In this document: positions 1-41,933 of the stretch, piece after piece
Layout: every line of letters begins with the position of its first letter
Position numbering within the stretch: the stretch's first letter is position 1
DNA from: Fibrobacter succinogenes
GTDB lineage: Bacteria > Fibrobacterota > Fibrobacteria > Fibrobacterales > Fibrobacteraceae
Assembly: GCA_902762795.1 (NCBI GenBank)
Contig: CACWPM010000038.1
Location: 1-41,933, forward strand
Reading direction: 5' to 3'
Length of the DNA stretch: 41,933 bases
Made by a program: the position numbers and the translations under genes
Notes under the pieces: model-generated
Told to the model about the DNA's origin: nothing
Seen by the model: the letters and a program-made list of their open reading frames with translations, nothing else
The model's database searches: none

Positions 1-144
1 AACCATCTCTTCGGCGAACTTCTTTGCCGCCCCGTTCTTACCCGTATAGCGCAGGTTTACCGTAATGTTGCTCATGGCACTCTCCGCAAACACGCTCGCC
101 GCGAGCGCAAGGATTGAAATTAGTGTTAAAAACTTGAGTTTCAT
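1..144 (-). CDS. Secreted protein, N-terminal fragment (possible ABM-fold monooxygenase)
   Basis: This gene starts at 144 on the minus strand and runs off the left edge, so only 48 codons are visible. The N-terminus, MKLKFLTLISILALAASVFA, is a clear signal peptide: a positive start, a hydrophobic core and an AxA-type cleavage site. The mature part begins ESAMSNITVNLRYTG and continues into a Lys/Glu-rich helix. A short beta strand with this spacing is seen at the start of antibiotic-biosynthesis-monooxygenase (YgiN-like) domains, so a small exported protein of that fold is possible. That is a guess from about 25 residues. Export is well supported; function is not. Confidence 0.6.
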   Translation of the reverse strand, partial: MKLKFLTLISILALAASVFAESAMSNITVNLRYTGKNGAAKKFAEEMV

Positions 145-254
145 TTTGCCACTCCGAAATGTTTCGCATGTAATATAAATAATTTCGGAGCATGCACAAA
201 ATGCCTATTTTTCATGCTCAGTATGCGTGGGACGCATAGTGGAAACACGCGCTT

Positions 255-497
255 TTATGGTTTTCTGTCGGAAAAAATCTTCTTCAGATAAAGCAATAAC
301 CAATCTGGTTGAATATGGCATTCCCAGACGCCTTTGAAATTTCCCGTCAATTCATGGTTACGATGCCTTGCCTCAAGCAGTTGATCAAGTCGCAATTTTT
401 CAATGACTTTTTCCAGAAGGGAAATGTCCAACCCCCGCTTCCGAGCAAGTTTCACCCCCGCCTTAAAGCGAGAAGTCTTAATAAGCTCTTAGACCAT
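255..497 (-). pseudogene. YafQ-like mRNA interferase toxin, disrupted
   Basis: The natural start is the ATG at 497-495, which overlaps the antitoxin stop as TAATG, but the third codon is TAA (491-489). Past that stop the frame reads ELIKTSRFKAGVKLARKRG and, later, GNFKGVWECHIQPDWLLLY, which match the core of YafQ/RelE-family toxins. After LLLY the frame runs into unrelated residues and stops. Another frame there gives an end with a Ser-His pair (HYASHAY), as YafQ proteins usually have, so a second lesion near a run of six T is likely. Translation could restart at GTG 455 and give 66 residues without the N-terminal strand. YafQ toxins cut mRNA at the ribosome and are held by DinJ. This copy is probably inactive. 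Confidence 0.7.
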
Positions 498-772
498 TAC
501 TTGCAATCCTCAAGGAGTTCCTTAGCAGAGGAATACCTTTTCGCCCTGGGGTTCCTAGCAAGACCTTTTGCCTCTTCAATAGCGGCCAACGTCGAATCCG
601 AGAACTCACGTTGAGGCGGTACTATATCGAAAGGGATGCAGCGCTGGTTAATTGCCTGTTTCAAGAAAAGTCTAATAGCCGTGGTGATATCCAGTCCGAG
701 TGATTCAAATAAATCTTCCGCCTGGTCCTTGGTGGCTTTGTCGATTCTTGTCTGCAAAACTGCATTTGCCAT
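497..772 (-). CDS. DinJ/RelB-family antitoxin
   Basis: The protein has 91 residues. It begins MANAVLQTRIDKATKDQAED and continues with a ribbon-helix-helix segment (LFESLGLDITTAIRLFLKQA), the hallmark of RelB/DinJ antitoxins. The C-terminal half is charged and holds the toxin-binding helix (STLAAIEEAKGLA). Proteins of this family bind their own promoter as dimers and neutralise a RelE/YafQ toxin. The next gene downstream is a YafQ-like toxin whose ATG overlaps this stop codon, the usual coupled arrangement. The toxin frame is broken, so this antitoxin may now be an orphan that could still act in trans on related toxins. The family call is firm; present function is inferred. Confidence 0.85.
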   Translation of the reverse strand: MANAVLQTRIDKATKDQAEDLFESLGLDITTAIRLFLKQAINQRCIPFDIVPPQREFSDSTLAAIEEAKGLARNPRAKRYSSAKELLEDCK

Positions 773-1267
773 ATGAATTATCTCGTTTTTTTACAAATCT
801 AATTCATTTTCAATGTAAATGCAATACATTTGGCTACTAATTTGCGGATTTGGGACCGATTTAGGCCATTTATCTTCACTCATCTTTCCTCCCTCCGCCT
901 ACATGCATAAAAGGCGGGGCTTTGATTATTTGTCATTGCGAGCGAAGCGTGGCAATCTCTTACCAGAGAGGCTCTGTCGGGTCAATCCGTACGCCCGACC
1001 TCGGCTAGCAAACTTTCCCTATTTCGTAAGCCCCTTCCAGGCTGTTTATTCACTGCGTAACCGTAGTTGACAGAGCAGCCTTTTCATATAAACATTTGAG
1101 CACTAAATATATGAAAAATTTTCGGTTTTTCATGTATTTTTTTGTAAAATTTCATTTTTTTTCAAAAAAATGAATCTCCATAACTTGCGAAGTATCAAAG
1201 ACTTATGTATATTCTTTGTAAGATTATTCCAAACTGTTGGAGAAAATTTTCAATGCGGAGTTCAACC
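773..1267. other. Intergenic region with a dispersed repeat
   Basis: No convincing gene is seen here. A short repeat at 931-960 has arms ATTGC and GCAAT (935-956) around GAGCGAAGCG. This is the palindromic type scattered between genes in many bacteria, and it reads through as the spurious peptide SLRAKRGNL. Around 1095-1175 the sequence is very AT-rich, and the promoter of the downstream lipoprotein gene probably lies there. The words AATCTCCATAACT (about 1171-1184) recur just upstream of rimO (about 3016-3029). Confidence 0.5.
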
Positions 1268-1831
1268 ATGAAACTGCAATCGGTATCCTTAATCGGGGCA
1301 ATCACCCTTTCCTGCGCCTTACTTTCCGCCTGCGGTAGCAAGGAAGAACAACCAGCACCACAAGCCGAAGTTAAACCCGCCGTTGAAACACCCGCTCCCG
1401 TCCAAGAAGCGGCACCTGCACCAGAGCCCGTGCAAGAAGAACCCGCCTTGGTCCCAATCCAGTCGCTTTCAGAAACCGAGGACAAGCCTTCCCTCATCGA
1501 AAGCCGCTCATTTGCAAGCTCCGGCGCAAGCGTCGAGCAGGAATCTTCGGGTCCCTTCGTTATCCAGGTGAGCATCCAGCCCTCCAGAAGGGCGGCAAAC
1601 AACGTCGTAAGCAAACTCTCCGACCAAGGCATCAAGGCTTACGTTGCCGAAGTCGAAAATCCGGGCGAACTGGAAGGCACATTCTACCGCGTGCGTGTAG
1701 GCTATTTTTCCTCCATCGCAAACGCCCAGCAGTTCGGCAAGGAAGTTCTCGCCCCGCAAGGCTACGCCGGTTGGGTGGACAATCGCAAGAACGACCGTAT
1801 CGGCCAGCCTGGTGGCAGCGAAGACATGTAA
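1268..1831 (+). CDS. SPOR-domain lipoprotein
   Basis: The 187-residue product starts with MKLQSVSLIGAITLSCALLSAC, a lipoprotein signal ending in the lipobox LSAC, so it should be lipid-anchored after export. A Pro/Ala/Glu-rich spacer follows to about residue 100. From about residue 110 the sequence GPFVIQVSIQPSRRAANNVV through TFYRVRVGYFSSIANAQQF is a SPOR domain, the fold that binds glycan strands lacking stem peptides at division sites. The start at 1268 is preferred over upstream ATGs because GCGGAG lies seven bases before it. A Rho-independent hairpin follows at 1858. A role in septal peptidoglycan binding is inferred from the domain; no partner is visible nearby. Confidence 0.85.
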   Translation: MKLQSVSLIGAITLSCALLSACGSKEEQPAPQAEVKPAVETPAPVQEAAPAPEPVQEEPALVPIQSLSETEDKPSLIESRSFASSGASVEQESSGPFVIQVSIQPSRRAANNVVSKLSDQGIKAYVAEVENPGELEGTFYRVRVGYFSSIANAQQFGKEVLAPQGYAGWVDNRKNDRIGQPGGSEDM

Positions 1832-1857
1832 TCTCCAACAATTGTGAAAATTTGAAA

Positions 1858-1882
1858 AACTCCGCAACCGCGGAGTTTTTTT
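1858..1882 (+). terminator. Rho-independent terminator after the SPOR lipoprotein gene
   Basis: A perfect stem, AACTCCGC/GCGGAGTT, with an AACC loop is followed by a run of T. It lies about 27 bases after the stop codon. Confidence 0.85.
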
Positions 1883-1896
1883 AACGTAAATTATGC

Positions 1897-1919
1897 AAAA
1901 AGCTCCGCATTTGCGGAGC
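1897..1919 (-). terminator. Rho-independent terminator for the minus-strand lipoprotein genes
   Basis: The stem GCTCCGC/GCGGAGC (1902-1908 with 1913-1919) has an A tract at 1897-1901, which reads as the T tail on the minus strand. It sits just past the stop at 1936. Its stem core is nearly the same as that of the plus-strand terminator 25 bases away. Confidence 0.8.
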
Positions 1920-1935
1920 CTTTGGTGTACAAAAA

Positions 1936-2370
1936 CTAAAAGTCGTTAGAATATGCGCCGCTTTCGTACATTTCGCGACTTTCACGGCATAGACGTTCAT
2001 ATTCTTCTTGGCGCTCTGTTATATCACCATCATCGCTATAGTCGTATACGATGACCGTATTGCCGGAGCATTCGTAAGTATGGGAACCATCGTGCCAACG
2101 AGAGGCTTCCAGCCTTGCTTCAGCGCAAGCTTCTGCAGCAGCAGATGCAGACGGGAACGTTTCCTTAGTCACGATATCTTCGTAATAATAGCCATACTCG
2201 TCCAGCTTCAAGGTCGAAGTTTCTTCCCAGGAATAGCCCTTATATTTTTCAACAATTTTAACCATCTTGTCAGTATGGCTGACATCACAGCTGAAATCGT
2301 CATCCTTATTGTCCTCGAAGCACCCAGTCATGGCCAACATAACTGCAGATGCGAGAATAAGCTTTTTCAT
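1936..2370 (-). CDS. Small lipoprotein, paralogue of the next gene upstream
   Basis: The protein has 144 residues from the ATG at 2370, with AAGGA eight bases upstream. MKKLILASAVMLAMTGC is a lipoprotein signal ending in Cys17. The mature part is acidic, with Cys residues at the start (DFSCDVSH), in the middle (AAEACAEARLEA and TYECSGNTV) and near the end (YERLCRES), which suggests two disulfides. The same Cys pattern and phrases occur in the 2468-2908 gene, so the two are tandem paralogues 97 bases apart. I do not recognise the family; a cell-envelope location is the only safe inference. The terminator at 1897 closes the unit. Confidence 0.75.
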   Translation of the reverse strand: MKKLILASAVMLAMTGCFEDNKDDDFSCDVSHTDKMVKIVEKYKGYSWEETSTLKLDEYGYYYEDIVTKETFPSASAAAEACAEARLEASRWHDGSHTYECSGNTVIVYDYSDDGDITERQEEYERLCRESREMYESGAYSNDF

Positions 2371-2467
2371 ATAGATAATCCTTATGTTAATTATTAAAAA
2401 CCAATGTAGCAATATCTTGGTTCAAAAAAACACACTTTCTTGACAATTTTACAAAAAAAAATTTCCA

Positions 2468-2908
2468 TTACATTTCGTCCAATTCGCCATTTTCGGCGGC
2501 TTTACGCATTTTAGCGCATCTCGCTTCGAAAGACGCACGATATTCGGACGCATCAAGATCATCACGTTCTACAAAATAACTTTCAACAGTATTGCCATAA
2601 CACTGTACTTGGTAAGACTGGGAAGCATCATGGGCGTCATCCTGTTTTTCAGCGCACATTCTTTGGGCGACAGAAGCATCCGGATACGTGACTTTTTGTA
2701 CAATATCCGCTTTTTTTTGCCCGCTTGCATCCAATGAAACCATTACCGTTTCTTCGTGGATCAAGCCTTTATACGATTCAAGCAAACGAACTGTATCGTC
2801 CGATCGGCTTACATCGCACTGAAAGCCATCGCTAGAGCCACTACCATCGTCAGAAGAACATGCCGCCATCGCAAGCATGACCGCGGAAACCACAAAAATT
2901 TTTTTCAT
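2468..2908 (-). CDS. Small lipoprotein, first of a tandem paralogous pair
   Basis: This 146-residue product begins MKKIFVVSAVMLAMAAC, a lipoprotein signal ending in the lipobox MAAC, followed by a Ser/Asp/Gly linker. The mature domain reads FQCDVSRSDDTVRLLESYKG, then VTYPDASVAQRMCAEKQDDA, VQCYGNTVESY and SFEARCAKMRKAAENGE. These match the neighbouring lipoprotein block for block (FSCDVSHTDKMV, FPSASAAAEACAEA, YECSGNTVIVY, EYERLCRE). The four Cys are conserved between the two. The pair probably arose by local duplication and may be co-transcribed. No known domain is recognised. Confidence 0.75.
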   Translation of the reverse strand: MKKIFVVSAVMLAMAACSSDDGSGSSDGFQCDVSRSDDTVRLLESYKGLIHEETVMVSLDASGQKKADIVQKVTYPDASVAQRMCAEKQDDAHDASQSYQVQCYGNTVESYFVERDDLDASEYRASFEARCAKMRKAAENGELDEM

Positions 2909-3070
2909 ATAAACATAACCTATGCTGATTTATTGTAGAATAAAATAGAAAAAAAGACTCAAGAGTACAAAATGGAATACGCTTTACAAAAAATGAACTT
3001 CTGACAGTAAGCCCATAAATCTCCATAACTCGTTTTCATATAGACTTGCCCCAAATTCTATATTTGGACC

Positions 3071-4384
3071 ATGCCTACTAAAAAGCCAAAAGTATTTGTC
3101 GTGCATCTCGGATGCGCTAAAAACCAGGTCGATGCAGAAAACCTCGTCGGCGAAATGCTCCATGCGGGGTTCGTCACCTGCGACACCGCCGCCAAAGCGG
3201 ATTACGTTCTCGTGAACACCTGCGGTTTTATCGAAGCCGCCAAAGAAGAATCCATCAACGCCATTCTCGCTCAAGCTAAAGCGAAAAAAGCAAAGCAGAA
3301 ACTCATTGTGGCAGGCTGCCTCAGCGGTCGCTACGGCGAAGAACTGATGAAGGAACTGCCCGAAGTAGACTACTGGGTCGGCACGTACAAGCCAGGCGAA
3401 CTTTTGAAGAAGATGGGCATTGTCGCACCGCAGGGGTGCGAAGCCGAGAACCTCGCCCGCATGAACCTGGGCGGTTTCCCGCACCACGCTTATCTGAAAA
3501 TTGCGGAAGGCTGCAACCGCCGTTGCGCCTATTGCGCCATTCCGCTGATCCGCGGCAAGCAGGACTCGCGCTCCATCGAAGACATCGTAGCCGAAGCGAA
3601 AGACCTCGAAGCTCAGGGCGTCAAGGAAATTACTTTGATTGCACAGGACACGACTTACTTTGGACGTGAAAAGGGCAAGAAAGGCGGCACGCTTGTTGAA
3701 CTTTTACGTGCGCTCCTCGACAACACGAGCATCCCGTGGATCCGTATGCTTTACTGGTACCCGATGTTTGTCGATGACGAACTTTTGGACTTGATGGCAA
3801 ACGAACCGCGCCTCGTGAAGTACGTGGACATGCCCATCCAGCACGCAAGCGACAAGATGCTCAAGTACATGAAGCGCAACTACCGCAAAAAGGAACTTGT
3901 CGATCTTTTGCACAAGATCCGCGAACGCATCCCGGGCGTGACGTTGCGCAGTACGGTACTCGTCGGATTCCCCGGCGAAACGCATGAAGATTTCGAAGAG
4001 CTGATGGAACTGTTGCAGGACGTGCAGTTCGACCATCTGGGAGGGTTCGTGTTCAGCCCCGAAGAAGGGACTCCGGTAATGGAGATGGACCTTCCCGCCG
4101 TGGACGAAAGCGATGCCCGCGCAAGGCTCGAAGCAGTCACGGACTATCAGGAAGAACTCGCCGCCGAATACGCCGAAAACATGATCGGAAAGACGGTCAA
4201 GATCATCATCGACCAAGTCGCCGAGGAAAGCGAATACCACTTCTATGGCCGTACGGAAGGCAATTCGATGGAAAACGACGATATCGTGAAAGTCATCGAA
4301 GGCGATGGTGACGTAGGAGAATTCCACAATGCGCTCGTCGTGGACGCCGAACCGCATGAACTTGTAGTGAAGATTGTGGATTAG
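3071..4384 (+). CDS. rimO: Ribosomal protein S12 methylthiotransferase RimO
   Basis: RimO is a radical-SAM enzyme that adds a methylthio group to an Asp of ribosomal protein S12. The 437-residue length is normal. The N-terminal methylthiotransferase domain has Cys15 (HLGCAKNQVD), Cys51 (LVNTCGF) and Cys83 (VAGCLSG), which hold one 4Fe-4S cluster. The radical-SAM domain has the triad C148-x3-C152-x2-C155 (GCNRRCAYCAIPLIRG) for the second. A TRAM-like domain covers about the last 65 residues. HLGCAKNQVD, QDTTYFG and the segment after the triad favour RimO over the tRNA-modifying relative MiaB. It stands alone between the lipoprotein pair and the tRNA. Confidence 0.95.
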   Translation: MPTKKPKVFVVHLGCAKNQVDAENLVGEMLHAGFVTCDTAAKADYVLVNTCGFIEAAKEESINAILAQAKAKKAKQKLIVAGCLSGRYGEELMKELPEVDYWVGTYKPGELLKKMGIVAPQGCEAENLARMNLGGFPHHAYLKIAEGCNRRCAYCAIPLIRGKQDSRSIEDIVAEAKDLEAQGVKEITLIAQDTTYFGREKGKKGGTLVELLRALLDNTSIPWIRMLYWYPMFVDDELLDLMANEPRLVKYVDMPIQHASDKMLKYMKRNYRKKELVDLLHKIRERIPGVTLRSTVLVGFPGETHEDFEELMELLQDVQFDHLGGFVFSPEEGTPVMEMDLPAVDESDARARLEAVTDYQEELAAEYAENMIGKTVKIIIDQVAEESEYHFYGRTEGNSMENDDIVKVIEGDGDVGEFHNALVVDAEPHELVVKIVD

Positions 4385-4385
4385 T

Positions 4386-4505
4386 GAGTTAGGTTTTAGG
4401 GATTAGGGGTTAGGATTATAATCACAGCTTCGCTGTACAGTCAATAATTTTGCGCCTTTGGCGCCTAACCAACCTAAAACCTACAGCCTAACACCTATAA
4501 CCTCA
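4386..4505. repeat. TTAGG-type low-complexity repeat with inverted arms
   Basis: From 4387 the sequence repeats TTAGG units (GTTAGGTTTTAGGGATTAGG), and from about 4466 the complementary form appears (CCTAACCAACCTAAAACC). Between the arms are two small hairpins, CAGCTTCGCTG and GCGCCTTTGGCGC. A related block lies at 7105-7240. These look like a dispersed intergenic repeat family. Confidence 0.6.
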
Positions 4506-4512
4506 TAACTTT

Positions 4513-4526
4513 ACTATATTATACCC
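4513..4526 (+). promoter_or_regulatory. Candidate promoter -10 region for tRNA-Arg
   Basis: TATATTATA lies about 18 bases before the tRNA 5' end, at a distance that suits a -10 box with a short leader. No clear -35 box is seen, so this is tentative. Confidence 0.3.
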
Positions 4527-4540
4527 GCTAAAAAGTTTAC

Positions 4541-4612
4541 GCCCGTGTATCACAATGGATAGTGTCCTTCCCTCCGAAGGAAGGTATTCCGGTTCGATTC
4601 CGGACATGGGTA
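4541..4612 (+). tRNA. tRNA-Arg (anticodon CCG)
   Basis: The cloverleaf can be folded by hand. The acceptor stem is GCCCGTG with CATGGGT (two G-U pairs), the discriminator is A, and CCA is not encoded. The anticodon stem CTTCC/GGAAG holds the loop CTCCGAA, giving anticodon CCG (4574-4576), which reads the Arg codon CGG. The T arm is TCCGG-TTCGATT-CCGGA. The D stem has three firm pairs (CAC/GTG) and a T-T opposition at the usual 10-25 pair, which is slightly unusual. The gene stands alone. Confidence 0.95.
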
Positions 4613-4624
4613 TTAAAAAAGCAT

Positions 4625-4656
4625 CAAAAAAGCCCGCCGGTTTGAACTGGCGGGCT
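4625..4656 (-). terminator. Rho-independent terminator for the 4676-5764 gene
   Basis: The stem AGCCCGCC/GGCGGGCT (4631-4638 with 4649-4656) has an A run at 4625-4631 that becomes the T tail on the minus strand. It lies 20 bases past that gene's stop codon. Confidence 0.85.
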
Positions 4657-4675
4657 AAACTTATATGTCAATAAA

Positions 4676-5764
4676 CTAGTTATTCCAGTTACTAGTGCCT
4701 GCACCAGCCTTGTTGCGTTCCTTTTCACGCTGGCGGCGGCGCTTTTCTGTATCGTCCGGGAAGAATTCCGGGAACGCATAACCGATAGTAACGCCAAAAA
4801 CAATTCCCATCTTGCTCATACCGTTAGATTTCACAACGCGAGAATCCCATCGACCGTCATCCCAGTCATATTTTGGATTACCGAGTTCGTCTTTACCGAC
4901 TTCAATTTCGCGCTTGCGGAAGCTCGGGTTGTCAGTGGTTTCGTCACCCGTCTCAGTCGCGATATCCCATTTTTGAGGTTTCTTTGCCAATTTCGGGGCA
5001 TAATAGAAACCAAACGAGAACTGCAAGTAGTACCATTCACTCGTCATATAAGTGATAAGGGCGTCAAACTGGAAACCGTCCACTTTGATTAAAGAGCGCA
5101 AACCATCCTTGTTCGGAATAATGTCATGATCGAAATAGACGGAACCATAAGAAGCAGACAAGCCCAAATGAAGAGGATTCTTCGGGAACAGGTAGTAGTT
5201 GATACCGACCTTATAGCCAGAACCGCCTTCCAGCTGCCATTCTTCAAATTCGCTATCCTTGGTCTTCGGCAAAAAGCCAAAAGATGCGAAGGCACCGATA
5301 TGCCAGCGAGTGATATATTCGACACCGGCACCAAAACCAATGCCGTTTTCACCCATGAAAGGCATACGTGAACCAAGACCCAACTCGAAGATAAGACGGT
5401 CTTTCAACCAGTCACGGCGGCGTTCGGAGTTTGCATATTCATCCAGACGCTGCTCTTCTTCAAATTTTTTACGGCTGAAAAAGTCCCTTCTCTGGGCTGC
5501 GCTCATCCCCGCCACGGCGGCATCGACATTTTCCTCCTCTTCATCGTCATCAGCGGATTTCACCGCAGGGGCGGAAGAAGGTTTTTCAGCAACAGACACG
5601 ACGCCATCATCGGCATCAGTCTTGGCCGCAGGGGCGGCCGGAGCTTCAACAGTCTTTTCAGCTACAGGGGTAGCCTTTTTGGACTTTGCTTTACGACCTT
5701 TAGAAGGGGCTGCCCATGCAACTAAACTAGCCAGGCACAACAGTAACAACAATTTTTTCAGCAT
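4676..5764 (-). CDS. Predicted outer-membrane beta-barrel protein
   Basis: The protein has 362 residues and starts MLKKLLLLLCLASLVAWAAP, a signal peptide with an AxA-type cleavage site. Residues about 20-90 form a low-complexity Lys/Ala/Pro/Glu linker. From about residue 120 there are alternating hydrophobic and aromatic strands (LIFELGLGSRMPF, IGFGAGVEYITRWHIGAFAS, YLQFSFGFYYAP, GIVFGVTIGYAFPEFF) typical of a small outer-membrane barrel. The C-terminus carries a basic tail (EKRRRQREKERNK) and does not end in an aromatic residue. GAGG lies upstream of the ATG. The barrel is inferred from strand pattern; I know no specific function. It is monocistronic, with its own terminator. Confidence 0.7.
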   Translation of the reverse strand: MLKKLLLLLCLASLVAWAAPSKGRKAKSKKATPVAEKTVEAPAAPAAKTDADDGVVSVAEKPSSAPAVKSADDDEEEENVDAAVAGMSAAQRRDFFSRKKFEEEQRLDEYANSERRRDWLKDRLIFELGLGSRMPFMGENGIGFGAGVEYITRWHIGAFASFGFLPKTKDSEFEEWQLEGGSGYKVGINYYLFPKNPLHLGLSASYGSVYFDHDIIPNKDGLRSLIKVDGFQFDALITYMTSEWYYLQFSFGFYYAPKLAKKPQKWDIATETGDETTDNPSFRKREIEVGKDELGNPKYDWDDGRWDSRVVKSNGMSKMGIVFGVTIGYAFPEFFPDDTEKRRRQREKERNKAGAGTSNWNN

Positions 5765-5887
5765 TAAAAAAGCCTCAGATAAATAACCACGCTTGGAATA
5801 TAACTTTTTATAGAAGTTTTTTTCGAAAACTTCATGTAAAACTTGTTTTTTCGTTTGATTTTACATTTTCGTAAGATTCAAATATGG

Positions 5888-6934
5888 CTATTCAACCTTT
5901 ATCAGCTTCGCTTTTATGCTCCCGAGCTTAATTTCGCATTGCATGAGCACCGGAATACGCTTTTCATCGTCAGTAAACCATATAAAAATCCGTCCACTGG
6001 AATTGAAAATGCCATCTCCATCCAGAACGGGTTCCACCTTGACGGTCTTAAATCTACCGAGATCCGTATCCAAAGTTTCACGACCATGGGTAATCACCTT
6101 GAGTTCATAGCGTTTTTTACCACTCACTGCCGAAAAACGGGAAGTTTCGCCCACTTTTAAAGGCATTGTGCGCACAAGATAGAACGCAGACATAATACTA
6201 TGTTCAAGCCCGTCGATAGCCACGGATGTATCGGCCGAGCGTTTGACCCTGTGCAATTTAACAGGATCCTTGAAAACAGTATCAGAAAGGAGCGCCTTCT
6301 TGGCATTGCGGTCGAAGCGGATCAACGACTTGTTGTGGAACGTTCCTTCGTGCAAGGATTTGCGAAAAACGTCCGTCATGAGTCCTTTATTGTGGACAAG
6401 CGTATAGACCGTATCGTACACCGGATAGAATTTATTGATGGTTTTGTTACCGGTCCCGAGTGTCAAAAATTCAGTCCTGCCATCCTTGAGCGGTCTAACT
6501 TCGAGCGATGCATAACCCGCCGTAATGATTCCCCAACTCAGTTCATATTCAAGACGTTCGCCCTTCATCCACGGAGCACTGACCTCGGGAAGCATCTGCC
6601 ACTTGGAGAGCGGCTTGGCCGGAGCAGTGTCTGATTGCGCCTCAAGAGCAGCCTTCGGCAGAGACGGCGCTGCAGAAAGAGGCTGCACCGCGCTTTGGGA
6701 CTGCGCGGACGAGGAAGAAGAATCTTTAGAACCACCTCTAGATAAGCTCCAACAGTCCAACGATATTTGTCCTTGGCCTGCTGTAACAAATGCGGATTCC
6801 CCAAGCCTTCCCTTTGAGCATGAATCTGTGGATACCATCAACCCAGACTGAGCAAAAACAGCATGACCGGCAAACGGCACGGCCAAGAGCAATATAACAC
6901 CCAACAAGAAACTTTTTTTAAAACCACAAAACAT
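5888..6934 (-). CDS. DUF3108 family exported protein
   Basis: This 348-residue protein starts with a long signal peptide (MFCGFKKSFLLGVILLLAVP, cleavage probably after HAVFA). A Ser/Ala/Pro-rich linker follows to about residue 110. The C-terminal region begins with GERLEYELSWGIITAGYASL, goes on through TVYTLVHNKGL and ends GRIFIWFTDDEKRIPVLMQC. This is the pattern of DUF3108 (periplasmic, beta-rich, of unknown function), with the conserved opening L-x-Y-x-[LI]-x-W-G and the closing [IV]-W-[FL]-x-D-D/E. It is probably periplasmic or surface-attached. No operon partner is obvious. Confidence 0.8.
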   Translation of the reverse strand: MFCGFKKSFLLGVILLLAVPFAGHAVFAQSGLMVSTDSCSKGRLGESAFVTAGQGQISLDCWSLSRGGSKDSSSSSAQSQSAVQPLSAAPSLPKAALEAQSDTAPAKPLSKWQMLPEVSAPWMKGERLEYELSWGIITAGYASLEVRPLKDGRTEFLTLGTGNKTINKFYPVYDTVYTLVHNKGLMTDVFRKSLHEGTFHNKSLIRFDRNAKKALLSDTVFKDPVKLHRVKRSADTSVAIDGLEHSIMSAFYLVRTMPLKVGETSRFSAVSGKKRYELKVITHGRETLDTDLGRFKTVKVEPVLDGDGIFNSSGRIFIWFTDDEKRIPVLMQCEIKLGSIKAKLIKVE

Positions 6935-7070
6935 AGGCCCCAGAACTCTTTAAAAAGGTAAAATTTAAGATAAGGACAATATACAAAAGTAGGGATTCGT
7001 TAGACGAGAGGCGAGAGACGAGAGACGAAAGATTTTTGATGAAAAGCAAGATATAAGAGATGGAGGGATG

Positions 7071-7100
7071 AAAAAAAAAACGCTGGCGGGAAGGCCAGCG
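7071..7100 (-). terminator. Strong Rho-independent terminator, minus strand
   Basis: The stem CGCTGGC/GCCAGCG (7081-7087 with 7094-7100) is preceded on the plus strand by ten A, which form the T tail on the minus strand. It lies about 320 bases past the end of purE, the nearest minus-strand gene upstream. Confidence 0.75.
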
Positions 7101-7104
7101 AATG

Positions 7105-7240
7105 AAGTTATTAGTCATTGGTTATTGGTCAATAGCTAATCGCTTGAGATTTGGCACCTTCGGTGCTTGTTTAGAAAAAAGGTATTAGGGGTTAGGTTTT
7201 AGGTATTAGGTTCTTTATAATCGCACCTTCAGTGCAACTT
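7105..7240. repeat. TTAGG-type repeat block, second copy
   Basis: GTCATTGGTTATTGGTCAAT (from about 7113) is followed by hairpin GCACCTTCGGTGC (about 7157), then TTAGGGGTTAGGTTTTAGG (about 7186) and GCACCTTCAGTGC (about 7220). The same kind of TTAGG units and small C-loop hairpins make up 4386-4505. GTCATTGGTTATT also recurs near 37251. Confidence 0.55.
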
Positions 7241-7423
7241 TTAGATTTTTTCGCAATGAGGAATCTTTTTGCAAAAAAAAACGCACGCAGGCGAATGCTC
7301 AGTAAGGGCTTTCGCAATGAAGGGCTCTTTCCGCAATAAGAACCGCGCCGCAGGCGCATGCTCAGAGGGAGCGGAACGCAACCGACCTCAAAGCAAAGCG
7401 ACCTGAGAGCGCGAAGCGCGAAC

Positions 7424-7828
7424 TCAAACTTCTATATCGCCCAATCCCTTGCGGTAGGCGACGAGCTTTTCGCGGACTACAGGATCTGCGATGGCGACGA
7501 TGTGGGCGGCGAGGTAACCGGCATTCTTGCCGTTGCCGATGCCGACCGTGGCCACCGGGATTCCCGGGGGCATCTGCACGATGGAGTGCAGAGCATCGAC
7601 GCCGTTGAGCGGGCCACCGATGAGGACCTGAAGGCCTCGCCCGGCGGCTTCGCGAGCATACTTCGCGGTCGCATTCGGGGTGCGGTGTGCAGAGAGGATG
7701 TTGTATTCCCACGTGATGCCGAACTGGTCGAGCACCGCGGTGATCTTGTCTACAGTTTCCTGGTCGGACTTGCTACCCGCAACGATACCGACCTTTGCAT
7801 TCGGAACTTCATTAATCTGCATTTTCAA
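7424..7828 (-). CDS. purE: N5-carboxyaminoimidazole ribonucleotide mutase PurE, with an internal deletion
   Basis: PurE rearranges N5-CAIR to CAIR in purine synthesis. The start matches the family (VGIVAGSKSDQETVD; SAHRTP at residues 46-51) and so does the end (NGVDALHSIVQMPPGIPVAT, then NAGYLAAHI). At about residue 70, however, LQVLI runs straight into GGPLNGVDAL. In class I PurE proteins about 25 more residues lie here, including the GAGGAAHLPG motif that lines the active site. The length of 134 residues against about 160 agrees with that loss. The frame is intact on both sides. A direct-repeat deletion across GGTGGC, present at the junction, would explain it. Activity is doubtful unless this is a sequence error. 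purD lies upstream in the same direction. Confidence 0.85.
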   Translation of the reverse strand: MKMQINEVPNAKVGIVAGSKSDQETVDKITAVLDQFGITWEYNILSAHRTPNATAKYAREAAGRGLQVLIGGPLNGVDALHSIVQMPPGIPVATVGIGNGKNAGYLAAHIVAIADPVVREKLVAYRKGLGDIEV

Positions 7829-8170
7829 GTTTCCTTGTTAAAATCATACAACAGAGATTTTTCAGTAGGAAGGCTCCAGTAAGCGAAACGATCACGGCTT
7901 AATAGATTGCTTCCACCACGCTTTACTCGTGGCAGGCTCTGTTACACTCCTCGCAATGACGTGCAGGATCCCGTCACAATTGTTCAAACGAAACATAATG
8001 GATCCCCTACGCAAGAGCGATACGGGAAATAATGGTTCCCGTCGCTACGCTCCAGGATGACACGTTAACGAGAGATTGCAACACAGCCTACTTCAACTAG
8101 AGATCCTTCGACTCCGGGCTTCGCCCTTCGCTCAGGATGACACTGCGAGTCACTTCCTACCGTCTACTTC
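7829..8170. repeat. Intergenic region built from dispersed palindromic repeats
   Basis: Between purD and purE there is no gene. At least three repeat pieces are visible. At 7904-7960 an inverted element runs from AGATTGCTTCCACCACG to CTCGCAATGACG. At about 8010-8063 there is a GGATCCC...GGTTCCC piece ending CCAGGATGACAC. At 8102-8145 there is GATCCTTCGACTCCGGGCTT through CGCTCAGGATGACAC. The CGCAATGA and CAGGATGACA words are the common ends of such repeats; a shorter form, GGATCCTCCTTCGGAGGATGAC, is near 18238. Confidence 0.6.
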
Positions 8171-9457
8171 CTACTTCTTAGCTAGTCTTGCGAGGCCCTT
8201 CTTACCGATGTCCTTGCGGTAGAACTTGCCTTCGAACTGAACCTTCTCGGCGGCTTCGTAAGCGATGTCGAGAGCGGCCTGGAGCGTTTCGCCATGGCCC
8301 ACCACGCCGAACACGCGGCCACCGTTGGTCACCAGTTTGCCGTCGACCATCTTGGTACCGGCATGGAGCACCTGGGCGCCGTTCTTTTCGGCTTCTTCGA
8401 TACCCGTCACGACCTTGCCCTTTTCGTAGGAACCCGGATAGCCCGCGCTTGCAAGCACCACGATTGCGGAGCTGCCCTTCGGAGCCTTCGGGGCACCGAG
8501 CTTTGCGAGTTCGCCCTTTTCAGCAGCGTCGAACAAGGCGAGCACGTCGCCGTCGTAGAGCGGGAGCACAATCTGGCATTCGGGGTCACCGAGGCGGCAG
8601 TTGTATTCCACGACCTTCGGGCCCTTGCTCGTGACCATGATGCCCACGTAGAGCACGCCCGTGTAGGGCTTGCCTTCGGCGGCCATGCCCTTGAGGGTCG
8701 GTTCAATAATCTTCGCCTTAACTTCGTCGAGGAGAGCGTCGGTAACAACCGGAGCCGGGCTGTAGGCGCCCATTCCACCAGTGTTCGGGCCCTTGTCGTC
8801 ATCAAAGACGCGCTTGTGGTCCTGGGCAGAAGAGAGTATCACGTAGTCCTTGCCGTCGCAAACCACGAAGATGGAGGCTTCTTCACCGTCCATGAATTCT
8901 TCAATCACGACCGTCTTGCCGGATTCACCGAAGACAGCCTTGTCGCCGAGCATTTCTTCGACAGCGTCGTTCGCTTCCTTGTCGGTCATGCAGACGATAG
9001 CGCCCTTGCCCGCAGCGAGGCCCGACGCCTTCACCACGATTGGAGCCGGGTGTTCGGCGAGGAACTTCTTGGCAGAGTTAAGATCGGTGAAGGTCTCGAA
9101 GGCTGCCGTCGGCACGCCGTACTTCTTCATGATATCCTTACTGAAGGCCTTGGAGCCTTCGAGCGCGGCAGCAGCCGCAGTCGGGCCGAAAGCGCGCAGC
9201 CCGCGACGGCGGAATTCATCCACCACGCCAGCGACGAGCGGAATTTCGGGGCCGATAATCGCGAGGTCGATCTTTTCGGCTACGGCGAGATCGGCAATAG
9301 CCTTCGGATTGGCCACATCAACCGGCACGCACTTGCCGAGGTTAGCCATGCCCGGGTTGCCCGGAGCGCACACGAGAGTATCGCACATCGGCGACTTCTT
9401 GACTGCAAGAGCGATGGCATGTTCGCGACCACCACTACCAACGACGAGAATATTCAT
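8171..9457 (-). CDS. purD: Phosphoribosylamine-glycine ligase PurD
   Basis: PurD joins phosphoribosylamine to glycine with ATP, the second step of purine synthesis. The 428-residue length is typical. The start at 9457 gives MNILVVGSGGREHAIA, the conserved opening, with AAGGA eight bases upstream; the longer upstream reading has no family match. The ATP-grasp region is clear: PIVVKASGLAAGKGAIV, then the EEFMDGEEAS motif, SSAQDHKRVFDDDKGPNTGG and YNCRLGDPECQ. The C-terminal domain ends in FYRKDIGKKGLARL. purE lies 342 bases downstream in the same direction, separated by repeats, so co-transcription is uncertain. Confidence 0.96.
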   Translation of the reverse strand: MNILVVGSGGREHAIALAVKKSPMCDTLVCAPGNPGMANLGKCVPVDVANPKAIADLAVAEKIDLAIIGPEIPLVAGVVDEFRRRGLRAFGPTAAAAALEGSKAFSKDIMKKYGVPTAAFETFTDLNSAKKFLAEHPAPIVVKASGLAAGKGAIVCMTDKEANDAVEEMLGDKAVFGESGKTVVIEEFMDGEEASIFVVCDGKDYVILSSAQDHKRVFDDDKGPNTGGMGAYSPAPVVTDALLDEVKAKIIEPTLKGMAAEGKPYTGVLYVGIMVTSKGPKVVEYNCRLGDPECQIVLPLYDGDVLALFDAAEKGELAKLGAPKAPKGSSAIVVLASAGYPGSYEKGKVVTGIEEAEKNGAQVLHAGTKMVDGKLVTNGGRVFGVVGHGETLQAALDIAYEAAEKVQFEGKFYRKDIGKKGLARLAKK

Positions 9458-9527
9458 AAGCGAGTCCTTATCTTTGTACGGAGGGAAATGTAGAAAAAAA
9501 GCTTGCGGGAGGGGCCCCAGCTCGGAG

Positions 9528-9569
9528 TTGCGAAGGCCGCACGGGCCCCTCCCTGCACCCTCCCCATCC
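9528..9569 (+). repeat. Dispersed 42-base repeat, copy 1
   Basis: TTGCGAAGGCCGCACGGGCC through CCTCCCTGCACCC to CATCC reappears on the opposite strand at 34640-34681 with a single mismatch. The word TGGCCGACGC follows in both copies: about 74 bases away here (9643-9652), adjacent in the other copy. Confidence 0.75.
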
Positions 9570-9715
9570 TGGCGCAAGCGCCAACCTTACGGCTCAGCCA
9601 TGGTCATACAAGTATGACCGCGGCATTCGCCTTATTAGGTTGTGGCCGACGCTATTACGCCTTTTTAAACAGCTGTAAAAAAAACGATTTAATCTACTTT
9701 TGTTATTATTAAGAC

Positions 9716-9915
9716 ATGATAAAAGAAATTATCGATGCATGGAAAAATTTCATTCTTGGAACCTATGAATTACTTTTTGTTCCACACCAAGAATGGAAAT
9801 CAAAACCCGAAACTTTCCGATCATTTTGCTTTTTTTTGGCTCATTGATTGTCGTGGGTGGAATTCTAGTCGTAGCCGCACGGGGATTAGTCTTTTTACTG
9901 CTTACCCGATTTTAA
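9716..9915 (+). pseudogene. Possible small membrane protein, frameshifted at a T8 run
   Basis: From the ATG at 9716 one frame reads MIKEIIDAWKNFILGTYELL and ends at a TGA (9845) just after eight T. A second frame, open from ATG 9793 to TAA 9915, then gives a strong membrane helix (GSLIVVGGILVVAARGLVFL). One extra T in the run (9830-9837) would join them into one protein of about 65 residues with a soluble amphipathic start and a C-terminal helix. I do not recognise a family. The alternatives are a sequencing error, phase variation, ribosomal slippage, or two chance ORFs. Its 3' end overlaps the PIN remnant on the other strand. Confidence 0.35.
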
Positions 9916-10000
9916 ACTTTAAATTCGGAATAGACAATTTATTATTAAAAGATAAAGCAGCCGACACTAAAATATTCGTATCTATTACAGCGTAAATCAC
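9902..10000 (-). pseudogene. N-terminal remnant of a second PIN-domain toxin
   Basis: GTG at 10000 overlaps the stop of the preceding gene as GTGA and opens a 32-residue frame, IYAVIDTNILVSAALSFNNK. This is nearly the same as the start of the PIN toxin upstream (IYAVIDTNILVSAALAYNNR). The match fades after SIP and the frame stops at TAA 9904-9902. Only the first strand and the first catalytic Asp of a PIN fold remain, so this is a truncated duplicate with no nuclease activity expected. It supports a tandem duplication of the whole antitoxin/toxin unit. Confidence 0.7.
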
Positions 10001-10580
10001 TTATTTTTATTCCTTTCTGCACGAGCCGCCTTAATCTCAGCCTCAATTTCTTCTTCGCTTAAATTTGCCACACCATTTTCATAAGCCAAACGTTGAGCTT
10101 CATGCAAAGCACCCCAAAGTCCATACACATCATAAGGCGCTTTATCGTCACTTATAACATTGGGCAAAGTACTTGGGGTTATAACATTCAAAAAATCTCG
10201 TGCAGAAATCACAAACGAACAATTCGGAAAATGCTTTAAATTTCCCGTCACAAGATACGCACCCTTGTCCTGATGAGCCACTGCGACATCATAAAAAACA
10301 ACATCATCCTATCAGGCAATTCTATACCCGTTGATGGCACGTTTTTGTTCACCGCATATTTTAGAATTGTGTTGATAATTTTATCAACAAAAAACGTTTC
10401 AAATAAAAATTTAGGTCGATATAGAACATTTCGATACTCCTTAACAATATTATCATCAACCAACGGAACAAATAATTTATCAAAAATCCCTTTAAATATC
10501 AAATATGGTATAGATTTCCGATTATTATATGCCAAAGCTGCAGAAACAAGAATATTCGTGTCAATTACTGCATAAATCAT
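9997..10580 (-). pseudogene. PIN-domain toxin, frameshifted, with an antitoxin-like C-terminal tail
   Basis: From the ATG at 10580, overlapping the antitoxin stop as ATGA, the frame begins MIYAVIDTNILVSAALAYNN and reaches IELPD near 10316. It then leaves the family pattern. One base further, another frame resumes with DDVVFYDVAVAHQDKGAYLV and TGNLKHFP, so a single G appears to be missing (GATAGGAT for GATGAGGAT). PIN toxins of this type are Mg-dependent ribonucleases. The second frame ends in LHEAQRLAYENGVANLSEEE, copying the C-terminus of the RelB-type antitoxin upstream. The duplication has thus added an antitoxin tail to the toxin. Unless the frameshift is an error, no full PIN fold is made. 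Confidence 0.75.
10015..10108 (-). repeat. Direct repeat of the antitoxin C-terminal coding segment, copy 1
   Basis: About 93 bases encoding LHEAQRLAYENGVANLSEEE and the following AEIKAARAE match 10598-10690 in the same orientation with only a few changes. It marks a duplication inside the toxin-antitoxin locus. Confidence 0.8.
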
Positions 10581-10891
10581 TTCTTTTTGCTCCTCATTTC
10601 AGCACGAGCAGCCTTAATCTCTGCTTCTATTTCTTCCTCGCTTAAATTTGCCACACCATTTTCATAAGCCAAACGTTGGGCTTCATGCAAAAGGTTCAAC
10701 AAATTTTCCCCATCTTGATTTGTCGCAGACGGGACCTCATTCATTTCAAAAGGAAGTTTATTTTCCACAAGAGCCCTCCTGAAGAAAGCACGAACAGCCG
10801 TAGGAACATCCATTCCCAACCGTTCGAACAGAGCCGATACTTGATTTTTCAATTTTTCATCAAGCTTTATTTGTAAAACAGACATAGCCAT
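10577..10891 (-). CDS. RelB/DinJ-family antitoxin paired with a PIN toxin
   Basis: The start at 10891 (MAMSVLQIKLDEKLKNQVSA) is chosen because AGGGGA sits about seven bases before it. An ATG two codons upstream is too close to that site. The first half is the ribbon-helix-helix domain (LFERLGMDVPTAVRAFFRRA), which should bind the operon promoter as a dimer. The second half (LHEAQRLAYENGVANLSEEE) is the likely toxin-binding helix. The PIN toxin start overlaps this stop by four bases, the coupled arrangement of type II systems. RelB-type antitoxins more often go with RelE-type toxins, so the PIN partner is a mixed pairing. The toxin is frameshifted here, so the antitoxin may be left alone. Confidence 0.85.
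   Translation of the reverse strand: MAMSVLQIKLDEKLKNQVSALFERLGMDVPTAVRAFFRRALVENKLPFEMNEVPSATNQDGENLLNLLHEAQRLAYENGVANLSEEEIEAEIKAARAEMRSKKK
10598..10690 (-). repeat. Direct repeat of the antitoxin C-terminal coding segment, copy 2
   Basis: This is the copy inside the intact antitoxin gene, matching 10015-10108. The identical run AAATTTGCCACACCATTTTC lies in both. Confidence 0.8.
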
Positions 10892-10985
10892 AATCATTCC
10901 CCTAATTTTGAATTACAGCTATAATATATATTACGCAGAAATTTAAGAAAAGGGGCCTCATTGCGACCCTATTTTTCATAAAAAA

Positions 10986-12320
10986 CTAGTACTGAAATTC
11001 ATTCAGTCGTCCCGCATAATAGAGCGGCAAATTCACTAGTTTGTAAGGATTTCTACCCTGAGGCGTCACGGCGTTTTCAACAGATTTTCTTCCACTGTAC
11101 AAGCGAAGTGCAACCTCAAAGCCACCCTCGTCAATATACGAATGTAGCGACCGCAGCGAACCTGTCGCACCGCTCTTGACTTCGACAGGGACGACATTTC
11201 CATCTTTCACAATCAAGAAATCTACTTCGGCATTCGCCTGCTTCTTTTCGCGTACCCAAAGAGTCGGTTTGTGCAACACGCCACTCTGCGAAGCAAGCAA
11301 CTCCTGCCCTACAACATGTTCCGCAATCATTCCGTTGTACGCATCGCTCAACTGGACATCTTTATAATACACGCTTGAAAGCCCGAGCGCATAATTCAAA
11401 AGTCCCGTATCCAGAAACTGCAAACGCGGATGCTGCTTGAAGTTCGGCACGAGCGGCAACTCATGCCCGTTCACCGGATAGCGCAAATAAAGGAACATCG
11501 CGCGCTCCAGAATTTTGAGAGCCTCGCCAATTTCCTTGGACTTGTAATTGCTGTTGCCAAAACGCTCGAACTTGATTCGCTTCCCTGTTTCAAAAGGCGC
11601 AGTTTCAATCACATGCCGAATAACATTTGCCTCCGCGGCGTTCTTCACATACTTCGAAACATCATCCTTGTAAGACGTTATCAAGGATTCATACACGGAA
11701 TTCAATTGCGACATGTCTTCCGTCTCGACATAACGTGCAATGACTTCGGGCATACCACCCACAAACGAATACAGGCGAAACAGGGATGCAAGTTTGTTTT
11801 CCGCAATTTCGGGGATTTCCTTTTCGCAGTACATTTCCAAAACGGCTTCTTCACCCAGTGCCGCCATAAATTCCTCAAACGTCATCGGGAACATGTAACG
11901 ATATTCAACACGCCCCACCGGAAAACTGATTTTGTGGCGTTCCATCATCACTTCCAAAAGCGAGCCCGCGCCAACAACATACAGTTCCGGCATTTCCTCG
12001 TAAAAATAACGGAGCTGCGCGACCGCCTTCGGTGAATTCTGGATTTCGTCGATAAATAGCAGGATTTTCCCGTTCGTCACAATCTTCTTTTCAAGGCAAA
12101 TATAACGAAACAAATCCTTCACGGACAAATCGTTCTCGAACAAATCGCGGTCAGCCTTCTTTTCGAGATTGAGTTCGATAAAGGTGTCGAAGCGCTTGCC
12201 AAATTCCCTGACAACCGTCGTCTTGCCGACTTGCCTTGCCCCACGCAAAATGAGCGGTTTACGGACCGAAGCCGCCTTCCATTCTTCCAAATCTTTGAGA
12301 ATCGAACGATAAAACCCCAT
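10986..12320 (-). CDS. AAA family ATPase with DUF4143 domain
   Basis: The 444-residue protein starts at 12320 (MGFYRSILKDLEEWKAASVR) with AGAGG upstream. The N-terminal ATPase has Walker A LRGARQVGKTT (residues 25-35), Walker B ILLFIDEIQ (about 95-103) and a sensor-like segment VVGAGSLLE. The middle, RVEYRYMFPMTFEEF, is typical of the AAA_14/DUF4143 group. The C-terminal part has a nuclease-like core (ANAEVDFLIVKDGNVVPVEV followed by K). Members occur widely as accessory genes, often in many copies per genome, and their role is unsettled. It is a single gene downstream of the acetyltransferase. The family call is firm; function is open. Confidence 0.9.
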   Translation of the reverse strand: MGFYRSILKDLEEWKAASVRKPLILRGARQVGKTTVVREFGKRFDTFIELNLEKKADRDLFENDLSVKDLFRYICLEKKIVTNGKILLFIDEIQNSPKAVAQLRYFYEEMPELYVVGAGSLLEVMMERHKISFPVGRVEYRYMFPMTFEEFMAALGEEAVLEMYCEKEIPEIAENKLASLFRLYSFVGGMPEVIARYVETEDMSQLNSVYESLITSYKDDVSKYVKNAAEANVIRHVIETAPFETGKRIKFERFGNSNYKSKEIGEALKILERAMFLYLRYPVNGHELPLVPNFKQHPRLQFLDTGLLNYALGLSSVYYKDVQLSDAYNGMIAEHVVGQELLASQSGVLHKPTLWVREKKQANAEVDFLIVKDGNVVPVEVKSGATGSLRSLHSYIDEGGFEVALRLYSGRKSVENAVTPQGRNPYKLVNLPLYYAGRLNEFQY

Positions 12321-12500
12321 TTTTGCCTCTTTTAAGAAAATTTCGCAATATTGGCACAAAGTCAGGGTAAAATATATATAATTTTTAATTAAAGTCAAAT
12401 CATTTTATTATAACAACACACAAAGAATCAATTCAAAAGGCCATTTTCCCTCAAAAAAAAGGCAAGCACACAAGAAGAAACCCATAATTTGGCTCTTACT

Positions 12501-12950
12501 TCACTTCTTCTCCATAAATATCCACGAGACGCCGTTTTCGAAATGTTTGCTTTCGAATGTGCGGAAGCCTTCGCGTTCGTAGAACGAGACTGTTTCAGGC
12601 ACGTCGCCGCTGGTGTCGAGCCATGCGCGGCTATGCGGCAACATGGATTGAATTTTACGCAACAGGATGCGTCCGTAGCCATTCTTCTGGAATTTCGGCA
12701 GGACCATCAGGCGTCCGATGTAAAGCGAGCCGTCTTCAACGCGACCGCGGACGGAACCGATGATTTTACCGTCATCGGAGAGCATCTTGAGCGTCGTATA
12801 TTTCAGAAATTCCCCGCGGGCGTGCTCCACAGTTTCGGTCAAGTTCGGAGCATCGGGCCAGTTCAAACTTTCGGCAACAGGGCGAAACGCCTTGTACTGC
12901 AACTCCAAAAGCTCCGGAACATCTTCAATATTTGCAATTTCGATTTTCAT
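12501..12950 (-). CDS. GNAT family N-acetyltransferase
   Basis: This 149-residue protein begins MKIEIANIEDVPELLELQYK, the usual first strand and helix of the GNAT fold. The acetyl-CoA binding motif is seen as LMVLPKFQKNGYGRILLRKI (about residues 81-100), where Q-x3-G-x-G is the pyrophosphate loop. FYEREGFRTFE near the end is the conserved last strand before the C-terminus. GNAT enzymes move an acetyl group from acetyl-CoA to an amine; the substrate cannot be told from sequence. It is probably transcribed alone. Confidence 0.9.
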   Translation of the reverse strand: MKIEIANIEDVPELLELQYKAFRPVAESLNWPDAPNLTETVEHARGEFLKYTTLKMLSDDGKIIGSVRGRVEDGSLYIGRLMVLPKFQKNGYGRILLRKIQSMLPHSRAWLDTSGDVPETVSFYEREGFRTFESKHFENGVSWIFMEKK

Positions 12951-13137
12951 TTGACGACTCTAATCCGTTTAATCAGCATTCCCTTAAATTTCTATTTTCT
13001 CCAAAAATATTAAAATTAAAAAACACAACACTAAACAGTTCGCAGAAACGAATAAAATAAGGTATATTCAAAACGCAAATCTTTTAATTTTTCATAAGCC
13101 TTGCGAGAACTTGGAAATACATTTATCGGGGGACGAA

Positions 13138-13585
13138 ATGTCAGATTCAATTTACAAGATAATACCCAAAAATCCATACACGAAGGTTTCTCAGGATAAG
13201 TTAAACGCCGCAAAGTCGTTTATTGAATCTGCGATGCGATTCTGTCGATTTGGAAGTCACGGATAATCCGGAGTTTATTGATTGTGGAAGCAATCTCGTG
13301 AATATAACGTGCCCTAAATGCGAAAAAGAAATAGGCTTTGACTGGTGGAATGACGCTATGGATATCGCTTGTGAAGATGATTTTAAAAAACTTGATATTA
13401 CCCTTCCGTGTTGCGGTGGAGTTTCGTCGCTGAATGACTTAAGATATGATTTTAAATGTGGATTCGCTTGCTGTAGTATAAATGTTACGAATCCTGAAAA
13501 ACTGATAGAGGATGACGAAGCATTGATTGAATCTATTCAGAAAATCTTGGATTGCGAGATAAATGTGATAACCGCTCATTACTAA
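13138..13585 (+). pseudogene. Cys-rich, probably zinc-binding protein, frameshifted
   Basis: An ATG at 13138 with a strong site (GGGGGA) opens a 42-codon frame, MSDSIYKIIPKNPYTKVSQD through AAKSFIESA, which ends at 13264. A second frame takes over near 13230 with CDSVDLEVTDNPEFIDCGSN and runs to 13585. Together they look like one protein of about 148 residues; one extra base (or two missing) near GCGATGCGAT breaks it. The second part has CPKCEKEI, LPCCGG and CGFACC, which suggest bound zinc. I do not know the family. It heads an AT-rich group of accessory genes. Confidence 0.65.
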
Positions 13586-13637
13586 TGATTATAAAGAAGT
13601 ATATTTCCAACAACATAATTTTTCATTATAAGGCAAC

Positions 13638-14219
13638 ATGAATTTAGATTTTGATTTATTTAGTTTTTCGATTTTTCAGGCGGGGGAACTGGCTGATTTC
13701 GAAAAGGCGATTGCCGACATGTTTGAAGGCGAAGGCATGATGGAAATCAGTCATGAGCCTTTTGCGATTGAAGATTATTTCTATCCAGAGTACAATCCAA
13801 GGGAGCATGTTTTTTCATGTTGGAAAACGGGATTATTCCCCAATTATATATTTTTCACATCTAATTTGGAAGATGGTTGGTACTCTTTGTTTAATTGTAT
13901 CCATGAGAAATTGAAATGCAATAGCATTTATTGCCGAATGTCGGGAAAGAGTGACTATCCAGCGTATTCCTTTTTTTATTTTGACGATAAAATGAGCGAA
14001 AGGTATATTCAGTCGCTTAAAGACGATCCACGGTGGGTCTTTTATCAACAAGGTACGCCTCTTTGGTTCGAAGACATGTCTCATTACGAGAAAAAATTGA
14101 AGAAAGATAGAATGAATAACGAAATAATTATAGACTATCTTTCAAAAATAGGAATCGATTTCATGAAAATTGACGAAAATATAACGGAACAATTTACGTG
14201 TAAAGTTATATTTCATTGA
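13638..14219 (+). CDS. Hypothetical protein, possible immunity protein
   Basis: The 193-residue protein is soluble, acidic and rich in aromatic residues (DYFYPEYN, FPNYIFFTSN, DGWYSLFNCI, AYSFFYFDD). AAGGC lies just before the ATG. It has no signal peptide, membrane segment or catalytic motif that I recognise. Acidic, aromatic-rich single-domain proteins of this kind, standing in AT-rich runs with a Cys-rich protein and helical-repeat proteins, are common among immunity genes of polymorphic toxin systems. No toxin is present in this window, so that role is only a suggestion. It lies 53 bases after the preceding gene and is probably co-transcribed with it. Confidence 0.65.
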   Translation: MNLDFDLFSFSIFQAGELADFEKAIADMFEGEGMMEISHEPFAIEDYFYPEYNPREHVFSCWKTGLFPNYIFFTSNLEDGWYSLFNCIHEKLKCNSIYCRMSGKSDYPAYSFFYFDDKMSERYIQSLKDDPRWVFYQQGTPLWFEDMSHYEKKLKKDRMNNEIIIDYLSKIGIDFMKIDENITEQFTCKVIFH

Positions 14220-14252
14220 AATGATTGACTGCCGCGACGGAGGGAAATGCAA

Positions 14253-14891
14253 ATGGGAAACTGTAAAAATGTGGACGAAATAAAAACGTTGTTATCAAGC
14301 AAGAAAACGACCGACGTGAGAAAAGCCGCAAAGTTCTTGCAAAAAAATTTGATGCCGGAATTGGAAGATTTCGTTATAGATGCGTTGCAAAATGAGTTGT
14401 TGCGGAATCAAAAATCTTGGGAAACAAAGTGTGAATTAATACACTGTATCGGGATTAACGATTATAAGAAAGCCACGCCGTTTCTCGAGCAAATCGCAGA
14501 AATAAATGAAGAATTCGATACGATTACGAATGTCGCTGGTAGAGCGTTAATCAGAGTCAAGAGAAAAGATAAATCAGACGTTTCCGAGTTGCTCAAAAGA
14601 TTAAGCACAATGGGTTATTCTTTGGGATATGGCATGCTCGACGCTCTTGGATATGATAAAATGCAACCCAATAACGAAGACATAAGGACTATAATTGATG
14701 CGGTTTGGGATTTCGGGAAAAATATAGGAAAAGGATTTTGCGACCCCCGTTATGGATTGGTGGCGGCTTGTGCGGGGTGGGAGCCTAGTCTTGTGAGAGA
14801 TTTTTTGTTGCATTGCATTGCTACAGGTGATGTACCTGTTAAATATGTAGCGGAGAATTCATTGAAAGGCAAATATGTAAAGCTGAGATAG
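14253..14891 (+). CDS. HEAT-like helical-repeat protein, unknown function
   Basis: The 212-residue protein starts at 14253 (MGNCKNVDEIKTLLSSKKTT). An ATG six bases earlier is only two bases from GGAGGG, so the second start has better spacing. The sequence is almost wholly helical, with paired helices such as VRKAAKFLQKNLMPELEDFV and CELIHCIGINDYKKATPFLE, in the style of HEAT/ARM repeats that bind other proteins. No enzyme motif is seen. It follows the 13638 gene by 33 bases and precedes the ankyrin protein by 44, so the three are likely one transcript. An immunity-like role is possible from context but unproven. Confidence 0.7.
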   Translation: MGNCKNVDEIKTLLSSKKTTDVRKAAKFLQKNLMPELEDFVIDALQNELLRNQKSWETKCELIHCIGINDYKKATPFLEQIAEINEEFDTITNVAGRALIRVKRKDKSDVSELLKRLSTMGYSLGYGMLDALGYDKMQPNNEDIRTIIDAVWDFGKNIGKGFCDPRYGLVAACAGWEPSLVRDFLLHCIATGDVPVKYVAENSLKGKYVKLR

Positions 14892-14935
14892 AAGAACTGT
14901 AGAATTTTCATTTCAAGAATTAAGGATAAAAGATT

Positions 14936-15988
14936 ATGGCAAAGAAACGCAAGACGCTCCCAGAAGATTTTCAGGAAATTATCGACAGCGGCGATATGGA
15001 CAAATTCAAGGCGGTATTCGACAAATGCGAGGTGTCCGCCACAGCACGCAGCAGAACGACAGAAAATGCGTTTTCGTTCAAAGGTCTAACCGAGGGACAT
15101 GTCGCATTCCTTGCCGAGAATGGCATCGATTTGAATGCGGATTGCGGCTGGGGCGAAACGCCGGCGACGAAGCTTGCTGACGACATGAATCTGCTGAAAA
15201 TTCTAATCGCACACGGAGCCGATATCAACTTTGCAGCCGATGCACGTACCGGAAATGCGCTCTTTGCCAACGCACGCAACCACAAGGCGCAAGCAGTGGA
15301 AAATCTCCTCGCATGCGGAGCGGATCCCGAATCCTGCGGCGGTTGGGATAAATTCACTGCCCTTGACGAATCACTCCGCTCATGCAACAACGCGAACATC
15401 GTAAGCATGGTACGCATCGCCAAAGCTCTGCTTGCGGCAGGCGCAAAGATTTCCGACAAGACCAAAAGTTTTGTCACGAAAATCGGCGAGAGTTTTGAAT
15501 TCTACCGTTCGAAATTTGCACGTGAACGGGTAGACGAATTCAGCGACGCTCTTGATGAACTGTACAGAATTTTCGACGTGATGCCCGTGCCAAGACGAGA
15601 ACTTTTCAACGAGAAAAAGCCGATAACCGTGAAAAGTTCGACATGGCAAAAACAGTTTGACGAACTCTGGGAACTCCTTGTCCCTGGCAGCGGCCATGCG
15701 GATACGGTGCAGGGCGAAGTCATACGCGCCATAGGGCGTATCACGAACGAGATTCTCGATAACGGCGGAGTCAACTGGGACGAAGACTACAGGAAAATGG
15801 TGGCCTCGCTGCCAGCGTATTTCAAGACAGCCGGTGGAGAAACCGCGGAAAAAGCCAGTGCTCTTGCTGAAACGATAAGCAACAAGAGCAGCAAGGAAAC
15901 GCTCTATCAGCTAACCGAGTTGGCGGTGAAATGGGTGCTCGAAAACAACGAGCCTATAGCTCTCGAAAAAGTCGATTACAGTCGCTGA
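14936..15988 (+). CDS. Ankyrin-repeat protein
   Basis: The 350-residue protein has about three ankyrin repeats between residues 45 and 170, recognisable from GLTEGHVAFLAENGIDLNAD, LLKILIAHGADINFAADART and AQAVENLLACGADPESCGGW. The remaining half is helical with no motif I recognise. There is no signal peptide, so it should be cytoplasmic. Ankyrin repeats bind other proteins. It is the last of the AT-rich gene run, though its own base composition is closer to that of the surrounding genome. Its tail may bind a partner; the partner is unknown. Confidence 0.8.
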   Translation: MAKKRKTLPEDFQEIIDSGDMDKFKAVFDKCEVSATARSRTTENAFSFKGLTEGHVAFLAENGIDLNADCGWGETPATKLADDMNLLKILIAHGADINFAADARTGNALFANARNHKAQAVENLLACGADPESCGGWDKFTALDESLRSCNNANIVSMVRIAKALLAAGAKISDKTKSFVTKIGESFEFYRSKFARERVDEFSDALDELYRIFDVMPVPRRELFNEKKPITVKSSTWQKQFDELWELLVPGSGHADTVQGEVIRAIGRITNEILDNGGVNWDEDYRKMVASLPAYFKTAGGETAEKASALAETISNKSSKETLYQLTELAVKWVLENNEPIALEKVDYSR

Positions 15989-16040
15989 CAAGGATGCGGT
16001 GTAGAACGCGGCCGCGATCCAAATTTTCAATTTCGCCCCA

Positions 16041-16314
16041 TTTTTACGTCAATATTGCATATTTTTTGCGCTTTTTTACGTAATTTTCCATACAAACTAA
16101 GTAAAATTCTATACAAACGAAACAAAAATCTGTAAAAAAGACAGGTTTTTCATCTAAAAAGCACCTAAAATTAGCTTATCAAAGCATCTTCAAATACAAA
16201 AATCGACTAAATCGCAAGAATTTCTACAGACAACATTAAAATTTTACGTAAAAAATTAAGGTTTTTGAGCAAAATTTACGTAAAAAAAGCCATTTTTTGA
16301 ATTTTACGTTTTTT
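16041..16314. promoter_or_regulatory. Cluster of TTTACGTAAA-like palindromes in a 427-base intergenic region
   Basis: Five sites with the core TTTACGT lie at about 16042-16050, 16072-16087, 16241-16257, 16271-16288 and 16301-16314. Three extend into the palindrome TTTACGTAA with T runs before and A runs after, or the reverse. A direct repeat of ATACAAAC lies at about 16092 and 16114. The region (15989-16415) has no gene and precedes the 16416 lipoprotein gene. The sites could be operators, or protein-binding sites of another kind. Confidence 0.45.
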
Positions 16315-16415
16315 CAAAGACGATATTTTAATTTTCATTTAAATTTCAAGGTAAAATTTCACTTCAAGGCGTCAACATTGTATATTAAAGGAATAAACTT
16401 CGCTTCGAACAATCT

Positions 16416-17372
16416 ATGAAAAAGAATCATTCTAAAATTTTGAAAAGCGTCTCTTTTCTCACCGCAGTCACCCTGTTTGTCGCGATTTCGAGCTTGGCCT
16501 CTTGCGAAAAAAACGACGAGGCCACAGCCAAGCCGATAATATACAATTTCGAAGCAACTTTCGAAGACGTCATATGGAAGGACATCGCCCAAAGTCAATT
16601 TATCGTCGAGGGGACATACCAAGTTGACACAAACAAAATAAAGACAATCAGAGACACAAAATCCGGCTATATCAAATTCAACTTTTCCATGGACTCCATT
16701 CTAAAAGGAGATATTCCGTCAAAAGAAATCAACGTTACAAAATACATTTACAGTAAAAAAGACAAACCGGACTTTTCCAAAGACACGAACTTGTTTTTGC
16801 TCAATGGTAAAAAATCAATCCTATTTTTAGTCAAAAGTTCCGCCGACACAAGTACATACTTTATATCGGGACATATTATAAACAAAGCATTACGGCCAGG
16901 AACAGAAGAAAATAGGAGATCCATAATAAGCGAGATGAAGCTGCAAGAAGAACTTACCGACAGCAATAAATTTTTCAAAATCTGCCCGAACGACAAGAAT
17001 TCAGCTAGAGTAAAAGAACTTATTGCGGACATGCTCATCGAAACAAAAGCCTATGGCGCATATATCGAACTTGAAAAAATGGGCTTCGATGCCGTCCCCG
17101 GCATGATTTGCCAAATGGACGACCGACGGGAACTTGCTCGAAAGTACATTTCTCTAGAAAACAAAAATCCCAAAGCTTGGGAAGCATATAGGCATTATAG
17201 TCCAAAGGTCGTTGTAGATGTTCTTGAAGCTATTTTAAACCAGATAACAGGTCATTGTTTTGGTTTCATCATGAATGGCGGTACAGAACGGAAGCGGGCC
17301 AACGCCGTTCGCGGCTGGAAAACTTACTTGTGGCACGCCGCAAACGACAGTCTAGAACAAAATAATCCGTAA
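16416..17372 (+). CDS. Lipoprotein with an unnamed module shared with the RDD protein
   Basis: The 318-residue product begins MKKNHSKILKSVSFLTAVTL and has a lipobox-like SLASC at about residues 26-30, so it should be a lipoprotein. The rest matches the C-terminal 260 residues of the 18591-20375 protein: FIVEGTYQVDTNKIKTIRDT, KFNFSMDSILKGDIPSKEIN, ICQMDDRRELARKYIS and HYSPKVVVDVLEAILNQI all have close counterparts. I do not recognise the module. The first part looks beta-rich and the second helical. The gene stands alone after the TTTACGTAAA cluster. Anchoring to the envelope is well supported. Confidence 0.7.
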   Translation: MKKNHSKILKSVSFLTAVTLFVAISSLASCEKNDEATAKPIIYNFEATFEDVIWKDIAQSQFIVEGTYQVDTNKIKTIRDTKSGYIKFNFSMDSILKGDIPSKEINVTKYIYSKKDKPDFSKDTNLFLLNGKKSILFLVKSSADTSTYFISGHIINKALRPGTEENRRSIISEMKLQEELTDSNKFFKICPNDKNSARVKELIADMLIETKAYGAYIELEKMGFDAVPGMICQMDDRRELARKYISLENKNPKAWEAYRHYSPKVVVDVLEAILNQITGHCFGFIMNGGTERKRANAVRGWKTYLWHAANDSLEQNNP

Positions 17373-17535
17373 CATCTTAGAACCGCCGCGAGTGTTTGCG
17401 GTATTCTTCGAAATCACGCAAACATTTCACATATTTCTCCTTCATTATTGTTATAATCGTTAAACCTTTTTTTAGCGACTGTCGCATAGCTTCGCAACTC
17501 GCTATGGCATTATAAACTGTCCAGCAGTTTCTCCG

Positions 17536-18069
17536 CTACATACTTTGTCCTAATTCAAAAGCCTGCTTTAGGGAATCGCCGTTCTTGACATCGCCTTTGT
17601 CCTTAGCGCCTCGCACAAGAATGTGTCCCATATCTTCCAGCTTGAAAAACTTGAGGCAAAGTTTGTACTGTACGAGAATCCCATCGAACAGTTCCGGAAG
17701 CGACGCTGCCCCCACGAGAAGCAAAGCAATCTTGTGAATGTGAAAAGTATCGCGAATCGGATTGTGGAACCGATCGATGACAGCTTTCAGCTGGGCGCTC
17801 AAGCCATAGAAATAAACCGGCGACGCGATCACAAGCATTTCGGCATTAGCCATCTTATCATAAACAAACAGCATGTCATCTTTCTGGCTGCATGCATGGT
17901 CTTCGCGAGTAAAACACGCATTGCAGCCCATACAAGAATTAATTTTATAATCACGAACCGAAACAATTTCGACATGATGTCTTGGCGAAGCTCCTTTGAC
18001 AAACGCTTCCACCAGCAAATCCGTATTGCCACCCTTGCGCGGGCTACCCGAGAGAATCAGAATGTTCAT
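17536..18069 (-). CDS. Flavodoxin-fold NAD(P)H-dependent FMN reductase / iron-sulfur flavoprotein-like
   Basis: The 177-residue protein starts MNILILSGSPRKGGNTDLLV, where SGSPRKGGNT is the FMN phosphate-binding loop of the NADPH-dependent FMN reductase family. A Cys cluster, CMGCNACF followed by HACSQKDDM, resembles the site in iron-sulfur flavoproteins, though it may bind a metal or act in redox. ASPVYFYGLSAQLKAVIDRF is the second flavin-contact region. Such proteins reduce flavins, quinones or metals. The substrate cannot be told. The start at 18069 is preferred to the ATG two codons upstream by homology. Confidence 0.85.
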   Translation of the reverse strand: MNILILSGSPRKGGNTDLLVEAFVKGASPRHHVEIVSVRDYKINSCMGCNACFTREDHACSQKDDMLFVYDKMANAEMLVIASPVYFYGLSAQLKAVIDRFHNPIRDTFHIHKIALLLVGAASLPELFDGILVQYKLCLKFFKLEDMGHILVRGAKDKGDVKNGDSLKQAFELGQSM

Positions 18070-18324
18070 GAACAATCCATTGCGATATAGTTTGTTGCTA
18101 TAATCTAAAAAAAATGGAGACCGCCACCTTCACGCTTGCACGCAGCAGGTTCCGCAACGATCCTTTCCTCGATATGCTATATTTAGCACTAAGGGAATCG
18201 CCAGTCAATGTAAATACGAGACATAACGGATTCTGAATGGATCCTCCTTCGGAGGATGACAACTTCGAAATTGGCTGATTCGAAAATGACTGGCGAGTAA
18301 ACGGTAACAAAAAAAGAGATCACT

Positions 18325-18570
18325 ATGGAAGTCACATTCAGGACTAGAGGTACTTGCGCTACGACGATTCAGTTCACGCGTGACGGAGACATCATTCGCA
18401 ACATTCGCTTTACAGGCGGCTGCAACGGGAACCTGAAAGCGATTGCGAAACTTTGTGAAGGCATGAAAGCCGAAGACATCGCAGCAAAACTTTTGGGCAA
18501 CACTTGTGGAGGAAAGCCCACATCCTGTGCAGACCAGCTCGCCCGAGCAGTCCTCGGGATGGAAGCGTAA
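18325..18570 (+). CDS. TSCPD domain protein (TIGR03905-like)
   Basis: This 81-residue protein reads MEVTFRTRGTCATTIQFTRD, then FTGGCNGNLKAIAKLCEGM, then GGKPTSCADQLARAV. The last segment contains the TSCADQL motif of the TSCPD domain, which is also found at the C-terminus of some class II ribonucleotide reductases, and the length fits the small stand-alone family. It has conserved Cys at several points, so metal binding is plausible. Its role is unknown. The RDD gene begins 20 bases downstream, so the two may be co-transcribed. Confidence 0.88.
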   Translation: MEVTFRTRGTCATTIQFTRDGDIIRNIRFTGGCNGNLKAIAKLCEGMKAEDIAAKLLGNTCGGKPTSCADQLARAVLGMEA

Positions 18571-18590
18571 TTTTTCGACTGTAGGAAAAA

Positions 18591-20375
18591 ATGGAAGATA
18601 TTGCAGTAAAACTCGCAACGCGAAAGAGAAGATTTTTCGCTTTTTTGATAGACGCCTTAATTATCGGCGTATTCGGCAAGATAATCGGGTGGTCATTTGA
18701 AGATGCAATTTTGCAACTCGGGAGTTTCGGGAAACTCATCGGCTTCGCAATCGTTCTGCTTTATTTCGGAATTTGCAACAGCAAGCTTATGAACGGGCAG
18801 ACGCTCGGTAAGAAACTGTTAAAAATTCGCGTCGTAGATAAAAATTCCAATAACATTTCCATTGCAAAAAGCATCTTGAGAGCATTGCCGTTTGCCCTTT
18901 ACATTTTGATAAACGGCTTGCCGGTTTCTGATTCTACGGACCTTTATCCAAGCCTCATTCTCGGGACAATCCTATTTTCCATTCCCGTTCTTGAAATTTA
19001 CTTTGCCATCGCCAACAACAAAACCTTACAGGCATTACACGACTTGACCGCAAAGACTTATGTTGTCTCTGTTAAAAGTGAAGGCCGCATCGAATCTACC
19101 AACAACAAAGCGGTTCTTTATGTAGGCATCGCACTACCGATTTTAATCTTGGCTGTACTCTTTGCAGGCAGTTCCGCCGTTGCAAACAAGCTTATATATG
19201 TTAAGGACATACAAAAGATTGTCAGCGTTGCAAGCCACGAACTCCCGATTTCAAGTATAACTATGTACCGCAACAAGACTACAACCAAAAATTTTGACGG
19301 GGAGACAACACAAGTCAAGCTCATCCAAGTCACCGCCGCCAAGAAAAACAAGGACGAAAGCGACACATTATTGGCCGGAAAAATTGCAAAAATTATTTTC
19401 GACTCTGGATTTACGTTTGAAGAAGACGAGAACCTATTCATCGCCATCATTTATGGTTACGATATCGGTATCGCTAGCAAATATACTTCGAGTAAATTCA
19501 ATTTTTCTCCTGAAAATTGGAAAAAAGCCACTAAAGCAATTTCCTTTCTCGACAAAGCCACTCGCAAAAAGAAACCCTCTGTAGATATAAAAAGCGATCT
19601 TTGGCGAAACGTTGCAAACGCCCAATACATAGTTTCCGGCACCTTGAATGTCGATACAAATAAAATCAAAGAAATTAAAAAGAGCAAAGGCGATTTTATT
19701 GAATTCAACTTTGTGATTGACTCCGTATTCAAAGGGGACATCGAGAAAAAAGAAATTACCATCAGAAAATTCATCTGCGACATAAACGGGAAAGAAAATC
19801 GTTGCAACGATTCTAACCTGTTTACGTTCAATGGTCAAAAGGTTATCGCACCTATAGTCAAAAGCCAACGGAAGCCAGGCCAATATGCTTTCATAAAAAG
19901 TTCCGTAAAATCATTGAAACTCGCTACCGAAGAAAACGCAAACAAAGTCTCTAGCGAAGTCAAATTGCAAAAAGAGATCCTCGAAAGCAAATCCTACGCA
20001 GAAGCTTGTCCTTACGCACCGCACGCCGATAGCGTCAAGGCTCTCATCGAAGACATGCTTGTTGCATCCAAAGCAGAAAGCGCTTACGTCAACTTGGAAA
20101 GACTGGGAAAATCGGCAATTCCAACCATCATCTGCCAAATGGATGACCGAAGGGAGCTCGCCATAAAAAGCATCACGTTCATAAATAATTTTCCAAACTC
20201 CACAGAAACGACGCGGCATTACACGCCCCAAGTCGTTACAGACGTCCTTGCGGCCACTTTAAATCAAGTCGCCTGGAACAGCTTCGGGTACATTTTCGAT
20301 GGAGCAAGCGAAGAAGAGCGAGTTTCGGTAATCAATGGCTGGAGAATATTTTTGTGGTACCTAGTAAACGGGTAA
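18591..20375 (+). CDS. RDD membrane protein fused to the module of the 16416 lipoprotein
   Basis: The 594-residue protein begins with an RDD domain (about residues 1-160). It shows KRRFFAFLIDALIIGVFGKI, then MNGQTLGKKLLKIRVVD and three or four membrane segments. A further hydrophobic segment (VLYVGIALPILILAVLFAGS) lies at about 177-196. A soluble stretch follows, and from about residue 335 the sequence matches the lipoprotein at 16416 (FKGDIEKKEIT, ICQMDDRRELAIKS, HYTPQVVTDVLAATLNQVA). RDD domains are proposed to be ion or small-molecule transport parts. The fusion places the shared module at the membrane, as the lipid anchor does in the other protein. Confidence 0.8.
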   Translation: MEDIAVKLATRKRRFFAFLIDALIIGVFGKIIGWSFEDAILQLGSFGKLIGFAIVLLYFGICNSKLMNGQTLGKKLLKIRVVDKNSNNISIAKSILRALPFALYILINGLPVSDSTDLYPSLILGTILFSIPVLEIYFAIANNKTLQALHDLTAKTYVVSVKSEGRIESTNNKAVLYVGIALPILILAVLFAGSSAVANKLIYVKDIQKIVSVASHELPISSITMYRNKTTTKNFDGETTQVKLIQVTAAKKNKDESDTLLAGKIAKIIFDSGFTFEEDENLFIAIIYGYDIGIASKYTSSKFNFSPENWKKATKAISFLDKATRKKKPSVDIKSDLWRNVANAQYIVSGTLNVDTNKIKEIKKSKGDFIEFNFVIDSVFKGDIEKKEITIRKFICDINGKENRCNDSNLFTFNGQKVIAPIVKSQRKPGQYAFIKSSVKSLKLATEENANKVSSEVKLQKEILESKSYAEACPYAPHADSVKALIEDMLVASKAESAYVNLERLGKSAIPTIICQMDDRRELAIKSITFINNFPNSTETTRHYTPQVVTDVLAATLNQVAWNSFGYIFDGASEEERVSVINGWRIFLWYLVNG

Positions 20376-20417
20376 CGCACCACAAAGATTCGAAAAAGTT
20401 CTATCTTTGCACAAGAA

Positions 20418-20783
20418 ATGGAACTGAGAAAAAAGTACGACATAACGGTCTTGTGCAATCCCGGAGTAGAATCCGCACAATTGCTTACGCCCGAAAACAG
20501 CAGATCAAACAAGGTCTCGGTTACGAAAGTTTCCGTGATGCCTGGTGCGGAACAGCCACGTCACAAGCATTACACCTCGGAACAGATATGGGTTGCGATT
20601 AAAGGCCACGGAGTTCTTTTATTAGCAGATGACAAGGAAGTTCCATTTGAAGCGGGCGATGTCGTTCGTTTTGCCGAAAAAGAAATTCACGGACTCAAGA
20701 ACACGGGACCCGAGGTTTTCGAATACATTTCGATAAGCTCTCCCCCGATGAATTTCGGGTATGCATACATGCACGCAAGATAA
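20418..20783 (+). CDS. Cupin domain protein
   Basis: The 121-residue protein is a single cupin barrel. The first motif is PRHKHYTSEQIWVAIKGHG, with His-x-His and Glu for metal binding. The second motif is PFEAGDVVRFAEKEIHGLKN, with a further His. It has no fused domain or signal. Small cupins of this kind include sugar and amino-acid derivative enzymes and sensors, so substrate and reaction are unknown. It sits 42 bases after the RDD gene and is followed by a hairpin terminator. Confidence 0.88.
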   Translation: MELRKKYDITVLCNPGVESAQLLTPENSRSNKVSVTKVSVMPGAEQPRHKHYTSEQIWVAIKGHGVLLLADDKEVPFEAGDVVRFAEKEIHGLKNTGPEVFEYISISSPPMNFGYAYMHAR

Positions 20784-20788
20784 AAGAA

Positions 20789-20814
20789 GGCGGCTCGATG
20801 GCCGCCAATTTTTA
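20789..20814 (+). terminator. Rho-independent terminator after the cupin gene
   Basis: The stem GGCGGC/GCCGCC (20789-20794 with 20801-20806) is followed by AATTTTTATT. It lies right at the 3' end of rseP on the other strand and may limit converging transcription. Confidence 0.75.
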
Positions 20815-22191
20815 TTTCAAGAAAAGCGAAATCTTGCCGAAGTCAAGAATCGTGATGAACACGAAAAAGCTGATGAAGAACGCCGCCGCGACATTCTGAA
20901 TCACGGTTTGCATTTTGAGGCTCAGTGGTTTGCCACGAACTTTCTCGATACCGAGGAACATGAGGAGCCCACCATCAGTAATAGCAAGCGGAAGCAGGTT
21001 CATCACGCCCAAATTAATACTGATAAGTGCAAGGAGCATCAAAAAATTCTGAAAGCCGCTCATCCAGACGTTTCCCATCACGGCGACAATTGATACCGGA
21101 CCCGAAAAAGCATCGACTTTGACTTGCCCTTTGAACAAACGCTGGAAGTAACGGAAAATGCTCGTTGTCATTTTCCAGCTTGTGGCACATGTTTTTTCGA
21201 AAGCTTCTACTGGGCCGCGACGCACAAGATGCGTTTCGCTGAACAGCACATACCCCATCTGGATTCCGACGATATAACGCTTGTATTCTTCGCTGTAAGC
21301 AGGCGTCATTTTCACATTGACCTTTCCACCATCACGCATGAGCGTCACGTTGACTTCGTCCCCCTTGGAACCATCAATCAAGCGAACGACATCCTCATAA
21401 CGGGAAATATGTTCACCATTGATTTCGAAAATGGTATCGCCCCGCATGATTCCCGCCCTTTCAGCAGCAGAGCCTTCCCTCGGAGGTACACGGACAATCA
21501 CACGGTTGCGCGGATAAATACCAATATCGCCGATACCCATTTTAATCGGCTCGGATGTCGAATCAATCGCAGGGATTATAAGTTCCTGCGGTACGACCTT
21601 TATAGTCAGCGGTTCTCCGCCACGATGAACTTCAAGCGACACATCCGCACCGAGACTCACGCCGATCTGTTCACGGAAATCATCCCAACCTTGGGTCGGC
21701 ACACCATTGATAGCGGTAACCGTATCACCCGGCCGAATGCCGGCAATTTCAGCAGAAGAATTTTTCGCCACAAAACCGATAATGAGGCTTTTATTATCCG
21801 GTTCCTGAACGCCGACCATGTAAAGGAATATCAGGAGGACAAACGCAAAAACAATATTCACGAACGGTCCCGCAAACGCAATGGCCGCTCGCGCACCGAC
21901 AGACTTTCCCAAAAAATCATGTTCACCCGGAGTTTCACCTTCCTTGAGCTTTTCCGGATTTTCACCCGCCATGGCTACATAGCCGCCAAAGGGAATTGCC
22001 GAAATGCAATATTCTGTTTCGCCTTTTTTAAAACGGAAAAGTTTTTTCCCAAAACCAACCGAAAAGGTATTCACCCGGACTTTATTCCACTTGGCGACAA
22101 CAAAATGTCCCAATTCGTGAATAGTCACGAGAAAACTCAAAGCCAAAAGCCCCAAAACAAACATCAGTATATTGCTAAAAATCGTACTCAT
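20812..22191 (-). CDS. rseP: Site-2 zinc metalloprotease RseP
   Basis: RseP is a membrane-embedded protease that cuts anti-sigma factors and other small membrane proteins. The 459-residue product starts MSTIFSNILMFVLGLLALSF and has HELGH at residues 25-29 in the first membrane helix. Two PDZ domains follow (SSAEIAGIRPGDTVTAINGV and SAAERAGIMRGDTIFEINGE). The second catalytic motif appears near the C-terminus as NLLPLAITDGG, slightly changed from the usual NLLPIPxLDGG but keeping the metal-binding Asp. The reading extended to 22278 lacks family residues. Unlike in many genomes, dxr is not next to it but lies 15 kb away on the same strand. Confidence 0.95.
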   Translation of the reverse strand: MSTIFSNILMFVLGLLALSFLVTIHELGHFVVAKWNKVRVNTFSVGFGKKLFRFKKGETEYCISAIPFGGYVAMAGENPEKLKEGETPGEHDFLGKSVGARAAIAFAGPFVNIVFAFVLLIFLYMVGVQEPDNKSLIIGFVAKNSSAEIAGIRPGDTVTAINGVPTQGWDDFREQIGVSLGADVSLEVHRGGEPLTIKVVPQELIIPAIDSTSEPIKMGIGDIGIYPRNRVIVRVPPREGSAAERAGIMRGDTIFEINGEHISRYEDVVRLIDGSKGDEVNVTLMRDGGKVNVKMTPAYSEEYKRYIVGIQMGYVLFSETHLVRRGPVEAFEKTCATSWKMTTSIFRYFQRLFKGQVKVDAFSGPVSIVAVMGNVWMSGFQNFLMLLALISINLGVMNLLPLAITDGGLLMFLGIEKVRGKPLSLKMQTVIQNVAAAFFISFFVFITILDFGKISLFLK

Positions 22192-22256
22192 CACGACAAA
22201 AATAGTAAATTGGGAAAAACAAAACTTCACTCTAAAAGAAAAAAGGCTTTCTTCAA

Positions 22257-22817
22257 ATGAATCCCGTAGCACAAGCACTCACTTTTACGCTATCCGTTGG
22301 AGCGATTGCATTTTCACAAGAAATGCCTAGACGTATCGACACAATCTTCTGCTATGACATCAGCCATTCAGGTTTTGTCGCCATTAATGAAGAAAAATAT
22401 ACGGATATATTCTTCAAGTTAAAAGACAACCTCATTTTCGAAGCCCCCTTTTCTATCAATATCGAGGGAACCATAACTTCCATCGACAACGAGATTGCCA
22501 AACTTCAAGATATAAATGGAAAAAAAATCGGCATCCCTGTCATCGGAATTGTCAACACCGAACCCTCTATAAATAAAATCAACCGGATGAAGGTTGTATC
22601 CATAAAGGATTATAAAGTCAACAATTCGCAGGGAACCGATTCTCTCATGCACAAAGCATTTGATCCCCAGCGTGTTTACATTCCTCGTTCGATGAACGTA
22701 AACACCGGAGACCATATTTCAATCACCAAATACTCAGCCATTTTGGCCGACACCTGCTATGTAGGAGAAGATAGTCGACAAAAGGCTTTTGTATTCGGTA
22801 AATTCAAAAAGCTTTAG
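22257..22817 (+). CDS. Small secreted protein, paralogue of the 27982 gene
   Basis: The 186-residue protein has a signal-like start (MNPVAQALTFTLSVGAIAFS). The mature part begins IDTIFCYDISHSGFVAI, and matching segments occur in the 27982 protein: MIFCETIDHTGFISV, GIPVIGIV versus SVPITGIV, QRVYIPRSM versus QRIFIPKSL, and DTC followed by DSRQKAFVFGK versus DSARQKALVYGK. Two Cys are conserved, suggesting a disulfide. I do not know the family. The stop overlaps the 3' end of the CLCA-like gene by four bases in converging orientation. Confidence 0.7.
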   Translation: MNPVAQALTFTLSVGAIAFSQEMPRRIDTIFCYDISHSGFVAINEEKYTDIFFKLKDNLIFEAPFSINIEGTITSIDNEIAKLQDINGKKIGIPVIGIVNTEPSINKINRMKVVSIKDYKVNNSQGTDSLMHKAFDPQRVYIPRSMNVNTGDHISITKYSAILADTCYVGEDSRQKAFVFGKFKKL

Positions 22818-25800
22818 AACACAATGTTATAGTCCAATGAATTGCCATTGCTAGCCAAGTTCATCACCTGTCCGGAAGTCCATGCATTCATGCGATAGGA
22901 ACGATTTCCGGCATTGTACAACTTAAACACATAACGGCGATTGCGTTCATACTGGAAGTTCTTCGTAAACTCCCAACCCGTCAACGCGTATGACGTATTC
23001 GAAAGAGCAATAGAACCCGTCAACTCCGCACCGTCCATCGTAAATACGCTGATTTTCAAGGATTCGGGTGTCCAATTTTGTGGAATATCAACCACTTCGA
23101 TCCAAGTTTCACCCGTCACATTGATATCAACGAAACTATTGGCGGACAAACGAATCGGGTTCGAAGAAGTGCAACCTTGCTGGCCCGGGCAATGAGGATT
23201 ATATGTACCGACAGTGTTATCACTCAAATGTCCAGAGAAGCGCAAGTTGTCAATCCAAATAGAATCAGACGAATTCAACACTACCTGGAAGCGGAAATCG
23301 GAAAGTTCTCTCGAAAGCAATGTTTTTACTGATGACGGGACAGCAAAGTCATAAGTCATCCAAGCATTATACGTAGGCTGTATAGACAACGTAGAACCAA
23401 GTTGTATTCTACGATTCATCGATGGAATATTTGCCCACAGTTCTACTGTACCCAACCAATATTGATTTTGAACCTTGGCAGGGACATAAACATCCAAGCT
23501 CATCTTGTCACCGATTACATTAAATTCTGTTGTCTTGATGCTACGGCTTTCGACAATCTTCCATCCAGAAACTGTAGACAAACTATTTTTGCCCTCGTTG
23601 TGGATTTTATTGCTTAATGCAATAGACGAATTGCTAGTATGCCAATCGGAAATTTTTTCAAACCGACCAACATCAAACAGAGCTTCGTTAGATTCAAGCA
23701 AAAGCAAGCTATAGTTGGCACCAGTTGAATGAGCGCCGCTGACAACAATAATATTTCCAGGCACAGTCAGTTCTGCACTCAAGGAGAACGCATTGTAGTT
23801 ACCTGCGCTATTCTTGACATTATTTGAATAAAGCGGTGTATTCATGTTCTGCGGATCGAACACCTCGATTTTGTCGAATGACGAAAGATTATTCGATTGC
23901 AAGACCAGCGAATAACTCTTATTGGCCTTCGTACCGACAATTCTAAATTTGTCTACATCAGAACCGCTCTGCAAGAAGCCATTGGCAAGCGTTTCCGGTT
24001 GGATTGTAGACTCATCATTTTCAGTACAGCAATTATTGACAACAAACTGTCCATGTCGAATCAATTCAAATGGGTTCGAATCCGTGCTTTCTACGAAAGC
24101 AATTGAATCCGGCAAGCTAGTTCCAATTCTCGTTGTATGAGCTCTACCTTGTTTATTCGAAATAGATATTTCCCACTGATACGTTCCATTAGATGTAATA
24201 TTGGGCATGTAACCAAAATAAACACCGTCACCTGCCAAAGCATCTCCATGAGATCCATCATCGTAAAGATTGAATTGACGGACATTTCCATTTCGGTCAG
24301 TCAACTTGCCCTTAGCAGTGAGGCCAGCAAGAATACCGTTTGGGCCCAAGACAGAAGCCTTAAAGCTGACCTGTTCCGGCCACACGTAAAGACCGCTGGG
24401 ATTCATATTAAGGTTCATCGAATATGGAGAACGTTTTGCAAAAGTCAAAGCCCTAAAATCGAGCTTCTGCGACGACATATTGTTGCGAATCTTTATCTTT
24501 TTTGAAGAGTTTCTAGCCAACGTAAGCGAATCAACATCTACAACAAGGTAATGAGCATTGCCAAGCACACCTTGTTCTACCTCAAAAGCGAGATTAGCTC
24601 CCGTACTAGAAAGCACTTTAATCGGATCATTCTGATAATCTCCTTCATACATGGCGTAAATACGGACTCTACCAGTATTGCTCGGAACAAAAATATCCGA
24701 AGACGTTGAAGACTTATTCAAAACAGTGGCGGCAATTTGTTCAACACCTACAGTATTCGACAATACGGCCGCGGTAGAAGAATTAGCATCTAAAGGCAGG
24801 TTTTGCGGTTGGTCATAGAAAGTACCCCCAGTTTCCGCGGCCATGGTCGCCAACGTAAGTTTATCCGCATCACTTCCATAAGCGATTGTATGAATTGCAA
24901 TTTTTTTCGCTTTGCACAAATCATACAATTCTTTCTTTTTACCTTCAGTCCAATAATTATCTCTGATATTATTTATGCCGTCAGAAACAACATACAATAT
25001 CTTTGTGCTCGATGGATTATCCGTAAACACATCAATAGCATCGGAAACGGCGTCAAACAAAGCCGTAGAACCATTAGCGTTGACACTGGAAATAGAAAAA
25101 TATATAAGATTCTTATTAGGATTACTTTGGAATGGATATACCGTTGAGACATCCGAACTAAATGAAGTCACTCCAACACTCACATCACTTGGATCGTATC
25201 CTGAACCATTTCCTAAGAATGCGGTAGAAACATATTTAGACGCATGTTTCGCCTGATCCATTTTATTATTCGAGCTCATGCTTCCAGAACGGTCCAAAGT
25301 CACAACAACTTCCATGTTCATACGGTCCACCCACTCGATATTCAGGTACTTTCGCGTATCCTTTATGTACTGAGCTTCCGTCTTACCGGCAAGTTCGACC
25401 TTCATATAAGGTAAAACAGTATTTTTGGTATTGCAATAACCAGCCTCTTGCCATGTCGCATCGCCAGCATTCCATGTTCCTGTTGCGTCATTATAATTCC
25501 GATAATGTGTTATCGTATTATAAACATCATTTGCAGTCGGCGCACGGTTGATAAGCGACTTGAACCAGAAGCGATCCCAACCACTGGATGTTTTAAACAG
25601 CACATCATTTACAGGATTCGCCACAACAGCTTCCCAACCGGACAATGTTTTTCCCATAAAGTTTTTATAGCCAGAGCCCTGCATTGAATACGGATTGAGA
25701 TTAAATGCAGTACTCAAGTTTGCCCATTGCCATGGAATGGTCGTATTATTGCTGCCGCACTTTCCAAACTTGAAGTAACCCACGGGCCATTGCGTATTTT

Positions 25801-26707
25801 GAATGGTATGAGCAGTGGCCGCAGCAGATTGTGGCAAGGAAACGCCCCAGTTTCCACTACCTGCGCTTTTAATATCCACCTTATTTCCATTGAGATTTTT
25901 CAAGGTAAACGACAACGACGGAGAGCCGTCTGTTGCCCATTCGACATCACCAATGGTCATATAGCCATTAGAAAGCCATGGAGATCCTTGCGGTGCCCCC
26001 CATAAACCAGAAGGAATCGTTCCTCCATTAGGGACAAAATAAACATACTGTCCCGAATAGAACGCATCCAATTGGCTAGATTCCATCGTTCCATCAGAAA
26101 AAATTTCTACATGTATTTTATCTGTTTGCGGATCTGCAGAAACTTGCACATTATTGCGAGGATCCGATGGTTTAGGAACAAAAGATATCGTTCCATATTC
26201 ATCAAATAATCCATAAAGATAATGCATGGATTCATGCGTAAGAGTCATTCCAAATTCAAATAACTTAAAATTATCATTTGTTAGATAATTATAATATGGA
26301 TCCGTAATGTCCCAATAATCAGAGACAATCAAGCCACCAGATGTTGAATTGAATGAAGCAACGGCAGCGCGTGGCCACTGATCATATGCAGGCCACAAAA
26401 CATCACAGCCATCATAACTTGCAACACCAGAAAAAAACTTAATGTTACCTAAATAGTTACCGCCATTGGACATTTCGTACAAGCCATCCGCCCAATACTT
26501 GATAATTTTTTCATAGTGTTCTCTGGAATATACACTATTTGCATTACCAACAACGGGATTACGCTGCAAGCAAATCGACAAGTCAACCGCTTCTTCTGAC
26601 GGCTGCCCCGCAGCATCCCAAGCAACTGTACGAACCATACTAAAAGGACTTTTTCCCGCAAACAAATAAACAGCAGAAAAAAGAGCCACGCAGGCTATTT
26701 TTTTCAT
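22814..26707 (-). CDS. Secreted CLCA-like metalloprotease with VWA domain
   Basis: The 1297-residue protein starts at 26707 with GGAGGTGG upstream and a signal peptide (MKKIACVALFSAVYLFAGKS). At residues 158-172 HESMHYLYGLFDEYG carries HExxH followed by G-x-F-D-E-Y. This is the zincin motif of animal CLCA proteins (HEWAHLRWGVFDEYN in the human CLCA1 type), and it sits at almost the same residue number. A VWA domain spans about 463-640 with the MIDAS motif DRSGSMS (D472, S474, S476), again the CLCA order. Later come a beta-rich part with a C-terminal jelly-roll-like domain (about 1030-1180) and a final beta domain. CLCA proteins are self-cleaving metalloproteases in animals; this role is inferred. 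The PDZ protein and two small secreted paralogues lie around it. Confidence 0.8.
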   Translation of the reverse strand: MKKIACVALFSAVYLFAGKSPFSMVRTVAWDAAGQPSEEAVDLSICLQRNPVVGNANSVYSREHYEKIIKYWADGLYEMSNGGNYLGNIKFFSGVASYDGCDVLWPAYDQWPRAAVASFNSTSGGLIVSDYWDITDPYYNYLTNDNFKLFEFGMTLTHESMHYLYGLFDEYGTISFVPKPSDPRNNVQVSADPQTDKIHVEIFSDGTMESSQLDAFYSGQYVYFVPNGGTIPSGLWGAPQGSPWLSNGYMTIGDVEWATDGSPSLSFTLKNLNGNKVDIKSAGSGNWGVSLPQSAAATAHTIQNTQWPVGYFKFGKCGSNNTTIPWQWANLSTAFNLNPYSMQGSGYKNFMGKTLSGWEAVVANPVNDVLFKTSSGWDRFWFKSLINRAPTANDVYNTITHYRNYNDATGTWNAGDATWQEAGYCNTKNTVLPYMKVELAGKTEAQYIKDTRKYLNIEWVDRMNMEVVVTLDRSGSMSSNNKMDQAKHASKYVSTAFLGNGSGYDPSDVSVGVTSFSSDVSTVYPFQSNPNKNLIYFSISSVNANGSTALFDAVSDAIDVFTDNPSSTKILYVVSDGINNIRDNYWTEGKKKELYDLCKAKKIAIHTIAYGSDADKLTLATMAAETGGTFYDQPQNLPLDANSSTAAVLSNTVGVEQIAATVLNKSSTSSDIFVPSNTGRVRIYAMYEGDYQNDPIKVLSSTGANLAFEVEQGVLGNAHYLVVDVDSLTLARNSSKKIKIRNNMSSQKLDFRALTFAKRSPYSMNLNMNPSGLYVWPEQVSFKASVLGPNGILAGLTAKGKLTDRNGNVRQFNLYDDGSHGDALAGDGVYFGYMPNITSNGTYQWEISISNKQGRAHTTRIGTSLPDSIAFVESTDSNPFELIRHGQFVVNNCCTENDESTIQPETLANGFLQSGSDVDKFRIVGTKANKSYSLVLQSNNLSSFDKIEVFDPQNMNTPLYSNNVKNSAGNYNAFSLSAELTVPGNIIVVSGAHSTGANYSLLLLESNEALFDVGRFEKISDWHTSNSSIALSNKIHNEGKNSLSTVSGWKIVESRSIKTTEFNVIGDKMSLDVYVPAKVQNQYWLGTVELWANIPSMNRRIQLGSTLSIQPTYNAWMTYDFAVPSSVKTLLSRELSDFRFQVVLNSSDSIWIDNLRFSGHLSDNTVGTYNPHCPGQQGCTSSNPIRLSANSFVDINVTGETWIEVVDIPQNWTPESLKISVFTMDGAELTGSIALSNTSYALTGWEFTKNFQYERNRRYVFKLYNAGNRSYRMNAWTSGQVMNLASNGNSLDYNIVF

Positions 26708-26992
26708 TTTCCACCTCCAAGATATTTTAGTGATGTAAGCAAATATAACATATAAATTTTTATTCATTTGAATAAAATACAGTTTTTAATGTAAAAAGAT
26801 TTTAATCTTCCATATAAAAAATGAAATTCCCTCATTTTTATACTATCTTAGTACTAGAAAATTCAAATCTTCAAAAAACGAGTAATTAAGGGGAACATTT
26901 GTGAAACATAGAATCACAATGTATAAGTTCACGTACTCTAAAAACAAACTAACATTATAACAACCAAACAAATGCTTATAAAGGGAGCAAAT

Positions 26993-27805
26993 ATGAATAA
27001 AATTAACAAAGTCGTTTTTTCAACGCTCATTTCAACATGCGCGGTATTCGCAAACGAAAGCTTTGGAGGAATCGGCATTTCATTTCAAAACGAAAATGAC
27101 GGGGCAAAAATTTTAGAAATAATTCCCAATACACCAGCCGCAGAAAGTAAACTTCAAATAAATGACAAAATTATTGCTGTCGATGGGATTTCTTTAAAGG
27201 GGAAATCCACTGAAGAAACAAAACAGTTGCTTCGCGGTCCCAAGAACAAGCCTCTCGAAGTAACGTTCATCAGCGGCGGAGACACTTTATCTACAATACT
27301 TTCACGTGTGCAAATCACCGTAAAAGCTCTAGACCAGAAAGATATTGAGAACTGGTACGGAGACAAGAAAAAGCTCAATTCAAGTGAAATCGAAACTTAC
27401 GCAACAGAAACAGAGAACGACAAGAAGCTTCTTGCAGTTCTAAAAAAAGGAGCCGTTCTCCAAAATAAGGAAGCAACATCCGCAACAAACTTGGACGGCA
27501 TATATGCAGAAAAGCCTAAAGCAGCATCTTCCAAAGGCGCTGTCACAAAGCCTATCACAAACAACATAGCAACATTAAGAAATTTCGATCGAAAAAGCAT
27601 CGCCTTCGACTTGAAAGAAGCGGGAAAAGCAACCGTCACTATCACCAATGTTGACGGGAAACAGATAGCCCAATTCAACCTGAAAGACGCAAAGGCCGGC
27701 TATAATTCGATTCCTTGGAACGGCGAAAAAGTTCCCAACGGCAACTACACTGTATCCATCGATTACAATAGCAGCACTAGCGGCACCGTTGTCACGCTCA
27801 AATAA
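26993..27805 (+). CDS. Secreted PDZ-domain protein with C-terminal FlgD-like/sorting-type Ig domain
   Basis: The 270-residue protein starts at 26993 (MNKINKVVFSTLISTCAVFA) with GGGAG upstream and a signal peptide. The PDZ domain spans about residues 20-105: GGIGISFQNENDGAKILEII, then ESKLQINDKIIAVDG, then TKQLLRGPKNKPLEVTF. A linker follows. The C-terminal 70 residues read GKATVTITNVDGKQIAQFNL and AGYNSIPWNGEKVPNGNYTV, the style of FlgD Ig-like and type IX sorting domains. No protease domain is attached, so the PDZ part may hold a C-terminal peptide or act as an adaptor. It is divergent from the CLCA-like gene. Confidence 0.8.
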   Translation: MNKINKVVFSTLISTCAVFANESFGGIGISFQNENDGAKILEIIPNTPAAESKLQINDKIIAVDGISLKGKSTEETKQLLRGPKNKPLEVTFISGGDTLSTILSRVQITVKALDQKDIENWYGDKKKLNSSEIETYATETENDKKLLAVLKKGAVLQNKEATSATNLDGIYAEKPKAASSKGAVTKPITNNIATLRNFDRKSIAFDLKEAGKATVTITNVDGKQIAQFNLKDAKAGYNSIPWNGEKVPNGNYTVSIDYNSSTSGTVVTLK

Positions 27806-27833
27806 AAAATTAGCAAGTACAAATTAGATTAAG

Positions 27834-27867
27834 CTAGACTTTTCAACATGATAAGTCTAGTTTTTTT
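27834..27867 (+). terminator. Rho-independent terminator after the PDZ gene
   Basis: The stem CTAGACTT/AAGTCTAG (27834-27841 with 27853-27860) is followed by seven T. It lies just after the PDZ gene stop. Confidence 0.85.
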
Positions 27868-27981
27868 GTATTCTTTTTTCAGGAAATACATCAACATCCG
27901 CTCAAAAACTATTTTTTAGAAATAAATCATTCTATAATTATTTATATTAACAATAAACTTACAATAAAAGCGAGTCTACAA

Positions 27982-28641
27982 ATGAAATATATTCCCATCT
28001 TACTTTTATTTTTAGGAGTTCTTGTCTCGGCTCAAGAAAACAGGCCCGATCATACGGATATGATCTTTTGCGAAACAATTGATCACACAGGCTTTATAAG
28101 CGTTACAGAACAAACTTTTTTAGAAGTTTTTTACTTTGTCAGGGATTCCTCATTTGAGCACTTGCTTTTTACCATCGATGTCAGCGGAATCATTGATTCT
28201 GTCTACGAAAATTATACACGCATGCCCAATTTACACGGTCAAGTCACATCTGTTCCTATAACAGGAATTGTCGATCACAAGACAACCCAAATGAAAGCTA
28301 TCAGCATCAAGAACCGAGTGTTGAATCTCCCCGAAGGAAATGATTCCGCCATGGTCAGGAACTTTAAAGCTCAGCGAATTTTTATCCCTAAAAGTCTACC
28401 CGCAAAAAAAGGAGACGAGATTATCATCAATGATTACTTCGCCATATTGGACGACACTTGTAACGAAGACGATAGCGCGCGGCAAAAAGCTCTAGTTTAT
28501 GGGAAATACGTTCTCAACTCTAAAACGACATCTCTTCCCAACAACAATAAACCTTCTTTATCCAAACGAGCGCCAACGCACAATCGTGATGCAAACGGCA
28601 GATTTTTTACAAAAAAGCCGAATTACTTCATTGAATACTAA
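27982..28641 (+). CDS. Small secreted protein, paralogue of the 22257 gene
   Basis: The 219-residue product starts MKYIPILLLFLGVLVSAQEN, a signal peptide. The mature core (MIFCETIDHTGFISVTEQ, SVPITGIVDHKTTQMKAISI, QRIFIPKSLPAKKGDEIIIN, ARQKALVYGKYVL) matches the 22257 gene over about 165 residues. Residues about 185-219 are an extra basic, Asn/Ser/Pro-rich tail. Both have a shared CYD/CET motif near the start and a DTC near residue 160. No known family is recognised. It is monocistronic with a bidirectional terminator after it. Confidence 0.7.
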   Translation: MKYIPILLLFLGVLVSAQENRPDHTDMIFCETIDHTGFISVTEQTFLEVFYFVRDSSFEHLLFTIDVSGIIDSVYENYTRMPNLHGQVTSVPITGIVDHKTTQMKAISIKNRVLNLPEGNDSAMVRNFKAQRIFIPKSLPAKKGDEIIINDYFAILDDTCNEDDSARQKALVYGKYVLNSKTTSLPNNNKPSLSKRAPTHNRDANGRFFTKKPNYFIEY

Positions 28642-28657
28642 TTTATCTAAAACAAAA

Positions 28658-28693
28658 AAAAAACAGTCACGAATAAAAGCGACTGTTTTTTTA
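28658..28693. terminator. Bidirectional terminator between the 27982 and GH9 genes
   Basis: ACAGTC/GACTGT (28663-28668 with 28681-28686) is flanked by an A run on the left and a T run on the right, so it can end both the plus-strand gene and the minus-strand GH9 gene. Confidence 0.8.
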
Positions 28694-28701
28694 TTCCCAA
28701 A

Positions 28702-30708
28702 TTACTTAATTCTATGACCATTCAAGTCATAACGTTTACTGTTCCTTTCGACAAACAGTTTATAATCATCGAAACGAAGACGCAGCTGCAGAGGACGAAC
28801 GGTCTTGTATTCAACTGGAGCGTGAATAGCGATCGTACCTTGCGAGCTAGAAGATTCAACATCCGCAAAAGAACTTGAGGAAACGAACGGAAACGAAGAG
28901 GAGCTGAAAATCGCGGAGGAAGAACTCTGCGAGAAGCTCGAAGATGACCGTTCCTGTGAAGAACTTGATCCGGCAGATGAACTGGAAGCAGGCGTATCAC
29001 TTTTTGCGACACCTGCGACGGCAAAATCAGGAGCAAAACCTGCATTAAGAGCTTCGATGGCTCCCGCAAGATATGCCAGCGGCGCATTCCAGTTAATGGC
29101 GACTTCATTTGTAGCATAGCTACAACGCTGATCGGTGTAAGCCGTTGCCGACTGCCCAGTACGATAATCGGCACATTTCCATTCCGTTGCAGAACCAACA
29201 TCTTCACCGCCTGGCTGCGGACCACCCACAAGCATCCCCGGGATAGGTTCTTCTACGTTGTCAGAAGTACTCGGACGATGGTGAGGCATTTTCGGAGATT
29301 TCGAGCCATAGCCTGTTACGAACGACATATCAAGAGGATTCTTGCCAAGCAAATAATCAAGCGCTTTGACGGCAGTCTTGTAATACTTCTGTTCGCCCGT
29401 GAGGTAATAGGCATGCAACAGCCAAACGCCCTGATTCGCGGCAGTAGAATTGGATCCCCACACAAAATCGTCTTTTGCCATCACGACGCCAAATCCCGTT
29501 TCTGCGCGATTGACAAACTTATCGGCAGTGCTCAAAATTTTCTGTTTAGCTTCATTAGCATCGCCACCGAAACCGGTCTGGTGCAAAGCCTTTTCGTAAG
29601 TAGCAAGCCCCGCGACATCGCCCCAGTAAGACACATACTCCGAAGAACCCGACTGTTTGTACGTTGCATCACCCGTCGTGATAAAAAGTTCTGTGCCTGC
29701 CAAGAGCTTTTCATCGTTCGGATCGTCATTTTCGTAGGCTCCCGTCGAAACACCTGAAGGATTCGCTAGGTAATTGCGGTTCGGATTTTGCGCGCCCCAT
29801 GCATAGGCAATTTTCGCCGCTTCAAGACACTTGAACGCATAAGTCGCATCAAAAGGCTCGTAAATTCGCGAAGCCAAAGCCATCACGGCAGCAAAGTCAA
29901 AAGTTCCAGCCGTGCTTTTTCCAATAACATAAAGTTTAGAATTATCCTGAGCCGGCATCACATCGCCCGGGAAACCGAGTGAAGTCAATTTGTGGTAAAC
30001 ACCGCCATCGGAAGCCTGCATAGAGAGCATCCAGTCAAGGTTGTACTTAATTTCCGCAAGCAAATCCGGAAGGGAGCCTTCGGCCGGGATGTTCCACTTG
30101 AGCGTCTTGAAATACTCCGGAAAGTGTTCGTAAAGAGAAAGAAGCGTATAAGTCGTAATGCCCGAGTTCACGGTATAGCGGCCATAATCCCCGGCATCGT
30201 ACCAGCCCTTGCTCGATTTGATCGTACCCGAAGCCCCCGTAGATTCGTGGAGTTCCACAGTCGAATTCGTGTGTCCTGCAGCACGAGCCCACTTGCCTGC
30301 GTACCGTTCATCCAAAGCCATGGATGCACGTTGGTAATAGAACCACTTGATTGTTGCCTTAAAGACTTCTTCGAAAGTCCGTGATTTCACAACAAGATCG
30401 GAACGGAGTACATCACCGTTCACCTTGACGCTGTAGACACCCGTTTCAGTGAGTTCCGAGAAATCGACAAGTTGGACATTTTGACCGCTCGCATCCCAGT
30501 AAGAAGCGGCCTTCGGTGTGACCGAAAGCACAACACGCCCAGCAGCATTTACAAAATCCACATTGCCATTTGCATTGACAAGGGCAAGTTCCTTGAAATC
30601 GCTCGGACGGTAACCGATCTGATTGATATAAGCAGTCGCGGCAAATGCAGGGACCGCAACAAGCGCTGTAAGCGCTATAGATTGTAACGCACGATTCTTC
30701 ACAAACAT
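28702..30708 (-). CDS. Secreted GH9 endoglucanase
   Basis: This protein of about 668 residues has a signal peptide, then an Ig-like N-terminal domain (ATAYINQIGYRPSDFKELAL) as in CelD-type GH9 enzymes, then the GH9 catalytic domain. GWYDAGDYGRY at about 168-178 carries the catalytic Asp residues; PHHRPS at about 475 and YATNEVAINWNAP at about 540 are the other signature sites, the last with the acid Glu. After about residue 575 a Ser-rich linker leads to a short C-terminal motif (DYKLFVERNSKRYDLNGHRI) shared with the next GH9. It should cleave beta-1,4-glucan. The start is uncertain: GTG 30714, ATG 30708 or GTG 30702 (GAGG is six bases before the last). A palindrome, TCACTTAAAAGTGA, covers 30711-30724. 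Confidence 0.93.
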   Translation of the reverse strand: MFVKNRALQSIALTALVAVPAFAATAYINQIGYRPSDFKELALVNANGNVDFVNAAGRVVLSVTPKAASYWDASGQNVQLVDFSELTETGVYSVKVNGDVLRSDLVVKSRTFEEVFKATIKWFYYQRASMALDERYAGKWARAAGHTNSTVELHESTGASGTIKSSKGWYDAGDYGRYTVNSGITTYTLLSLYEHFPEYFKTLKWNIPAEGSLPDLLAEIKYNLDWMLSMQASDGGVYHKLTSLGFPGDVMPAQDNSKLYVIGKSTAGTFDFAAVMALASRIYEPFDATYAFKCLEAAKIAYAWGAQNPNRNYLANPSGVSTGAYENDDPNDEKLLAGTELFITTGDATYKQSGSSEYVSYWGDVAGLATYEKALHQTGFGGDANEAKQKILSTADKFVNRAETGFGVVMAKDDFVWGSNSTAANQGVWLLHAYYLTGEQKYYKTAVKALDYLLGKNPLDMSFVTGYGSKSPKMPHHRPSTSDNVEEPIPGMLVGGPQPGGEDVGSATEWKCADYRTGQSATAYTDQRCSYATNEVAINWNAPLAYLAGAIEALNAGFAPDFAVAGVAKSDTPASSSSAGSSSSQERSSSSFSQSSSSAIFSSSSFPFVSSSSFADVESSSSQGTIAIHAPVEYKTVRPLQLRLRFDDYKLFVERNSKRYDLNGHRIK

Positions 30709-30724
30709 CCTCACTTAAAAGTGA

Positions 30725-31061
30725 AACCACCGTTCGGTCTATAATATAGAGAGGAACGGCATGTTTTTCCACTCGCTACAGCGCTATTTCAACAACGACT
30801 GTATCAAGAGTTTGATAAAATTTCATTCGAGCGCCCCCCCAAAAAAAATAAACAACTTTATTTACAATCTTAAAAACATTAAATTAACGGGATTTTTGAG
30901 CAAAAAAAGCTAAGGCGCATCTTTTTCATTGGTTATTTTATGACAGTTAAAAAAAACGGCGCTCCTTGCGAGGCGTCGTTTTGCTTTCTATGAATAAGAG
31001 AACTCTTTTTATAAATGCGGGGATTTTTGAATTTTTAAAGAGCCCGCAAACGATTTCACAA
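30725..31061. other. Intergenic region between two GH9 genes
   Basis: No gene is seen. It holds a terminator (30947-30980), a run of seven C and eight A at 30834-30848, and TCATTGGTTATT near 30927, a word also found at 7113 and 37251. The promoter of the 28702-30708 gene should lie near its right-hand start. Confidence 0.5.
30947..30980 (-). terminator. Rho-independent terminator for the 31062 GH9 gene
   Basis: The stem AACGGCGC/GCGTCGTT with one G-U pair (30955-30962 with 30973-30980) has an A run at 30947-30956 that becomes the T tail on the minus strand. It lies about 80 bases after the stop. Confidence 0.75.
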
Positions 31062-32924
31062 TCAATCGATACGATGTCCTTTCAAGTCAAAACGTTTGCC
31101 GTTCTTTTCGATAAATACCTTTTGGTCCGCAAAACGAAGGCGCACGCCATCATCCGCATTCACTCGCGTCCTCGACACCACAGGCTTAAGTGCAGAGGTT
31201 CCGTCCCTGGCAACGCCATCAACGGCAAAGGACGGAGCAAAGCCCGCGTTCAAAGCCTCAAGTGCGCCAACCAAGTACGCAAACGGAGCATTCCAGTTGA
31301 TGGCCACTTCATTCGTAGCATAGCTACAACGATCGTCGATATAAGAGGTCGCCAAGGTCTTTCCGGTCCTATAATCCTTACACATCCAAGTTTCTTTTCC
31401 AATATCTTCACCACCTGGCTGCGGACCGCCTACGACCATTCCCGGGACAGGCGGTTCAACACTATCAGCGGTGCTTGGGCGATGGTGAGGCAAAAGCGGA
31501 GACTTTGTACCAAACCCCGTTACAAAAGACATGTCAAGAGGATTCTTGCCAAGCAGGTAGTCCACCACTTTCTTCGCGGCTTCGTAATACTTTGGGTCAC
31601 CCGTCAAGTAGTAAGCATGGAGAAGAAGAACGCCCTGGTTTCCGGCAACAGAATTCGATCCCCAGACAAAATCTTCATTTGACATTACCACACCAAAGCC
31701 CTTAGAGGCGCTATAAGCAAATTCATTTGCAAATTCCGTAAGCATTTTCTTTGCAGTAGCAGCATCCGCCCCCGCTTCGGTCGGATGGCCCGCAGCAGCA
31801 TAAACTGCAAGGCCGTACATTTCAGGCCAAGCCGGAACAATGTTCGTTTCATTAGGATTAAGAGTCGGTTTGTACGATTCATCACCCGTAGAAAGGTAGA
31901 GTTCCATGCCGGCAAAGACCTTTTCGTCATCCAATTTGCCATCGCTATAAGTACCCGATCCAACATCTCTCGGATTGTTGAACACCATCTTAGGATTTTC
32001 AGCACCCCAAGCATAGGCTTTCTTGGCGGCTTCAAGGCACTTATTCGCATAAGCTTCGTCAAAAGGCTTATACACACGATAAGCAGCGGCCATCACCCCC
32101 GCAAAGTCAAACGCCGGCGCAGTTCCTTTTCCGACAACATAAAGTTTAGCTTTATCTTCTTCGGGCATGATATCGCCCGGGAACTGGAGCGTGGTTAATT
32201 TATGATAAACCATACCATCTTCAGCCTGCATGGTAAGCATCCAGTCCAAGTTCCATTTGATTTCAGCAAGCAAGTCCGGCAAATTACCTTCGGCAGGGAT
32301 ATTCCACTTGAGCTTTTTGAAATACTCCGGGAAATGTTCGTAAAGCGACAAGAGCGTATAGGTGGTGACTCCCGAGTTCACGATATAACGTCCATAGTCC
32401 CCCGCATCATACCAGCCCTTGCTCGACAGCATCGTTCCCGTTGCACCCGTAGATTTATGAAAATCCACCGTTTCATTGGTGTGTCCAGCAGCACGAGCCC
32501 ACTGCCCCGCATACTGTTCTTCCAAAGCTATAGAGGCTCGCTGATAATAATACCACTTGAGAGAAGCCTTGGCGACATCTTCAAAAACCTTGTCCGCAAT
32601 TTTCAAGTCCGAACGAAGGACTTCTCCACCCTGCTTGATGGTATAGATTCCCGCTTTCGTCAGTTCGGAAAAATCAACAAGCTGAACATCTTGTTTGCTC
32701 GGTTGCCACTGAGATGCAGCCTTCGGAGTCACCTTGAGGACCGTTTGCCCAGCCGCATCGACAATTTCGATGTCACCTGACCCTTCGAACAAGGTAAATT
32801 CCTTTGGATCAGTCGTACGGTAACCGACCTGGTTAATATAGGCGGTCGCAGCAGCCGCAACTGTAGCAAGCGAAAGCATCATCGCCATTAAAGGTATGTA
32901 CAGTTTCAAACCGACCTTTGACAT
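31062..32924 (-). CDS. Secreted GH9 endoglucanase, paralogue of the 28702 gene
   Basis: The start at 32924 has GAGG eight bases upstream; the 620-residue product begins MSKVGLKLYIPLMAMMLSLA, a signal peptide. It follows the same plan as its neighbour: the Ig-like domain (ATAYINQVGYRTTDPKEFTL), the GH9 domain with GWYDAGDYGRY, PHHRPS and YATNEVAINWNAP, and a C-terminal motif DQKVFIEKNGKRFDLKGHRI. Unlike the neighbour it has no long Ser linker and the catalytic domain joins the tail through a short segment. Both should hydrolyse internal beta-1,4-glucan bonds. The pair arose by tandem duplication. Confidence 0.94.
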   Translation of the reverse strand: MSKVGLKLYIPLMAMMLSLATVAAAATAYINQVGYRTTDPKEFTLFEGSGDIEIVDAAGQTVLKVTPKAASQWQPSKQDVQLVDFSELTKAGIYTIKQGGEVLRSDLKIADKVFEDVAKASLKWYYYQRASIALEEQYAGQWARAAGHTNETVDFHKSTGATGTMLSSKGWYDAGDYGRYIVNSGVTTYTLLSLYEHFPEYFKKLKWNIPAEGNLPDLLAEIKWNLDWMLTMQAEDGMVYHKLTTLQFPGDIMPEEDKAKLYVVGKGTAPAFDFAGVMAAAYRVYKPFDEAYANKCLEAAKKAYAWGAENPKMVFNNPRDVGSGTYSDGKLDDEKVFAGMELYLSTGDESYKPTLNPNETNIVPAWPEMYGLAVYAAAGHPTEAGADAATAKKMLTEFANEFAYSASKGFGVVMSNEDFVWGSNSVAGNQGVLLLHAYYLTGDPKYYEAAKKVVDYLLGKNPLDMSFVTGFGTKSPLLPHHRPSTADSVEPPVPGMVVGGPQPGGEDIGKETWMCKDYRTGKTLATSYIDDRCSYATNEVAINWNAPFAYLVGALEALNAGFAPSFAVDGVARDGTSALKPVVSRTRVNADDGVRLRFADQKVFIEKNGKRFDLKGHRID

Positions 32925-33023
32925 TGGATTTTCCTCAAAGAAAATATCAAACATAATCTATCCTAAAAAAATCGATTGTCTAACTTTTGTTAGAAAATTC
33001 TGGTTACAATTGTACCCAAAATG

Positions 33024-34313
33024 TTATTTTTTGACGTATCGAATGGCTTTCATCTCACCCGAAGGAGAATTCAACATTATCCCGTAAATTCCCGTCGGTA
33101 ACGATGATAGGTCCAGCTCCTTGCGGAAGATACCGTTAATCTTGCGGGAACCGTTAACAGAGACTATCGTATAACGGAATTCCGCCAAAGTCCCGTAAAC
33201 AAATAAGCGATTCCCATGTATTTCCATGTCATACGATTTGGCAATTAAAGGCACAAATCCCGATGTCGTATCCTTCGCCGTGGTGTCCTTTACCGTAGTA
33301 TCCTTTGCGACCGTATCTTTCGCTACAGTATCCTTTGCCGTGGTATCGACAGGGACTTTGGCAGACTTTGCTTCACGAGCTTTATCAAGGAAAGCAACCG
33401 CTTTGTTCAAGTTCTCGGTCGAGTTCATCACGTTGCCGCCATGTTCGCCGTTCGGCACCTGAACATATTCCGTCACCACATTGTGATGCTTGAGAGAGTC
33501 GTAAAGTTCCTTGCTCTGTTCGATGTTCACAACCTGGTCTTTAGTTCCGTGGAAAATGATAACCGGCGGATCATCGTCGCTCGCATAGTAGGGCGAACTG
33601 GCGACCATCCACTTGTCCTTGTTGCCTTCACGTTCCACGCCAATGAATTTTCCTTCCATTGTTCCGGAACCACCCATGCTGATGGGATTCATCGTGTAAA
33701 TGTCGGTCGGAGGAGACCAAAGCACGGCACCATCGACGCAACTGCTAAACGACGTAAATTCGCCGAGGTCACCAACCAAGTCCACCGTCACCGAACCAGA
33801 CTTGCCTTCTTTCAAGCCACAAGTTGTCGCAGTAAGGCTCGAAAGGTGACCGCCCGAAGAGAAGCCGGATACAGCCACAAAATTCGTGTCAAACTTGTAC
33901 TTAGCAGCATTGCCGCGGACAAAACGCACCACAGCCTTGATGTCGTGAAGCTGCGCCGGATACTTGGCATCGGACGCCGAACGGTGATTCGGAGTCACCA
34001 CAGCATAACCCGCCTTAACATAAGCCGCACAAATAGTGCTCAAGTCCGCGGACCCCTTCATGTTATTGCTGCTCCAGGCGCTACCGTAAGTGTGAATGAC
34101 AACCGGATACGAATCCTTAGCCTGCTTAGGAACGTAAATATCCAGTGTATGATAGGTTTTTCCATCGCCAACGTAGTTCACGTCAGCAGTCTTGTCGGCA
34201 TCCGGCACACTGCCTCCGCCCTGCGGACCACCGAAACCACCCCCCATACCGCCGCCCCATTGAGCGAACGAAAGAACAGCGGTTACTCCGACCGCTATCA
34301 TTATTTTTTTCAT
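33024..34313 (-). CDS. Secreted alpha/beta-hydrolase esterase with sorting-type C-terminal domain
   Basis: The 429-residue protein starts at 34313 with GGAG upstream and a signal peptide (MKKIMIAVGVTAVLSFAQ). After a Gly-rich start it has the alpha/beta fold with the nucleophile Ser152 in GFSSGG, Asp in HGTKDQVV and His in NGEHGGN. The sequence type (DIYVPKQAKDSYPVVIHTYG) is that of carbohydrate esterases. A 15-base tandem repeat codes for a KDT-rich linker. The last 80 residues end in LSSLPTGIYGIMLNSPSGEM and RYVKK, a type IX secretion sorting-like domain. It follows the GH9 pair in the same direction and may remove acyl groups from xylan; that is inferred. Confidence 0.88.
   Translation of the reverse strand: MKKIMIAVGVTAVLSFAQWGGGMGGGFGGPQGGGSVPDADKTADVNYVGDGKTYHTLDIYVPKQAKDSYPVVIHTYGSAWSSNNMKGSADLSTICAAYVKAGYAVVTPNHRSASDAKYPAQLHDIKAVVRFVRGNAAKYKFDTNFVAVSGFSSGGHLSSLTATTCGLKEGKSGSVTVDLVGDLGEFTSFSSCVDGAVLWSPPTDIYTMNPISMGGSGTMEGKFIGVEREGNKDKWMVASSPYYASDDDPPVIIFHGTKDQVVNIEQSKELYDSLKHHNVVTEYVQVPNGEHGGNVMNSTENLNKAVAFLDKAREAKSAKVPVDTTAKDTVAKDTVAKDTTVKDTTAKDTTSGFVPLIAKSYDMEIHGNRLFVYGTLAEFRYTIVSVNGSRKINGIFRKELDLSSLPTGIYGIMLNSPSGEMKAIRYVKK
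33268..33342 (-). repeat. 15-base tandem repeat coding a KDT linker
   Basis: Five units of about GTATCCTTTGCCGTG lie inside the esterase gene and code, read on the minus strand, for repeats of (T/V)-(A/V)-K-D-T. The repeat number could vary between strains. Confidence 0.85.
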
Positions 34314-34836
34314 AACCACTCCAATCAACAACGTTTCTGTGATTAGGAACGTCTTATGTTAATCTAATTTCTAAAAAAAATCCAAGCTTTAGCGTAAACT
34401 TTTTTTTATTGTTGAAGTTTACAACCGGATTCGCTTTACTGAACTTCTTCGAATCACTGGATAAAATCCGTGAATTTACATTTCACATATATGCCGGAGT
34501 TATGCCTGAAATTCCCATTTTTTCAATCAGATTGAACAACTCATAGACACTTTACGCATAGATCTAAACAATGCGAGGCAAATAATCAAATAATTTGAAG
34601 ATAATGATTGTTCGTCGTGAGAATGGAGGCGTCGGCCAAGGATGAGGAGGGTGCAGGGAGGGGCCCGTGCGGCCTTCGCAAAAGTGTGCAAAATGAGTGT
34701 CGCGGGAGGCTGCTTGCAGACTCACATGACGGAATGCAGCCACGGACGCATAAGCGTCAACTCTGAGCTCTCGCCCCGCCCGCAAGACGTATTTTTGACA
34801 TTAAAAAAATGAACCCTTGGCGGTAGGCCATTTCCA
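34314..34836. other. Intergenic region with copy 2 of the 42-base repeat
   Basis: No gene can be supported. AT-rich sequence lies near 34360-34600. The 42-base dispersed repeat is at 34640-34681, next to TGGCCGACGC (reverse at 34629-34638). Confidence 0.5.
34640..34681 (-). repeat. Dispersed 42-base repeat, copy 2
   Basis: The reverse complement of this stretch matches 9528-9569 with one change (CTCATCC for CCCATCC). Confidence 0.75.
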
Positions 34837-35313
34837 CTACTTAATCAATTGTCCGTCGCCATCGCATAAGCCTACGAGTATGCCGTTGCCATCAGAATCC
34901 ACTTTTAGCAAGCCATATTTGGCTTTTTCGTATTTTTTTGCGGAACCTTCTTGAAAAAAGTAGTTGTCCGCTCCGATAGTCAACCGTCCCAAATGCGTCT
35001 TATAACGTATTAAAAGTTCCCCGTCTTTCACATCCTTACCGCTCTGCACGCGCACAAACTTTGCCACCCTGTCGCGGCCGGCCTCCACCACAATGTAGCC
35101 GGATTTAGAATTGTAGTCAATCTCGCTCAAAATCTCATAATTCAACGCCATATAGTCGCCCTGCATAAGCGAACGCGGATCAACCGGCGCAAGGCGCAGC
35201 AAAATTTCAGAACCTTTGCCAATCAGCGCTTCTTTTTGCACTACAGAAAAGGCGAAGAACACGAGCACCAATATCAGATTGGCGGCTAATATAATTTTAT
35301 AATTTTTGCTCAT
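34837..35313 (-). CDS. GDYXXLXY family protein
   Basis: The 158-residue protein starts MSKNYKIILAANLILVLVFF, a single membrane anchor. The family signature appears as SLMQGDYMALNYEI (GDYxxLxY). The rest is a periplasmic beta-rich domain. The gene overlaps the DUF4401 gene upstream by four bases, the usual order DUF2157-DUF4401-GDYXXLXY. The trio is widespread among Gram-negative bacteria, with no settled role that I know of. Its strict linkage points to a shared membrane complex. Confidence 0.9.
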   Translation of the reverse strand: MSKNYKIILAANLILVLVFFAFSVVQKEALIGKGSEILLRLAPVDPRSLMQGDYMALNYEILSEIDYNSKSGYIVVEAGRDRVAKFVRVQSGKDVKDGELLIRYKTHLGRLTIGADNYFFQEGSAKKYEKAKYGLLKVDSDGNGILVGLCDGDGQLIK

Positions 35314-36266
35314 TTGGTTACTCGTTTAATGAAGTAAAACATCAGCAGGAACAACGCACCCGAAGCCATCAGCACATACGACTTGTTGATCAATAACATA
35401 TCTAAATCGTAGTAGAACTTTGCTATTCCGCAAACAAACATTGCAGAAAAGATAACCAGGCACACATAGTCGAGAATCCAAAACGACAAGAGCATCCCCA
35501 TAATCGGTAACGCCATAGCAGGATACATCGCCGTAGATGCACAGCACAGCAATGCAAGGATACAACTCTCAATCAGCCTTTTGCCCGTAACATATTTACG
35601 CAGCAGTGTAAAAGCAATAGCGAAACTGATTGCAGCAAAAACCGTATTGTCGCTATGAATAAACCATAAAAGCACGACCGATATTACAGCAGTGACAAAC
35701 CTGATCGTTTTCAAGTAGCCTTTAAGCACTGCTGAAGCAAACCAATTATCTCGAATGGTGGCGGCAAACAAGCCCATATAAGCTACGATAATCGCAAAAC
35801 AGGATAACTCGATATTGCGATCTTTCATGGAGTGACCAGATACGAAAAGGTCAAAATAAGAGAAACAAATGAGCGGCAGCACCACCAAGGCATAGCAAAG
35901 CAGCATTTGCCGACACAAATGCATCTTGCTCAACGCAAATGACAAAATGGCCGCCACAAATTGCAACACCAAAGTCAACGTCAAGTGACCGGATCCAGCG
36001 ATATACCCGAATGTAAACCCCACGATAAACAGCGGAAACACCAGCAGCAGCAACGCGACATCATTGCCGACAGACGGATTGTCTTGCGAAAACACTATCG
36101 CACAAATAATCGCAACCACCGACAGCACGCCATAAACAACCGAGTGGTCTTGCACTACAAGAGCAACCAAGCCTGCCGACAACGAGGCAATGAAGAAACC
36201 GCCTACGCCCAACACAACAAGCAAAGGCCTAGGCAAATGTTCGGATTTACGGCTGTTATTTTCCAT
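35310..36266 (-). CDS. DUF4401 multi-pass membrane protein
   Basis: The 318-residue protein starts at 36266 (MENNSRKSEHLPRPLLVVLG); an upstream GTG at 36308 is possible but lacks a good site. It has about ten membrane segments separated by short loops, for example LLVVLGVGGFFIASLSAGLV and VALLLLVFPLFIVGFTFGYI. DUF4401 proteins are known as the middle gene of the DUF2157 trio. It lies 29 bases downstream of the DUF2157 gene and overlaps the GDYXXLXY gene by four bases, so all three should be one operon. Confidence 0.88.
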   Translation of the reverse strand: MENNSRKSEHLPRPLLVVLGVGGFFIASLSAGLVALVVQDHSVVYGVLSVVAIICAIVFSQDNPSVGNDVALLLLVFPLFIVGFTFGYIAGSGHLTLTLVLQFVAAILSFALSKMHLCRQMLLCYALVVLPLICFSYFDLFVSGHSMKDRNIELSCFAIIVAYMGLFAATIRDNWFASAVLKGYLKTIRFVTAVISVVLLWFIHSDNTVFAAISFAIAFTLLRKYVTGKRLIESCILALLCCASTAMYPAMALPIMGMLLSFWILDYVCLVIFSAMFVCGIAKFYYDLDMLLINKSYVLMASGALFLLMFYFIKRVTK

Positions 36267-36295
36267 TATCGATAACCAATTGAATTGTTCAATTT

Positions 36296-37174
36296 TTATT
36301 GTTTCCACTTTTTGTATTGTTCTACAATAGCGTACGATGAAGCGGCCAAGGCGGCTGCCGTCAACATCAGGTTGAAAAATATTCCGACAAATTCACGAGC
36401 GAGACATTTAACAAACACGCATTCCAGCACGCACAACGCACCTATGAACAACATTGAATACAACCATATATTCTTTTGTTTCAACGCACACCATATTGTT
36501 GCCGCAGTCACGACAAAAGCCATCCATAAATTATGCGCATCATAACCCGTAATAATTACAAAGCACACCACGAATACCGCTACACCAAATTCAATGGTAA
36601 ACAGAAGGCTTGTAAACCAAGATGGCGGAGCAGATAAACGCGGCAGATATTTTGGGGCAAAAATAAAAAACGAAATCCACGCTGCACCATAGAGCATAAA
36701 CAATGTCGAAAACCAATCTTTATCAGGAAAAAGCGGTATCACGCCCATCGACACAAGCACAATAAAAATTGTCCATAGCGGATAAAAATCAGCGATATAA
36801 ACCCAAGCCAAAATGCAGAGCGCCCATGTGAGGAAAAATACGTAGGAATCGGCCTTGGTCTGGTACACCTGCCCAAATATAGCCCAAAACACGCCCACAA
36901 GCCCACACAAAACAGACACCGTGATTTTGCGGGTGAAATCGCTCATTTTCACTTTTATAGTCACAGCAAAAACCGCAAGAATCAATGCGACGGCAATGCC
37001 CATTTTCACAAAGCGGTGCATGTGCTCCCAATTGTAGGCAAAGAAAAAAATGATGCCGGCCAACATCAGCCCAGAGCCTAACGTCAGCGTAAAAATCTGC
37101 AAAAATCGCATCCAAGCCTTAACATCGGCAGTTTTAGCTTGGTCGCTCCCCGGTAATGTAATTGTATCGTCCAT
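36296..37174 (-). CDS. DUF2157 multi-pass membrane protein
   Basis: The 292-residue protein starts MDDTITLPGSDQAKTADVKA and has about eight to ten membrane segments. The conserved early block is GLMLAGIIFFFAYNWEHM followed by KMGIAVALILAVFAVT, typical of DUF2157. It is the first gene of the trio. No ligand or enzyme motif is visible. Confidence 0.88.
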   Translation of the reverse strand: MDDTITLPGSDQAKTADVKAWMRFLQIFTLTLGSGLMLAGIIFFFAYNWEHMHRFVKMGIAVALILAVFAVTIKVKMSDFTRKITVSVLCGLVGVFWAIFGQVYQTKADSYVFFLTWALCILAWVYIADFYPLWTIFIVLVSMGVIPLFPDKDWFSTLFMLYGAAWISFFIFAPKYLPRLSAPPSWFTSLLFTIEFGVAVFVVCFVIITGYDAHNLWMAFVVTAATIWCALKQKNIWLYSMLFIGALCVLECVFVKCLAREFVGIFFNLMLTAAALAASSYAIVEQYKKWKQ

Positions 37175-37267
37175 ATTAAAATGTAATTGAATTTTAAAAT
37201 TTCCTTTTGAAAATATATCATTTTCGCGGAAAAAGGATGTTTTTTATGTGGTCATTGGTTATTAAAT

Positions 37268-37297
37268 AAAAACGTCATCCCATAGCGATGGGATGAC
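37268..37297 (-). terminator. Rho-independent terminator after dxr
   Basis: A perfect ten-base stem, GTCATCCCAT/ATGGGATGAC (37274-37283 with 37288-37297), has an A run to its left giving a T tail on the minus strand. It lies 27 bases past the dxr stop. Confidence 0.85.
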
Positions 37298-37324
37298 AAA
37301 GCGAGCAACAAAAAATTCTATCGC

Positions 37325-38473
37325 TTACTTCAAGAAACCTTCCGTCATGAGGCGGGCTTCCTTGTCGGCTTCAAGCACCTGTTCGAGCGAGAGATGACCC
37401 GTGACATTCGGGGCCTTGTCCATCACCATTTCCACGTACTTCGGGATGTCGGTGAACTTGAGGTTACCCTTGAGGAAACGATCCACGAGAACTTCGTTTG
37501 CGGCGTTCATCATTGCAGGAACAATACCGCCACGACGGCCTGCATCAAAAGCGAGAGCCAAGCAACGGAATTTGTTGAAGTCCGGTTCAAAGAACGTGAG
37601 CTTTGCAAGCGTCGGCAAGTCGAGGCGCTTGGTTTCGAGCTTGAGGCGATCGGGCCATGTGAGCGCCACCTGGATAGGAATGCGCATGTCGGGAGCGCCG
37701 AGCTGAGCCATCAAAGAACCATCGCGGAACTGTACAAGCGAATGCACCATGGACTGCGGGTGAACAACAACCTTGATCTGGTCATACGGAATGTGGAACA
37801 AGAAATGCGCTTCGAGCACTTCGAGACCCTTGTTCATCATGGAAGCTGAGTCGATGGTAATCTTCTTGCCCATGCTCCACACCGGGTGATTCAAGGCATC
37901 GGCCACGGTGATGTTTTCAAACTTTTCGATAGGCCATTCACGGAACGGGCCACCCGAAGCCGTGATTTCGAGAAATTCCACTTCGGATTCGCGCTTGCCG
38001 CCTTCGAGGCACTGGAAAATAGCGCTGTGTTCGGAGTCAATCGGCGTGATGAAGGATTTCGGATTTTCGGCGAGTTTATCCCAAATCACGGGGCCAGCCA
38101 TGACCATCGTTTCTTTATTCGCAAGAGCCACGTGCTTACCGTGTTCGATTGCAGTAATAGTCGGGAGGCAGCCCACAGCGCCCATCAAGGCGTTGATGAT
38201 GATGTCAGCCTTCGGATCGGCAGCAAGTTCACAGAGGCCATCCATGCCCGCAAGCACCTTCTTGCCAAGTTTATTTTCAAGTTCCTTCGCTGCCGCTTCG
38301 TTGAACATACACACGCGTTCAACATTGTACTTGCGCACAATCTCGGCAACTTTATCAACACTGCTATTCGCGGCAACAGCATATAAATTAAATATGTCAG
38401 AATGTTGTTGGATAACATCAACACTAGATGAACCAATTGAACCGGTGGCACCCAAAAGAACTACATTTTTCAT
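37325..38473 (-). CDS. dxr: 1-deoxy-D-xylulose 5-phosphate reductoisomerase Dxr
   Basis: Dxr turns DXP into MEP with NADPH, the first committed step of the MEP isoprenoid pathway. The 382-residue length is typical. It starts MKNVVLLGATGSIGSSSVDV, the NADPH-binding loop. DSEHSAIFQCL, SGGPFRE, HPVWSMGKKITIDSASMMNK, then GLEVLEAHFLF, and HPQSMVHSLVQF are the metal and substrate sites. The C-terminal helical domain is complete. It is monocistronic with its own terminator. In many genomes dxr is next to rseP; here the two are 15 kb apart on the same strand. Confidence 0.96.
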   Translation of the reverse strand: MKNVVLLGATGSIGSSSVDVIQQHSDIFNLYAVAANSSVDKVAEIVRKYNVERVCMFNEAAAKELENKLGKKVLAGMDGLCELAADPKADIIINALMGAVGCLPTITAIEHGKHVALANKETMVMAGPVIWDKLAENPKSFITPIDSEHSAIFQCLEGGKRESEVEFLEITASGGPFREWPIEKFENITVADALNHPVWSMGKKITIDSASMMNKGLEVLEAHFLFHIPYDQIKVVVHPQSMVHSLVQFRDGSLMAQLGAPDMRIPIQVALTWPDRLKLETKRLDLPTLAKLTFFEPDFNKFRCLALAFDAGRRGGIVPAMMNAANEVLVDRFLKGNLKFTDIPKYVEMVMDKAPNVTGHLSLEQVLEADKEARLMTEGFLK

Positions 38474-38673
38474 CTAAGGTCCTCAAAAAAATTTGAATAT
38501 CTTTTTATTTAAAGATAGAATAAAGATACTGTTTCGCCAAGAAAGCATGATACAAAAACAAGGGTAACATATATACGTTAGCGTTGAGATGATTACAACA
38601 TTTTACATTTCATTAAAAAAATTTTAATGTATATTAGTTATGGGTTTAGGTTTGTGGCTCGCAGGAGGTGCTT

Positions 38674-40653
38674 ATGCGCATACTTTCCTCGGGTGTATTT
38701 GCTGCGTATTGTTGCGCAGTGGGGACGCTTTGGAGTTGTTCGGATTCGTCAAGCAATGACATATCCGGTTCAGAAATCAATTTATCATCGTCAGCCGAAT
38801 ATTCGGATTCATCCGAAGCAGGCGATCCACCAGACAAGAATTATTCTGCCGAAAAAGGCGGAACAAATTCATCATCATCCATCACCAGCGTATCTGAAAG
38901 CTCGTCGGGAACATCGTCGGGCGTGTCCACAGATTCGCGCAAAAGTTCATCAAGCAAGCGTTCTCACCAGAGTTCATCTTCGGGTCCCGAGCAAGGCAAA
39001 TCGTCTGGAATTCAATTAAATTCTAGTTCCAGTTCGAATTCTTTTGTCTATACATCGCCTGCAAATTTTGCAGATACGGTAAACGGCGTTGCTTTCGAAA
39101 TGGTATATGTGGCCGGAGGTTCATACACACGCGGATGCGACAACTGTGCCGAACAGGACAAAATCTACGAATCGCCATCACATAAAGTAACCGTCAGCGA
39201 TTACCACGCCGCCAACACCGAAGTGACTATTGCGCAATGGAATGCCGTGATGGGCGGAAAAAAGAATTCTTGGGAATCGAACAAAGCGCCAAAAATTGGC
39301 GTGAGTTGGTTCGATGCAAACAATTTTGCCTGTAAACTAGGGCAATTGACGGGGCGGCAATACCGTTTACTGACCGATGCCGAATGGGAATTTGCAGCAC
39401 GGGGCGGCAAGGACGGTGTTGCAGACAAGTTTAAATTTTCGGGGAGCAACAACGTTGATGACGTGGCATGGTACTCCGAAAACAGCGGCGGAAAATCCCA
39501 TGATGTCGCGACCAAGAAACCTAACAAACTTGGTCTTTACGACATGAGCGGAAATTCCTGGGAATGGGTTTACGATTGGCTTGTAGGCTACACGTCTGGA
39601 GACAAAGTAAATCCCGTTCAACTTACAGGAAGTGGAAACAAGACGCGTCGTGGCGGGAGTTACGGCGAACCCGCGGAGTTCGCGCGAGTGAGCCGTCGCG
39701 CCATCCGCAGCCGCGATGGCGCCGCAGACATGGGATTTAGACTCGGCATGTCTGCAGAACTCCCGCCGGGCATGACCAGTCCTTGCGAAGCGGCAAATCC
39801 CTCCGCCGCAGTTTGCCAAGGCGACAAGAACCGCGACTGCCGTTTAATCACTGCTGCAGACGAAGCTTGGATTAGCGATGATTACACAGTCATCATCGGC
39901 GAAGAAGGTACTGCAGCCGTATCAGGCTATCCGAACGTTTCAGGGCAATGGTATACGCTCAACAACCGCAGCTTTAACGTTGTCACCAAGAGCGGCACCA
40001 AAACTTATGCCTACTACGTATTCAGCGAAGACGAACTCACAATGATCAGCGATGACGGCATTCCATACCGTCTGTACAGGCGAGCTTTGACCGAAGCGAA
40101 AAGCAAGGTAAGCCTACCCACGGTAAGCAATCCCAAAACGCTGGCACAACTTATCGCCGCCGTGGAACCCGAACGGATAGTGACAGACGAACAGCTCGCC
40201 CACCCCGACACTAGCGTACGCGACCCGCGCATAGCGGCCGCAAGCGGATACACCTGGTTCTTTGACGGACGCTGCTGCGGCGGAAACCACAAGTACCGTT
40301 TCCATCTCGACAAGAGTGGCGACGCGGAATTCGTGGTGATGGATTACGATGACACCCATCACGAAAACATTCTAGCAAAAGGTCGCTGGTTCACCGTCGG
40401 AAACATCGGGCTACACATCGTATTAAATGGCAAGTATTTCAACTACCTCTATACGGCAGGCGAACGCACCATGAGCTACAGCGAGTACATGCCGGCAGGC
40501 CCCATCTTCTGCCACATTTCGTTCCAGAGCTACGAACGCGGAGACTTCCGCATATTCAACAAAACTTTATTCGATGACAAGATTAAACGCCCACGCGGTT
40601 TCAACGGAGAAAATCCGGTCTATGAAGCCGGCGATTACCAGTGGGGTTCGTAA
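38674..40653 (+). CDS. Ser-rich lipoprotein with a SUMF1-like domain
   Basis: The start at 38674 follows AGGAGG by six bases (GTG 38668 overlaps the site). The 659-residue protein has a lipoprotein signal ending in LWSC and a Ser-rich linker to about residue 125. A SUMF1/formylglycine-generating-like domain spans about 135-355: VAGGSYTRGCDNCAE, the YRLLTDAEWEFAARGG block, LYDMSGNSWEWVYDW, RRGGSYGEP and GFRLG. The Cys pair used by sulfatase-activating enzymes is not seen after RRGGSY, so enzyme activity is doubtful. Two related beta-rich parts follow (GQWYTLNNRSFNVV and GRWFTVGNIGLHIV). The next gene starts immediately after the stop. Confidence 0.85.
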   Translation: MRILSSGVFAAYCCAVGTLWSCSDSSSNDISGSEINLSSSAEYSDSSEAGDPPDKNYSAEKGGTNSSSSITSVSESSSGTSSGVSTDSRKSSSSKRSHQSSSSGPEQGKSSGIQLNSSSSSNSFVYTSPANFADTVNGVAFEMVYVAGGSYTRGCDNCAEQDKIYESPSHKVTVSDYHAANTEVTIAQWNAVMGGKKNSWESNKAPKIGVSWFDANNFACKLGQLTGRQYRLLTDAEWEFAARGGKDGVADKFKFSGSNNVDDVAWYSENSGGKSHDVATKKPNKLGLYDMSGNSWEWVYDWLVGYTSGDKVNPVQLTGSGNKTRRGGSYGEPAEFARVSRRAIRSRDGAADMGFRLGMSAELPPGMTSPCEAANPSAAVCQGDKNRDCRLITAADEAWISDDYTVIIGEEGTAAVSGYPNVSGQWYTLNNRSFNVVTKSGTKTYAYYVFSEDELTMISDDGIPYRLYRRALTEAKSKVSLPTVSNPKTLAQLIAAVEPERIVTDEQLAHPDTSVRDPRIAAASGYTWFFDGRCCGGNHKYRFHLDKSGDAEFVVMDYDDTHHENILAKGRWFTVGNIGLHIVLNGKYFNYLYTAGERTMSYSEYMPAGPIFCHISFQSYERGDFRIFNKTLFDDKIKRPRGFNGENPVYEAGDYQWGS

Positions 40654-41826
40654 ATGTATAAACTCAACCATAGCGTGCTCCGCACAATTGCGACTAAATC
40701 CCACTCCGTCGCAATTATAACCATAGCGGTGCTTTCCGCCTGTAGCGACACCACATCCTCAACAGCTCCAGAAAGCATCGCTTCATCCTCGAGTATTACT
40801 ATCGAGGAACAATCTTCATCGGAGAACGCAATCGTCGAGTCTTCCAGTTCAGCCGCACTTGATTCAGCGGGAATCGTTCAGTCTACGGATTCCAAGAGTT
40901 CCGCATTTCAACAAAGTTCCTCATCAAGTGGGCCCCCAAAAAATTCCAGTTCATCACGAAGCAGCCATCGACGGTCTTCATCTTCTATAACGCCAACAAG
41001 TTCATCCGCAATTTCATCATCGCAAGATACACCAACATCTTCGTCAAGAGAGGTTTCATCGTCTTCAACAGCGCCCTCGCCTGTTAAAATAGCACTCGAC
41101 GAGAATGGCTTTGCGACCGTTGCCGATGTTTACAAAAGTCTCGCTCCCGAAGAAAAAGCGGTATTCATCATACGCCATTCCGAACGCGAAGACGATGTCG
41201 CCATAGAAACGGAGCTCACCGCCAATGGCGTGAAGATGGCCCAAGATCTAGGCGCCACCCTCAAAAGCGATGAAGAATTTTCGTACATCACTTCGGGATT
41301 CGTGCGCACCAACGAAACGGCAAACAACATCTCAAAAGGCCGCGGAGAAGCAAGCCTCCCGAAACTCATCACCAACTACGATATCACCGGAAACTGGTTC
41401 CTGAAAATTTCAGCGGATTCGCTCGCCCTATACGCTACAAAGCTCAACATGAAAGGCAACTCCGTTGAACTCATGGCACATTGGGCATACGAAGGCGGCT
41501 ACCCCGACGCTCTCTACGAACTTTCGCCCCGCGCCGAAGAATTCATGCAGAAAGTCATCCTCAAGAATTTATCCAAATGGAAACGCGTGAGTATAATGGT
41601 CTCGCACGACATTCTCGTGATGCCACTCGCCGTATTCGGTTCCAACAAAAAAGTAGCCCTCAAATACCATGAGGACTACCATTGGATAAATTACATTGCT
41701 GGACTTGCTATCATCATCGGGGCAGACAACAGCATGCGTTACGTTCCCGTGAAGGGAGCTGCATCAGGCGTTATCGACTACCTCGCCATTTTCATGGAAG
41801 AACACGGCGGACAAAAGCGAAAATAA
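40654..41826 (+). CDS. Ser-rich lipoprotein with histidine phosphatase domain
   Basis: The 390-residue protein starts directly after the preceding stop (TAAATG), so the two are probably translationally coupled. The lipobox is LSAC at Cys30. Residues 35-140 are Ser/Thr/Pro-rich. From about residue 150 there is a histidine phosphatase fold: FIIRHSERED at 171-180 carries the phosphate-accepting His175, with Ser where most members have Gly (RHG). TANGVKMAQDLG and MVSHDILVMPL, near 313, give the second His. It should be an envelope-anchored phosphatase. The substrate is unknown. Confidence 0.85.
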   Translation: MYKLNHSVLRTIATKSHSVAIITIAVLSACSDTTSSTAPESIASSSSITIEEQSSSENAIVESSSSAALDSAGIVQSTDSKSSAFQQSSSSSGPPKNSSSSRSSHRRSSSSITPTSSSAISSSQDTPTSSSREVSSSSTAPSPVKIALDENGFATVADVYKSLAPEEKAVFIIRHSEREDDVAIETELTANGVKMAQDLGATLKSDEEFSYITSGFVRTNETANNISKGRGEASLPKLITNYDITGNWFLKISADSLALYATKLNMKGNSVELMAHWAYEGGYPDALYELSPRAEEFMQKVILKNLSKWKRVSIMVSHDILVMPLAVFGSNKKVALKYHEDYHWINYIAGLAIIIGADNSMRYVPVKGAASGVIDYLAIFMEEHGGQKRK

Positions 41827-41838
41827 AAAGTTCTGGTC

Positions 41839-41902
41839 TATATGACAAAAAGGTACCTGAAAACAGGTACTTTTTGATTATATGACATTTGGGTACCTGA
41901 AA
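41839..41902 (+). repeat. Pair of direct repeats around a terminator
   Basis: TATATGACAAAAAGGTACCT (from 41839) and TATATGACATTTGGGTACCT (from 41879) repeat with a 40-base period. The second copy is followed by the window edge. Confidence 0.7.
41848..41875 (+). terminator. Rho-independent terminator after the phosphatase gene
   Basis: The stem GTACCTG/CAGGTAC (41853-41859 with 41864-41870) has an AAAA loop, A on the left and five T on the right, so it could end transcription in both directions. Confidence 0.8.
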
Positions 41903-41933
41903 TCGTCCGCAAGCCTTTATCTGCTTGGCTTGC

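Follow-up and report, generated by a model that had tools for sequence, protein, structure and literature searches.

An NTR/TIMP-like module predicted in a lipoprotein and an RDD membrane protein of Fibrobacter, apparently exchanged like a cassette

Introduction

Little is understood of either RDD proteins or bacterial TIMP-like proteins. In an RDD protein from Halobacillus, R124, R129, D154 and D158 are required for antiport, as described in the accessible part of PMC5996927. RDD domains reportedly also have a binding site within the membrane, directed towards the cytoplasm, and occur in fusions with signalling domains (PMC12419801, accessible sections). A TIMP-like lipoprotein of Listeria works as a pair with a metzincin (available text of PMC8235301). 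Ankyrin and HEAT proteins, together with a lipobox-bearing family, are among the immunity proteins listed in the accessible portion of PMC3482391.

The window analysed here is the whole stretch of 41,933 nucleotides from Fibrobacter succinogenes (contig CACWPM010000038.1), in which a module of about 260 residues had been noticed once with a lipid anchor and once fused to RDD. The accessible parts of the literature on RDD, NTR/TIMP, Fibrobacter and immunity do not name this module (PMC5996927, PMC12419801, PMC3482391, PMC8235301, PMC3650047).

Results

Shared module and distribution

Both open reading frames are present where the original prediction had placed them (Table 1). They are separated by an FMN-reductase-family gene on the opposite strand (17536-18075) and are therefore not one operon. 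The claim that they have a module in common was borne out by BLASTP: lipoprotein residues 53-310 align with RDD-protein residues 337-593 at 45% identity (117 of 259 positions) and 65% similarity (241 bits, E 2e-79), and the two marker motifs, CQMDDRREL and HY(S/T)P(K/Q)VV.DVL, were found in both proteins. A search of the whole genome with the lipoprotein at E up to 10 gave matches at these two loci only.

Table 1. Features of the two module-bearing genes in the window
Feature	Position	Strand	Basis
Lipoprotein gene, 318 aa, with module	16416..17372	+	ORF; module alignment
Signal peptide and lipobox, Cys30 as predicted lipid anchor	16416..16505	+	Sequence; hydrophobic stretch from residue 6; lipobox in 7/7 lipoprotein copies
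Predicted NTR/TIMP-like OB-fold half, lipoprotein copy	16569..16964	+	AlphaFold model, Foldseek, VIA-align
Predicted helical half, lipoprotein copy, with CQMDDRREL and HYSPKVVVDVL (range of the fragment modelled; one helix in common with the end of the NTR range)	16899..17348	+	AlphaFold model
RDD fusion gene, 594 aa	18591..20375	+	ORF; PF06271 above cut-off
RDD domain	18615..19055	+	PF06271 match
Predicted fifth TM segment, residues 174-192, chain outside afterwards	19110..19166	+	Hydropathy, loop charges
Mid domain	19179..19520	+	Search with 19161-19560; no Pfam family other than RDD above cut-off
Variable linker, site where passenger exchange interrupts homology	19521..19598	+	Pairwise identity; DNA identity drop
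RDD-fused module copy (NTR half ~19599-19990, helical half 19923-20372)	19599..20372	+	BLASTP, alignment, AlphaFold models

In the sequence libraries searched (Pfam, NCBIfam and PDB) the module is indeed unnamed. Searches of Pfam and of NCBIfam, both at E up to 1, gave scattered sub-threshold names but no family for it, and a sequence search of the PDB by phmmer and with a profile gave no match. None was found in plasmids, at E up to 0.001 or up to 5, or in viral contigs; one phage search likewise found none, and the other returned six partial matches with E of 3-4, which were not believed. A contig scan across 84,980 species, made with two degenerate 8-residue patterns only, identified 7 loci, all in Fibrobacter. 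Intact copies numbered 13 in 11 of 167 Fibrobacterota genomes, and further fusions, a search for which the original prediction had proposed, were among them (7 lipoproteins and 6 RDD fusions). The distribution is patchy, with the module in 11 of the 80 genomes of the window's genus and, among the 167 genomes of the phylum, not found beyond that genus.

Predicted structure of the two halves

Structure prediction, which had been proposed as a check, was made with AlphaFold and divides the module into two domains. The first, of about 130 residues, is predicted to fit a netrin/TIMP-like (NTR) OB fold, a five-stranded barrel with flanking helices (pLDDT 85), an assignment built on 13 related sequences. 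Foldseek matched the model of this half to NTR structures with an E of 1e-4, and VIA-align placed agrin NtA at Z 11.5 (113 aligned, 3.0 A), the NTR domain of PCOLCE1 at Z 9.2 and TIMP-1 at Z 9.0, with non-NTR OB folds at Z of about 6. Pfam models of NTR or TIMP at E up to 1 matched none of the 13 copies. In TIMPs, a free N-terminal cysteine within a Cys-x-Cys motif chelates the zinc of the protease. This motif is missing in all 13 copies, which thus do not qualify as TIMP-type inhibitors, and the NTR domain begins about 20 residues after the lipid-modified Cys30 or lies internally in the RDD fusion.

The predicted likeness to TIMPs suggests a secreted metzincin-like protease that the NTR half might regulate or that might cleave it, in the manner of the Listeria pair Mtz-Tim. 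The gene at 22814-26767, 2.4 kb from the RDD gene, encodes a protein that has both HESMHYLYGLFDEY and a VWA domain, and relatives of the protease part of this protein occur in 5 of 11 module genomes and in 4 of 69 other genomes of the genus (Fisher p 0.002, kinship ignored; the count omits a 33-residue match in one genome, G064, with which p becomes 0.003). However, 6 of the 11 module genomes are without the protease, protease and module lie on different contigs outside the window, and the inhibitory N-terminus is missing throughout; a protease partner is considered very improbable.

For the helical half, comparison with solved structures gave no convincing PDB match (best Foldseek E 0.42, best VIA-align Z 3.5). 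HEAT repeats had been guessed from the pattern LG..AVP..I..MDDR and found no support in the structure search or in Pfam, where HEAT models at E up to 1 matched none of the 13 copies.

Placement and the RDD anchor

An envelope function had been proposed for the module, and several lines agree on its placement outside the cytoplasm. The window lipoprotein has a signal peptide and lipobox, SLAS-C (Cys30), read from its sequence, and a lipobox was seen by eye in all seven lipoprotein copies, as expected of bacterial lipoproteins. In the RDD protein, hydropathy and loop charges predict five TM segments with K/R-rich loops all on one side, so that its C-terminus would face out. Cys61 and Cys70 are both present in 8 and both absent in 5 of the 13 copies, never single, and Cys139 and Cys181 occur in all 13. 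Placement is supported by these sequence features, and the binding of a ligand would be a reasonable extension from the predicted NTR fold.

The RDD protein belongs to its family by a PF06271 score of 71.9 bits (cut-off 24.1, residues 9-155). R13/R14, D21 and D151 are invariant in all six RDD fusions; D154 of Halobacillus corresponds to D151, and D158 falls on K155 when counted without gaps from the second conserved Asp. The mid domain was always accompanied by RDD in the genomes searched. The fusion of RDD to 6 of 13 module copies, together with the cytoplasm-facing binding site and signalling fusions described for RDD, would suit a sensor, in which module and mid domain perceive an outside ligand and signal via RDD while the lipoprotein either offers that ligand or competes for it. 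However, Pfam recognised no cytoplasmic signalling domain in the RDD protein, and in one genome (G134) RDD and mid domain form an open frame without an intact module, which leaves a sensor distinctly unlikely.

In G134, a decayed module remnant follows the RDD and mid part. The alternative that its lipoprotein gene, followed by RDD and mid domain, represents an unfused pair was therefore rejected.

Exchange and selection

Two RDD genes are 88-99% identical in DNA to about codon 310 and then about 60% at the module, with the drop near nt 930. In the same-anchor RDD pair, dS is 0.21 before the module versus 1.5 within it, a jump on which fast evolution in place of exchange was rejected. A second RDD pair shows the reverse of this anchor-alike, module-divergent pattern, and the variable linker ranges from 8 to 96% identity between pairs. 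At the lipoprotein locus of another genome (G124), the anchor is kept up to the lipobox Cys and the passenger is unrelated to the module. Judged from these sequence comparisons, the module has the character of an exchangeable passenger, moved between genes like a cassette, on the basis of few events and of breakpoints in assembled metagenome bins. In the module tree, RDD-fused and lipoprotein modules fall on opposite sides of one branch; the RDD fusion is one lineage, and no module variant occurs with both types of anchor. Of two conflicts in tree topology, one has weak support only (p 0.038, with a single long branch).

Ten gene pairs gave dN/dS of 0.12-0.30, indicating purifying selection on all parts compared and no sign of positive selection. 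Such values speak against accessory paralogues drifting without a selected role; patchy distribution and the decayed copy in G134 would fit drift, which is nonetheless extremely improbable.

Neighbourhood

The module is accessory within the genus and recombining, and in the window it adjoins a cassette that encodes an ankyrin protein, scored above its Pfam cut-off, and a HEAT-like protein, which falls short of the cut-off and is 98-99% identical across 4 of 167 genomes. Together with the listed immunity families, such an accessory, immunity-like region might indicate that the module neutralises envelope-delivered toxins of competitors. However, no toxin was recognised by eye beside any module copy in the neighbourhoods fetched, dN/dS is low, and RHS repeats are absent from the window's genome, although three other genomes with the module (G124, G126 and G129) have them. 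The T6SS sheath PF05943 was found in 0 of 80 genomes of the genus (50 of 167 across the phylum), which weakens T6SS immunity in particular. A role in immunity is rather unlikely and, like the protease partner, is to be taken as a lead only. PADLOC hits near G134, G129, G124 and G126 were picked by eye with no control and are not used as evidence for a defence island.

Discussion

The explanation favoured here, given about an even chance, is a tethered extracytoplasmic protein-binding module with two anchors, whose variants are exchanged as cassettes at the anchor boundary. Its two domains, one with an NTR/TIMP-like OB fold and one helical, would lie outside the cytoplasm, held at the membrane by lipid in one gene and by the five-helix RDD protein in the other, and would act as a capture domain for a putative protein partner. 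As variants would be swapped by recombination at the anchor boundary, specificity could change while the anchor stays. Such exchange may serve specificity, for instance where rumen competitors deploy varying toxins or proteases that act on the envelope. Weighed against the tethered binder were the missing NTR/TIMP sequence match and a fold known from prediction only; weighed against exchange of specificity were the few events, the separate module variants of the two anchors and the lack of positive selection.

A broader proposal is an anchor-and-passenger system, in which fixed anchors (lipobox signal peptide, RDD plus mid domain) take different periplasmic binding passengers recombined exactly at the anchor boundary, the main one being a TIMP/NTR-fold binder neutralising envelope proteases or toxins; in this full form it is quite improbable.

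These results go beyond the original prediction in that the module has two domains, is restricted to one genus in the genomes searched and is exchanged by recombination. If the tethered-binder explanation is true, a bacterial NTR-fold module has been missed by sequence libraries, RDD proteins carry periplasmic passengers that can be exchanged, and there is a candidate, open to testing, for envelope defence or protease control in a major rumen cellulose degrader.

Among known systems, the polymorphic-toxin immunity and polyimmunity loci (PMC3482391, as far as its accessible text goes) likewise combine accessory, variable genes with a neighbouring ankyrin and HEAT-like gene, whereas beside the module no toxin was seen and the module has no Pfam match to a known immunity family. 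Listeria monocytogenes Tim (available text of PMC8235301), with which the comparison is by description, is also a bacterial lipoprotein in which one region is predicted to be TIMP-like; unlike Tim, the module has no adjacent metzincin operon, and its helical half and RDD fusion are not described for Tim in that text. Agrin NtA (1jb3, 1pxu), the PCOLCE1 NTR domain (1uap) and TIMP-1 resemble the predicted fold of module residues 1-130; in contrast to these, the module lacks a sequence match and the TIMP N-terminal Cys motif, and it is bacterial, membrane-tethered and followed by a helical domain without known match. The Halobacillus andaensis RDD antiporter (PMC5996927, accessible part) shares with the Fibrobacter protein an RDD domain over cut-off and the conserved Arg and two Asp, whereas the Fibrobacter protein, by ungapped spacing, has a Lys at the place of D158 and in addition contains the mid domain and the module.

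Distribution and predicted fold of the module

The lipoprotein and the RDD protein (membrane domain PF06271) encoded in the window share 45% identity across 259 residues (E 2e-79), which bears out the original observation of a common module, and these two genes are the only module matches in the genome (3.93 Mb, 89 contigs). They do not form one operon, because an oppositely directed FMN-reductase-family gene separates them. A small ORF, which we take to resemble a TSCPD-domain protein, ends 20 bases upstream of the RDD gene and is possibly co-transcribed with it.

The module had been called unnamed, and searches of Pfam, NCBIfam and PDB sequences indeed matched it to no family. With the RDD copy as query (E up to 1e-5), it was found at 13 places in 11 of 167 genomes of the phylum, all from the window's genus, which contributes 80 genomes to the set (11 of 80). 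Of the copies, seven belong to lipoproteins and six to RDD fusions, with one of each in the window's genome and in G060. A C-terminal-half profile built from 10 of the 13 copies returned the same 11 genomes (E up to 0.01), and an N-terminal-half profile returned the same 13 copies and one decayed piece in genome G134 (E 1e-5); its further matches (E 0.02-0.5) were dismissed as not credible. The lipoprotein of G129 has about 130 additional C-terminal residues without a Pfam match.

From an alignment of 13 rows, AlphaFold modelled the module with a mean pLDDT of 85.3. Modelled residues 1-130 match NTR-fold (netrin-like) domains (Foldseek, 1pxu, E 1e-4), with VIA-align Z scores of 11.5 for agrin NtA (113 aligned, 3.0 A), 9.2 for PCOLCE1 NTR and 9.0 for TIMP-1; the non-NTR OB-fold proteins PriB and RPA rank after these (Z about 6). 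The helical second half, which holds both motifs originally noted (CQMDDRREL and HY(S/T)P(K/Q)VV.DVL), gave a pLDDT of 84.9 when modelled by itself and was assigned to no known fold (best Foldseek E 0.42, best VIA-align Z 3.5); a new fold does not follow from this.

Features in the window and in stretches (L) fetched from other genomes (G)
Feature	Position	Strand	Remark
Four-small-gene cassette	13223-15988	+	Cys-rich protein, 193-aa unknown, HEAT-like (14247-14891), ankyrin (14936-15988)
Lipoprotein gene	16416-17372		318 aa, open frame confirmed
FMN-reductase-family gene	17536-18075		Opposite direction, between lipoprotein and RDD genes
Small ORF	18326-18571	+	
RDD protein gene	18591-20375		594 aa, open frame confirmed
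1317-aa protein	22814-26767	-	Metzincin-like motif HESMHYLYGLFDEY, VWA domain
Large paralogues	28702-30714, 31062-32954	-	Adjacent
G134 RDD+mid gene, then decayed module	L049 10736-11740 and following		Intact lipoprotein copy kept at same locus
G129 module lipoprotein	L051 9067-10581		
G124 lipoprotein	L052 16233-17003		Signal peptide same as G102/G134/G117 module lipoproteins; unrelated passenger behind lipobox Cys
G164 RDD+mid protein	L053 1361-2755		464 aa

Placement and constraint

All seven lipoproteins carry a lipobox, as judged by eye. Five transmembrane segments are predicted in the RDD protein (about 15-33, 45-65, 94-112, 122-140 and 174-192), and loops 1-14, 68-88 and 141-173 hold five Lys and Arg each, the short loops between them none. 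Loops rich in these residues lie on the cytoplasmic side (positive-inside rule), and this distribution puts residues 193-594 outside the cytoplasm, as far as sequence can tell. Cys139 and Cys181 are present in 13 of 13 copies, and in the NTR half Cys61 and Cys70 are both present in eight and both absent in five, a pattern expected from disulfides and consistent with an oxidising compartment. The interpretation first proposed, an envelope function such as sensing or binding a ligand outside the cell, held in part and can now be put more sharply; lipoboxes, loop charges and Cys pairs agree with its placement outside the cytoplasm.

In 12 of the 13 genes (five RDD pairs, each split in two parts, and five lipoprotein pairs; that of G129 was omitted because its frame is extended), NG86 dN/dS was 0.12-0.30 in all comparisons. 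The module is therefore in use, although the protein sequences give no hint of an arms race.

Separable anchors and exchange of modules

The lipoprotein loci of G124 and G102, which adjoin a TonB_C-containing gene, match at 91% of DNA positions over 1196 bp up to codon 24, the lipobox Cys. The 231-residue passenger behind it in G124 has no relative among proteins of the fetched neighbourhoods and no Pfam match. In G134, the RDD gene (85% identity to that of G126 over 330 residues) ends after the mid domain between RDD and module, followed by collinear module scraps in a different frame. A protein of another genus (G164) likewise consists of RDD and mid domain without module, and its N-terminal cytoplasmic part differs. 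Anchor and module are, as these cases show, separable units. A sensor signalling via RDD is conceivable but improbable, as the RDD and mid domain frame of G134 is intact without the module.

Among the fusion proteins, identity between G128 and G082 is 87-93% across RDD and mid domain but 49-56% across the module; between G126 and G082 the corresponding values are 49-58% and 72-84%. The G128 and G082 genes share 88-99% of DNA positions over nt 30-930 and 47-67% from there to the gene end. At synonymous sites, divergence is 0.206 before the break and 1.525 in the module part, which marks the break as replacement and rules out fast protein change as its cause. The trees of the two parts disagree. 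Grouping G128, G082 and G114 was rejected for the module tree (p 0.0001); grouping G126, G082 and G114 was rejected less strongly for the RDD and mid domain tree (p 0.038), which has one long branch. When all 13 modules are placed in one tree, one branch (100/99) divides the six fused from the seven lipoprotein modules. This fits a single fusion event with later exchange among fusions, and none across the two anchor types.

Possible roles

In our preferred reading, to which we give about even chances, the module is tethered outside the cytoplasm, where it binds another protein, and its variants can be exchanged. Several solved structures that it matched are, by their titles, protein binders, among them agrin NtA (laminin) and TIMPs (metalloproteases). 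The shared module, the fold of its model, the placement from sequence, the exchange and the constraint are shown here, and the protein nature of the ligand and the purpose of exchange are inferred. Exchange events are few, which counts against this reading, and no binding partner was found, nor a convincing genomic one. An immunity role is unlikely: its accessory occurrence and the cassette next to it, with ankyrin and HEAT-like genes, speak for it, but a T6SS sheath gene occurs in none of the 80 genus genomes and no toxin was seen in the fetched neighbourhoods. The cassette appears to be an immunity-like block that moved recently: it is nearly identical in G128 and partly common to G082 and G114. 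Its HEAT-like gene is found at 98-99% identity in four of 167 genomes. Relatives of the two large paralogues adjoin the module in G060, G128, G082 and G114. In four genomes (L048, L049, L051, L052), the fetched stretches around the module contain genes resembling defence genes (TIR, AbiLi-like, restriction-modification of types I and II, AriA/OLD-like).

Comparison with known systems

A protease partner is the least probable of these roles. In its favour, the 1317-aa protein is encoded 2.4 kb from the RDD gene. Its protease part has relatives in five of 11 module genomes vs four of the other 69 genus genomes (p 0.002, uncorrected for kinship). Close relatives of the whole protein, at 69-70%, were found only in G126 and G134, both with the module. 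The protein resembles CLCA metalloproteases (PMC3650047), and no CLCA model of Pfam matches it. The Listeria Mtz-Tim pair (PMC8235301) is the published analogue. The inhibitory N-terminus of TIMP is absent from the module, which makes a strictly TIMP-like mechanism unlikely.

No earlier record of the NTR-RDD combination, the helical half or passenger exchange was found in the literature and databases searched. The NTR fold and RDD themselves are already known.
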